Assembly (NCBI GenBank): GCA_015039465.1
Contig: MU130497.1
Location: 748,014 to 812,013 of the forward strand
Reading direction: 5' to 3'
DNA from: Phlegmacium glaucopus
Taxonomy: Eukaryota > Basidiomycota > Agaricomycetes > Agaricales > Cortinariaceae
Length of the DNA: 64,000 bases
Numbering within the stretch: the stretch's first letter is position 1; each line of letters starts with the position of its first letter. Shown one piece after another: positions 1 through 64,000 of this stretch. Below the pieces are notes generated by a model. The model was not told the origin of the DNA and searched no databases. It was given only the letters and a program-made list of their open reading frames with translations. The translations under genes and the position numbers were made by a program.

Positions 1-1858
1 CTATCCTGAATAGTTCGTCATGATACTACTATTTACCTGGTTAAAACGTAATCATTACGTCCTATTACCTCTGACCCTGTTACGTCTCGTCGACTCCCAA
101 CTTCAATACCTGTACTCTTTCTTCGACGAACCACGTCTTGTAGGTGTGTGGGAGTCATCATACCCTTTAGATCGTTCGTGTATGTCCTTAGTCCCTTCTA
201 CCTTACTCCGTCTCGTTGACTTCCAAGTTCAATACCTGTACTGTTTCTTCGACGAACCACGTCTTGTAGGTCTGTGGGAGTAATCATACCCTTTAGATCG
301 TTCGTGTATGTCCCTAGTCCCTTCTACCTTACTCCGTCTCGTTGACGTCCAAGTTCAATACCTGTACTCTTTCTTCGACGAACCACGTCTTGTAGGTCTG
401 TGGACAGAATCATACCCTTTAGATCGTTCGTGTATGTCCCTAGTCCCTTCTACCTTACTCCGTCTCGTCGACCTTCAAGTCCAATACCTGTACTTTGTGT
501 TTGACGAACCACATCTTGTAGGTGTGTGGGAGTTCTCATACCGTTTAGATCGTTCATGTATGGTAGTAGTCCCTTCCACCTTACTTCGTCTCGTTGACCT
601 CCAAGTCCAGTACCTGTACTCCTTCTTCCACGAACCACGTCTTGTAGGTCTGTGGGAGAGTTCGTAACGTTTAGATCGTAGGTGTATGGCATTAGTCCCT
701 TCCACCTTACTCCGTCTCGTCGATCTCCAAGTTCACTACTTGTACTGTTTCTTCGAAAAACCACGTCTCGTAGGTGTGTGGGAGAATTCGTACCCTTTAG
801 ATCGTAGGTGTATGGTCCTAGTCCCTTCCACCTTACTCCGTCTCGTTGACCTCCAAGTTCAATACCTGTACTCTTTCTTCGACGAACCACGTCTTGTAGG
901 TCTGTGGGAGTTGTCATACCCTTTAGATCGTTCGTGTATGATCTCAGTCCCTTCCACCTTACTCCGTCTCGTCGACTTCCAAGTTCAATACCTATACTCC
1001 TTCTTCGACGAACCACGTCTTGTAGGTCTGTGGGAGTGGTCATACCGTTTAGATCGGTCGTGTATGTCCCTAGTCCCTTCCACCTTACTCCGTCTCGTCG
1101 ACCTCCAAGTTCAATACCTGTACTCCTTCTTCGACGAACCACGTCTTGTAGGTTTGTGGGAGTTGTCATACCGTTTAGATCTTTCGTGTATGTCATTAGT
1201 CCCTTCTACCTTACTCCGTCTCGTCGACCTACAAGTTCAATACCTGTACTCCTTCTCCGACGAACCACGTTTTGTAGGTCTGTGGGAGTGATCATACCGT
1301 TTAGATCGTTCGTGTATGTCCTTAGTCCCTTCCACCTTACTCCGTCTCGTCGACCTCCAAGTTCAATACCTGTACTCCTTCTTCGACGAACCACGTCTTG
1401 TAGGTCTGTGGTAGTCGTCATACCGTTTAGATCGTTCGTGTATGTCCCTAGTCCCTTCTACCTTACTCCGTCTCGTCGACTTCGAACTTCAGTAGTTATA
1501 TTTCTTCTTTTATCCTTCTCTGACTTCACCGGGTTAGTAGTTTCATACGTTCATAAAATATGACATAGAGTAAATAGAAGTTAAAGTTAAAACTTGTGTC
1601 TTTGACTTTCTTTCTGTGTGAAGATTATGTATGAGAGGGAAAGTTACGATGGTGAGTTCAGTTTTGATTTTTATTTATAGAGTTCCACGTTATTTGTAAG
1701 TCCGGTACTGGATGAATTAATATGAACCTGTACGGAGATTCCATCCGTGGTAGTCCTTGGTCGTGGGAATACATTAGATAATACATTCGCGGTTCTCCGT
1801 GTTTTACAAGCCAAACTTTTTTTTTATTTTTAGTTCGCGTCCTTTCCCGTATATTCTC
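1..1858. other. Mirror-image (reversed, not complemented) block of the NLR TPR 3' end
   Basis: On its face this is a tandem array of eleven 126-bp units (42 codons) at about 60-1480 with open frames on both strands, followed by a unique tail. Reading the bases backwards (1858 to 1) without complementing gives the plus-strand sequence of the second NLR copy: the kinesin-light-chain-type TPR repeats (13000-14250), its stop region and its 3' flank (about 12540-12780). Equivalently, complementing bases 1 upward without reversing gives sense codons that continue the gene at 1859 (IGLIKQYYDDKW), run through 11 EHP-containing TPRs and end INIKKKIGRD-stop near 1540. Removing the reversal restores an in-frame join at 1858/1859. 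The plus- and minus-strand repeat-protein frames seen here are therefore not genes. The mirror relation is seen directly; artefact is my inference for its cause. Confidence 0.93.
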
Positions 1859-3951
1859 TCCCTTCCATGTAATTCATTTGCCTTAATATGTGGGAAAATC
1901 AACCTTCGCAGTGCATAATCCTGACTTTCAAATCTCCATGGAATTGCACATGACAAGATTATGCTTCCCATCTCACACAATCTTTGCTGCTCAGACTTTA
2001 ACATTCTCTCACGACTCCAGTAGTGCACCAGAGGATGAACAGACAACATCTTAGATGATTGTCCTCTTTTCACCAAGGAGAAAGAAAGAAGGACACTAAC
2101 TCCTCGTCCAAAGATGAAGTCATCCCAGTGACCATCATTGTCCAACCCAAGCAGAGTATGATCCAATAAAGTGACTGCCTGGGGTAACTTTTCAGCTCTG
2201 TCATTATCAACAAGTTTCATGGTCTCCTCAGCAGCAGATTGGAATATCTCTTTAGAAATATTGCTATGATGATAGAAAGCACATATTTGGAGAATTAGGA
2301 TTGCAGCCTGTGCAGCCTGTGCATCCCCAGCAGTGGAATCTCCACCAGCCCTCCTTTCTATTTCTTTGAAAGAAAGGTCCCAAGTCCCATACACTGTTCT
2401 ATCATACTTTGATGCTCCTGTGAATGTAGCATCTGACATAAGAGCTTTACGGTGTGCTGAGAAGTGCCTTAGATATCTATCAATATCACATCTCCCAGCC
2501 TCAATGTAGGCACCAGCATGATTAATAGCAAGAGGAATGCACCCAAGTTCAGTCACAATCTTTTTGGCAGCATGTAAATGCTCAGGCAATGGCTGCAAAC
2601 AGCCAGCCTTAAGAAGGAGAGCTATAGCATCTGCCTCCTCCATTTCATGGATCTCAATATTGTTCTCAAATGACACAATCCTTCCCATAGATCTATTTCT
2701 GCTGGTAATCAGAATATTACCTCTGTCACCTGGAGGGAAGAACTTGGCCACCACCTCTGGAGGAGGATCATCAGCATTGTCAAACACAATCAACCATTCT
2801 TCTTGGAGAGAAGATATCCACTGGAGGACAGGCTCAACTGAGCTATCCACCCCAGGACCTTGTGCAGCAGGAAGGGTAGATATACCCTTGAGAGACATTT
2901 TCATGCTCTCCTGAGAGGAGGCATCAATCCAGAACACATGTGAAAAACTAACAACAAATGAATCTAATGTTGTGAATGGCAAATTAAGAACCCTTACTGG
3001 TCAGACATTTCCTCTATGAACTTGAGAGAAATCTGGGTCTTTCCAATCCCTCCCAATCCCCAGAGGAGACATGAGCACCTAGACATCAGTCTACTAGCAC
3101 TATGATGAATAAAAATCTTGTGAAGTTTATCGAGTACATCTTGCCGTCCAGTAAAGATTGGACTGGAGTTAGGTTTTTGAGTCACAAGGATATTTATCTG
3201 CCTTTCACCGTTATTGGCAGGCAGACTAATGTTCTATATGTACAATTATGGCTGGATTATACACACAACCTACGACAAAGACTCACGAAAGTGCTGCCAG
3301 TGATAAGGACATTCTGGGCGTTCGCAAAGACACCCAAGACAGATTGTTGAGCCTGCTGATCATTAGCGAAAGCCGAGAACACCTGGTGTAATCAACTCAC
3401 GGAGGGATGTTGTTCGGATTCAGTGGATCTCAAGCTAGTTTGCATTACGGCATCAGATGAGGAGGGCGAATTTCCTTCTGGACGGGCTACAGGTGTAACC
3501 GCCAAAGCGGAAACCGAAGTGGAGACTTGAAGTTCATGCGTAGTCTGATCGACGATGACGATTGAGCAATTATGGATGTGATGGGGTAAGTTAAACACTC
3601 ACATGAACGCCGGTGTCTGGAACGTTTACAGGAGCAAGATCATTCAGTACCAGAGCGGAAGCCGAAGTAGAGATTGGGAAGTCATGAGCAGTCTGATGGA
3701 TGACGATGATAAGATACTTGAGGATACGATGGGCGAACTTGAACGCTCACAGTAACGCCCGCGACTTGAATAACTTGTGCGCTTGCAGCAGCAGCGCTAG
3801 CGGGAACGGATTGCATGGAGTGAGCAGTGCTTGTTATGATTGTCGATGTCGAAGTTGCTGGTTTAGGGCTTGAACGCAGAGCATCGTCGATGGTCAGAGA
3901 TGAAGATTTTGGTTTCTTGGGCTTGACGAATTTGTTGAAAATGCGCTTCAT
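1859..3951 (-). CDS. NB-ARC NLR-like protein, copy 1 (TPR end lies in the mirrored block)
   Basis: A STAND/NLR-type NTPase of the fungal NB-ARC-TPR kind, thought to act as an intracellular sensor. Exons on the minus strand: 3951-3751, 3692-3603, 3544-3401, 3355-3287, 3233-2998 and 2947-1859. ATG at 3951 opens a basic, Ser-rich leader; exon 4 encodes the ANAQNVLITGSTF motif often found before NB-ARC/NACHT domains in mushrooms; exon 5 has FTGRQDVL and the P-loop GLGGIGKTQ; exon 6 has the Walker B-like WLIVFDNADDP and the RNBS-type ILITSRNR. The last intron (2997-2948, 50 nt) is GTAAGG...TTAG. As written, the frame runs past 1859 into a spurious tail ending at 1804, because the true C-terminus sits mirrored in 1-1858. 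About 90% alike to the copy at 12774-16434. No internal stop in the unmirrored exons. Confidence 0.82.
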
Positions 3952-4389
3952 ATTGTCGAATAGTGAGTGGTGAGTGGTGAGTACTTGAGTGGTGAATGTG
4001 GTCGATAAGAAAGAAGCGACCGATTACATAACCAGAGCTCCGTCTCAGCTAAGCAATGGTTACCGTAGTACAAATCGACTTATACCCAACTTGCTCGCGT
4101 CATCTCTCTCATTTATCCATGATCATATGGAGTCCAGAGGCAGTCTATAGTCCAGCACTTACATCACCTATTCTGGCTGGCAGTGCTTCACAAATCTTCT
4201 ATGCAGTGCTTCTCCTCACCTGTAACGCGACAACATTATGAACACCAGTCAGAGTGCCTTAGCCCTCGGACGAAACTCGAATTTTTCGCCTCTCCACCTC
4301 TGAGTGAAAACCTCCCTCTCGTCCCCCGTCTCTCAGTGGTACATAAATCAATCAAAAACATTATCCTTGATTGAGTACCTCTATTAAAT
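3952..4389. promoter_or_regulatory. Divergent intergenic region between NLR copy 1 and the coiled-coil relic
   Basis: About 440 bp between the NLR start and the plus-strand coiled-coil relic. It contains GAGTGGTGAGTGGTGAG short repeats at about 3961-3985. The equivalent spacer of the second copy is only about 130 bp. I see no other gene. Confidence 0.35.
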
Positions 4390-5480
4390 TCGCAACTTCC
4401 ACGCGATGATCAAGAACTCCAAGAACTATGTGCAAAGGTGCGCATTCTAGAAGTCCGACCAGTAGACTACGGGAAATTCATCCTAGACCTCGAGGAACGT
4501 CACGCTGAATTCGAAATTTTCTTGCCTAAGCTTCAAGCCAAACTCAGAAAACTCCAGGACGAACTCACTGGTGCAAATAAATGACCAGATGCAACTATCG
4601 CAACTCCCCGAAAACCGCCTTGTTGACGCATAACAACAGCTGGAAATGTTAGATGAAGAAGTTGTGAGAGTTGCCCGCCAGAGCCGGGTAGAGGCAGTTG
4701 GGGAGTTGGATGAAGAAATTGTCTCTTGCGAGAAAGAGCACGGCTGGTTCAAGGAGGCTCTCATGGTATGTCATTTCTCATACCGATCATTATTCCACCT
4801 TCTAACATTCTTTGGTTGTCAGGTTGCGAGACACGACGCAAGAGTCGGATCAAGAACATCGTGAACGGATATCCGGAATGTAAAAAGGATGTTGCCCCTG
4901 TTGAGAAACGTGAAGGTATGTTTTCCATCCCTCTCCTGATTCATTCAAGGTGTAAACTGATACCTTGCGTCATCAAAAGCATCTTACGAAGAGACTCTTA
5001 TTCACGACTTTGAAATCGAATGACTGAAGGACTGACTGGGTGGTGTACTTGGTCCGAAGTCATAGTCATACGATTGACGGAATGCAGCTTCATGCCTAGC
5101 AAGGTATATCTTCCGTTCCTAGCCTCCCTATTCATTCTTTATCATCCTTGCGTATAGAACGTGAATTACGATTGAAGATCTTGAAACTCTCAAGGAACTC
5201 TTCGCTGAGAACCATGTAGAAACAGAGAAACAACTCTACCAAAACCTTGGTATTCAGGATCAACTTTCGAAGAGTGAAGCTCTCGAGGAGTCCTTTATGT
5301 CAAGATTCGGACCACACTATCAACCAATTCCGTCGTTATCTAGTTACGTTCTCTTCTGCCTCAGCCATTGTCAATGCTTCGGCGACATCTCACACTCCTG
5401 CTATGATGTCCCTCGATCTCAACTTACAATTCGCCGTCATGAAGGATGTAGCGCCCGCGAAATACTGATGTTGAGCTGAG
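4390..5480 (+). pseudogene. Relic of a charged coiled-coil protein gene, copy 1
   Basis: Family not recognised. The reading at about 4400-4640 is rich in Glu, Lys, Leu and Gln heptads (DDQELQELCAKV, then KLQAKLRKLQDEL) and stops at TAA near 4632 after NRLVDA. Coding-like sequence continues downstream in another frame (MLDEEVVRVARQ, then a GTATGT...CAG intron near 4766-4822). A related block at about 5190-5480 holds QLSKSEALEE and a Gly-Pro-His segment. The second copy (16560-17660) shares the same TAA after LVDA, so the break predates the duplication. One frameshift differs between copies, near 4568. I read it as a dead gene kept only by duplication. Confidence 0.55.
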
Positions 5481-5800
5481 CTTGGAGGCAAGGGAGTCAA
5501 AAGAGCCACTAATCGTTATCCAGGTTTGTGTGCATTCCTTTTTGTTGCTTTCCACATCCCGTATCCTGATGTCCTACCTGTAAATAGCGATGTGACAGGG
5601 CAACTACCTATTCTTTCGGCTACTTGGCATCTACAGCAGATTTGATTAACCAACATAGCAACTCTGCAAATCTCCGATTGGATTTCGCGAGGTCCAGTTA
5701 GACTCGAACTAATCTACTTGGGTCGCCAAACAAGTAAAAACGGAATATGTTGAAAAAGAATAGCGGCCCGTGGATATGATACGAACATGACGACTTTCCT
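5481..5800. repeat. Low-copy duplicated segment (copy a)
   Basis: The block around 5580-5760 (ending ...TACTTGGGTCGCCAAACAAG) recurs at about 17700-17940 and 19030-19310 with roughly 85-90% identity, and in part at 38370-38470. In every copy it stands beside a desaturase fragment, so it moves as part of the segmental duplication. No gene seen. Confidence 0.6.
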
Positions 5801-5809
5801 TCTATACCA

Positions 5810-6065
5810 TGGATGGGCACGTCAGTCTACCCCTTAGCACCTGAATTTTACGACAACATCCATCCTTGCCAATGGTTATTGTCAACTTCATTCGCGATAA
5901 GGACGTAGGCACGTTTGAGTGGGCAAAGAGGCTTGTTAACAATGGCTCGGCCGGACATGCAGATTTGCTAGGGGGACTGGAGATTTTATCGTTCTCCAAG
6001 GTGGTGGTAGCGGGATTGAAGAATCTGGATGATATCTTGCTTCCGTTTCGATCGACCCTTAGTGC
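5810..6065 (+). pseudogene. Sphingolipid delta-4 desaturase C-terminal fragment (plus strand)
   Basis: Codons for YPLAPEFYDN, then MVIVNFIRDKDVGTFEWAKR and an ..NGSAGHADLLG.. tail match residues near the C-terminus of the intact desaturase at 38678-40154 (APEFYDHI, WPMVIVNFIRDKEVG, AKRLAKNSSAGPAHLLG). The histidine boxes and membrane part are absent, so this is a 3'-end fragment only. Its orientation is opposite to the minus-strand parent. Confidence 0.8.
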
Positions 6066-6313
6066 GTCCATAGGCATTGAATATGAACAAGCCAACATGA
6101 CATGATGTTGTAAGCCAGAACATTTATCAACCACAGAGAGCCTGTTATAATAATCCAATTTCACTTGTACCGATCTCACGCCTTTCGAGTTTTCGGGACA
6201 AGTTGTGCCGAAGTTGTCCCGGACAACTTTTAAATGCGTCATGACCTTTTCATTCAGAAGCCAATGGAATCATTGGTCTTACCAAATTCTTAACGCTTTC
6301 AACCTCAACTGCC

Positions 6314-7577
6314 ATGGCGGACGAAGAAACGCTCTGAGCCTAATAGTAGTATGCCCACGACCCTGGCGGGAGAAAGGTCAACGACTATGACAGACATGAA
6401 CATCGAGGACGAAAAGCAGTTGGGTATGTTCCGAAAAGTGACTCAGTTCCCTCTACGATGGGGAATCGAAACCCATGGGTAAGTAATAGAACCTTTATCT
6501 GGTTCTCAGTCAATGTTAACATTCTGGCTTTCGGAACTGGGTCTAGTGGACCTGCGTTCTTTGCTCTGGGTATTAGGGATAGCCTGCTTGTGATATTTGT
6601 TGTGGCTGTCATGTGCGTAAACCCCTGAAGCTTTCTTTGAGGGTTGCATCGTACCAGTAATGACGCGTTAATGACGGTCTTACGACCGATCTTTCAAATC
6701 GTCTACCCGCGTCATTCCAGCTTACTTGTGTCTCGAAAAAAGCTATATTCTAAAAAGAACGTTTCCGACTTCCCTTATCTTTTCGAAAACTTCCTTTTCA
6801 ATCTTTAGCGCAGTCTTTGGACCTAAATTAGGCATGCGTGCAATGGTGCAATGTCGTTTTTCTTGGGGTTTATTTCGTCATCATCGGTCGTAATTGGAAT
6901 CTTGGTTAATCGTTTTTGTTTTGCTTCTCATGTGCTAACTTCCCCTCCCTTCTTTTCTGCGATCATCCCTGACTCCTCGACGTTGTTCATTAAATCCATA
7001 ATCCATCAGGTACTATGCTGCTACGATCCCAAGCACCTTGAACGTGTTCTCATCACAGAGTTTTCTTATCCTGAACTGTATCATTGGAGGACAAACGCTT
7101 GCTACCGTTTCCCATAAACTCGATGATACTTTGGGTATCGTAATTATTGGATTAATCTCCCTCGCGGTGAGTATTAGGATTACATCGAACCAAATAAAAT
7201 GTCTGGTCGTAAGTCCCAGAGCTTATACCACTGAGCACGTTACTCTTTGTGGATACAGATCTATACACTGGTATTTTTTATTCTTATGCCCCCCTCCCGT
7301 TGTTCCCGTACTCTCTTCAAAAAAATTTTCAACTCAAATTCTCTTTTATTTTTATTTTTTGAAACAGGTTCGAGAATTTTGTCTGATTCCCAACGTTATT
7401 ACCTTTCCTGTCTTGCTAGGTGTAGCAGGCAGACATTTAAATCCAACGACGTTCCCCGCGGCCCCCCTGCCGAGTGCAGCGCAAATCATTTCTCTTGGGT
7501 CTCTAATAGCTCCTCCTGTCATCAGCTGGTCAACAGCTGGTCTACTTTTACTCCGGATTATGGAGTATATCATGATG
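6314..7577 (+). pseudogene. NCS1 purine-cytosine permease pseudogene, 5' part, interrupted by a transposon
   Basis: An Fcy2/NCS1-type nucleobase-H+ symporter in origin. Recognisable exon pieces follow the family order: RWGIETHG near 6460, then VNVNILAFGTGSSGPAFFAL and RDSLLVIFV (6505-6610), GMRAMVQCRFSWGLF (about 6830-6880), ILVNRFCFASHVLTSPP, LNCIIGGQTLATVS and LDDTLGIVIIGLISLAV (7070-7170), IPNVITFPVLLGVAGRHLNP and SAAQIISLGSLIAPPVISWS (7385-7530). An 11-nt imperfect duplication at 7521-7541 (CAGCTGGTC twice) shifts the frame, and TPDYGVYHD continues in the next frame up to 7577, where the transposon starts. The missing middle resumes at 11291. Further frame breaks near 6850-6900 and 7040. 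Dead as a transporter. Confidence 0.88.
7571..7577. repeat. Target-site duplication, left copy (CATGATG)
   Basis: CATGATG lies directly outside the left inverted repeat and is repeated at 11291-11297 directly outside the right one. Deleting one copy plus the element restores the permease reading ..VYHDAKAS.., which shows the seven bases were duplicated on insertion. Confidence 0.92.
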
Positions 7578-7741
7578 TGGGGACGCGCAACCACGGTTGC
7601 CTTTCCAGTTTGTTTGTACTTGATTGCATCACACGCCGCCCTGCTAAAGGCGACCACAAAATGCTGGTGCAGTTCTTGGGTGCAATCCACCAGATTTTGA
7701 CAATTTTCATGAATAGAGTAGACTTTAGTCCTTCAGACTTG

Positions 7742-7843
7742 AAATTGTTTGTAAAACATTCCAAATTAGTTTTGATAGGAAAAACTTACATCACATTTTC
7801 CATGCTAAACAAAGGAAATCTCAAGATGTTTTACAAACAATTT
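7742..7843. repeat. 18-bp perfect subterminal inverted repeat
   Basis: The arm at 7742-7759 (core TTGTTTGTAAAACAT) is the exact reverse complement of the arm at 7826-7843, with 66 bp between. It lies about 165 bp inside the left end of the transposon, where transposase-binding sites or a replication/cleavage hairpin would be expected. I did not find the same pair near the right end. Confidence 0.8.
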
Positions 7844-8174
7844 TTAGATACAGTGGTAAAACACGCAAGCACGAAAAACCATCCCATTTGCGCGTGTTCC
7901 CAGCTCAAGAACTGCACCTTACAAAAATCTCATTTAAGTCGCGCTTTCACCGTTGTCACATGTGTGACAACACCCGTCTGCATGCATCACACGCGTTGAG
8001 CAGGGGTCGACAACATCAATAACAAGCTCAAGATCGCGCGATATATAGTTTTTAGATCATATTCGCAGGTGAGTTATATTTGGTATGTGATACACGAGAA
8101 AAAACATTTTTTAATCTCTCAAAAATCATAGAATCCTCCACAGTTGCATTTCTCTCAGAATCTCTCATTTTAAT

Positions 8175-11097
8175 ATGGGACGACAGCCAGTACGATCTCG
8201 ACGGTCCCCACTCCAGCAAGCACATATCAACTTCATAAATTGCAGCTCCAGAGATAATATAAACCAAGGAATGGCATCCTCAGCCCAGAAAATAATCAAC
8301 ACAAGCCAGGACTCAAAAGCCAAAATGTCCTCAGCCCTTTCCGAGTGCAAAAAAAAATTGGCAAATACACAGAGGAGAAACAGGCACCTGGTAAAGCAGA
8401 AGGAGAACCTCAAGGAAGCAAACTCTATCTTGAAAAATGAGGCATCGAGTTGTAAGAAGAAAATAGTCACTTTGGAGTATCTCAAGGTGAGCGCAATGAA
8501 CTCCAACAACGATACCCAGAAGGTGCTTCAACTAGAGAGGGAGGAACATAGGGAGGCATTGAGGGCTGCTACAGACAGGCTGGCGCTCCTACAACGGGAG
8601 ATTAGACAACTGAAGAAGCAAATTGACCGAGGAAAAGTCAAACGGGAACAAATGGCAAAAAGAGCGCGGCGCACCAGTAAGCCAGGTTTCAAATTAATGC
8701 AAGGTGGGTCGTACTCGGTTGAGGCACGCAAGCTTTCTCGGTTGATGGTTCAAAGTGGATGTGCGCGTTCAAAGGTTGGGATGCTGATTCGCTCCATTGG
8801 GGAACTCTTTAATGTGAAGATCAAGAGAATCATGGGTCCACGGACAGTTGGTCGGACCATGATTGAAGGTTTTGTGGCTGCAAAAGCACAGATTGGATAC
8901 GAAATAAGTCAATCTAGAGGTAAGAAAAGGATACAATTACTGTGTTCTTGATTAAACAGGATATATAGGCGTTACGTTGAGTGCTGATGGGACAGGAAAC
9001 AAAGGGGAAGACTTTGAATCAGTCCATATTGCAACTCGCACAGCCGATTACAGAGATGGACTCACTGTCGACCAGAATTCGGTCCCGAAAATTCGGCTTC
9101 TGGCAGTAGACTCCATGGTTGAGCACACAGCCAAAGCGTCGGTTGAGAATATCATAAATCATATCTCTGAAGCTACTGATTTGTTCAGCCAAAGTCCACA
9201 TGCAGCACGTCTGAAGGTCCAGCTCACAATTCAAGACTTCTTCCGAATTCTTAATGGTATGAACGGGGATCATGCCTCCAAGGAGAAGAGTGCAGCAAGG
9301 GGTATGCATGAAAAGAAGCAAATGGCTGCCCTTGAGGATCTTGGGGAGGAGACATTGTTATCTTGGACACCAGCGCACTTAATGTTGTACCTTTCAGAAT
9401 GGAACCGCAAGAAGATTGCCGATGCTGGAGGCCCTGAAAAATGGAACTCACTAACGCAACAAGAGCAGGCTACCTGTGATGCAAAGCTAATGTCAGACCT
9501 TGTTCAGAGCTTGGGAAAGGATGCGTACGACAAGCTTTCAGTGGAGGACCGCCGGAAGATTGATTTATTTATCTGGGCTGGGTGCTGCATGCACAAGAAT
9601 GGAAACAGCTTTGAGGCAGGGAGCAAGGAGATGATTCAGGAATGGGATAAGCTCGGTCTACCGGGGCCAATGCTACTGGCAAACAAATTCAATGCAGCTG
9701 CCCTTCATCGAGTGTTAAGCCCAGGTGGAGCTGGAGGGGAGGTATGGACAGAGGATGAGAGACAAGCATTCGAGCAGTCGACTCGTGGAGGTGTGAAGGC
9801 GACCGCACTCGCTGGCACCATCCTTAATAATAAGCTTGACAAAAGGGGAGAAGGAACGAAGCACATCAATTACTTCAAGGAGAAAGTGGACAAAAATTAC
9901 ACGCACTTCCCGGACACAAGTAATACTTGATTCGGCAGCCATGGCGATGCAGCTTGCGACCTCATTAAATACCTTCCCCACTATATCACCTATTTTGATA
10001 TCCTTCGCCTCTCCAAGCAATCAGCAACATTCAACCACCTTGAGTTGAATGTATCTCGGGTCTTGAAGGACGAAGCGGCCATCACAGAGCTATGCGCAAT
10101 GGTTCTCTATCAAAATGCCGTTAGCAAACCCTACATGTGTGCTGTCCGCCGACCTGGGAAAAAGGCCCCAAATGCACTGGATCTCGGACCACTCCATAAA
10201 CTCATCCTCGAGTTCATTTCAAAGGTCATTGAAACCCCAGAAATCCTTGTCGCCCTGGATGCATCACACATTGAGGGTTCATTAGATGGGAAAGGTTGGG
10301 ATGACCCAGGTGCAATGGCTGCAGCATTGGTATTAATCCCAGAGCTCCCTTGTATCACAGCCATTACCATTGCATTTTTTAGGGGATCCTTGCCAACTTG
10401 GACAAGGTTCTCAGCCGAATTTGCTCCTGGAGGGTTGATTGATGAGGCGACTGCAGAGGAGAAACATTTATCATGGATGCCAGCAACGAATGACACAAAT
10501 GAAGGGGCTCTTGGTGCTCACCGAGTTACAATCCAGAATAAGCCTTCAATGACCCTGCACCAGTACAATGCGCTTGCAATGTTTCGTCACAATGACACCC
10601 AAGAATTCATGGATGCAGTCTATGTCGAGGCTGACCACAAGTTCATCATGCGAGAGGCATGTCGCATTGATGCAAGTGGCCTCGAAGGGAAGCGGCGAAA
10701 GCAACTTGTAGATTTTCGTGTCAAGGTCGCCCAGATCCGGAAAGGGAAAGAGGACGCGAGAAAGCAGAAGGTGGTTGAGGATGCAGAACAGCTCTCCAAG
10801 GTGATCCTCATCACAAAAGTTGAAGACATTTCTGACGCAGCATGGAATCTCACTGTGGCAAAACTTGGAGAGCAAATTGATGCATTCCGATTTTGTGGCC
10901 TTCCAAATGTCCCTGTTAAGAGCCGGTTTCCCAAGAAAGCCGAGCGACAAGAGGCTCTAAAGGAAATCTTCCTTCGTTACCAGCAACACATCATAGAAAG
11001 AGGGTCATTGCCTACACCAACCGTCAACCTCTCAAGCCATGAAACTCGAGCGGTGAGTGGTTGGGAAGTAGATGAGGACGAAGAGATGGAGGAGTAA
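8175..11097 (+). pseudogene. Transposase-like gene of the element; single in-frame nonsense codon
   Basis: Exon 1 8175-8919, a 40-nt intron (8920-8959, GTAAG...ACAG), exon 2 8960-11097; 961 codons in one frame except TGA at 9928-9930 (codon 572), where related mushroom proteins have Arg (TRFGSH), i.e. CGA to TGA. The N-terminus (about 1-180) is basic and coiled-coil. From residue 255 comes LSADGTGNK (D258), then LAVDSMVEH (D299), DLFIWAGCCMHK (D450, C457, C458, H460), the FGSHGDAA segment after the stop, and ATNDTNEGALGAHR (E763). The C-terminus ends in an acidic tail. I recognise the family as widespread and multicopy in Agaricomycetes but know no accepted name. The D-D-...-E layout and TSNTR/NEGALG motifs look like an RNase-H-fold transposase of hAT-like type (inference). 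Position inside TIRs strongly supports a transposase role. Confidence 0.82.
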
Positions 11098-11290
11098 GTC
11101 TTATAATATTTAAATAATGCTATTACATTCTCCAATACGTATTACTCCATGAAGCCTTCAACCAGCACATTTCAAAGGGGGAGAAGGCTGCTAGACAACG
11201 AATGACCTCAAATGAGATGTGCGGCGCACTTTCAGGGTGGCTGTGCACTTAGTCATTGGCCATCAGAGGAACTGTGGTTGTGCATCCCCA

Positions 11291-11949
11291 CATGATGCTA
11301 AAGCATCAACGTGAGTATATACCAACATAAGAGAAATATTAGTAAATGACTCATTCAATCACAGAATGAAGACTTTTATCTATAGTTGTCTCGGTTCCCT
11401 TCTCCCAATGGTAAGCAGCTCCACTCTACTTTTTTTTGCTGGCATTGCATACAGTCTTTCTTCATACTAAGCCAAATACTATATAGGTATCATGGAATAT
11501 GATTGGAGCTGCATTTGCAGCTGCCGCTCCTTGTATACCATCTTGGACAACAGGTTTCCAAGAAGGTAACGATGAGGGTGGACTACTTGCAACTGTGCTT
11601 TCTCCTGCTGGTGGGTTTGGAAAGTTCTTGCTTGTACCCACCGCGTTGCCAACTTCGTCCGCTTGTGCACCCACAATCTATACTTTTGGTGAGTCCACCA
11701 TATTCAATATTTAAACTGGCTATGCCTACATTATGTTATGGGACTTCATGTTATTGTCTTTCTTCTTTTGTTAAGGTGATTCCTTTATGGCTATAACCCC
11801 TTTTTGCCCAAGTGCCATGTTATGTGTTTACTGTGGTGTCTACAGCCATGTAAGTGAATATCTCTCATTTAAGTTAGGATGGAAGCCTTATACCCCTAGC
11901 CATCATTGGTGCAAATCACTTTTACACTGTTCTTGTTAAAATCCTCAGT
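11291..11949 (+). pseudogene. NCS1 permease pseudogene, middle part downstream of the transposon
   Basis: Direct continuation of the exon broken at 7577. HDAKAST ends at a GTGAGT donor (11311), the next exon reads MKTFIYSCLGSLLPM, and after an intron ending near 11486 comes VSWNMIGAAFAAAAP, then GGLLATVLSPAGGFGKFLL and SACAPTIYTFG. Later exons give DSFMAITPF, VPCYVFTVVSTA and PLAIIGANHFYTVLVKILS up to 11949. All are in family order with plausible splice sites, so this half decayed little after the insertion. The C-terminal exons (IGYWS.., VPSMSQV..) are absent here. A matching C-terminal piece survives only in the second copy at 19842-20223. Confidence 0.87.
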
Positions 11950-12773
11950 AAGTTCCTTGGCATGGTCAGATCCACTCAGAACCGGTTTTCACCAGGGTTG
12001 ATTAGGAACCATGTAGGCCATTATATAAGCAGCAAAATGTTGGGTTCAAGAAAAAAAAGAAGTAAATGTAGAGGAAATGAAAAGAGATGTGGTACAATTT
12101 AAATTTATGTATTTATTGTAGTATACTTTTTCTCATGCTCAGATTTGAGCTTTAGAGCCATGTCCAGGGGGTAATATACAATCACCATGAGATTTGTGGT
12201 TGGCCCAAGCAGCCTCTGGACCAGGTAAACCTTGGCAATAAGCACTGATGAACAGAGCAGCACAGTTTACAGTTTACACAACTAGTGTTCAAAGGTTGTC
12301 AAAGATATGACCTACACAATCTCTATGAACAAAGTCTTATTCTGGAAACTACACCTTGAATTCTGTGGCGTAAATAATGTCAGCATTTTTTGATGAATCA
12401 GTCTATTTATCAACCATTCATTGCAAATCCTATTCACCAGATGTTTCAAAAGCAATTAGTTTATGAATGTGCTTTCAACACACTTTTGGTCATAATGAGC
12501 ATGCACTTTCCATTTTAGAACATGTCACATGTAACTTCACAGAATGTGGATGACTTCTACTTTCATGGCCTGAATGTTTACTGCTCCTTGAGATAGTTTA
12601 TTTGAGTTTTAAGTTGAATGCCAGCATTCAAAGGAAGACTATGTTCTGTTCCTACTAAAAAGTTTCCCCCAATTTTCCGCTAAAATTTTTAATTTAAATT
12701 GTTTGTTTTCAATTTAAAAGTAAATAACATAGAGTATGAATGAATACTTGTATACTTTTATCATTGGGCCACT
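11950..12773. other. AT-rich spacer, no gene seen
   Basis: Follows the last readable permease exon and reaches the stop of NLR copy 2. The part from about 12540 is the 3' flank of the NLR gene; its counterpart is the mirrored stretch at about 1550-1800. Poly-A and poly-T runs near 12050 and 12660. No coding potential seen. Confidence 0.5.
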
Positions 12774-15700
12774 TCAGTCTCTTCTGAGTCCTATTCTCTT
12801 CTTTATATTCATAACTTCAAGCTTCAGCTGCTCTGCCTCATTCAACCTTCCTTGATGATGGTATGTGCTTGCTAAATTTGCCATGCTGTTCAGGGTGCTT
12901 GGATGTTCTACACCAAGAAGCTTCTTCCTCATGTCCATAACATGAATCTCCAGCTGCTCTGCTTCATTCCACTTGCCTTGATGAAAATATGTGATTGCCA
13001 TATTTGCCATACTATTGAGGGTGTCTGGATGTTCTGCACCCAGCATCTTCTTGCTCATGACCAGAACTTTAATACCCAGCTGCTGTGCCTTATTCAACCT
13101 TCCCTGATGCCTGTATGTGCCTCCTAGATTTTCCATACTGTTCAGAGTGTTTGGATGTTCTGCACCAAACAGCTCCTTGCTCATGTTCATAACTTTAATA
13201 CCCAGATGCTCTGCCTCATTCCATCTCCCTTGATGGTTGTATGTGCTTGCTAGATTTGCCATACTGTTGAGAGTGTCTGGATGTTCTGCACCAAGCAGCT
13301 TCTTGCTCATATCCATAACAGTAACCTGCAGCTGCTCTGCCTCAGTCCACCTTCCCTGATCCCTGTATGTGCTTGCTGGATTTGCCATGCTGTTGAGGGT
13401 GTCTGGATGTTCTGCACCAAGAAGCTCCTTGCTCATGATCAAAACAGTAACCTGCAGCTGCTCGGCCTCAGTCCACCTTCCCTGAAGATGGTATGTGCTT
13501 GCTAGATTTGCCATACTGCTGAGGGTGTCTGGATGTTCTGCACCAAGCAGCTTCTTTCTCATGTCCATAACTTGAACCTCCAACTGCTCTGCCTCATTCC
13601 ACCTTCCCTGATTCCAGTATGTGTGTGCTAGATTTGCCATACTGCTGAGGGTGTCTGGATGTTCTACACCAAGCAGCTTCTTTCTCATGTCCAGCACTTG
13701 AACTTCCAGTTGCTCTGCTTCATTCCACCTTCCCTGATCCCTGTATGTGCTTGCTAGATTTGCCATACTACTGAGGGTGTCTGGATGTTCTGCACCCAGC
13801 AGCTTCATGCTCATGTCCACAACTTGAACCTGTAGATGCTCTGCTTCATTCCACCTTCCCTGAAGACGGTATATGCTTGCTAGATTTGCCATATTGCTGA
13901 GGGTATTTGGATGTTCTTCACCAAGAACCCATTTGCTCATGTCCATAACTTGAATCTGCAGCTGCTCTGCCTCATTCCACCTTCCTTGAAGACGGTATGT
14001 GCTTGCTAGGTTTGCCATACTGATGAGGGTATTTGGATGTTCTACACCAAGCAGCTTCTTACTCATGTCCATAACTTGAACCTCCAGCTGTTCTGCTTCA
14101 GTCCACCTTCCCTGATTCCAGTATGTGTGTGCTAGATTTGCCATACTGATGAGTGTGTCTGGATGTTCTGCACCAAGCAACTTCTTCTTCATGTCCATAA
14201 CTTGAACCTCCAGCTGCTCTGCATTGTCCCAGTCTCCATTCTCCCACATTACTAATGCAAAATTGGTCCATTTATCATCATAGTACTGCTTGATAAGTCC
14301 TATCTCTCTTCCATGTAATTCATTTGCCTTAATATGTGGGAAAATTAACCGTCGCAGTGCATAATCCTGGCTTTCAAATCTCCATGAAATTGCACAGCAC
14401 AAGATTATACTTCCCATCTCACACATTTTCTGCTGGTCAGATTTTAACATTCTCTCCCTGCTCCAGTAATGTACCAGAGGATGAATAGACAACATTTTAG
14501 ATGATTGTCCTCTTTTCATTAAGGAGAAAGAGAGCAGGACACTAATCCCTTGTCCAAAGATGAAGTCATCCCAGTGACCATCATCATCTAAGCTAAGCAG
14601 AGTATGATCCAGTAAAGTGACTGCTTGAGGTAGCTTTTCAGCTATGTCACTATTAACAACATGTTTCATGGCCTCCTCAGCAGCAGATTGAAATATCTCT
14701 TTAGAAATATTGCTATGATGATAGAAGGCACATATTTGAAGAATTAGGATTGCAGCCTGTGCTGCTTGTGCATCTCCAGCAGTGGAATGTCCACCAGCCC
14801 TCCTTTCTATCTCTTTGAAAGAAAGATCCCAAGTCCCATACACTGTTTTGTCATACTTTGATGCTCCTGTGAATGTAGCATCTGACATAAGAGCATGACG
14901 ATGTACTGAGAATTGCCTCAGATATTTATCAATATCACATCTCCCAGCCTCAATATAGGCACCAGCATGATTAATAGCAAGAGGAATGCACCCAAGCTCA
15001 GTCACAATCTTTTTAGCAGCATGTAGATGCTCAGGCAATGGCTCCAAACAGCCAGCCTTGAGAAGTAGAGTTATAGCATCTGACTCCTCCATTTCAAGGA
15101 TCTCAATTTTGTTCTCAAATGATACAATCCTTCCCATGGATCTGTTTCTGCTAGTAATCAGAATATTGCCTCTGTCACCTGGAGGGAAGAACTTGGCCAC
15201 CACCTCTGGAGGAGGATCATCAGCATTATCAAACACAATCAACCATTCTTCTTGGAGAGAAGATATCCACTGGAGGACAGACTCAACTGAGCCATCCACC
15301 CCAGAATCTTGTGCAGCAGCAAAGTTAGATATGCCCTTGAGGGACATTCCAATGCTCTCTTGGGAGGAGGCATCAATCCAGAACACATGTGAAAAACTAA
15401 CAAGAAATGAATCCAGTCTTGTGAATGGAAAATAAGAATGCTTACTTGTCAGACATTTTTTCTATGAACTTGAGACAAATTTGGGTCTTTCCAATTCCTC
15501 CCAACCCCCAGAGGAGACATGAGCACCTTGACATCAGTCTACTACTACCATGATGAACAAAAATCTTCTCAAGTTTATTGAGTACATCTTGCCGTCCAGT
15601 AAAGATTGGACTGGGGTTGGGTTTTTGAGTTACAGGGATCTTCATCCGCCCTTCACCAGTATTAACAGGGAGAATATTGAAATTGTTCTACATGTACAAT

Positions 15701-16434
15701 TATTGCTAAATCATACACGCTATTTATGAGAAAAGGCTTACGAAAGTGCCGCCAGTGATGAGGGTGTTCTGGGCATTCGCAAGCAAACCCAAGGCAGATT
15801 GTTGAACCTGCTGATCATTAGCGAAAGCCGAGAACGCATGGTGTAAGCAACTCACAGAGGGATTTTGTTCTGATTCTATGGGTCCCAATTTGGCTCGCAT
15901 TACGGTATCACGTGAAGGTGAATTTCCTTCAGGGACAGCCAGAGCGGAAACCGAAGCAGAGACTTGGAGTTCATGGGAGCTCTGATCGACGAGGATGATT
16001 CAGTAGTGATAGATAAGATGAGCTAAGTTGAACACTTACATTAACGCCAGCGGCTGGAACGCTTGCAGGAGCGAGTCGGAGGCCATGGGCAGTCTGATCA
16101 AGGACAGGTGATTAAATACTTGGGGATGCGATGGGTGAAGTTGAACGCTCACAGTAGCGCCAGCTACTTGAATAACCTTTGCGCTTGCAGACGCAGCGCT
16201 AGCGGGAACGGATGGCATACAGTCAGCGCCGGTGCCTGTTATGATTGTCGATGTCGACGTTGCTGGTTCAGGCCCAGGGCTCGAATCCAGAGGATCGTTG
16301 ATGATCGGAGATGAAGATTTTGTACTTGAGAAATTTCTTAAAAATGCGTTTCGTATGGTTGTATAGTGAGTGGTGTGAATGTGGTGAATGTGGTCAGTTT
16401 CTAATGCTTCAAATGTATATATCCGGTCCAACAT
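12774..16434 (-). CDS. NB-ARC-TPR NLR-like protein, copy 2 (full length)
   Basis: A fungal STAND NTPase of about 1131 residues, probably a cytosolic sensor or heterokaryon/defence-type protein (family inference). Exons: 16434-16153, 16093-16040, 15981-15856, 15810-15742, 15687-15446 and 15396-12774. Order of domains: Ser/Ala-rich leader, ANAQNTLITGGTF motif, FTGRQDVL with P-loop GLGGIGKTQ, Walker B-like WLIVFDNADDP, ILITSRNR, a winged-helix-like region with CAFYHHSNISKE, then eleven 42-residue kinesin-light-chain-type TPRs with the LLGAEHPDTL core. The ATG used by copy 1 is ATA here, so I start at an upstream in-frame ATG at 16434, which makes the leader longer. Exon 2 is 36 nt shorter than in copy 1. 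Highly similar TPR units suggest ongoing repeat homogenisation. Confidence 0.87.
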
Positions 16435-16534
16435 TCACATCACCTGTTCTGGTCGCCACGCTTGGACCAATCTTCTGCTTCTTCATTTGTAATGCAACGA
16501 CATCATGATCACAGATGATCACCAGTCGGGAGAG

Positions 16535-17660
16535 TGCCATGGCCGCGGCCATCACAAGAAACTTTTCCGTCTCTGCTTGTCCGCGATGATCAAGAACTCC
16601 AAGAATTATGCGCAAAAGTCCTCGTTCTAGAGACCCGACCAGTAGGCCACGCGAAATTCATGCGAGACTTCGAAGAACGTCATGGTGAATTTGAATTTTT
16701 CTTTCCCAAGCTTCAAGCCAAACTCAGAAAACTCCAGGACAAAGCTCACTGGGGGCAAATCACAAACAACCAGATACAACTATCACAGCTCGCAGAAAAC
16801 CGCCTTGTTGACGCATAATAACCAATGGAAATGGCCATGTTAGATGATGAAGTTGCGGTAGAGGAGGGCAGAGGCGGTTGAGGCAGAGTTGAATGGAGAA
16901 ATTGTCTGTTACGAGAAACAACATGAACGATTCAAGGAGGCTCTCATGGTATGGTATTTCCCATGCCGATCGTTATTCCACCGTCTAACATTCTTTGCTT
17001 GTCAGGTTGCGAGACACGATGCAATAAACGGATCAAGAACAACGTAAACGGATTTCTGGAATGGAAAAAAGGATGTTGCCACCGTTGAGAAATTTGAAGG
17101 TCTGTTTCCCATCCCTCTCCTGATTCATTGAAGGTGTAAACTGATGCCTTGCATCATCAAAGCATCTTACGAAGAGACTCTTATTCACAACTTCGAAATC
17201 GAATGACTGAAGGACTGACTGGATGATGTACTTGGTTCCGAAGACATGGTCATACGATTGACGAAATGCAACTTCATGCCTGGCAAGGTATATCTTCCAT
17301 TCCTAGCATCCCTATTTATTCCTTATTATTCTTACATATAGAACGTGAATCACCATTGAAGATCTTGAAGATCTTAAGGAACTCTCCGACCATGTAGAAA
17401 CAGAGAAACCACCTACGAAAACGTATTCAGGACCAATTTCCGAAGAGTGAAGCTCTCGAACAGTCCCTCATGTCAAGATTTGGACCACAATATCAACCAA
17501 TTCTGTCGTTATGCAGTTACAGGTGTATGTTCTCTACCTCAGCCATTGTCAATGCTTCGGCGACATCTCAAACTGTTGCTATGATGTCCCTCGATCTCAA
17601 CCTACAATCCTCCACCATGAAGGATCTGGCGCCCGCGAAATATTGATATTGAGCTGAGCT
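16535..17660 (+). pseudogene. Relic of the coiled-coil protein gene, copy 2
   Basis: Parallel to 4390-5480. The best frame (16534-16818) reads DDQELQELCAKVLVLE, then KFMRDFEERHGEFEFFF, KLQAKLRKLQDKAHW and LSQLAENRLVDA, followed by TAA as in copy 1. Downstream fragments correspond to the second block (SEALEQSLMSRFG near 17445). Function unknown; similarity of the two copies is well above that of ordinary spacer. Confidence 0.55.
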
Positions 17661-17960
17661 TGGAGGCAAGGGAAAAGGAGCTGCTAACCGTTATCCAGGT
17701 TTGTGTGCCTTCCTCTTTTTTTCTTTCACCATCTCGTATCCTGATGGTCCTATCTGTAGATAGCGATGCCACAGGCAGCTACCTACTCTTCGCATTTACA
17801 GCAGATTCTACCAACCAACATATAGTAGCTCTGCATGTCTCCGATCTGCTCGTTGGATTTTGCGATGTCTAGTTAGACTCGAACTAATCTACTTGGGTCG
17901 CCAAACAAGAAAAGATGGAATCTGTTGAAAAATAACAGCAGGCGTGGATATCATAATCAA
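17661..17960. repeat. Low-copy duplicated segment (copy b)
   Basis: Matches 5500-5790 and 18990-19320. Contains the conserved stretch ending near the ACTTGGGTCGCCAAACAAG motif. No gene seen. Confidence 0.6.
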
Positions 17961-18175
17961 CATCACGACTTTCCTTCTATACCATGGACACATCTGCCTG
18001 CCCTCCTTTGCGATAAGTAGGCATGTTTAGGGGCGAAGATGCTTGCTAAAAATGACTCGACGGGACATGGACATTTGCTAGGGATCACTGCGATGCAATG
18101 GAGATTCTAGCGTTCTCCAAGATGGCGGTAGCGAGAATTCGGAGACTGAGGAATCTGATAAAAGTGAGTGATATC
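17960..18175 (+). pseudogene. Desaturase C-terminal fragment, copy 2 (plus strand, strongly decayed)
   Basis: The stretch CTTGCTAAAAATGACTCG.. through GTTCTCCAAGATGGCGGTAGCG matches the tail of the intact desaturase near 38700-38830 on the opposite strand, with indels that remove the reading frame. It is the counterpart of 5810-6065. Confidence 0.7.
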
Positions 18176-18349
18176 TGTGACATCCGTTGGCTTAGTCACT
18201 AAATATGAACTGCATCCTGGTCATATATTTTCAGATATATAGCCTGTTCTAATAATCATATTTGCTCAAATATCATTTGTACCCCCCGTCCTCACTCCCA
18301 GGCGCGAATACGTTTCTCAAGTTTTCCGGACAGCTTTGAAACGCGCCAT

Positions 18350-18888
18350 GACCTTTTGGTTCAGAAGCCCATGGAATCACGAGTCTTACCGATCTCTTCT
18401 AACGCTTTTGGTAACCCCAACCGCCCTGGCAGACGAAGAAAAACCTCACCCTACTCTGAGCCTAATATGCCAACGACCCTGGCAGGAGAAAAGTCAATGA
18501 TTATGATGGACATGAACATCGAGGACTCGAAGCAGGTAGGTATATTCTAAAAAGTGACTCAGTTCCTTCTACGATGGGGAATCGAAACCCATGGGTAAGT
18601 AATAGAACCCTTTAACACTGAATAAAGCCCTTGTTAACATTTTTCGATTCTTATTCATAATACTTTTTTCCCTCTACCCTGACTTTACAGAATTAGCCCT
18701 ATTCCCACCGAAAAAGGGATCGACAAATGTATGTATCTATCAGATGTTCTCTATCTGCTTCTCAGTCAATTTCAACAGTCTGGCGTTCGGAACTGGATCT
18801 AGTGGACCTGCGTTCTTTTCTCTGGCTATTAGGGATAGCCTACTTGTGATATTTGTCGTGGATGTCATGTGCGTAAACCCAGAAGTTA
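18350..18888 (+). pseudogene. NCS1 permease pseudogene, copy 2, N-terminal part
   Basis: Near-identical to 6240-6620. It has a short leader exon ending NIEDSKQ, then QFLLRWGIETHG, the exon with LALFPPKKGIDK (about 18690-18730) and MFSICFSVNFNSLAFGTG with SSGPAFFSLAIRDSLLVIFV. Splice-like GTAAGT and AG sites flank each exon. Homology stops at about 18888, where a second copy of the local repeat segment begins. The middle of the transporter is gone and the C-terminal piece reappears at 19842. Confidence 0.82.
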
Positions 18889-19330
18889 AACTAAATTGGC
18901 TTCGGCGGCATCTCAAACTGCAGCTATGATGTCCCCCGATCTCAAGCCACAATCCTCCGCCATGGAGGATCCGGCGCTCGCGAAGTATCAATGTTGAGCT
19001 GAGCTTGGAAGCGAGGGAGTCAAAAGCACTGCCAATCGTTGTCCAGGTTTGTGTGCCTTCCTTTTTTTTTTCGCTTTCAAACATCCCGTATTCTGATGTC
19101 CTATTTGTCGATAGCGATGTCACAGGCTACCTATTCTTCCGCCACTTGGCATCCGAAGCAGATTTTATTAACCAACATAGTAGCTCTGCATGTCTCCGAT
19201 ATGTTCGTTGGATTTTGCGAGGTCTAGTTAGACTGGAACTAATCTACTTGGGTCGCCAAGCCAAACGAGAAAAATTGGAATATGTTGAAAAAAGAATAAC
19301 AGCCCGAACGGTTATCTATTGAGCATCTGT
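18889..19330. repeat. Low-copy duplicated segment (copy c), replaces the permease middle
   Basis: Corresponds to about 17545-17950 and joins the permease relic abruptly at 18888. The repeat contains GATGTCCCCCGATCTCAAG, a poly-T tract near 19062, and the conserved end TACTTGGGTCGCC. Its presence within the permease explains the loss of that gene's middle exons. Confidence 0.65.
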
Positions 19331-19815
19331 AATTGTCCAAATTGTGCTTTTCAGAATCATAATAAATTACCTCAAAACTGTAGGGTCTTGACAGCGAAGG
19401 GCAACACCACCAAAATCGCATGAGCTTGGTCTTACCACGATAAGAAAGGAGCACTTACAAATACTCTACTGACCATTCATGGTCGATCGAAACAAAAAAG
19501 GGGGCAAGCGAGGATATCGTTCACTTTTATCAGATTCCTCAGTCTGCGAATTTCCGCTACCGTCAATGCTAGAATCTCCATTGCACTTCAATCTTCCCTA
19601 GCAAATACGCAAGTGTCTGGCCGAGCCATTTTAGCAAGCCTCCTTCCTGGTCGCAATTGAAGTGGACAATAATCATTGGCTAGGTGGATGTGAGGGGATA
19701 TTGTCGTAAAATTCGGGTCCTAGGGTTCGGAGGGCAAGCAGACGTGTCCATGGTATGGAAGGAAAGTGGTGATGTTCGTTATGATATCCAACCTCTGAAG
19801 TCCAATGATTGGCAT
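19330..19815 (-). pseudogene. Desaturase 3' end and 3' flank, copy 3 (minus strand)
   Basis: Collinear with about 38475-38990: 3' flank with GAGCATCTGTAATTGTCC and AGGAGCACTTACAAATACTC, then the coding tail (cf. EFYDNIPSHPPSQ.., CNGDSSIDGSGN) with several indels. It keeps the parent's minus orientation, unlike the fragments at 5810 and 17960. Confidence 0.8.
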
Positions 19816-19841
19816 TGGTCGACAGCCCCTAGCCAGAGTCA

Positions 19842-20223
19842 TTGACGCAAAGCACTTTTGCACTCAGTAACTTCTTAATTATTGAGATACAGTCAGAATC
19901 GTCTACTATATTCGCGGCTATCGTCCTCACCGAACACTCAGGCTCTTCAGCAAGAATAACTTTTAATTCTCACCGGATCCAACTTGAAGATTGGGATAAA
20001 CCGAGTGAATTACCAATTAGCATCGCGGCTCTTCTCTTTCTTAGGCGGGTTCGGGATTGTAATCCCCTCTATGTCCCAAGTACGGTACATCGGCCCCATA
20101 ACCAAGGCTGGACAGGCGGTACAGCTTTGGAACAGAGGATTTTTCTGGGGCGTTGATGACGCCATAGTTGGCAATAATAACGGAAGGACACTGGTCTATA
20201 TCCGCGGCTTGTTGATAAGATAG
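19842..20223 (+). pseudogene. NCS1 permease C-terminal fragment
   Basis: Codons for TIFAAIVLTEH, then IQLEDWDKPSELPISIAALL and, one frame over, FGIVIPSMSQVRYIGPITKAG match the late membrane segments of fungal purine-cytosine permeases. The frame shift is at about 20040. This is probably the C-terminus of the copy whose N-terminus is at 18350-18888. The antisense frame here is only a shadow. Confidence 0.82.
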
Positions 20224-20229
20224 ATAGTA

Positions 20230-21254
20230 CATTATCATATACGCGCGGCGGGACGAGGTACTTGAGAATTGGGTGTGTTGCCAAAAAAACCTCACAAGCC
20301 AAAGGCCTCGTATCCCGCGGGTCTGCAAATCTCCTCAGTTCTACTTCAAACTTATGTGCGGGTTTCGGTGGACTCCTCACATCTTCGAATTTTGTGTGGT
20401 AATTCATTCGTGAGCATTGAGCTGGTTGTTTTGTTGCTCCCTTTCCAGAGGCAAACTACTGAAGGCCTAATCGGATCTTGGAAATAGAAATTACTAAAGT
20501 GAAGTGTCAGGGTAAGCAACGGCGCCTCCACCTACGTCGAATGTTCTTCGTATGACAATGTATATCGGTGTTATCGTACAGACTCGTACTGTACAACTTT
20601 GGAGCCTTGGCAGAAGCGCCATGTCGAATGGTGGCCATTCGTTCCGCAAGAGAGCCTGAAAATATCTCGATGTTAACTGCTAGTGGATTATTCATTTCTT
20701 GAAGAAATCATAGCAATGGCAAACCTACAAGATTAAAAATAGGTAATCTACCGAACTTGAAGATGATATCATTATGAGTAAATGAAGATATGACGAGGGG
20801 GTACCTTCCTCTCACCCAAAGTGATCGCAAAGATTAACGAATTCGGCTACCAAAGGTACCAATAGCACCTATTTCTCGTCAAGAAGCAACCCCATTGTCG
20901 AAAGAGAAAGTAGGTCTAGTAGCCTCTATTGACTCGAGAAAACGCCTACGAGCCTTCCAGCAAGTCTTGCAAGTCCGGTCAATCCCCAATAGCACCACTT
21001 TCAAATAAAGTTGATTTGGTTTAACAGATGGATAAGCTTCCGGACATCGTCAAGGCGAGCGCGCCGTTTTGGAATAAGAGGATTGGTAAAGGGGAAGGGA
21101 TTAAACCTCGATATCATCTTGGGTGAGGGCATGGCTAGTGTGTATCGCAGCAATAGGAAACCTTTATTCAAATCAATCTCTCCGTGGAGTGATTCTGCGT
21201 GTCAACAGCACATATAGCCCTAGAATAATAATACATAAACGTACATATCTAAAA
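20230..21254. other. Spacer without a recognised gene
   Basis: Short frames exist on both strands but none shows a family motif or splice-consistent extension. The end of this stretch is the 3' side of the flavin-reductase-like gene. Confidence 0.4.
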
Positions 21255-22435
21255 TCAATTTGTTTCCTTGCAGCTGACCTGCAGCTGACCAAGAGTATCG
21301 CCTAATGCTTCTAATGCTTCCCGAATAGTCTCTTCATTCTCCTTCCATGAAGGCATAGGAAGCCTATATCCTTCCGAAACTGTGCTATACGTCATCGAGC
21401 CCAATCTCGCGACGGGTCTCAGCTTTCCAGCATCGATCGTCCCTCGCTCTGGGTCTAGTACATCTTTCCTGACATGGATGAATTTGACATATCCTAATAT
21501 CATTGTTGCGGAGATAGCTTTGGTAGTAGGATGGATGATGTCGATGGCTTGATGCAACTGTGTTTCATGTCAAAAAAGTTGAACTGTTTTCAAAAGATTC
21601 GCACGAATGGATGTATCATACCTCACATTCCATTGAAAACGCGCTTTCCCTGACGCGTGGAGCTTTGACATGGATCTACATGAAAACACCAGCAAACGTT
21701 AAGCATTCAGTGAGAAGGTACAGGCGTGAATAGAAAAATAGGCTTACACTGGGTTCCTTTCTCAATCCACTCATCGACCACTCGCTCACGTTGGGTGGGC
21801 TATCAGTGCAACATATATTAGCTTGTTGAATCCACGGCTCGCTGATGATGTTGACGGTAAATCCTTGCGTGGTTCTTATGTTTCGGACAGTATCCTTATC
21901 CCCCGACGATGTGTGGATACATGAAAAAGATATGACGGGCGGGGAAACAGACACCTATGGGAGTATAGATCAATATCCTTGAAATCATGTTTATTCAGAT
22001 GACGAGGTGGTATTATCCCAACCTGATTAAACCAGCTGTCGATAACATAAAGGACTAGATAAGCTATGCGACCATATGGCGTGCGATAAGGAAGGATCGT
22101 CACCTAAACGGAGCGAGATTCTCAGTCCCGTCTTCAGATATCGTAGAAACAAAGGCAACGGGACGAGGAATAATACCCGATGTAAAAACAGCGTTCAACT
22201 TCCTATCGTTATCATAAAATAAATGTCCTACTACTAGTTGGCTAAAAAAGACAAACCGTGGGTCCTCTGTCGCCGTATCGATGGTCTTCCATCCTGCTTT
22301 CTCGCCTTCAGCCCAAGCTCTACCGTCGGCAGTTGCTTCGATCCCTTGTCCATATGTCCATTCTGGATGTGGGGGCTCAGTGTATTTAAAACCAGTGGTA
22401 TTGGGAACAAATGGAGGCAGACTCGAGGGCGCCAT
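21255..22435 (-). CDS. Flavin-reductase-like (FMN-binding split barrel) protein
   Basis: A 302-residue protein of the flavin reductase-like / DIM6-NTAB family, which binds FMN in a split beta-barrel. Exons: 22435-22104, a 13-nt micro-exon 22035-22023, 21954-21748, 21675-21622, 21557-21255. All junctions are GT-AG and keep one frame. Family signposts: YDNDRKLNAVFTSGIIPRPVAFVST early, then NLAPF, the micro-exon giving SWFNQ, VSVSPPVISFS, DTVRNIRTTQGFTVNIISEP, APRVRESAFSMECE, and GYVKFIHVRKDVLD toward the end. The micro-exon is easily missed by gene finders, yet it bridges the conserved NLAPF-S-x-F motif. Specific substrate unknown. No signal peptide. Confidence 0.9.
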
Positions 22436-22635
22436 TTGAACGGTTGGAGCAGGGAAAGTGGTGAGCGCTCAGCAAGGTTGAGCCGGCCCGGTCCGACAAA
22501 GACACTTGGATAATGATCTCCCACCGACCTGACGGCGTTGTTTATATGGCGCGAACCGTCTTTTGTTGTAAATTAGAATTACATACATACAGCGAAGAGG
22601 TTTGTATTTCTGACGATTGATCTGCACAACCAACT
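22436..22635. other. Short spacer between two minus-strand genes
   Basis: Contains the promoter of the flavin-reductase-like gene and the 3' end of the Derlin gene; nothing else seen. Confidence 0.4.
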
Positions 22636-23679
22636 TCAACTCTCGCCCAATCTGTGTCCAGAACCCCAATTATACCCCGTCGTTGTGGATGATCCTCCAG
22701 ATGTTGCAGCTCTTCTGGGAGCGGTTACATGAACTCCCCCACGTGCCAAACCCGCAGCCGTGCCTCCTGCTGCTGGAGGCTGGTCGGGATTCCTTTCGCC
22801 AATAAAGTTGCGCATCCATTGCGGAGCAGAAGCGTAAGGAGCCCATATACCCTGAGAACCCAGTCTACCACCCCATACACTCCACCACCAAAGATGGCCA
22901 ACAGCTGCGCCAGCGACTGATTGTGCCGCAAATCTGGGGCCTCCTACCAAGAAATCGATAGCTATGATGAAGTATGGAAAGTATGTTACCGGAACTGTGA
23001 TCAAGCCCATTATAGAGGTCATAGCGCCAGGAGGAGCGAGAGAAGAGTTAAGGTAGAGCATGCAGATGAGGAACGGTCGCGTGAACAGGTTAGGACTGAG
23101 GGGCCATGTTGCTGCCTGTGAATTTGATGCCAGCAATCTCTAAGTGCATGATCAAATAAACTGAAAAGATAAAAGAGACATACAACGATGAATACCGAAG
23201 CCATCAAAAGCTGCCATGCAAGGTCTGCTGAACGGAGAAAATATGATTTTGATTCCAGCTCATGGGTGGTACGGCTGCGTTAAAGGATGTTAGTTATAAG
23301 TTTGACAAGGCATGAACCAAGTGTCTCACTAGAGCATAACGAATTCGAAGATATACATCAATCCACTTCCTATCGAATAGATGGCGCTCAATCCTCCTCG
23401 TTCTGTCACAAAGGTTTCAAGTTTCGTGCTCACCTCCATAGAAGAAACTCGTGTATAACCTCCATATCTAACTCGTTCACTTCGTTAGAAACCAATCTCC
23501 AAATATAACAGAGGGGAAAAAAAAACCTCGAATTTTTTGAATACTAGCTCCTTCGCGAAAAGAATGGAGTACGGTGATATAATATTCGCAATGGTGGCCC
23601 CTGTCACGGCTAGTGAAGAACCAGAAATGAATCTAGTCACTGGAGGTATCTTCTTTATTTCAGCAATGATTTGATCCAT
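22636..23679 (-). CDS. Derlin (Der1-like ER-associated degradation protein)
   Basis: A 276-residue multi-pass ER membrane protein of the rhomboid-like Derlin family, which helps move misfolded proteins out of the ER. Exons: 23679-23527, 23467-23434, 23402-23330, 23274-23184, 23115-22636. Start chosen at MDQIIAEIKKIPPVTR, the family's usual N-terminus, not an upstream alternative. Key features: EIWRLYTSFFYG (the WR motif), GLSAIYSIGSGLMYIFEFVMLYR, SADLAWQLLMASVFIV, GLITVPVTYFPYFIIAIDF and the GHLWWWSVW segment near the end of the membrane part. The tail is Gly/Ala/Thr-rich. The first intron begins with a long poly-T run after GT. Confidence 0.92.
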
Positions 23680-23759
23680 CTGAAAAGGATATGGTAATGG
23701 CGTCGAGTTAAAGGTTGCAAGTCCTCTTTTCCACGCGACACGTATCGATAGTATTGTCA

Positions 23760-24673
23760 CGTGCTGCTATCCGGATGCAATTCGTGGCTATTTTAATTTT
23801 TGGGCTATTTTGTAGCTATCTAAAATCCAATTCAAATGCAATTAATGTTTAATTAAAAGCAGATTATTTATATATTATGTATAAAAACATTTTGACCAAG
23901 ACAAAAAGAAAGATTTTTCAACTTTAGTCACCAGTGACAAGTGTTTGGCAACAACTTTAGAGCATGGTGCTCTAGCTTCAGCAAATTTGTTGGGATACTT
24001 GTGATACTGGATGTGTACATAGCTGAGGAAGAATCAAAGTTCATGACTTCAGAAGTAATATTAGCTGCTGAAGTAACACCTAGAATACAAAGCTAGGTAA
24101 AAGACAATAAGAAACTGTAATAACAAAGAATGAAGTTATGCTCACCTCAGTTGTTTGCTGTGCAAACGACTGAGTGAGCTCATATTGACTACAAGGTTAA
24201 AGGTTTATATATGAAATGAGCAGGCATATTCCGTTTGTGCCTGCTAATAGTTAGGCTATGGATACCGATAGACAATAAAACAATACAGGAAAGGATAAGA
24301 AAATGCAAGCACAATGCTCATGAAATCAAAAGTATATTGGCAGCGGTGTGGAATGCACTGCAGGCCATTGTGAATAAAAGAACGGTAATCATAAAGGTGA
24401 AATCATACATATTTATGGAGACAATGGCATTTCTATTTTGGGCATTTATAGGTTTCATAGTGTATTTGCACATTATATTTCAATAAGCTAGGCATTTTCT
24501 TTTGTACTGTGTTGCTAGCTGATGTTTTATATGACTGCTTATTGTATGTTTACTCTACTTTGATACTATCCAATGACCTTGAGACCAAATCTTCCAGCTT
24601 TGACATAGCATGGGAACTTGGTAAGGTGATGGTTGTAGATCAAGGAGCCTCTCTATATAGGTGTTAGTTTCCT
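23760..24673. other. AT-rich intergenic sequence, hairpin but no gene seen
   Basis: Contains a short hairpin at about 24148-24177 (CTCAGTTGTTTG ... CAAACGACTGAG) and a chance 83-codon plus-strand frame (24235-24486) with a hydrophobic end but no recognisable family. Confidence 0.4.
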
Positions 24674-24675
24674 TA

Positions 24676-25065
24676 CAGTGGCTTCCAAAACTGCCCCAAT
24701 GTTTGCATGTTTTTCAAGGATTTGAGCACTGTGGCTCATTGAATAGATCATTTTCTAAAAGTCCTTTTGTGCCTTAAACTATATTATCTTGACTTTTCAT
24801 TGCCATTTAAATCATGTGATTTGGATCAAACCTGATTATTTAATGAATTAAACAAAAAAATTAATCATTGGGGCAGTTTTGGAACTCTTCAATTTTAAAC
24901 TATTATATGAACAGTATCTAGTAATATAAAATGCAAAAAAATTGTGAGAGTAATAAACAATGTCATATAGTTTAAGGCACAAAAGGACTTTTAGAAAATG
25001 ATCTATTCAATGAGCCCAAATCCTTGAAAAACATGCAAACATTGGGGCAGTTTTGGAAGCCACTG
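24676..25065. mobile_element. 390-bp MITE with long TIRs and TA target duplication
   Basis: The left end CAGTGGCTTCCAAAACTGCC and right end (reverse complement) match over about 50 bp, with further pairing to about 100 bp (CTAAAAGTCC ... GGACTTTTAG). TA dinucleotides flank both ends (24674-24675 and 25066-25067), which points to a Tc1/mariner-type non-autonomous element. No ORF. Confidence 0.88.
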
Positions 25066-25067
25066 TA

Positions 25068-25191
25068 TATATACATGGAATGATGGTGTAGTGTTTTTAG
25101 TGCTGTAACTTGTCACAATTGGTCATGTGTTCAATTCCCAGTAGTGCAATAACATGTTATAGTATTTTCCTTTTGCTTAACTCATAATACT
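25068..25191 (+). mobile_element. tRNA-derived SINE-like element, copy 1
   Basis: Carries a pol III box A-like TGGTGTAGTG and a box B-like GTGTTCAATTCC about 45 bp apart in tRNA-like spacing. Near-identical to 32417-32544, including the tail ending CTTAACTCATAATACT. It directly abuts the right TA of the MITE. Confidence 0.7.
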
Positions 25192-25337
25192 GCATCAGGA
25201 AAAACAACTTCTGCCCTAGGCTTTCCTGAAATGTCCTGGGGTGCCCCAGGCAGCTCAGGCCACTCAGGTCAAGAGGTCACCCTATGTATAAAAAGTCTGA
25301 GGCTGTCCTGTGGCATCCTGAGGCATCCAGAGGGTGT

Positions 25338-25666
25338 TGTTAGAGGAAGTATGACCTGGGAATCAAGTAGAATTCTAAGGTGCTTATCTTCAATAAGCAC
25401 TCGCACCTATATACTACAAGCATGTGAAGCTATGACTAAATACAGCTAGTACAGATAGAAGGCATAAGGCATGTATGATAGCAAGAATAGATTTGATGTA
25501 TGACTGCAGTCAGGGATGTCATTGGTTGGTGGGCATAACTACTACTACAATGAAGGGATGAGGGGGGTGCAGGATATGGATAGTGGTAGGTGATACAATT
25601 GTAGAATAGGTGAAGGTATACATACTAAGCTATAGTAGAGGCAAATACAATAAGTATCCCCTGACA
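25338..25666 (+). mobile_element. Solo LTR, family A, copy 1 (5-bp TSD GGTGT)
   Basis: 329 bp starting TGTTAGAGGAAG and ending CCCCTGACA, flanked by GGTGT on both sides (25333-25337, 25667-25671). About 75-80% like 28665-28992. It has LTR-type TG...CA ends and no coding region, so it is a recombined single LTR. Confidence 0.87.
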
Positions 25667-25671
25667 GGTGT

Positions 25672-26502
25672 TCTGAGGCAGCCTTAGTCCCTTTGGATCT
25701 GATGCCAGAAAACATATATAAACCAGATATTTGAATAGTCTCACACAACAGAATAATAATAATAATAATAATAAAATTATATTCAATTATTCTAAACATC
25801 ATATATACTAGTAATAAAATAATAATAAAATAGTGATACATAAATATATAATACTGAAATAAGAAAATAAAATTGTGGGTGGTTTATATATCTTTTGGAT
25901 GGCACACAGACCATTGGTCACATGATCACAGATAAGCATGATTTCAAGCATATGGTGGGTTGGGGTGGATTACATAAATTCAAAAAAAAAAAAAATCAAG
26001 ATGGTAGATAATTGTTCTAGGACCCTGAATATGTTTAAATTATATTAATAGCAGCTCCCCTTATTGAGAAAATTGCAAAATACTTTCCTGGATGCAGCGG
26101 TTAAAGGTTCTCTAGCAAAATTCATAAATTCTAAGGGACTCCCTAATTAATAAGTAAGTAACTAGTCAAGTGGTTGGAAACTCTGGTGGAAAAAAAACTT
26201 GGTGGTAAGTGTAGTGTTTTTCACCTACCTGTTAAACTGTCAGAAATTCCTACATTCTGGGGTTGTAATCCTTTAATATATTGATGTGAATTACTACAGT
26301 TTACCACCTTAAATGGGGTCCTATCAAATTGTTTATCCACAAAAATTACAACATTAAAATTATAAAATTACTATGATTTCAATAGTTATTTACAGTAATA
26401 AGTCCACATTAATTGTTGTAATAACTACTCTAAACATAGAAAATTGTGTAATTTTCTGGTGGAATTACAGTTGTAAATTACAACAGCCTGGGTCTCTTAG
26501 TG
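25672..26502. other. AT-rich stretch with (AAT)n microsatellite
   Basis: A trinucleotide tract (AAT) sits at about 25752-25773 and an A-run at 25982. The segment 26319-26485 is a dispersed repeat also found at 32908-33077 (see separate entry). No gene seen. Confidence 0.5.
26319..26485. repeat. Dispersed AT-rich repeat (pair with 32908-33077)
   Basis: About 170 bp, over 85% identical to 32908-33077, with shared GGTCCTATCAAATT start and ACAGTTGTAAATTACA end. Related TTACAAC-containing stretches occur at 28420-28640. Probably a degenerate MITE. Confidence 0.65.
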
Positions 26503-26949
26503 TTATCTGAGAGCAGAATGAGCCAAAGATGTTCCTGGTCCAGCTACCATGTTTTCCAGTGCAGATAGTTTCACTGGATCCAGTCCAATACAAGATGTGG
26601 ATGGCACACCTCCAACAGCATTGGCCCTTGCAATGGTATCAAATTGGAGAGGCAATGAGACACTTCCATGGCTATGGGCCCTGATGGCCACATTTTGAGA
26701 CAAGTAGGGAGGAGGTGGAGTCCTAGCAGTGGAATGATATGTGTGACACACAGCTGGAATGTGTTGAGGGGTGTGAGAACCCCCAGCAACTTGCCGGGAG
26801 GGACTTCCATGGTAGGTTGGAGTGCGACTGCCCCTTGCAGGCACAGCCAACCCAGGAGGCAAATTTTTTCTCATGCAATATTCATCCCAAGCTGCATGAG
26901 CCTCTTTGACAGATGGAAACCCTTCATAAATGACCTCACCATCTCCCAT
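26503..26949 (-). CDS. Hypothetical protein fragment with an N-terminal RNase-H1-like motif
   Basis: 148 codons. The N-terminus EGFPSVKEAHAAWDEYCM resembles the end of the small RNase H1 N-terminal (hybrid-binding) domain, as in proteins with a ..GFP..A..AW.. pattern. The rest is Pro/Ser/Thr/His-rich and low complexity. It begins at ATG 26949 but probably lacks upstream exons. It sits in a repeat-rich zone and may be a transposon passenger or a decayed gene. Assignment is tentative. Confidence 0.35.
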   Translation of the reverse strand: MGDGEVIYEGFPSVKEAHAAWDEYCMRKNLPPGLAVPARGSRTPTYHGSPSRQVAGGSHTPQHIPAVCHTYHSTARTPPPPYLSQNVAIRAHSHGSVSLPLQFDTIARANAVGGVPSTSCIGLDPVKLSALENMVAGPGTSLAHSALR

Positions 26950-28664
26950 AAGAGCAGAAGATGCAGTACCCCTAGCCTAAGTAAGTAGTAAGCTCAAAAT
27001 AAATACAAGCTGAACATGCTAAACTGACCAATTGTAGAAGACTCCAGAACTCATTATACAATGATGAGGGTAAACTTACTCCATTCTTTTCAGCTAAACA
27101 AGCTCCTTCCACACCCAACCGTGATTCTGGGAGTCTGCCAACAGATAGTGAGTTATCCTTTCCAGACTGGTCTTATTTGATGCTTTCCTTCAGGCAACCA
27201 ACAAACCTTCTGAAGCCACTCTGATGTTTCTCCCAACTTGATGAATTTGAAGAAGACAATGAGGAAGCATCTGAAAGCAGTGGCTTTGAATCAGCATTGG
27301 CTGTATCAACTGACATTGCCAACTGCTGGATTCCACAGCCAAGGTCACACTCAGGCTATCTTGTGTATGTCATTTTTACAGGATCCAACACACAGGATGG
27401 TTCCTCAAGCTGCTCACTCATCATTATCTAACACAGGCCTCTATGGGTGACAGTGACTCCTGGCCACTTATCAACATGTTCTCTAATGAACATAATCCAC
27501 CACAGTTCCAAGTCTTTGTGGCCCCAGGAACTTCATCTAGTATTCCCAACTCAGATGGCATGCAACTTGCCAAAGTTGAGTGCAAGATTATCACATTCCA
27601 GTCCATCACCAACCTACCCAAACATCTGGTGAATAATGCATACTATATACCTGAAGTGCAGACCTTCTTGTTTTTGATGACTTAGGCCCAGTCTCACCAT
27701 CCAATTATCATTGCTTGTGCCCAGGCATAGTCAAACATCATATAAGACTTGCCCACAAGACTTGATGATGGTAGAGGGTCACCAAGACCAATAGACAGGG
27801 ATGAGGACTTAGGATCAACCAGTGAGGCACACTGGCTCTTTGTACTAGTAGCTCCATACCAGCAACTTTTGAAATGGTGCCAACCTTTGTCAGCCAATTG
27901 CCCATATGGCTCTAGATCCATCATCCCACTCCCAATTAACTAGTGATGCCAAAGTTTAGTTCTGAACTGATGGAAGAACCAAGAACCAAAAGAACTGAAC
28001 CATTAGTTTAGGTTCAGTTTAGTTCAGTCCAGGGATTTTGGGCTGTCAGCCTGGTTCTTGGTTCTTAGTTTTCTAAGATTTTGAGAATTGGATTCAAACC
28101 AGTTCAAACCAAACTTTCTGACTATATTTTCTCTTAAATTATCTGTGGAGAATTGATTTTATACTAATTATAATCTATAAGCATTGTTAGGTGCCAGACC
28201 TGAATCACCTGATGCTTTGGGAGTCAGAAGTTCCCAAGATGTCACTGCCCCCAACCACATAGTGACATACTTAGGGACAACAACAATAACAACAACACCA
28301 ACAATGTCAACAACCCCACTGGGGGAAGTTACTTTTAGGTAAGTTCCTTGTTTTAATGCAACAACAAAAGTAGGAATAAGGGAATAACACCAAAAAGTGG
28401 TGATTTTGAGAAGTTGAAAATTACAACATTAATGATAGGAATTAATCCTCATGATTACTGTAGATATTTACAATGGAAAGCAGTGTAATTTTTTAAAAAA
28501 AAATTACAACTGTTAAGGTAGGAATTACTAGGGTAAAATAAACAATGTTGTTTGTAGGAACCAATTCCAATGGTTACTGTAGATATTTACAATAAAAATG
28601 TAATGACATGAAAAAGAAAAAAAAATTACAATGGTTAATGTAGTGATTAATATGAGTTCAAAGG
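26950..28664. other. Repeat-rich spacer, no convincing gene
   Basis: Short frames at 27238-27690 and minus 27694-27924 have no recognised motif. From 27941 a TAGTGATGCC end begins a decayed member of the family at 34090-34389 (GTTC/GAAC-rich, to about 28120). Poly-A tract at 28494. Confidence 0.4.
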
Positions 28665-28992
28665 TATTAGAGGAGAATATGAACCTGGGAATCAAGCCAA
28701 ATTTCAAGGTGCTTATCTTTGATAAGCACCTTGCACCTATATACTACAAGTGTGTGACACTACATCTAAATATGGCTAGTGCAAATAGAAGGTACAAGGC
28801 ATGTGCAATAACAAGAATAGAAACTGACATCAGTGCGATGTCATTGGTGAAGGGTTAGCTACTACAACAATAAGTGGATGTCCATAAAGGGTAGAATGGG
28901 GAATGTGGTATGTAATATGATCATAGAGTAGAATGAAAGTGATAGCAATACTAAGCATACCTAGAGGTGGATACAATATGTATCCCCTAACA
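28665..28992 (+). mobile_element. Solo LTR, family A, copy 2 (5-bp TSD AAAGG)
   Basis: 328 bp, starts TATTAGAGG (first G of the TG end mutated to A), ends CCCCTAACA, flanked by AAAGG at 28660-28664 and 28993-28997. Related throughout to 25338-25666, including the motif GTGCTTATC and the paired ATAAGCAC. Confidence 0.87.
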
Positions 28993-29344
28993 AAAGGGGG
29001 ATGGTTGTCTTTTAGATAGATGAGAATAGTAGATTGAAAGCTCAGTAAAAGAGATGATTCTCTATTTCTATCTAACACAAGTATTTATATACAAGTTGTA
29101 GACAATGGTGCCACAAAGGGACCCATTACTACTCATAGAAGTCCATAAATGAGACAGTAACTGTTACTATATCCAAAAGCAGAAGGAGTGTGACAGCACA
29201 TCACAGAGTCAGCTCTGGCAATAGTCTATAGTCCTCATGTAGCCATGCTGGTTTCCCCACATTAAGTAGGAATTTAGTAAGGTAAAATGCAACTAAAAAG
29301 ATAACAAAAAATCATATCATTGACTTGTTTTGTTTCAGTTATTT

Positions 29345-29572
29345 TTTGATTGTAAAATATATATATAGAAAACTAACAGCTATATACCCTTCCCTCCTGA
29401 CTAAATAATATATTCTGGCACTTCCTGAAGGGCTAATACCATGTATTTTATACCAAGATGAGAGAAAAAATGAGAGGAATCCATTGGTAATATAAAACCA
29501 TGATGTAACACACACTTTTGAACATGTTATATGCAAAATAGTGCAAAATATCCAGTAAAATGACAAGCTCTA
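29345..29572 (-). repeat. Dispersed repeat carrying the empty site of LTR copy B2
   Basis: The reverse complement of this stretch matches 31668-31797 joined directly to 32350-32412, i.e. the two flanks of solo LTR B2. At the join it has a single ATTAG where B2 has AGTAG on both sides. This independently proves the B2 insertion and its 5-bp duplication. Confidence 0.85.
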
Positions 29573-29813
29573 TATGTGTGACATGATGTATTGCATACCA
29601 TTAGAACTGCTATAAATCAATGTATGTGGTTATAGACTAGAAGGTGGTTCCAGATAATTACAACAACCAGAGAGCTGTGTGCCAGCCCTTAGGTCAGACA
29701 GTCTGTGTTCATTGGAGGGAAGGAATAACCTGTGACTCTAACACACAGAAGAGGGGGAAGAGAGTAAGGATAGGAGGATGATAAAGATAGAGTCTTTTAC
29801 TAAAGACTATAGC

Positions 29814-30386
29814 TGTTACATTCCGTCTTACGTTACTCCGGTCCAGCTCCGTCGGAGCTGTCTCCGGTAGTCCATACTCCATACAGTGCCTTTGCTTATA
29901 TCTGGAACTACTCTTCCTATGTTCAACTCTGAGACTTCTCCGTGTCATTCCGGTTCCTCCGTCTATACTCCAAACCCATTACCACTTCTTCACCACTACC
30001 ACTATTCTTTGTCATCATCCTTCCCACCATCAGTCATCATACCCGCCATGGATTATTCACCCAAGAATGCAGGACCCTTTCCGGGAGCAGAACGCAGCAC
30101 TTATATTTATCTTTTATATTTTGGTTGCTATTCTCTTATTTATTTAAGTACTCGAAACTTGTATGTTTTCCCTTAGTTCGAATATCAACTTAGTTTCCTC
30201 TTCTTGTTTTTCCTCTAAGTCACTGAGGTCTTCCAACTTGTTACTTTCTTCTTCCGTTCCAAAATCAGGACACCTTAGGAGCTGGGCGGCACAGCACACA
30301 TGCTGAGGCCAACATCCTTTCTGGGTTACTGTTCCGGTTCTGTTCTGGAGTAACTCCGACGTGACTTTCTTGTTTCAAACTTAACA
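29814..30386 (+). mobile_element. Solo LTR, family B, copy B1 (TSD ATAGC)
   Basis: 573 bp, TGTTACATTCCG... to ...CTTAACA, flanked by ATAGC at 29809-29813 and 30387-30391. About 90% like B3 (35049-35608, opposite strand). Contains a TATTTA-type AT stretch near 30140. No coding region. Confidence 0.93.
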
Positions 30387-30391
30387 ATAGC

Positions 30392-31667
30392 AGAAAACAG
30401 TGACTGAGGGACAGAAAAATGCAAACTTAGAGGAAGGAATTCCACTGAGAAGATGACTGTAAAGGACTAAGAGCTGAATTGGAGGGAACTACCTATCCTG
30501 GTACAAATGTGGGCAGTATTTATACCTTAAGGATGAGACTATGTAGAACAATAAAAATATATAGAAAATATGCACTGTCAAGGGAAGAAAGATGAAGAGA
30601 TGACAGCTGCAAGAAGGAAAGAACAATGGAAAGGAAGGGGAACAATAAAAAAATCTGTAATATGTCAAAGTGCAAGAGAAAAAAAGAAAAGGCAGTGTAT
30701 GTAGTCCAATAGCAAAATTATATCAAGTTCCATTCCAGTGGTCATGTCAAAAATAGGCAAGGTCCTAAGTCAATACTTGAAAGGCTTGTTCCTCCATATG
30801 CTCATGATCCCATATCACACAGCCTTGGATAACACTTGATATACTGCAAGAATAAACCTCTGCTGCTGATTCATCTGCACCTTCTGCTTAGTCATGATCC
30901 TTCTGGACTTCCTATAGTGCAATAAATATGGTGGGAAGGATCCAGGTACTACATGAATGATAAGATAAACAATAGATAAGTGAGGATAGGGGACTGAGTG
31001 TAATCCAGGAGTGAGGAATTGCAAGGTAGATGGCTGAAGGGAAAGTTTGTGGGTCCATAGCCACAACCACAATGACAAAGCCTTGTACATAATAGGAAAT
31101 GTGGCTGATGCATCCATAGATAAGCTGTTCTTGGAATGATGGGCTGTAAACAAGTTCAAATGCAAGCCAATGACCAATGCAAATAGTGGAATGATTGATT
31201 TGTTGTATTGCTAACAAGGGACAAAGGGGTGGTAGATGTTCAGGATCATATCAATAGTGTAGACAATGGAGAGAATGGTGAAAGATATTGTAGAGATGAT
31301 AAATGATGAGGAAGATAATGTTGAACAAATGATTTGTTGACCAGGAATGTGATTCAGGGTCAATTCTAAAACAGATAAATGAATTCCAAATACAATTTAT
31401 TTTCATGATGGCAATTTTTAAAGTTTTTACCCATGCTACCAATCAATATTGGTGTGCAATACCACATTATTACAGGCATTTGAAATATATATAAGTTGTG
31501 TGCATACATCACATCTGATGTATGCTTTTGCACATTTTTTGTGTTTTAATGTTTCAAAAAATGCTCATATTCCCACACTCATAATAATACAGTTAGATTC
31601 TCTCAATGTGTAGTTTTCTAACAATATACAATATGTCATGGTAGGCATAGTTATAAGCATTGAGCAC
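30392..31667. other. Spacer, no recognised gene
   Basis: Minus-strand open stretches at 30815-31217 are hydrophobic/aromatic but match no family I know and have no clear start. May be the eroded remains of a transposon protein. Confidence 0.35.
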
Positions 31668-31797
31668 ATTATTTTACTGGATATTTTTCACTATTTTGCA
31701 TATAACACATACAAAAGTGTATGTCACATCATGATTTTATTACCAATAGATTCCTCTCATTTTTATAAATATTTTGGTATAAAATATATGGTAGTAG

Positions 31798-32344
31798 TGT
31801 TACATTCTGTCATATGTTACTCCAGTCCAACTCTGTTGGAGCTGTCTCTGGTAGTCCATACTCCATACCAGTGCCTTCCCTTACATTCGGAATACTCCTT
31901 CCTACATCCAGCTCCAAAGGTTCTCTGTATTATTCCGGCTCCTCCAGCATTACTCCAGACCTGTTTCCCTCATCATCACCATAACAACTATATCTTTGTC
32001 ATCACTTTCCCATTATCAGTCAGCACACCAGCATCAGATTATTCACCCAAGAATGCAGGACTTTCTGGGAGCAGAGCACAGCACTATTATTTTTATCTTT
32101 TACATTCAGTTGCTATCCCTTGAGTATTCAGAACTTGTATGTTTCCCCAGTTTTGAATATCAAGTTAGTTCTCTCCTCTTGTTCATCCTCTAAGTCATTG
32201 AGGCTTCTGTCTTGTTCCTTTCTTTTCCAGTTCCAAAATCAGGACACTGTAGGAGTTGGGCGGCATAGCACATATGCTGAGGCCATAGTCCTTTCTGTTA
32301 CTGTTCTGGAATCACTCTGACATTTTCCCTTCTTGAACTTAACA
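31798..32344 (+). mobile_element. Solo LTR, family B, copy B2 (TSD AGTAG)
   Basis: 547 bp, TGTTACATTCTG... to ...CTTAACA, flanked by AGTAG at 31793-31797 and 32345-32349. More diverged than B1 and B3, with many C-to-T and G-to-A changes (for instance CCGG sites of B1 read CTGG or CCAG here). Empty-site copy at 29345-29572. Confidence 0.93.
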
Positions 32345-32416
32345 AGTAGCCCTTCAGAAAGTGCCAGAATATATTATTTAGTCAGGAGGGAAGGGTATAT
32401 ATAATTGTTAGTTGCC

Positions 32417-32544
32417 TTATATATACATGGAATGATGGTGTAGTGGTTTTTAGTGCTGTAACTTGTCACAATTGGTCATGTGTTCAATTCCTAGTAGTGC
32501 AATAACATGTTATAGTATTTCTCTTTTGCTTAACTCATAATACT
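32417..32544 (+). mobile_element. tRNA-derived SINE-like element, copy 2
   Basis: Same element as 25068-25191, with box A-like TGGTGTAGTGG and box B-like GTGTTCAATTCC. Inserted just past the repeat flanking solo LTR B2. Confidence 0.72.
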
Positions 32545-32907
32545 AATATTACTACTACAATACTACCCAATATCTCATACTTGGAGCATGAAATTAAAAA
32601 TTCTAATCCCTGAAAAATGTTCAAAATCCAAAATATAGCATATTCTCCCACCAAAACAAATCTCAAAAATGAGTTGTTGAAAATTTCTATTCCTTAAAAG
32701 CTTCAGCCATCAAAACATGTATCAAGAACAATTATACACATTCATAAAATTTTATTTATTGTATCTGATTCACATCCTATTTATATGAATATACATCCCC
32801 TCTGGAGGTGTTGTACAGAGGAGGAACTCAGTGTCTCACTTTCTGCAATGTGACATATGAGTGACACATGCCAAGCCAGATGTCACAGGTCACAGGCATT
32901 GCTCAAG

Positions 32908-33077
32908 GGTCCTATCAAATTATTCATCTATGGAAATTACAACATTAAAATTATACAATTACTATGATTTCAATAGTTATTTACAGTAATAAGTCCACCT
33001 TAATTGTTATAATAATTACTCTAAACATAGAAAATTATGTAATTTTCCAGTGGAATTACAGTTGTAAATTACATCTT
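32908..33077. repeat. Dispersed AT-rich repeat (pair with 26319-26485)
   Basis: Same unit as 26319-26485, same orientation, starting GGGTCCTATCAAATT. Confidence 0.65.
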
Positions 33078-33099
33078 AGTGGCTATTTGTGTGAGAATA

Positions 33100-34080
33100 C
33101 AAGCTTCAATTCCTGCAATGACGCACTGTGCACTATGATGACAACAACAACCCCTGGGGGTTTCTTTCATTTTTCTTAGATTACAACAACAGTGGCAATG
33201 AGCCACACCACCTCACTATGTCACAATGATGATGATGGGTGCTCCCTTGAAGTTGGGAGGTACATTTTTTAATTTTAATTTAATTCTAATGTAAACTACA
33301 ACAGACAACCAACAACAACAAATGAGGTAATGAATGATGATAAACAAGTAATAAATATGAACAAATAATAAACAATAAAGACAAATGACAACAATAAAAG
33401 AACAACAATAACAATTGTTATGACTTTAAAGAGCTTAGATTGATATACATATCCAACTCTAGACAGTTGTTCAATGATTGAGTTTGAGGGAGTTAAAGAG
33501 ATCTTGATAGTGTAAGAGTCTCAAGAACTAGCTAAGGTACATGATAAATAATTAGGGTTTTTATAGTAATGGATATGAGTCATAGCACATGTAAAAAGTG
33601 AGTCATAAAATGAGGAAAGAATGACTCATGCAATGAGTCATATGCATGTATATGAAACAATAAAAAAGGAATAATAGACATATGTAAATGGAGATGAAAG
33701 AAGCATGTATCAGTGGAGTTGAGAAGAAGAAAAGAAAAGAAAAATAGTTCATAACACAAATGAACAACAGAGAATGTGTCCAACAACACCAACAATAACA
33801 CCAACAATGCCAACAACTCCCCACTGGGGAATTTTGATAAGTTTTTATTTTAATATACCACAATAACTCCACTCATTTATCATTATTATAGTTACAACAA
33901 TAGCAGCAATGAGCCAGACCACATCACCACATCACAGTGATGAGCATGACAATGATGGGCACTACCCCCTTGAAGTTAGGAGGTATGTTTTTATTTTTAA
34001 TTTAAATCTAATGTAAACTATAACAGACAAATGATGGCCAACAAACACTGTCAAATGAATGACAATGAACAAACAGATGA
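33100..34080. repeat. Low-complexity CAA/TGA-rich tract with an internal diverged duplication
   Basis: Two related blocks, 33175-33340 and 33885-34060, share GGCAATGAGCCA/AGCAATGAGCCA, CCCTTGAAGTT.GGAGGTA and CTAATGTAAACTA. Between them are runs of ACAATAA and CAACAA words. No gene seen. Confidence 0.6.
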
Positions 34081-34089
34081 TGAACAAAT

Positions 34090-34389
34090 TAGTGATGCCA
34101 CAGACCACAGTCTGGTTCTGCACCAAAGTTTGGACCTGAACTTTTGAGAACCAGACCAAAGTTCAGTTCAAAGTTCAGAGCATGGCTGAACTGAACCTGT
34201 TTTGAGGTTCAATGAGGCATAATTTGTCTGAATGCTTGCCTTATATGGTAATTAGTTGAGTTCAGAACCAAGAGCCAGACCAGAACTGGGTTCAAAGTTC
34301 AGACTATTGCCTAAACCAGACCAATAGTTCAGTTCAGGGTTCACCAAAAATGGTGGAGAACCAGACTGAACCAGACTTCAGCATCACTA
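34090..34389. mobile_element. 300-bp hAT-type MITE with near-perfect 8-bp TSD
   Basis: Ends TAGTGATGC and GCATCACTA are inverted repeats. The 8-bp flanks GAACAAAT (34082-34089) and GCACAAAT (34390-34397) differ at one base. The interior is built from GAACC/GGTTC words able to fold on itself. Relatives, partial, at 27941-28120 and about 34880-34995. Confidence 0.78.
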
Positions 34390-34397
34390 GCACAAAT

Positions 34398-35043
34398 GGA
34401 CAACAAACCTCATTAGGAACTCTGCAAAAACATTCCTGCTACCATTTCCTTTCAATCCCCTCATGTTCATTATACACCACATCCTTGCCTCACAGGGTGA
34501 ATGAACAACAACAAATAAACAATGATGATTATGACAAACACACAATGAATGGGTGAATGATGACAAATGAATGACAAAAGAATGACAACATTAGTGACAA
34601 AAGAACAATGATGGAAGAATGAATGACAATGACAATGAACAAACAAACAAATGACAATGACAACAAATGAATGAATGGCAACAAAGGCAGCAACATTAAC
34701 CTGGGAAGACAGTTATTTTATTTGTAATAGAAAGCTACAACAGATGAATAACCCACCCATTTAGACACCAACCACCAGTTTGGACCCACTTAGTTTATTT
34801 TATTAGGCACTAGTAATAATGTAATAATGAATAAATAGATATGAATTACCATTGCCAATGGGGGAAATTTTTTCATCAGTTTAACAGTTAGAACTGGTTC
34901 TTTTGGTTCCAGTTCCAGTTCTGGTTCAGTTCAGTTCTCAGTTCTCCAAAATAGTTGAAGAACCAAACTGAACTGAACTTTGGTAACACTACTTGAATTA
35001 ACAGGATCTACAAAGATGGGAGTTAGGCCATGGACAATGATTG
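34398..35043. repeat. AATGAACAA-type low-complexity tract and MITE fragment
   Basis: 34490-34700 is made of short words such as ATGACAA and ATGAACAA. 34880-34995 is a GTTC/GAAC-rich end fragment of the 34090-34389 family. No gene seen. Confidence 0.5.
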
Positions 35044-35048
35044 CAAGT

Positions 35049-35608
35049 TGTTAAGTTTAAAACAAGGAAGTCACGTCGGAGTTACTCCGGAACAGTAACC
35101 GGAAAGGACATTGGCCTCAGTGTGTGTGCTGTGCCGCCCAGCTCCTAAGGTGTCCTGATTTCGGAACGGAAGAAGAAAGGAACAAGTCGGAAGACCTCAG
35201 TGACTTAGAGGACAAACAAGAGGAGGAAACTAAGTTGATATTCAAACTGAGGGAAAACATACAAGTTTTGAGTACTTAAATAAATAAAGGAATAGCAACC
35301 GAAATATAAAAGATAAATATAAGTGCTGCGTTCTGCTCCCGGAAAGGTCCTGCATTCTTGGGTGAATAATCCATGGCGGGTATGATGACTGATGGTGGGA
35401 AGGATGATGACAAAGAATAGTGGTAGTGGTGAAGAAGTGGTAATGGGTTTGGAGTATCGACGGAGGAGCCGGAATGACACAGAGAAGTCTTGGAGTTGAA
35501 TGTAGGAAGAGTAGTTTGGGTTATAAGGGAAGGCACTGTATGGAGTACGGACTACCGGAGACAGCTCCGACAGAGCTGGACCGGAGTGATGTAAGATGGA
35601 ATGTAACA
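35049..35608 (-). mobile_element. Solo LTR, family B, copy B3 (TSD CAAGT)
   Basis: 560 bp on the minus strand, plus-strand ends TGTTAAG and GTAACA, flanked by CAAGT at 35044-35048 and 35609-35613. Closest to B1. All three family B members therefore carry clean, different 5-bp duplications. Confidence 0.93.
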
Positions 35609-35613
35609 CAAGT

Positions 35614-36019
35614 GCTCACTTACCAGTATTTTCAACAGCCAGTGGGACCATTCCAGTGTAGTCATTTATGATATCCCAACACATGATAATCAGGAGGAAG
35701 TGTCTCAGTTGCATCTATGTTTGGTGTCCCCAAAATTGTGGCTCACCCACAAATTTCTGGGCCAATTTTGGACAGACCCTACCACATGATATTGCCAAAT
35801 GGTAATTTTTTCTGCTGCACAACTTACACTACTGCCTCTTTGGCAAATTCAACTCTTCTAGCAAACTGTCTGCATTGCACTTTGCATCATAGCCTCATGC
35901 ACACATAATTATTAATGTTCCCTGTGAAGGCCCTAATTTGTCCCAACTTAGCAAAAATCTCCCCTCAAATTTTCAGACAGACCTGCCAAAAGAGCCCCAA
36001 ATGCACAAATGTGTGGACA
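35614..36019. other. Spacer, no recognised gene
   Basis: Contains TTTGGTGTCCCCAAAATTG near 35718; a related, inverted TTTTGGGGCCTC...ACACCAAAC lies at about 36788-36827 beyond the palindromic element. That element may therefore have jumped into an older TIR element. Confidence 0.35.
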
Positions 36020-36772
36020 CACTCCTGGAAGCCACCAATTCTGCAGGATGCAGAATCGATGCAAAATGTAATGCAGGATCATAAAAATCTGCATTTAGCA
36101 GAATAATTAATTCTCAAATAATTCTGCCGAGATGCAAAAAACAATTAAAATCCAGCCAGAATTAGAAATTCTGCCTTGATTCTACTTTTGGTAAAATTTT
36201 TACTTTTGCATGAATTCTGCAACAATTAGAATCCAATTAGAATGTAAGATTCTACCTTAATTTCACAAGATGCAGAATTTATCAAGAATGATAAATTCTC
36301 AATGGATTTTGATTCTTGCAGAATTCATCATTCTTGCAGAATTCATCATTCTTGCAGAATTCATCATTCTTGCAGAATTCATCATTCTTGCAGAATTCAT
36401 CATTCTGCATTTTGCCCCCCACTACATAATTGATTCTGCAAAATGCAGAATAATGAATTCTGACAACATTCTGCAGTTTGTTAAATCCATTGAGAATTTA
36501 TCATTCTTGATAAATTCTGCATCTTGTGAAATTAAGGTAGAATCTTACATTCTAATTGGATTCTAATTGTTGCAGAATTCATGCAAAAGTAAAAATTTTA
36601 CCAAAAGTAGAATCGAGGCAGAATTTCTAATTCTGGCTGGATTTTAATTGTTTTTTGCATCTCGGCAGAATTATTTGAGAATTAATTATTCTGCTAAATG
36701 CAGATTTTTATGATCCTGCATTAAATTTTGCATCGATTCTGCATCCTGCAGAATTGGTGGCTTCCAGGAGTG
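36020..36772. mobile_element. 753-bp foldback (palindromic) element
   Basis: Arms of about 290 bp, 36020-36311 and 36487-36772, are inverted copies with about 97% identity, from CACTCCTGGAAGCCACC to GGTGGCTTCCAGGAGTG. They enclose an 18-bp minisatellite and a short AT-rich centre. Flanks share GACA at the ends (possible short TSD). The single strand would form a very long hairpin. No ORF of note apart from the repeat-driven one. Confidence 0.88.
36313..36406. repeat. 18-bp minisatellite inside the foldback element
   Basis: Five head-to-tail copies of an 18-bp unit (TTCTTGCAGAATTCATCA), each with an EcoRI-type GAATTC. In frame it reads as an (ILAEFI) repeat, which I regard as meaningless. Confidence 0.9.
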
Positions 36773-37614
36773 ACAGAGATTTGATGATTTTGGGGCCTCA
36801 AATATGCAAATTTCCAGACACCAAACATCAGGAGCTTCCCAGGGCCTATTTTTTCTCTCATTCACTAGTTATAATTTAGTCAGGGCTTTGCAAAATACCA
36901 GAACTTCACTGTTATGTAATTAATATTATATGGAGCATGAATATCACCATTATCTCTCCAGTTACAAGACTGTATATCATGAAAGGGTATATCCTGAGAC
37001 AAAGACAATAATTGACAGAGTGTGTTGTTACACCAGAACCTCACATAGTTACAAAAATATTTACCAGTGAAGTTGATGGGTCACTGATATCGATGATTAA
37101 AGATGTACAATTGATGATGTCTTGGCATTGACCACAGGTAAAACCTCGGTGGCGATTTTCTGGCCTGAAAAAAGTACCTGATGTCAGTGACCAATAAAAG
37201 GCAGTGAGTAGCAGGATAATGATGATGAGAGTCCATTTTAAACAAGCACATAAGCCAAGTTTGGTTATCTATCCCATCCATAGTCAAGATTTTTTTAACT
37301 TGCTTGAATCGCTAAGAGTTCAAAGAAGGATAGAGAAACTCCATGATTGGGGCAGGTGAAGAAGCCAGATATGATGAAAGAAATGCTTAGCCTGGATCTC
37401 TGTAACAACCTTGGTGGCCACAATTTGTTCGTCAGAAGTTGTGAGGATGGCTGAGTGATACTCTATAGAAAATTTATCAGCATTGATTCAAATCTTACAA
37501 TGGGAGCATTACATGTGCCAGTGTCTCCCCCTTGACGATTTACCGTTGTCTCATGTGCACGATAGAAAAATTACAGGGTTGAATTAAAGGGCTAAATCGA
37601 ATAACAACGGATAC
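36773..37614. other. Spacer, no recognised gene
   Basis: No supported coding frame. A short minus frame at 37081-37287 has no family features. Confidence 0.35.
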
Positions 37615-37830
37615 TTCACCCACCTACAAGATCACACCGAGCACCAGGATCGAGCTCAATCCTTAAAGCCCCCACGCGATCGGTCGCACCACAAATGAGC
37701 TTGTAGGACGAGCAGGGTTACCGCCCATGTATCCAACAGCCGTAGAGGTAATTCCTTTGTTCTTAAACGGCAGGAAACGCTTCAGGAAAATATGCTCGAT
37801 ACCCTAAAACAGCTCGTAGCGAAAATGGCA
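37615..37830 (-). pseudogene. Peptide-methionine sulfoxide reductase A relic
   Basis: The minus strand reads GIEHIFLKRFLPFKNKGI and STAVGYMGGNPAR (37690-37800), then after a one-base frame change YKLICGATDRVGALRIELDP up to a TGA at 37615-37617. These match MsrA blocks that follow the catalytic GCFWG motif. At that motif the bases (AGCTGTTTTAGGGTATC) have lost part of the Trp codon. At least two frame breaks and no C-terminal half: a dead fragment. Confidence 0.72.
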
Positions 37831-37999
37831 ATTTGAGATATTGAGTTGCAGCTGATATTTAGATTAGCTATCTGTAGACTCTGAATCTGTCAACTTACTG
37901 GACATGGAGGCTCCGGATATTGTAGTGGGCCGAGAGGAGAGAAGGGCTCTAAGGCGATCTAGCATCTCCAAACCAAGTTAATGTGACTGGACAGCCAGT

Positions 38000-38675
38000 T
38001 GAAATCCTTGCTAATTATCTGTCACATTCGCGAGTTCATGGGTAGTCTCTGCTCGACGTCGACGATGATAATTGGTTTGAACACTCACATTATCGCCAGT
38101 TACGAGTCCCCTTTAGGGGCTCGTGTCTGGAAGTGGAGCAATCCGTCGGGATCTGCAAACTGTTGCAAGCATCGTTGCCGAGGTTACAGACATTCCAAGG
38201 GTCGACCACTGCATATTATTGCTAACCGCGTCACCACTCCCGCGTACGATTAGGCTAAAGTCCCGCAGCGCGTCACATTTGACACTCATATGGGTCCATG
38301 ACCGAACAATCCTCCGCCTTGAGCGCTTGAGCACCCACGAAATTTTGATGTTGAGCTGATCTTGGGGACAAGAGTCAAAAGAACTTTGCCTTCCTTTTTT
38401 TTTGCTTTCAACATCCCATATTCTGATGTCCTATCTGTAGATAACAATATCACAAGCTGCAGACCTATTGAACGATTATCTATTGAGCATCTGTAATTGT
38501 CCAAATGTCCATTTGAGGGTCCTAAGAAACTCAAAGCTGTAGGGTCTTAACAGAGAATGGCAACACCACCAAATCGCATGAGCTTGGACTTGCCACGACA
38601 AGAAAGGAGCACTTACAAATACTCTACTGACCACTAATGGTCGACCAAAATAAAATAAAAAAGGGAAAGCAAGGA
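38000..38675. repeat. Third, partial copy of the duplicated unit beside the intact desaturase
   Basis: 38030-38120 resembles the NLR intron/exon 2-3 region near 3535-3620 (GAACACTCACAT, CGTGTCTGGA). 38300-38470 resembles 18930-19110, including GAAATTTTGATGTTGAGCTGA and a poly-T run. 38475-38675 is the desaturase 3' flank also present at 19330-19490. It suggests this locus is where the desaturase end was first joined to the NLR-associated unit. Confidence 0.55.
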
Positions 38676-38677
38676 TA

Positions 38678-40154
38678 TCATTCACTTTTATCAGACTCAG
38701 TCTCCGAATTCCCGCTACCGCCATCCTGGAGAACGCTAGAATCTCCGTTGCACTTCACAGTCTTCCCTAGCAAATGCGCAGGTCCAGCCGAGCTATTTTT
38801 AGCAAGCCTCTTCGCCCGCGCAAACATGCCTACTTCCTTATCGCGAATAAAATTGACAATGACCATCGGCCAGGACGGATGTGAGGGAATATGGTCATAA
38901 AATTCGGGTGCTAGGGCTCGGAGGGCAGGCAGACGTGTCCATGGTATAGAAGGAAAGTCGTGATGTTCATTATGGTATCCAACCTGTGACATCCATTGGC
39001 ATTAGTCACTATGAATATAAACAAGCTAATAAACCAAACATGACTCACGTTGTAAGCTAAAACATTTAGTGGCCCGTAATAGCTGTAAGTCTCCTGCTCC
39101 ATGCCGTCCCATAGATAGTGCTCTGCAATAAAGTGACCTGCACATGGATGCAAGCTGCCAGCGAAGAAACTGCTCATAATCAAGTAAACTAGAGGTCTGG
39201 TGCCAAAGGTAGTCACTAGAGCAAAGTCGAAAACGAGCTGAGCAAGTATGTTGAGCAAGTGCCAGGTTGTGAGGCGCTGCGAACGGACGAATGTCGGCCG
39301 GAGAGCATAAAATAGTATTTGGAATGTTCTAAACAGAGAAAGGCGCTGTCAGGATGAGAAACGAAGCCGATAACCAGATAGTATGGTACGTACGAAAAAA
39401 ATATTTTCCCTAGTATATTATTCAAGCAGAGCAATTCAAATTGTGTAGGAAGATCTGTATCAACACCATCCTGGCCCATGAATTTATGATGGTCGATATG
39501 ATAACCCTATAAATATGCATCATATAGTAAGTACGCAACGCAGAGACGAAAGACGAACCTTGAAAGCTGCAGAATAAGGAATGCCGATTGGAAGGTTGGC
39601 AAAAACAGCAAGAGCTTTATTAGGTGCGATACCCTTAAACGCTAGGTTGTGCGTGATTTCATGGATAGCCAGAAAGAGATTGTGGTTCGCAGTCCCGCCT
39701 ATCGCGTAGGCACAAAGAATGAATGTAAAGGAAAGTGGTGACGTTTGTCGTAGAAAGATGGCAAGAGATATTTGCAGGAGGACCACGAATAAAACGACAT
39801 ATTTAGTCAGTGGTTCGTGTCCCATTAATTTAGTTACCTTTATGAATGAATGTAAACGCAAAGAAATTGTCGGTGACCAGTAAACACTCACTTCCGGATG
39901 GGCCTTCATGATTGCCATTCTTCGCGTTCGATGAGGCTCTTCGGTCATTGACCATAAGAAATCCTTTGGGTCCTGAGGAGGGGCAGGGTATACATATCTA
40001 TCCACAGCACCTTTCTCTTGCGCAGTAAATGTCCGTCTAGGAGACCTTTTGCATTCCTCAAAACTCTCCGCACCTCCAAAAAGACTGAAATCTGGCGCAA
40101 TAAATAATTTAGGAATTCTGATTATATATATTCTTGAAACTCACTTATCGACAT
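38678..40154 (-). CDS. DES1: Sphingolipid delta-4 desaturase (dihydroceramide desaturase)
   Basis: An ER membrane di-iron enzyme that puts the 4,5-trans double bond into dihydroceramide. Exons: 40154-40145 (10 nt), 40091-39892, 39837-39559, 39506-39394, 39328-39049, 38983-38678; 395 residues, all GT-AG. The 10-nt first exon (MSI plus one base) supplies the start; without it the frame lacks an ATG. Three histidine boxes are intact: HEITH, HIDHH and HNEHH (in GYHNEHHDFP). Several hydrophobic segments lie between boxes 1 and 3. The Ser/Gly-rich tail is typical. It shares a 165-bp divergent spacer with aspartokinase. At least three broken copies of its 3' end lie elsewhere in the window. Confidence 0.95.
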
Positions 40155-40319
40155 TGAAGGACGAGATGCAACTCGTCGAATACCCCCGTTGCCAACACAA
40201 CTGTCAAAATCACTCGTGGGAGAGAGTGATCAGAAGCACGTGCACACCAAAAAAATTCGAGTCAGTGATGAGATTAGATTTTATTTTACTCAACGTCGGA
40301 CCTAAGTATTTCTTCCAAA
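40155..40319. promoter_or_regulatory. 165-bp bidirectional promoter (desaturase / aspartokinase)
   Basis: The two start codons face apart with only 165 bp between, so the genes must share promoter sequence. No clear TATA box seen. Confidence 0.6.
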
Positions 40320-42589
40320 ATGTCGACCCCATCGCCACTATCTTCCAGGTCCTCTTCATTGTCGTCCTCACCCCCAAGGACTCCTCCAAACTTGCATCAA
40401 AACAGTATCGATCCAGACGCTAGATGGCTAGTGCAAAAATTTGGAGGCACGAGTGTCGGAAAATTTGCCGTTAAAATTGCAGAGGACATCGTTTCGTACG
40501 TATAAGTTCCATTATTAAATAACGTCAGCATATACGAAACTGGTAACCTTCCAGAAACTACATTGATGGCCACAAAGTTGCCATTGTGTGCTCAGCACGC
40601 TCGGGATCCACAAAAGCACTGGGGACGACAACCCTACTACTCCGTGCAGCAAGTGAAGCGTTAAAACCTCGGACAAAACCGGCAGGCTCGGGAACAGTTA
40701 CACCAGTTTCGAGGGGCTTGTTTGGTATCAGAGGACTCAGTTCGAGTGCTAGTGACCATTCACAGTCCCCACCGAGGAGCCCAAGAGAAGTTCACACTCG
40801 ACCTCCATCACCAACCCCCTTGTGCGGCTTTACACCACTCAATGGACCGGCCCCTGTGGAAACACTACCAGAGTATCATGTGACAGTCGACCTTATCCGA
40901 CGGGAACACCTTGTTGCCGCTCGTTCGTCAGTTCGAGATCCAGACATCCTAAAAGAACTAGAAGAAGAGATCGAGAGAGATTGTGAATGGCTGCGAAGTT
41001 TCTTGTTAGCAGCAAAGGTATGTTCTACACCGTTCTATCTTCGTTTTCCTTATTTGACTACTGTTACCGCATATTTCGATTCCTCTCTTATATTTCCTAG
41101 ATCATTGATGAAATATCTCCCCGATCGAGAGATAATATCATCGGGTTGGGAGAAAAATTAGCGTGTAAATTTATGACAGCCGTCCTTCGGGACCAGGTAA
41201 AAATATCATTGCCCTCTATATTTAACCCTTCGATCTTATTTTGATCAGGGTATCGATGCTGAATATGTCTCATTGGAGGACATCGTCCCTCCATATGACA
41301 GAGACATCGAATTCGACGATTCTCTTGGTCAAGATTTCTATGATAACCTTGCTATTGCCCTAGGCACACGTTTGCACGAGTGTGGCCCCCGTGTACCAGT
41401 TGTCACCGGTAAATCTCCGTGAATTAGTTCGCGAAAGGTTCATCTTCTTATAGCCTCATGTAGGTTTCTTTGGCCCTGTTCCAGGCTCTCTGCTCCGCCA
41501 AGTCGGCCGAGGGTACACTGACCTCTGCGCAGCCCTTCTTGCAGTTGGCCTCGAAGCATCTGAGCTACAAATATGGAAGGAGGTAGACGGGATATTTACA
41601 GCCGACCCACGTAAAGTCTCTACCGCTCGCCTCATTTCAGTCATTTCCCCGGATGAAGCGGCAGAATTGACCTACTATGGCAGTGAAGTCGTACATCCTT
41701 TCACGATGGAACAAGTATAACTTCTGATTTTCTCATAATAATAAACAAATGTTGACCCTTCTACAGGCAATCCGCCGCAAGATCCCTATTCGAATCAAGA
41801 ATGTCGAAAATCCACGAGGAGGAGGAACAGTCATCCATCCAGACCCTGAAACTGATGTGCCTAGTGACTTATCAACCGCGCCTCCTGTACCAGAACCCGC
41901 CACCCTTAAATCCCTTCATGATCTAGCTTGTACCACCGAAGATTCTCAGCGCAAGCGCCTGCCGACGGCTGTCACTATCAAAGAACATATCATGGTGCTG
42001 AACGTCAATTCCAACCGGAAGAGCGTATCACATGGTTTCTTGGCAGGTATATTTGGGACACTGGATAAATTTGGAGTGGTCGTAGATTTGATTAGCACGA
42101 GCGAGGTTCATGTCAGTATGGCTATTGAAGACGGGCTGGCGAAGAAGGTCCTTGACCGATTAGTGAAAGAGCTTAGGAAAAGCGGAACGGTACGGAAAAG
42201 TCCACGCTACGGTCCATCTCATTGTTCCTAATTTGACATTTTCTCTCCTGTGGAATATAGGTCACATTGCATGGGGACATGGCCATTCTCTCCCTCGTTG
42301 GTAGGCAGATGCGTAACATGGTGGGTATTGCTGGAAGAATGTTCTCCACTCTTGCCCAAGGCAACGTCAATATCGAAATGATCAGCCAAGGCGCCAGTGA
42401 GATTAATATCTCGTGTGTTATCGAAGCACGCGATGCGGTCAAGGCCCTTAACTTGATTCATCAGAGCTGTTTACAGATCAAACCTGAAGGAGCGAGGGGC
42501 AGAGGTGCGTCTCTTCTATCTATCACCTGGCCAATGCTCAAACTAACCAACGTTTTGATACGTATCTAGTTGGTCCTTGGTTGTTTTAA
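40320..42589 (+). CDS. HOM3: Aspartokinase
   Basis: Phosphorylates L-aspartate, the first step to threonine, methionine and isoleucine in fungi. Exons: 40320-40495, 40555-41017, 41101-41196, 41249-41408, 41464-41714, 41767-42189, 42261-42504, 42570-42589; 610 residues, every junction in frame. The catalytic N-terminus has WLVQKFGGTSVGK (near residue 40), then IVCSARSG, FFGPVPGSLLRQVGRGYTDL (substrate/ATP site) and YYGSEVVHPFTMEQA. Two ACT domains follow: ITIKEHI..LNVNSNR..SHGFLAGIF and VTLHGDMAILSLVGRQM..NVNIEMISQGASEINIS, the usual site of threonine feedback. Compared with yeast Hom3 it has a longer Ser/Pro-rich insertion at about residues 95-150. The last exon is only 20 nt. Confidence 0.96.
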
Positions 42590-42880
42590 AACAACCTTTG
42601 AAAATACTTGGCTTTCAACAAAATTTGGGGCATAACAGTTTGGCAACATGGGTAGTTTTTTTTTGAATAGATGCATGTCCCCCAGGATCAGGTTAGCCAT
42701 CGAAACGAATAGATTTTTCCACTATTCGCAGGCGTGGAGGTCAACATATATAACTACGAGAACCAATATGGGATTATTATGAAAACGAAGTACTGAATTA
42801 GGACGCTCATGAACGAAAAAAAAGTGTTATAATTTAAAGAACGGGTTTTCGATGAGAATCATGATTTGACAAATTTAACA
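42590..42880. other. Convergent 3' spacer
   Basis: Aspartokinase and the ChAPs gene end toward each other here; no gene. Confidence 0.5.
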
Positions 42881-45877
42881 TCAGAAGTCAGAACCTTCCA
42901 CCTTGAATGTCTTTCCGTACTGAAGATAACTATCCATAATTCTGAGAATGGTTTCTGGCAGTCCCATACTAAGCAGAGTGAATGAAATTTTGGCATGACC
43001 GTGGATCTGGCCCAACTTGAAGAAACTTCGAGCGATCAATGTGGGATACTAAGAGGCAAGGGTCAGTGAATCACCCTTGAAGCATCTATGCCAAATATAA
43101 TAAACACGTACAGCCATCTCGGTGTATTCCGCATACTGATACGCAGCGACGCGGATGGCCGTCTGGACACATCGCTGAATATCACCTTCTTCAGCATACA
43201 TCTCCATCAGCTTGGACCAGGGTTTCACAGTGTATCGTGCACCATCAAGACATCTTTGATACGCTTCTTTGGCTTCCTCCTTGTGATGTAAGCGAATGCC
43301 CAAGTCGCCAAGGATCTCCCACTCCATTGTTGTCTTGCGGTATGCGACGTGTTGGGTTTTGAAATGAGCAACTTCAGCACGGAAGATAGTCCACACTCTC
43401 AGGTCCTAAGTAAAATTATGGTTGAACAATCTGAGATAATAACAAGAGAAGAGCAACCCACCTCGTAAAGAACCATGAATAAGTTGTCAAGCCATCTTTC
43501 GCAAAGTCTCTTGTTGCTAAACGAGAACGACTCTTGCGCAGGCGTAGAGGATGCCTCGTTCACTTTTTGACTTCCTTCCCCAGCGGCTTGTACAGGCCTT
43601 TCTAGATCAAGCTTTTGAACCCCGTTTTGCTGGACGGTTCCGTTCGTAATGGGAGTATCTTGATCCTTCTCCTGGCCATATACCTCCTTTGCTTTGCCCT
43701 TTTCTTTCTTCCTATCCACTGTATCTTTCGACTCCGAATCACTCTCCTCTGCTTCATCTTTTTCCTCGTCCTCATCATCGTTCCCTGACTTATTATGCCC
43801 ATTTTCTTCTTCCTTGCTGTCGTTCCCGCGTGATGACTCTGTTGAAATCCGAATTGTTGGAACGGCTGAAACTGGCTCCTCATCCCCATCTACACTCGAA
43901 GACGGTTGTAGGGTAGGGCTCGGCGCAATTATGCCACGCGTCGACGCCTGATCATCCATGGAAGGTCTCACAACCGTCCCATCCTCATATATCACTGGAT
44001 TTCCGAGATCACCCTCGCGAGACGACTCAGGCGGGAAGGAGAATCCATTGGGCGAAGTGGCAGACAACACCTGCTGGATGTCACCTTGTGCTTTCTGCAT
44101 GCGATATTCCTCCTCCATAACAAAAACCTGGCTCCGCGTCTTTAGAAGCTCGTCCCAGCCGATGTGTGAAACTAGCCGTGTCAGCAAAGCATATGCTCTT
44201 GCCCAGGTTCCCCGAAGTCCAGGGGCAGGCAAACGCAGTAATGCTGGTTCACACTGATGAAATGAGTTCCACTGCAAAAAATATCATAGGATAAATAAGA
44301 CCATACATCATCGTCTTCTGTCTTGTGTCTCTCTGGTAAGATATCTCCGATAGGTCTATGGAAAGGGAGGTGCACTTTTGTAGCTGGTAGGGCACGATGA
44401 GCATCACGACCGTTGAATGTAAACATCGGACATGAGTTGAGGGTTAAAAGTGCCTAAAGAAGAGTATAAAAATACGGAACGCAACGGTGAACAACACGTG
44501 AGATGGCCATACCGAGTCGTATTGCATAAGGTCGATATAGATATCAGCCAATTTCTCCCATGTGACAAACTCGCTTGGAGCGCAGTTGACAGCTTGACGT
44601 GCGAGTTTGAGTGCCCACTGATTTTGTCCTTTCGAACGAAGAAAGTCACATTGAACATGCAATAGGGTATAGGATTGAGGTGTTTGCCTCATGGCTGCGG
44701 CCATAATCTGGACTGCCTTGACTTCCTCATCTACAAGGACTTATGAATCATCGCGTCTACATTGAAAATGACAACGTACTCATCCCAATGTAACTCTTTG
44801 CCAGCAGGGATGATACTTCAGGGTCCTTGACCGCCAGTTTCTCAAAAAGATTCGCAGCTTGTTGATATCGTCCGCTGTCCCCGAAATACTTCATGATTCC
44901 AGCAGTAAGATGGTTGGAGACTAGGGTGGCAACCTGTATCTCTGGGTCGGACCCAACTTGCCAACCTGGTAAAACCTTTAGAGTCAGAGGACACTCACAG
45001 TGATGATGATAACGAGACTAACCTTTTGAAAACAGGGATTCTGCTGCTTGAAGAAAACGGATTTCGCCTTCTGGGGATGGAATGGGATCGAGTTTTCGAT
45101 ACGCGTCAAGGAAATATGTAGCATCATCAGAGTAAAGTATGGCTCTGAGTAGAGCTGATACGTAGGTTTCTTGCCATATTTCTAAAGTGGCTTCATGTCT
45201 AGAATCTTGTAAGACGAAAGAGAAAGGATGCTGTTTGTGCACACGCACCTTTCGCCACGCAAGTCAATAACGTAGGCGTTAACACCACCAGGTATCTTGA
45301 CATCAACGCGGATGTCTACACGAGAGAAGGCGTTGAAGCAACTAGAGAAAAAAGTTACATCTTGCGACATGACGTGCCCGAAAACCACACACCAATAACA
45401 TCCATTTTTCAACTTCCATTGCGCCGTTTTAGAGAACCACGCAGAGCTGTCTTCAATTGCATAAGTCAGAGAATTGATATACGCAGCCAGCGATGCAGAT
45501 GAGGAGGCATCAACGCCCGAGATGTAATGATATGAGCCGAACTATCTCGGAGATCAGACAAGTTTTCCTATGACGTTGGAAGCTCAACATACATCCCGCT
45601 GACCGGCCTTCCCAGTACTTTTAACAACATGACATAGATCTGGAGGACCGAGTTCTCGAAATGAAGCTAAAGCCGCGCGTCAGCAATATCCTCAGGTTCA
45701 TACATCACAGAAATCGGACACGTACATAATGATTCCGTTCGAGCCGTTAAGGATTCCCCAAGTTCAACCTGGGTTTTTGAAAGTCAATAGATCATTTCGT
45801 AATATAAATATATGTATTCAAACCTCAAATATCTCAGGGATATCCTTGAATGATGCTTCAGCCATGCCATTGACCAT
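42881..45877 (-). CDS. Chs5p-Arf1p-binding protein (ChAPs; Bch1/Bud7/Chs6 family)
   Basis: A TPR-rich subunit of exomer-type coats, which carries cargo such as chitin synthase from the trans-Golgi to the plasma membrane. About a dozen exons on the minus strand. Exons I could fix: 45198-45023, 44965-44780, 44730-44513, 44453-44307, 44271-43462, 43405-43112, 43048-42881. Family signposts: LGPPDLCHVVKSTGK and the GSYHYISGVDASSSASLAAYIN block near the N-terminus, FNAFSRVDIRVDVKIPGG, ALLRAILYSDDATYFLDAYR, SFIGM-type TPRs, FTFNGRDAHRALP, WARAYALLTRLVSHIGWDEL and KLGQIHGHAKISFTL close to the C-terminus. A roughly 200-residue acidic, Ser-rich insertion (43600-44000) splits the C-terminal part. Start is taken at ATG 45877. 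The 5' exons are less certain. Confidence 0.88.
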
Positions 45878-46033
45878 GGTGACGATGGTGTGAACTTGTA
45901 AGGGCGGGTGTTTAACTAACCCGGTATTGCAATATACGACCAACTCAAGTTCACAGCAATTGCCAAACAATAGTAGGCCCGGCATTACGTAATATAATAT
46001 CAAGCAAGTTAGGAACTCTGGCTCCGGCAATGA

Positions 46034-46146
46034 CAGTTATTAGTATTACTGGTACTAATAGTTATTAGTATTACCGGTACTAATAGTTATTAGTATTACC
46101 GGTACTAATAGTTATTAGTATTACTATTACTGGTACTAATAGTTAT
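46034..46146. repeat. 25-bp palindromic minisatellite
   Basis: Four head-to-tail units of GTTATTAGTATTACCGGTAC plus TAATA. Each has TTAGTA/TACTAA arms, so each can fold on itself. The last unit has an extra TATTAC. Confidence 0.9.
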
Positions 46147-46440
46147 GCACATTTTGCCTTGATGGAGATGTTAAGTATGTGGTTCCGATTTAAGATCGGT
46201 AGGAAATCCAAGTTCAGAAATGGAAGTCAGGGACCAGGGTGACTATCCTTTCAAATTCTATTGCATTCTTGTATTACGTGCATGAAATACTACTAGTACA
46301 CGAGCCGCTAGAATTGGCTGGATGACCATTTCAGGCTTACTGTCATTCCGTTGATATAAGTAGACTGACATCATGAGCAATAAGACAGACGCTGCCTATT
46401 GGGGACAATGATGAATGGTCCTGAGTCTCACGATTTATTA
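46147..46440. other. Spacer, no gene
   Basis: Nothing recognised between the minisatellite and the MITE. Confidence 0.4.
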
Positions 46441-46911
46441 CAGCTACATGCAAAACCCTAGGTACCCTCTCGAATTTCCACTCGTGCGCCTTTGTTTGTA
46501 TAAACAACCTCTTTTGGTAGCACAAGGTCCTGTGCTTCGCGACGATGTCCTCTTTCGGCACACATGTCGGTTACGTGTGGAGCTACTACTCCACCTATAA
46601 TGGAGGGTTACATAGTTAGAGTCGGTTGAGTATCTGGTTTCCCTTGTAACTATAACCACTATGACTTACCACTATATTCCTGAAGCCTATTGGCTATGAC
46701 ATAGCGTTGGTATGGACAAGTTGTAACAGCGCCAGCAACTCAATGGACGTGTTGTGCAAGCGATGGATGGAGCTTGGAGCGGTTGAAGGGTTCTAGTGCC
46801 ATCCTAACCCCACAGCTTGCGCGTCATTACTTAACCAAAAGTGGTTGTTTATACAAACAAAGGCGCACGAGTGGAAATTCGAGAGGGTACCTAGGGTTTT
46901 GCATGTAGCTG
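46441..46911. mobile_element. 471-bp MITE with about 80-bp TIRs and TA target duplication
   Basis: Left arm 46441-46520 (CAGCTACATGCAAAACCC...) pairs almost perfectly with right arm 46832-46911, and TA flanks both ends (46439-46440, 46912-46913). No ORF. End type and TA again point to a Tc1/mariner-type non-autonomous element, distinct from that at 24676. Confidence 0.88.
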
Positions 46912-48035
46912 TAACGTAAATTTGAACATACCGAAAGTCGAAAAGTTAAAATAACATTGAGCAGAGAAAATCTGCGGATAAACATTGAGATCGCACAGTC
47001 ACCAGATCAGATAAAAGTTCCCACCAAAGAGGTAGGTGTTATGGGTGATGGATGATGGGTCCCTATGTACAGCACCTTGTAAGCTTCCGTCCTTCAGGCT
47101 TAACCTGCCAGATGGATAAAGGAATACCATGACAGTTGATAATACTCGATATCTTGAGCCGATCTTCCTTTCTGACTAACAAAACTGTCACGACGATTCG
47201 TGCAATATCGAAACGCTAAGGACTCACGAATCAATAACGGCCTTGAATTGACAAGAGAATTCAAATGACCATACATCAAGTTCCCATTTTGAAATATACA
47301 AAGGACTTGACTGGAAAAAAAAATCATTGCGCACTGAACTCTCGATGTGAGTAGGCGAAACAAGTTTTTCCATTGACATACATTCTGATGCCTCCACAAG
47401 GATGTCCAGGATACCTAACATTGTTAAAAGTGTCAAAATATAATATATAAATAAGCCGGCGACCGCAAGCCTCTGACTCAATTTCCAGACGGCCCATATG
47501 AGGCTCAAGATGGCTTTTAGGTTGTCAACGATCAGCACATGCAAAGCAGCCTGCCACATGGCATAGTGTCAACGAAAGGAGGTACCTTCGGCGAAAGCAA
47601 GACCGACAAGCATAAAAATTGCACAGGCTGCCAGTGAATCACTTTGTCACGGCATAAGATATCCTAGAACAAACATGTAAGTATTATAAGTAGTACTTGC
47701 CATATCATTAACATTCGTAGATACCCCAACAAGAATAAAATACCTTTACGGGCATCCACGGAGAATTCCGCACTAGATCAACTTCTATTAATGGAAAGTG
47801 ATAAAGTAATCGTATGCTCTCGTATACTCCTTTCGATTTAGTCGTACTATCCGGGGTAATCTGGGGTAATAAAAGATGCTCACCCGTACTGTAAAGTAGT
47901 ATAAAGCTGGCATCCGATTCAAAGACAGCACAACATCAACAGAGTTGGAGTTAGAGGAAATGCATACAATCTATGGCCTGTCAGAATCATATTTTTATAT
48001 GAAGAGGATGCAATGGGCCGGGCTAGTGATGTGCT
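46912..48035 (-). pseudogene. Fragments of an unidentified multi-pass membrane protein gene (3' part)
   Basis: Minus-strand pieces include SLAACAIFMLVGLAFAE (about 47580-47640) and a two-helix stretch (AILSLIWAVWKLS, VAGLFIYYILTLLTML, 47410-47560) with splice-like borders. Together with 48530-48710 they may be one interrupted gene, with the MITE at 48036 inside it. Family not recognised; could equally be an intact gene with poorly resolved exons. Confidence 0.3.
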
Positions 48036-48483
48036 GTGATGTGCTGGCTTGGCCTGGAAGCCAGAAGCCAGGCCAAGCAGAGCAAAATAGGCCAGGCCAA
48101 AGCCAAGCCATGAGCTTGGCTTGGCTTGGCCTGTGGCCTATTTTAAAGCCACAGGCCAAGGCCTGAGCCATGGCTTTGGGAAATTTTTTGACAGGACAGT
48201 GAAATTTGATTTTTCTAAAAATAATTTATCATAAAAAAGTTGATTACATGGGATATTTTTATTCATTTAAGGATAATTCATACACAAAATAATGATTAGA
48301 ATTGATGATGAATTTAGGCAGAAAAAATGTTATGTATTTTATTTTTAACTAATCTTCACTCTTTTAGGTACAAGCCATGCAAGGCCAAGCCAAGGCCAAG
48401 GGGTTTGGCCTTGGCCTGGAAAAAGTAAAGCCAAAGCCAAGGAAAGCCATGGTTTTCAGGCCAAAGCCAAGCCAGCACATCAC
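48036..48483. mobile_element. MITE with GGCC/AAGC-rich subterminal palindromes
   Basis: Ends GTGATGTGCTGGCTTGGC and GCCAAGCCAGCACATCAC are inverted copies. The first ten bases are present twice on the left (48026-48045). The inner 130 bp on each side are built from GGCCAAGGCC and GCCAAGCC words that fold back repeatedly, around an AT-rich core (48190-48360). No coding region. Confidence 0.82.
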
Positions 48484-48529
48484 GCCAATGGCGTTGGAAA
48501 ACGAGAAAAGTGTAGAGACCAATGGGCCG

Positions 48530-48710
48530 TTACTCACCTGAGCAAGTTGGAGGTGCTTTAAAGTGTCCAAAACTGCGCTTCCGTACATGTTGAATGTAAT
48601 TCCAAGAATTACGAACACTTGAATGAGACATTTGCCAAGGACGGACACAAGTGGATCCAGAAAGTGAGCGACGTGGGCGAATGCTTTGTATGGCAGGAAC
48701 GAGCCCATAA
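48530..48710 (-). pseudogene. Fragment of the same unidentified membrane protein (5' part)
   Basis: The minus strand reads FLPYKAFAHVAHFLDPLVSV and IQVFVILGITFNMYGSAVLD, ending at a GTGAGT donor at about 48537. One likely membrane helix. It lies immediately upstream of the MITE at 48036-48483. Function unknown. Confidence 0.3.
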
Positions 48711-49183
48711 ATAAGCCAGTTTAATTTGTGAAAGTGATCGTATATAGCAGCTCCCAAGGTTCAAGTTCAAGGCCTTCAATAAAATAAATATGTGCCGCCA
48801 GTGAAGCCAGTGAAAGGCTAGGGTTAAACGTCTTGAAATAAAAAATTCCTGGCGATTATCCTGGCATAACGACATCGAAGATGACATTGATTTCATAATT
48901 CAAGCCTCCACGTTTAATACTTTGATTTCCTCCAGGTCATGTCATCAACTCACCAAATGAAGCATGGCAGTGTAGGCCAGTGTTGACTCGGACTTGATTG
49001 TGGGTATGTAGCACAGGGTTCAACGGGCATCGGCGCAAAGACACACCCGAAAGGGAAATATATCCAGGACCGGACCATCAATATGTGCATTCCACACTCC
49101 ACATTCCTGTTATTGATAAGATCCTTCAGTTGCCAGCCCTTCGCTGCATATGACACATCTCTTTATTCAACGACGGTTATGGG
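48711..49183. other. Upstream region of TOK channel A
   Basis: No supported gene; presumed promoter of the channel gene. Confidence 0.35.
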
Positions 49184-51981
49184 ATGTTGTTGCTTCAGAA
49201 TTTCACTCACCGGCTCCGCAGAACAAGTCCCACTGACCAAGTCGTCGATGGGGAACCTAAGGACGTCGAGAAAGACACCCCACAAACTACGGAAAGCCGA
49301 GAAATGGCCCATAATAGGTTTATACCCTCTCGTCTCTCTTCAAGCTTCAAGGCCAGGGGGCACGGCTTGAAACACACCCTTTTCAATGGGTTGTCTACTT
49401 CAACTCATGAGTCTCATCAGAGTCCAACCTATCGTGGCCTTCCAATTATCTCAGGAGTCCTGATACCCTTCTCTATCCTTCTCTCGATACCAGGTCTGAC
49501 CGCTCGTTGGTACATTAAAACCGATGAGAATCATGTGACTCTAGACACCCGCCCGAACCCTCTTCTCCTTGACTTGGGAATGGGATTTAGCATGGCTTGC
49601 GGTGTCCTTGCCAATATTTGCCTTGTTGTGAGATTTGCAGAACGCAATGTGTTGTGGATGACATGGCTGTGTATTGTTTTTCTTACCCTGCATGGTGAGC
49701 GTCAGTCTATAACTATCAACGTCATTATTGACCGCTAAGACAGACATTATAAATATATGTGCGGTCACCATATTTGGTGTTCAACACCGTTTTAACGACG
49801 GTTTTACCTATGGCCAATCATTCTGGTTCACTGTTTGCTCTACCATCGCTTCAACTGCAACAAACATAACGCTAGCCATTGACTATTCACGAACGAAGGA
49901 CTTTGTCAATTGTGGCGCGTACACCTTAGTAATATTGGAATCTTCCTTTTGCTTTGCTGACTTGCATACTTAATAGGGAGTGGCCTAACGCACAAACAAC
50001 GTTCTCTTGTTATTATTATCATTGTCTTACTCTCCTACCTCGCTTTAGGATCATTGATCCAAAGTTTTATACTCCACGTGTCTTTTATTGACGCACTCTA
50101 TTTCAGTCTTGTTTCTATCGAAACTATTGGTAGAGATTATATACTGTTTGCATTCTTTCTTTTGCTCATCATGCAACCTAGGTTTCGGGGACCTCCGTCC
50201 CATATCAGCCGGCACTCGGATCTTTAGTAGCTTCTACATTGCAGGGGGCATGCTCAATCTCGCACTTGCAGTAGCCCTCTTACGCGAAGTGCTTTTAGAG
50301 GGGGTAGCAATAGGATTCCAAGCCCGTGTCATAGCCATCCGGACACGTCAACGCGAGCGTCGCATTCGAACCCGCTGGCGAACCGCGGTGAAATTGCGCC
50401 TCAGAGATAACAACGTCCCAATGTGGGTCGTAGATAACAGCGACGAAAACGATGATCAAGATTGGCATTACCATCACAAAGATTACTGGTGGAAATGGCT
50501 TAATCACGGTTGGAACTCTCTGAGGAAACGATTATCATGCGCGACTGCCGACAGGCATCCCCGCAGACGCAAACATTTGAACCTAGAAGCACTCTCAGAG
50601 TCCCAAATGGAGGAGGCTGCGTTGGAAGCTGGCGCACCTCTTGCAGATCTATTACCACCTAGGCTGCAATCGGCGTCTCTGGCAGCTATAAGTGACGACT
50701 TGGAAGGTGATGACGACGAAGTGCCTATAAGCGATCGTGGCGGGGTGCCTCTTATGCAATCAATGACCATGCAGGACGAGGCATCCCTAGAAGACACCTT
50801 GGCAGCCGAAGAGAAGGTCGCTTTTTTTGCTCGATTGACTGTGGCATTGTTGGTTTTCATTGTGTTCTGGATGGTACTTACTTATTTTTCACTGGTTTTA
50901 CTCGCGCAGGCATCTAACGGTCACTTTTAGGCTGGATCAGCTATATTTATGAAGACAGAAACATGGAGCTTCGGAACGGCGGCATACTTCTGTAAGGTCA
51001 CCTCTGTCGCTTTGTTGTCAACATTTTTGAGAAGTACATTATTACAGGCTTCATTTCTTTTACGACAGTAGGCTATGGTAGGAATTATCAACCGTCTCAA
51101 TGACGTAGTTGTTACTCAATTGCTTGTCTAGGTGATTTTTCACCACAGACACCGGCAGGTCGATCCATTTTCGTTGTTTGGGCCCTGTTGGGAGTAGCGG
51201 CCATGACGATTCTCATATCCAGTACGCTGGTTTTTTTTTGACTATTCATAAATTCATCTTTCTTCTTTTATTACTTACAACAAGTCCTCGTTGAGGCCTA
51301 TTCAAGCCAGTTCAAGAGCGTGATCCGAAGCAACGTTTTTCCAAACGACTTCAACGTAACTGATGATGCAAGTGGAACACGCCAAATCCGATTTCTTGAA
51401 TCCAATAGAACGGTAAAGGCAGGGACCAATGAAGAGGTCATCTCGCCTATGTCACTCTCAGCCACCTCATCGTCATTCGGGAACCCGTCTTCTGCCTTAG
51501 CAACGTCTCCCAGGACCGGACATCGCGATTGGGAACCCACCATGACATCAATTCCAGAAGATGGTTCCCAGAAGAGCAAGAAGAAAAGTGTCGAGTCTCT
51601 TCATGAAATTCTGCGGCGTGCTCAAACCATGCTTGTTTCTGAGAACTGGTTTGAAGACGCCAAATCAATTGAATTAAAGTTAGATTTGAGAACTCCACGG
51701 ATCACTCCTCTATCTGACAGTGGGGTGAGTACGTTCCCATCCTTGATGGTTTGTGCCTTACCTTTGTTTTTTTAGAAAGTCAATAGGGTTGCCCAGCTGG
51801 AAAGTACGTTAGAGTCTCCTTATCAAATTTTTTTTTTTCAAACCTTACTCTTTGAATTATATTAGAGGCTATGCAAGAGATCATCACCGCTGCACAATGT
51901 GCCTTGGATGCTTTGAATGCCCATGCTGATGATGCAATTCAGCCACATTCATCCGGCTCAACAGTTTGCCGAAACGTCTAA
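49184..51981 (+). CDS. TOK-type two-pore outward-rectifying K+ channel, paralog A
   Basis: A plasma-membrane K+ channel of the fungal TOK1 family (eight membrane helices, two pore loops). Exons: 49184-49694, 49744-49914, 49977-50129, 50182-50873, 50931-50991, 51048-51077, 51132-51221, 51285-51724, 51776-51803, 51866-51981; 763 residues in one frame. First filter TIGFGD, second TVGYGD, each split by an intron. Hydrophobic helices include GLPIISGVLIPFSILLSI and LLVFIVFWM. The long cytosolic loop between pores is basic (residues about 320-420), then acidic. Intron 2 (49915-49976) needs a GC-AG border (GCGCGT...ATAG); the equivalent in paralog B is GT-AG. The start is the first in-frame ATG of the long leader; a downstream start is possible. 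Confidence 0.9.
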
Positions 51982-53950
51982 TAATAGATTTGTGTGTTGC
52001 ACTCTGTTACACTTCCTTACGGCATTGCCCCATGATCAAAGTGGCTTACAGATTCCGAGTGTAGAAACAAAAGTAGTTTCTCGACAAGTCGTCATGGAAT
52101 GAATAAGTTGCGACGGTCGCGTAGGGTCCAAGAAAAGTCCGAGACTGCTGTGAACAAAGATATGACCTCAGAGAGCGCTCCATCGCACTTGATAAAATTT
52201 GCAAGGATCATCAACTGACCAGTTGAGTGAAGTTCTTAGACAGGTGGCGCAGGGTGCTGCCGCGGGGACGCCACGTGCATCCAAGCGCTAAGGATTGGCA
52301 CCAATATATCTATTGAGTTGCCTGACCCTTTTACATAATTAAAGACTACAATAATGTAATTGTATTCAAAATCTGTGAACTCTGGATAAATCATCAGCCG
52401 ACAATAGAAAATTTAAAAAGAATTGAGTACTTCGAGCACCGGACCGGGCCGTTCCTCCTTGACTCATGGTCAACCCCGCAGCAACCCCGCACGGCTTTTT
52501 TTTTTTGGGTAACCTTGTATGTCACAGGGGCTGTCTGTGTCATTCTCTAACCTTTTAAGGCAACAACACAATATTTAAAGGAGCTCATGAGGCCACTCTG
52601 ACCTATTCTCTTTTGGTGATAATGATAAAGCCATTTCCCAAAGTCAGTTCTGACATAGGAAACCTCCAAAAGAAAATTAGAATCGGAGACTTCCCATCAC
52701 GGAGAAATTACCTTTTTGGACCGAATGATACTATTTGAAGGGGGTTAAGGCCAATAGCTCTTAAATTGCTTTATCTACCCCAAGGCAATTTTACTATTAT
52801 TTTAGCAATCCCGGGACCTCACCCCCTTGGTTCAAATTCTTGCTGGGATATTCTGGCAACCTCTGAAAGAGGAGTGTGTACTAATTATGATTGCGTCATA
52901 GTCAAACCTTTTTTTATGTACATATCTTTCGGTAAGTTTTTTGGCATCTCGAGATTTGAACATACCACTGGTGTGAGCTCAGCAATGATCTCGGAGGCCG
53001 ATAACGTTTTCCAAGAGACTCCAATTTTTTTATAGCAGTTGTTTACATAGGACATTCGTGGTCTATAACTTGTTGGCAACGAGGAAGTGAACTTAAATTT
53101 CCGTTCGATATGTAAGCACGCTACTTATAATTCTGTCAAGACGCTGGGGTATCGGCATTTCAGTACTTCGGCACGGCATACCGGCATTGTGACAGAGTAG
53201 CGACGTCACAGAAGCCCTCACAGCTCTCTCTTCCTCTGATGCCAATTGATGCCAACCTGGTCCTCTGAGTCCACTCCACATAAAAACAGTTTTCAGCCAT
53301 GAAAATCTGGCATGGACTTGGATGACGGAATAGGAAGGACTCGTAAGTCGTCAGACCATATGCATGATGTTGCTTGACAATGCTGACCCTACTGTTTGTT
53401 CAGGTATTGTTCTATCTTGGTTCCATCCGGATAGGGTCTCCAGGAGTCTTTTTGGATTCATGCCTGAATAACGTTAACTCAAGATTGATTTTTTGCTCAG
53501 TTCTCGTCCTGAAAAGCGCTTGGCATATGCTCCACCCCTTTCCGACGCAGTCAAGTCTTCTTTTTTCATTCAGAATGCCTTCGTAGGAATCGGTATCCAG
53601 ATACAGATCGTTTCAAGGGCTACTACACCTCTGAGGGGCTTAAAGTTTTTGGGGTCCTCGAAGTATCAATGGACAGCCGTGCGGACGAAAACACAGCCGG
53701 AACAACTGTCTAACTTTCAGGTCGAAATAAACACTAACCTAACAGCTTGAGTCAGGCATTAGACTATATGCTTCACCTACAAATGACAGACCGAAAGGAG
53801 GACCGAGCTAGAGGAGGCACCTTGGAGGCACATTATTGTCATGCCAGGTACGATCGCACGGACATCATCCGACCCTTCTGTGTGGCTATTAATTTGCCTC
53901 GAGGTGTCAGTCATGGACACTTGCAAAATTCGGCAAACATTTCTTTCAAG
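51982..53950. other. 2-kb intergenic region between channel paralogs
   Basis: No supported gene on either strand. Poly-T run at 52498. A pyrimidine-rich, possibly promoter part lies near 53940. Confidence 0.4.
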
Positions 53951-53956
53951 GAAAAG

Positions 53957-53964
53957 TATATAAG
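53957..53964 (+). promoter_or_regulatory. TATA-like box of channel paralog B
   Basis: TATATAAG stands 54 bp before the chosen ATG (54018). Position fits a short 5' leader. Confidence 0.45.
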
Positions 53965-54017
53965 GATAGCACAAGACTTGTGCATTGAAACACAACGCCT
54001 TTTTTCCCCTGGAGTAC

Positions 54018-56822
54018 ATGGATCGCCAAATATTGGTCCTTCCACCTACCGTCCCTCGGGCTCTCGCCGGACACACATTAGATGATGCTCGACAAGACAT
54101 CGAAGACGAGAGAACCCATCGGACACTGGATGAGAAAACGATGGCTTTACCATCTCTTCATCGACCTCCATACGTTCGGTTGGGCGCGAACGCTGCCAAC
54201 CCCAGCTCGATAGCACCGCTGTCCACTCATGGGCCCACATTCAACTCGGACCAGAACCAGACGTATCGCATTCTACCCATTATTGCTGGTGTACTCATAC
54301 CGTTCTTGGTGCTCCTCTCTATCCCAAGTCTAACAGGTCATTGGTACGTGCAGACAGACGGGAAGAAAGTGACAATGTCTCGTCCAAACCCTCTTCTTCT
54401 TGTTGTTGGCATGAGTCTGGGCATGGCGTGCGGCGTTCTCGCAATTATGTGTCTTGTCTTAAGATTCGCGGAGCGAAGAGTCAAGAAGATGACTTTGCTC
54501 TGTATTATTTTCCTTTCAATGCATGGTTCGTGCCTTCCTCCCAAGACTTACATTTCTGCTAACGGCCATAACGGATTGCGAACCGTAGAACTGATAAATA
54601 TATCTGCGGTCACTACCTTCGCCGTGCTTCATCGTTTCAACGACGGATTCACCTATGGGCAGCCATTCTGGATGACTGTTTGCTCAACAATTCTTTCAAT
54701 AGCGACCAACATTACGCTAATAATCGATTATAACCAAACCAAAGCTTTTGCCAAGTGTGGTACGTTAGAGTCTTTTTCTCTTATCAGACTGTCCTTATTG
54801 ATATCCATGTCCTCTCCAATAACAGGTAGTGGTCTAACGCACAAACAACGTTCTCTCGTCGTCATTATCATTGTATTACTCTGTTATCTTACTTTCGGCT
54901 CATTCATACAGACCTTCCTGCTAAAAACGACTTTCCTTGATGCACTTTATTTCACCGTCGTCACCATCGAAGCCATTGGTGAGCATGGACCTCAGATACA
55001 TAAAATTTTCTTTTCATTTGCTTGTTTGCATTCAAACATAGGTTTCGGAGACATCCACCCAACTTCCACTGGAACGAGAATATTCACCAGCTTGTATATC
55101 TCCGGGGGCATGGTTAACATTGCGCTAGCAGTTGCACTCTCACGGGAAGCGCTTCTCGAGGCTGCAGCAGCTGGTTTTCGTGAGCGGGTCAAGAAGCTTC
55201 GCGCTCAACAACGCAAGCGACATATTCGGGACCGCTGGAGGGCGGCTGTGAAGTGGCGTCTCCGAGCTAAGAATCTCCCGCTATGGATTGAAGACGACCA
55301 TGTAGCTGACGATTCTCGACATCACCAGAGTCCCTGGTGGACTCGGGCCAAGCAAGCTTGTTCTCTTTGGTGGAGAAAATTGTCACTTCTGTCAGAAGAT
55401 CGCCCTTGCTATGCTCCCAGTCATAAACACTTAAATTTAAATGCTCTGACGGAGTCTCAGCTTGAAGCTGCAGCCTTAGAAGCCGGGGCACCGCTCGAAG
55501 ACCTATTGCCTACTAGACTCGAAACGCCAGCAAAAGATGGAGAGAAAGTAGACATCCAACCTCAACCACTGTTGACGCATATGCGAATAGGAGGGATGGT
55601 TTCTCTTCTTGGTCAATTCGCTATTGCTTTCACGCATAGCCGCATGGACGTGGATATCGAAACTGTTACAAATCATGACGAAGATTCCATACAACAAGAA
55701 CAGCCAGTTAGAGAGAGACTCGGAGTGCCATTTACAAGGACACTCACCATGCAGGACGACGAATCATTTTTGAAGGAACTAGAAGCCGAGGAAAGGATCG
55801 CTTTTATCGCTCGACTGTCAATAGCTTGTTTGATTTTTATTGTTTTCTGGGCGGTATGCACGCTTCCTTAGTATATCTTGGTCACTCGAAGATAACTAAT
55901 AATTTTATTTCCAATTTTAAAGGTTGGGTCGGCTATTTTCATGAAGACAGAAGGATGGACAATCGGGACAGCGGTATACTTTTGTAAATGTCTTGTTCTT
56001 TCTTTGACCACTGCTCTGATCCGATACTCAGGTTTCATCGCTTTCAGCACGGTCGGATATGGTAAATCATCATTGACTGTGATCAATTATCCTCCTTTCA
56101 TTTCTTCATTCAGGTGATTTCTCACCCAAAACACAAGCGGGCCGATCAATTTTCGTTGTATGGGCACTCATAGGAGTTGCTACCATGACCACATTAATAT
56201 CAAGTATGGCTGTCAGCGTAACTCTGATTGTTTATTTTACTTATTATTGCGTGTAGTCATAACAGAGGCATACTCAAAATCATACAAGAGTGCTATCAAA
56301 ACTGAAATGAACAATGCCAGATCTTCAACCGAGGATGCGTTTACGCGACAACGATTCCTCGATTCCCGGACTGTGGCTAGCACAGGGACGGAACAAGAAT
56401 TTTCCCCATATCCCCCACTTCCCTCTCAATTTAGGAATCCGACTTTTCCTTGTCCACGAAACGACCTCACCTGCAAGATACCGGGTGTGCCTCTGACTCG
56501 GAAGGCCGAATGTGACACGTATAAGCAAACTAGGAAGCATCTGACTACACTTTCTCTGGACATCTTGCGTCGCGCGGAACATTTGCATTCGCTCCTTAGA
56601 AATGTAGAAGATAGTGAGCAACCTGAAAATGTGAGCCCCAGTTTTGTTGTCCCCTTGAGCTCGATTTGAATTACATGATCTGTTGTTTATCATAGGTGGC
56701 GTATATCAACCAGGCTGAAAGTACGCCCTTTTAACCCTTCATCGATGCATGCATTCATATTTTATTAAACAGGGATGATTCAAGATATTGTTGCTGCTGC
56801 GACTCGCGAAAGACGGCCGTGA
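54018..56822 (+). CDS. TOK-type two-pore outward-rectifying K+ channel, paralog B
   Basis: Tandem paralog of A with the same ten-exon plan: 54018-54525, 54589-54759, 54826-54978, 55042-55853, 55923-55983, 56032-56061, 56114-56203, 56257-56630, 56696-56720, 56773-56822; 757 residues. Filters TIGFGD-equivalent (EAIGFGD) and TVGYGD. Helices PIIAGVLIPFLVLLSI, GMACGVLAIMCLVLRF and SIACLIFIVFWA. In pore 1 the usual Thr before Ile/Val-Gly is Ala (EAIG), unlike paralog A (ETIG). Introns 1-3 (63, 66 and 63 nt) are multiples of three without stops, so the genomic frame runs open through them to 55871. They are treated as introns because the spliced protein aligns gaplessly with A. Confidence 0.9.
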
Positions 56823-58738
56823 ACCTGTAAAAATTCACGATGTCGATTGTAAAGCAGTCGCCCCTTCTCGGATTGAACCGCAATAGCGACATGAAAAAGG
56901 AGGTAGAATATATACATGTAATGTTGAATATTTTGGAGCGTCGGAAGCTCAACCGGAACGGAAAAGATTAGTCAGCACAATACATTCTATTAATGTCACG
57001 TGATGCTGCGTGACAGATCCAAATATGGAAGGTATATGGTCATTTACGACAAAAAACGCGCTTTTTAACGGATTAGAATATAATTTGGCAAAAGGCTCTC
57101 CTGTAAATTGTATATTATCATGTAAAACGCGTGAAAGAATTTTTTGTGAAGAAGTACATTGATTTTGTAGACTTATATTCAAAACCGCACCATGGGACAC
57201 TCAGAAAGTATTTATCGGACTTACCCTGAGTCATCTCGTGAAGACGGTGTACAGGAAAAAGCCATCGCAGCACGGGAATCCATTCCTTTGCTGATGATGT
57301 AAAAAATTTCGAATCAGTCCCTAGAATTTATGGCCGGGACGAATATAGTCGTGGGCTGAATGGCACACAGGCTGCATGGGATCGAGAAAATATTGTGGGC
57401 ATCTGGTCCTGCCCAACGACACATGGTTCATGGAGGAACTTGGGAGTTTGTGGGAAATTTATCGCATGGAATCTGGATGAAACAAGCAATGCACCTTCTT
57501 TGAGAAATAAGTTGCCAACTTGCCACCGGGTGCTTCGATCCTCACAAAAATTTGAAATCTCATTATTAACATGCCTTACGACATTCTGCAGGAGGCATAT
57601 TTTTCATTTTCGTCCTCAAAGTCTCTCAAAATGACTTCCATCGTTTTTCCGAGCTAAACCTTCCATATTTGGTGCCAAATGTCACAAGATCGTCACGTCT
57701 CGTGACGTTGGTCGTGACATTTTCGTTTGCAAATTGCAAGCCAGCCCTGGCCAAACGAACAATCTTTGTTATTGGTTGCTACCTACTGAGTCCAGTTAAA
57801 TCCACAAACGAGTCGCGGGTGGCGCCTTTTCTAAAAAGCCCGTTCGAAAGTTTCAGAATTGAGACTCAGTAATTCGACGTTCGCGATCTCGATGATTCAA
57901 AGCCCTATTGCAACTTGCAGGCATTGTTCAAAGCCCTCACCACTCTGGGGCACTGTCGAGGGACTATAAGACTCAGGGATGCCTATGTTGGGAGCAGCAG
58001 GTTGCTGTTGGGAAATGGATGAGAGGTTTGGGCTCAGACGAGTTGGTTTCGAAGGTTTTGGTGGATCTGGTGAAGTGTCGGGCCGACCGTTCAGTGAAAC
58101 ACCTCCGACCGCCCGAGTGGAGGGCAAGTTCAAAATCGTACCTCTGACCACTCAAAATGGGGGGCAAGTGCCAACACCGCCGAACGAGTTCACTGGGAAC
58201 GACGCAGTTTTTTCACCATCAGTCATTGCCACAATACAACGCAGGCACTGGGCATGTGCTATGTATGCCCTCATTTTTCATCTGTTCACTTTGACATTCA
58301 TTTTATCCAAGTCACCCACACTTGTTTTCACTCGTCGTCACTCAAAACTACAATTACTCAGATCTCTCATGTTATTTGGTTTATGGAGGTGCATAGTTTC
58401 GAGCTCCGCAACGTTCGACTTGGCGTGTGTTGCATATTTCCGAGCATCGGAAGCTCAGAAAAGATTAGTCAGCGCAATGAGAAACTCGTACCATGGTTCC
58501 TTACCTGTTTGCAAGGCGCCAGACCTGCACTGGCCAAACGAACAATCTTTATATTGCTACTACTGAGTCCAGTACAAGTAATCCTTACAACTGTGAGGAC
58601 TGCATGGGTCAAGCCCCATTGTGCTTATGTAAGTTATGTAACATGTCCATTTGTCACACCTGATATTCCGCAAATATTCCGAGCCATAAAGTAGCAATCT
58701 CTCCTCAGGCCTCAGTAATCAGTGAAGCGATATCAAGC
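56823..58738. other. Intergenic region with a duplicated promoter-like segment
   Basis: The stretch at about 57722-57800 (CTGGCCAAACGAACAATCTT, ACTGAGTCCAGT) recurs at 58520-58575. Another pair, 56935-56985 and 58440-58485, shares GGAAGCTCA...AAAAGATTAGTCAGC. A GC-rich, Pro-coding minus frame at 57897-58151 has no recognised family. The second copy lies 160 bp before the oxidase start. Confidence 0.45.
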
Positions 58739-60326
58739 ATGGCCCTAGCAAATGAAGTCTCTGTTGAGAAAAAGAAAGAAATCATTGTCCTGGGAGCTGG
58801 TGAGCGTCTATTGTGCACTTGTATGAGGTCATGACTTGAATCAGATCGTGATTAGGTGTTGTGGGGTTGACCGCTGCATTGAAAATTCAACTACGGGGAA
58901 ATTACAGGGTAACTGTAATATCAGAGATCATACCGAGCGATCCAAAGTCAATCAAATATACCAGTAGGTGGGCGGTGCGTTGCAACTGACTCCTACTGCT
59001 TATCATCTTGTTGAACTTGATCTTCTATAGGGTGCACATCATGTATACAACCCTATTGACGAGACCGGACGTCATGGTCAATCCTCTACCATTAATCAAA
59101 TGATGTGTGTGTTGCTGATATGCCTCATTACGGGTGCTTCTAGACTTCGAGAAAACGACCTTTGACGTTATGTGGGACTTGGCCAAACCTGGAAGCGATG
59201 CAGAAGAGTCCTTTTTGCGTTTACCCCAAACAAACTATTACCGAGATGAAATAGAAAACGTCGAGGTATTCGAGAAGATGCCTAACGTAAGCGACATTCC
59301 GAGAGATTCGTCGCATCGAAATAACATTGATCGGTGCCGTTTTGCTCCAACATATTTTAGTACCGACGTTTACCAGAAAGTGAACTAATTCCGGGAACAG
59401 TCTTAGGGGTCTCATTCACGACAGTCACTATTGATGTTCCAATTTATCTCAATTATCTCCTAACGAGCTTTCTTGCAAATGGCGGTCGCATCCTGCGTGG
59501 GTCGGTCCAACATATCAACCAAATAATCGAAGGCGGAACAAGAATATTCTCCGGAGGCAATGCAAACGATCCCCCACCGGACGCAATTGTTGTGGCAGTT
59601 GGTCTTGGGGCAAGGTTCTTGGGAGGTGTGGAAGACAAGGCTATGTATCCCGTTAGAGGACAGACAGTTCTTGTAAGAGCTCCATGGGTCAGATTTGGGA
59701 AGACAGAGACGACGAAATCCGGCTCGACGTACATAATTCCGAGAAGAAGTGGTGATGTGAGGGCATGACCTTATTATGTCAAGAAACTAAACTGCGGCTA
59801 ATATTTGCTCTCAGGTCATCGTAGGAGGAACTCGTGTTGCGGATGACTGGTATGTATTCTTTTTATTTACCAAGGAGTCACACATTATAACTTATGTTTA
59901 TATATTTCAAACTTGATAGGTATCCCAGGCCACGAGCCGAAATAACGCGAGACATTCTCGAAAGAGCGTTTGCGCTCTGTCCCGAGTTAGCTTCTCCAGA
60001 CATACGTGTCGAACGGAAACCGACGATAGACGATGTATTACCTCACATTATTACCGAAGGGTGTGGTCTCCGACCTGCACGAAAGGGTGGCATTCGCCTA
60101 GAAGTGGAATGGACCGAAGGGGTCGGCGGAAGAGGCAGAGTACCTATTGTACATAATTATGGGTGAGAGTTCAAGTTCTTTCATTTAATCGGCTGATCAT
60201 TCATTGGAGGGTGACATTTGTTTTCCCACTGGCATGGATAGACATGACGGTTATGGATACCAAACATCCTGGGGATGTGCGATCAAAACGTTGGACTTGT
60301 TGGAAGAAGCATTGGCCACAGTTTGA
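58739..60326 (+). CDS. D-amino-acid oxidase family protein, paralog 1
   Basis: An FAD enzyme that oxidises D-amino acids to imino acids, with hydrogen peroxide. Exons: 58739-58799, 58856-58974, 59031-59076, 59144-59286, 59361-59756, 59815-59849, 59920-60162, 60242-60326; 375 residues. The FAD-binding VLGAGVVGLTAAL is near residue 18, then RWAGAHH, TIDVPIYLNYL, GLGARFLGGVEDKAMYPVRG, TYIIPRRSGDVIVGG, EGCGLRPARKGG and the C-terminal HNYGHDGYGYQTSWG, the DAO signature. No C-terminal SKL-type peroxisomal signal (ends ALATV). D-aspartate oxidase is an alternative. Confidence 0.94.
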
Positions 60327-60733
60327 AGTGTGTTGTTAGTTTGGCGTTTTGGGGGGGCTGCATCGGTCCTGACTCAATCGATAAAGCGATTATTATATGA
60401 GAACCCTTTTTTTTTTCATCTTCTACGAGTTGTGGAAATATGCTCAAATAAGCGCCATTACTGCGAAAGGTAACTTAGGCTTGAAATTTCCGAACAGTAT
60501 TGTTATTTCTGATAAGATCTCTTTTAACTTCGCTTGCCCACTTCCTGGAACTGGACGTCAAACATTTAAAATACCCTCTGTTCTTAACAATAGATTATTT
60601 TAAAAATGAAATCCCTGTTATCAACGCGAAGGCAGGGTCAGGTTAGTATGAAAATGAATATCGAGGCACATTGTCTGTTGGTATTATCCTGATACGAAAT
60701 TAATACAAAAAATTACATGGGTCACAAGGACTG
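60327..60733. other. Spacer between oxidase 1 and the tRNA
   Basis: No gene seen; poly-T at 60408. Confidence 0.4.
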
Positions 60734-60805
60734 TACACTGAAGGGGAGTCGAACCCCTGCCGCTTGCTTGGAAGGCAAGCATGATAACCGCTTCACCATC
60801 AGTGT
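60734..60805 (-). tRNA. tRNA-Gly (anticodon UCC)
   Basis: A 72-nt cloverleaf on the minus strand. The 7-bp acceptor stem ACACTGA/TCAGTGT is fully paired, D arm GTGA/TCAT, anticodon stem CTTGC/GCAAG with loop CTTCCAA (anticodon TCC, reading GGA), T arm AGGGG-TTCGACT-CCCCT. Box B GGTTCGACTCC is a perfect match, discriminator A. No intron and no encoded CCA, as expected for a eukaryotic nuclear tRNA. Confidence 0.97.
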
Positions 60806-62302
60806 AGATAATAACTAACTGCTGGTCTTCATCACCTTCCCGTTGAGTCGAGGCTGTACGAAAATCCGTATACAAACGGCCTCGCAGAGCTGCACATAGC
60901 TAGGCTTTGGGCCTGCACTGCTTCTGAAAGTTGATGGATGCCAGTGGTGGATGGCTAAGCTTCTAAGCCGTAACCATCATCTGACCGTCAATTTTACGGT
61001 GCCACACTATGCTATTATATGTCCGGGTCCAAAGTTGCATACGAAAAGGAGGAAGCATGTGGTTGTGCCTTGCGCCGACGGACATTCGGAGAATCAAAAT
61101 TTTGCACAGGATTCACACTCCGCATTGAGTTCCGCCAGGTTCCGGGTATCACCAGGGCGCTAATCTGGGAGCAATCTCACAGCACCAAAAATGGATTATG
61201 CAAAGTTACTCACTACTCCTAAAAGATTTAGACCGTCTGCATTCTCCGGCACATGAATATTATGCAAATAATGTGAAAATAGGTTACATTTCTCACTTGC
61301 AACCACCTTTTGCGTTCTCCGGCACCAGTATTATGCAAAATGTCACATCCAAAAAAACTATTTTGGATTGCAGCAGCGGCAGTTTCGAAATAGGACAATT
61401 TTTTTGCGTATAAATTTCAGGCATCTGGAAGCTGAATGCCCAAGAGCTGGTCTCCCCAACTAAATTTACGTTAGCCCACCTATTGCCCATTTTATATGCA
61501 TTTCTCCGTCATAACTTCCATCTTATGTCTGTTCTCAGGTCGTTGCCGCCCATCCCATTCTGCTACTAGCGCCACCCACAGTTTATAATGATAAAACCTG
61601 CATTCTAGATCAAGTCAAACTCTCATATTCGGCAAGGTCACTTGGTTGCAACGAAAAAGGGTGTAGGCATGAGAGCGAGAAAATGCCAATGTTCGAACCA
61701 GCTAAGCATAAAGTGACCAGTTATTGGAACGACAAAAAGTTGACATTGCCAAATGTGGATCTCACGTGAGGCTCAATTTTCTATGAAAGACGACTGGTCC
61801 ACTCGTATTTTTCCCTTTCAGTATCAAGTCTTCAGCGCGCTCAGTTTCTGCAGAATTTTAGGACGCCAAAGTGCCCGCTCACGCCAAAGTTAGTGTTACC
61901 CTGGCAATTTAAACTTAGTGTAACGTCGACATTCCATTTATCTTATCTTTTTATCTTATCTCTTCCTCTTGATTATTATCTTAGCTATCTATTTTCAGGT
62001 AATATGTATAAATACGAGAAAATACGAGATAGCTCAGTGGCCTTTTGGCGACGGAAACTACTGTACCTTTTCAATCAATTCGGCCGTCTCATGTCCCACT
62101 TGACTTTTTTTTTTGACCCTGGATTTATTTTATTTTATTGATTTATAGAGATTTATTGGAAAAATAAAAAAGTTATGTGGGGGCCGACCCGGCCCGAGTT
62201 GAAAGACCATATTATGATAACGCCTTAGAATTGATTGTCTGAGTACTACCCTACTTGATCCATATTCTCGGTTTCTTGTGGAGCCCTTGGTTCAGATTTA
62301 AT
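60806..62302. other. Intergenic region, no recognised gene
   Basis: Two short direct repeats, TTCTCCGGCAC.. followed by TATTATGCAAA, at about 61241-61268 and 61316-61340. Pyrimidine-rich tracts at 61925-61990. No family motif in any frame. Confidence 0.4.
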
Positions 62303-63736
62303 ATGATAGAAGAACGAGAGAAGAAGCAGATCATAGTGTTAGGAGCTGGTGCTTATCTCTTTTCATTGAACCTTTGAGAGATCCACAACAATTTTTCAGG
62401 CGTCATTGGGTTAACGACTGCTCTCCGGATTTTGGAAAGGGGATGTTATCAGGTTGAGATCATCGCAGAAGTGATCCCTACGGACCCGAAAAACATCAAA
62501 TACACAAGTCATTGGGCGGCAAGTGTATACTCTTGATGGAACTGTTTCAACTATGAATAAAGGCTATGGCTTAGGGTGCTCATCATGTCAGTACTGCCGC
62601 GAGTGGGACACTTCGAGCAGGTTTGTACATTTTCTGTGTTCTCTCACTGGAACATGGAATCCTCCGTCTCATCATTTTGAAAGAAATCGATCGTAAAACT
62701 TTTCTGGAAATGTGGGATCTATCAGGTCCAGGTGGAGGAGCTGAAGAATGTTTTCTACGTCTCCATCAGACGGAGTTTTGTCATACAAGACTACCAAGGC
62801 CCAATCCGATAGAAACTATGCCAAATGTAAGTCTTTTCATTGTTCAAGGAATCTGATTGGTTTTGGATGACCATAACTCCCGAAAGTTTAAAGAAGTCCC
62901 GGATGACGACCTTTGCCCTAACGCTGTATCCGGATTCTCTTTCGAGACAGTGACGATTGACGTGCCGAATTACTTGAACTATCTTTTGACACTGTTCTTG
63001 GAGAAGGGTGGAACACTTATTCGTGGTCATGTTCAGCATATCGACGAGGTCCTCGAAGCAGGTTCAGCGTTGTTCAAGAATGACGGTTTGGTTTGTCCCC
63101 CTGATGCAGTGGTTGTGTGCGTTGGGCTAGGAGCTCGCTTTCTTGGTGGAGTAGAAGACAAAACTGTGTATCCTTCAAGAGGGCAAACGGTAATCCTTCA
63201 TGCACCATGGGTTCGCTCTGGGCGCACATTCGAAGGTGCTGAAGAATGGACCTACATCATTCCAAGAAGAAGCGGAGATGTTGTGGTGGGTTCCACTCTA
63301 GGCGTTGATGATTGGCGAGTACTGGCAAAAGATCTTGGGCTGAATATTGAGTATTATTGTCTGCAGGTACCCCAAATCTCGCCCAGAAACGACTCTTGAT
63401 ATCCTTAGACGAGGACTTGCTCTCTGTCCTGAACTTGCTCCACCAGATGTGCGAGCATCAAGGACGCCAACTGTTGACGATATTTTGCCAATTGTGAAAG
63501 AGGAAGCTTGTGGTTTGAGACCTACGCGCAAGGATGGGGTTAGGATAGAGTTGGAACATTTGAATGCATGTAATGGTCGAAAGATACCTGTGGTCTACAA
63601 TTATGGGTAAGTGGCTAGTAGTTATTAGTCGCCACCTTGTCTGATTGCATGAAGGCATGGATCCACGGGATATATTTCGTCTATTGGATCAGCAGACCTT
63701 GCTCTTCGTTTGGTGGAAGAAGGAGTAGTAGAATAG
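62303..63736 (+). CDS. D-amino-acid oxidase family protein, paralog 2
   Basis: Tandem paralog of the gene at 58739. Exons: 62303-62348, 62400-62518, 62575-62620, 62684-62826, 62887-63314, 63367-63606, 63655-63736; 367 residues. Exons 2, 3 and 4 have the same lengths as in paralog 1, but the intron between GD and VVVG is absent. Motifs: IVLGAGVIGLTTAL, HWAGAHH, TIDVPNYLNYL, GLGARFLGGVEDKTVYPSRG, YIIPRRSGDVVVG, EEACGLRPTRKDG. The C-terminal YGYQTSWG of the family is replaced by TGYISSIGSA. Introns 2 (62519-62574, GCAAGT) and 5 (63315-63366, GCGAGT) use GC-AG borders. No SKL tail. Confidence 0.92.
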
Positions 63737-63979
63737 AGCTTAGAAGTACTGCGCATTTGCCACTACCGAGGTCCTTCGTCATAAGCGATACACAATAAAG
63801 CCGAAAGACTACAAAAATTCACGTGTATGATCGAACCCAGAAGCACCAAATCTGATACAAACAGCCTGGCCAACGTTCGTTGCTCTTTCCAGTCACCACC
63901 ACTCACCCTTCGGGATCCTCCCCCACCCACCTTTTTATATACTTATATACTTAGCCTGATCCACAGAGGATCAGTTATA
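63737..63979 (+). promoter_or_regulatory. Upstream region with TATA-like tract of a gene leaving the window
   Basis: TTTTTATATACTTATATAC at about 63932-63950, following a C-rich stretch, lies some 30-45 bp before an ATG at 63980. Confidence 0.4.
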
Positions 63980-64000
63980 ATGGCCAGCTCACAGGCAATC
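63980..64000 (+). CDS. Possible start of a gene cut by the window end
   Basis: ATG at 63980 followed by codons for ASSQAI to the last base, preceded by a TATA-like tract. Too short to identify. Confidence 0.25.

What the first reader, a model, noticed from the sequence alone, without database searches (positions are those of the whole stretch)
1..1858. Mirror DNA: the first 1858 bases are reversed without being complemented
The apparent 11-copy, 126-bp satellite is not a satellite. Reading it backwards gives, base after base, the plus strand of the TPR region of the NLR copy at 12774-16434, including its stop region and 3' flank (for example TTGGGCCACTTCAGTCTCTT near 12765). The 11 TPR units are matched by 11 here, and undoing the reversal restores an in-frame gene at 1858/1859. 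The block's left edge coincides with base 1 of the window. Template copying, inversion and recombination all keep strands antiparallel, so they give a reverse complement and never a plain reverse. A data-handling, assembly or deliberate-edit artefact is therefore far more likely than new biology. Any repeat-protein gene annotated here would be false.
Basis: seen in the sequence. Interest (0 to 1): 0.93.

Follow-up and report, generated by a model that had tools for sequence, protein, structure and literature searches.

The report
Mirrored gap-patch, an assembly artefact
The first 1858 bases of this window are a genome-assembly mistake: a patch of ordinary repeat-gene DNA was pasted beside an assembly gap written backwards without swapping strands, and the same mistake recurs in this assembly, so no new biology is needed and gene models there are false.

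Summary
Bases 1-1858 read backwards, not complemented, match the TPR part of the gene copy at 12774-15386; forward, complement, reverse-complement and shuffled versions do not. Against paralogue L010 the restored sequence is collinear over 2458 bases at 93%, with the best cut at exactly 1858.

The window begins at the first base after at least 3000 N. The genome shows 17 distinct places with mirrored TPR sequence (a lower bound). Sixteen run into an N gap, a run of 25-27 A, or a contig end. Runs of exactly 25 A occur 157 times on the record's plus strand and once on minus; exactly 24 A, 0 and 1 times. A cell cannot know the record strand, so these are placeholders. Of 24 such spacers tested (of 157), 10 have a flank that reads as mirrored, one an ankyrin gene.

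Verdict: a gap-filling error that wrote patches reversed but not complemented. PBJelly is the likely tool (inferred).

The parts
1..1858 (.). Mirrored gap patch: the true sequence written in reverse order without complementing. As written, the coding part with the TPR array is at about 1-1525 and the gene's 3' flank at about 1526-1858
1..1 (.). Edge of an assembly gap: C171:745014-748013, directly to the left and outside the window, is all N
   Evidence: searches (L001 1-1500; L075), coordinates
1858..1859 (.). Junction between the mirrored patch and normally written contig
   Evidence: alignment score peaks at cut 1858
1859..2982 (-). Normally written upstream part of the same gene (within ORF 1804-2982), cut off from its TPR array by the artefact
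12774..15386 (-). Normally written paralogue with TPR repeats, the local yardstick
   Evidence: Pfam TPR_10 8.3e-152 and TPR_12 3.5e-134
450..1196 (-). ORF taken as spurious, produced by the mirroring
   Evidence: no Pfam family at E 0.001
686..1291 (+). ORF taken as spurious, produced by the mirroring
   Evidence: TIG_2 2.1e-5 (25.4 bits, above Pfam's cut-off of 23.4, 24 of 94 profile positions) and HTH_10 8.6e-4 (below its cut-off); taken as chance on a repetitive string
904..1563 (+). ORF taken as spurious, produced by the mirroring
   Evidence: no Pfam family at E 0.001

Best explanation
Bases 1-1858 are a gap-filling patch inserted with a strand-handling error. A scaffold had a gap inside a TPR array. 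A gap filler extended the contig that begins at 1859 leftwards into the gap. The extension, in the outward-facing orientation, was complemented but not reversed when written back (or a correctly oriented one was reversed), so the record holds reverse(true) instead of true. Where two extensions met without overlap, a 25-base placeholder was written, which appears here as 25 A on the record's plus strand. Shown: the mirroring, its contact with N gaps, 25-A runs and a contig end, its recurrence in this assembly and in non-TPR sequence, and the synthetic nature of the 25-A runs. Inferred: that a gap filler did it, which program (PBJelly, about 0.7), which half of the reverse-complement step failed, and that the 25 A stand for 25 N.
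For: Only the plain reverse aligns, in place at cut 1858. N lies directly left of base 1. One search lists 19 matches, which I count as 17 distinct places; 8 adjoin N, 7 adjoin a run of 25-27 A, 1 runs to a contig end. At L070 the order is normal 1-1048, mirror 1049-1964, N from 1965, and the two parts meet at neighbouring bases of L037. Exactly 25 A: 157 plus, 1 minus; exactly 24 A: 0 and 1; binomial p 9e-46. 5-mer direction test at 24 of 157 spacers: 11 of 46 testable flanks below the threshold, against 2 of 113 other-locus and 0 of 116 window control pieces. The L046 flank read backwards gives ankyrin repeats (PF00023, 6.8e-48), while the longest forward ORF of that flank has no Pfam family. 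L053 reversed matches L048 over 695 bases at 99.4%. L067 in reverse relation matches L050, L053, L063 and L064 at 92-96%. PBJelly treats 25 or more N as a gap, extends flanks into gaps and flags overfilled gaps (passages of PMC3504050); it inflates short gaps to exactly 25 bases (passage of PMC6733440). JGI patched hybrid fungal assemblies with PBJelly (passage of PMC7550596).
Against: No read data were available; the program, its log and the species are unknown. One of 17 places (C167, L074) has no N, A run or contig end in the 2.1 kb fetched. Of 24 spacer sites, 14 had no flank below the threshold, so the error hits only part of the patches or the test misses short ones. With 1500-base flanks of the first 12 sites, 7 of 23 flanks were beyond all 70 controls, but four of these (both flanks of L048, L049 right, L056 left) did not pass the stricter test. 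Two of 113 control pieces fell below the threshold, which is itself the 1st percentile of those 113. The placeholders are A, while the PBJelly passages speak of N, so a later conversion must be assumed. No paper in my search listings was seen to describe such a bug.
Confidence: 0.97

Rival explanations
1. A real biological event put reverse-not-complement DNA into the genome (parallel-strand copying or an unknown recombination).
For: The mirroring is real as written and recurs.
Against: At 16 of 17 places it adjoins N, record-strand-specific A runs or a contig end, which a cell cannot know. The restored window block reads as an ordinary paralogue (L010, 93%). A non-TPR stretch is mirrored at 99.4%. 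Template copying and recombination keep strands antiparallel (established knowledge).
Confidence: 0.003
2. A deliberate or synthetic mirror: mirrored DNA used as sequencing controls, or an edit planted in this window.
For: Mirror-image DNA controls exist (PMC6430799, seen only in a search listing with the start of its abstract).
Against: The blocks lie in place inside this genome's own genes, at 17 TPR places and at 10 of 24 tested spacers on various contigs, with variable lengths ending at gaps.
Confidence: 0.02
3. An ordinary inversion or inverted repeat (reverse complement) misread as a mirror.
For: None found.
Against: The reverse complement gives no BLAST hit and scores 11.0, against 1004.5 for the plain reverse.
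Confidence: 0.001
4. The same kind of artefact from another step or tool (another gap closer, a scaffold-merging script, a file conversion) rather than PBJelly.
For: No call names the tool, and 25 A instead of N points to some extra conversion step.
Against: 25-base spacers, mirrored sequence reaching into N gaps and up to a contig end fit PBJelly's described behaviour.
Confidence: 0.3

Closest known systems
PBJelly long-read gap filling (PMC3504050 and PMC6733440; passages seen)
   Same: Gaps defined at 25 or more N, flank extension into gaps, overfilled gaps, short gaps set to exactly 25 bases
   Different: The passages speak of N, here the runs are A; the passages seen do not describe mirrored patches
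Mirror-image (chiral) DNA controls (PMC6430799; search listing and start of abstract only)
   Same: Reverse nucleotide order without complement
   Different: Those are made on purpose; here the blocks are this genome's own genes, in place, beside gaps
Fungal NOD-like receptors with repeat arrays (PMC4986451; search listing only)
   Same: The underlying gene carries near-identical 42-aa TPR repeats

Membership tests
Gap-filling artefact | Block adjoins an assembly gap, a placeholder or a contig end | tested here: met
   16 of 17 distinct TPR places; the window block touches N
Gap-filling artefact | Placeholders of fixed length, tied to the record strand | tested here: met
   25 A: 157 plus, 1 minus; 24 A: 0 and 1
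Gap-filling artefact | Affects unrelated sequence, not one gene family | tested here: met
   10 of 24 spacer sites; ankyrin gene; non-TPR repeats
Gap-filling artefact | Reads contradict the written sequence | not testable with these tools
   no reads held
PBJelly output | Gap placeholders of exactly 25 bases | tested here: met
   length fits the passage of PMC6733440
PBJelly output | Placeholders written as N (the letter used at overfilled gaps was not stated in the passages seen) | tested here: not met
   they are A; so it is not filed as PBJelly output, only as likely
PBJelly output | Program named in the assembly's methods | not testable with these tools
True inversion | Reverse complement aligns to the normal copy | tested here: not met
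TPR-repeat gene (after restoring order) | Tandem 42-aa TPR units | tested here: met
   PF13374 2.5e-96 on the restored frame; 11 units against 11
NLR | NB-ARC or NACHT domain | tested here: inconclusive
   not called by Pfam at E 0.001 in the 694-aa and 870-aa ORFs; exons further upstream were not scanned

The most novel reading that the evidence does not exclude
A strand-handling bug in a widely used gap-filling step has written reverse-not-complement DNA, marked by record-strand-specific 25-A runs, into more public assemblies than this one. It would have gone unnoticed because homology searches and gene finders do not try plain reverses.
Probability: 0.35. Interest if true: 0.5.

Novelty: not a real feature. 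Interest (0 to 1): 0.22.

Why it matters
As biology, it does not. As data quality it does: mirrored patches create false satellites, false ORFs and false gene truncations, and here they fall in repeat-rich TPR and ankyrin genes, where short-read assemblies tend to have gaps. Two cheap tests can expose them in any assembly: count exact 25-base homopolymers per record strand, and search plain-reversed gap flanks against the same genome.

Tried and rejected
Inversion or inverted repeat: rejected. Real mirror biology: rejected because 16 of 17 blocks adjoin N, strand-specific A runs or a contig end. Planted edit: unlikely, since the pattern is spread over many contigs. A 126-bp satellite: rejected, the units are TPR codons written backwards.

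Led nowhere: naming the species. Finding the bug in print: searches (15 of 16 listed; 8 of 8; 6 of 6; 15 of 3,087; 12 of 64; 10 of 29) show no title or abstract start that describes it. Of those papers only PMC3504050, PMC6733440 and PMC6240028 were opened, by passages. One search timed out; its remaining loci were run with coarser settings.

Caution on one result: the table of 'distance 0' to N or A runs (14 loci) used block edges that I had trimmed to the artefact edge. The untrimmed BLAST edges lie within about 5 bases of it.

Full report
OBSERVATION. The window is G000:C171:748014-812013, from a genome of 60,534,613 bases in 259 contigs. I searched five versions of bases 1-1858 against the plus strand of the rest of the window. 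Only the plain reverse hit: 85.4% over 1598 columns to 12711-14304. Alignment scores to 12500-14310 are 1004.5 for the reverse and 10.5 to 11.0 for the other three orientations, with a maximum of 17.0 in 100 triplet shuffles and in 100 base shuffles. Eleven TPR units face eleven. Against L010, the best-scoring normally written match of the restored block, the restored sequence is collinear over restored bases 1-2458 at 93.08% with one compensating pair of one-base gaps; the best of 36 cuts tried is exactly 1858. The 694-aa frame across the junction matches TPR families at E down to 2.5e-96. It ends at a stop after the seventh unit, beside those two gaps; after the stop the frame goes on through four more units to the usual C-terminal end.

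WHY THE BLOCK STARTS AT BASE 1. The contig continues to the left, but as N: L001 1-1500 are N and so are all 1501 bases of L075, together 3000 bases. The window starts where a gap ends.

IT IS NOT ALONE. Searching the genome with the block as written gives 19 matches, which I count as 17 distinct places (two C209 rows are one block, two C167 rows another); the tool calls such counts lower bounds. Using plain reverses against 30 normally written TPR loci (L009-L038) and the window, I mapped the blocks. Eight adjoin N: the window block, L005, L006, L007, L041, L042, L070, and L004, where homology starts at about C171:165470 and the reversed 5-mer signal continues in all 15 300-base steps from 165587 up to the N at 169914. 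Seven adjoin a run of 25-27 A: L002, L003, L008, L043, L044, L071, L073. One, L072, runs to the contig end. That is 16 of 17. The exception, C167 (L074), has weak homology and a stretch of reversed 5-mer signal with no N or A run in 2.1 kb; it may be a gap that was fully closed. L070 is the cleanest: normal to 1048, mirrored 1049-1964, N from 1965, the two parts meeting at neighbouring bases of L037.

THE SPACERS ARE SYNTHETIC. Runs of exactly 25 A flanked by other bases occur 157 times on the record's plus strand and once on the minus strand. Runs of exactly 24 occur 0 and 1 times. Biology is symmetric between the strands of a record, so this is a placeholder (binomial p 9e-46).

NOT LIMITED TO TPR. 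I tested 24 of the 157 spacers: the first 12, which the tool returned as loci, and 12 that I picked from its printed list of places before seeing their sequence. A 5-mer model, trained on window 1859-64000, measures whether a stretch reads better forwards or backwards. In cross-validation an order-4 Markov version scored 96% of 308 normal 400-base pieces as forward and all eight pieces of the block as backward. Two of 48 spacer flanks were mostly N. Of the 46 tested, 11 fell below the threshold, at 10 of 24 sites; controls below the threshold were 2 of 113 pieces from other loci (L024, L011) and 0 of 116 overlapping window pieces (Fisher p 2e-5 against the 113). The threshold is the 1st percentile of those 113. 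An earlier run on the first 12 sites with 1500-base flanks put 7 of 23 flanks beyond all 70 controls; four of these did not pass the stricter. In a cross-validated scan in steps of 100, no 400-base piece of window 1859-64000 scored below -15. Homology agrees. The right flank of L046 read backwards gives ankyrin repeats (PF00023, 6.8e-48; longest forward ORF: no family). L053 reversed equals L048 over 695 bases at 99.4%. L067 left of its spacer is in reverse relation to L050, L053, L063 and L064 at 92-96%. At the 10 sites, mirrored flanks lie left of the spacer six times and right of it five times.

MECHANISM. A leftward extension of a contig is naturally assembled in the outward-facing orientation and must be reverse-complemented before it is written back. 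Doing only the complement gives reverse(true), which is what is seen. PBJelly defines gaps as 25 or more N, extends flanks into gaps and flags 'overfilled' gaps where two extensions do not overlap (passages of PMC3504050); it inflates short gaps to exactly 25 bases (passage of PMC6733440). JGI patched ALLPATHS-LG fungal assemblies with PBJelly (passage of PMC7550596), which shows that such assemblies exist, not that this is one. PBJelly as the tool, and 25 A standing for 25 N, are inferences. I saw no report of the bug in the listings of searches, which show titles and abstract starts of part of the papers found.

VERDICT. An assembly artefact, not biology. The gene underneath is an ordinary TPR-repeat gene of a large family in this genome (81 matches with 40 of 268 candidates scored). 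The three ORFs listed inside the block as written are taken as spurious; one has a short TIG_2 match above Pfam's cut-off, which I take as chance. The finding is worth a note to whoever holds the assembly and a check of other hybrid assemblies.

Noticed in passing
G000 genome-wide, for example L045-L068: 157 placeholder runs of exactly 25 A on the record's plus strand; any gene model across one is suspect.
   Followed up: partly
L074 (C167:135700-137800): Reversed 5-mer signal at about 751-1500 with no N or A run nearby; possibly a fully closed gap with a mirrored filler.
   Followed up: partly
L024 2941-3920 and L011 1-980: Two control pieces that also scored as reversed; they may hold unrecognised mirrored stretches.
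   Followed up: no
window 1-1858, restored block: One in-frame stop after the seventh TPR unit, beside a compensating pair of one-base gaps against L010; a patch consensus error or a real pseudogene.
   Followed up: partly
G000: A very large TPR-gene family (81 matches with 40 of 268 candidates scored); overlapping or neighbouring matches on one strand suggest arrays longer than the query.
   Followed up: no
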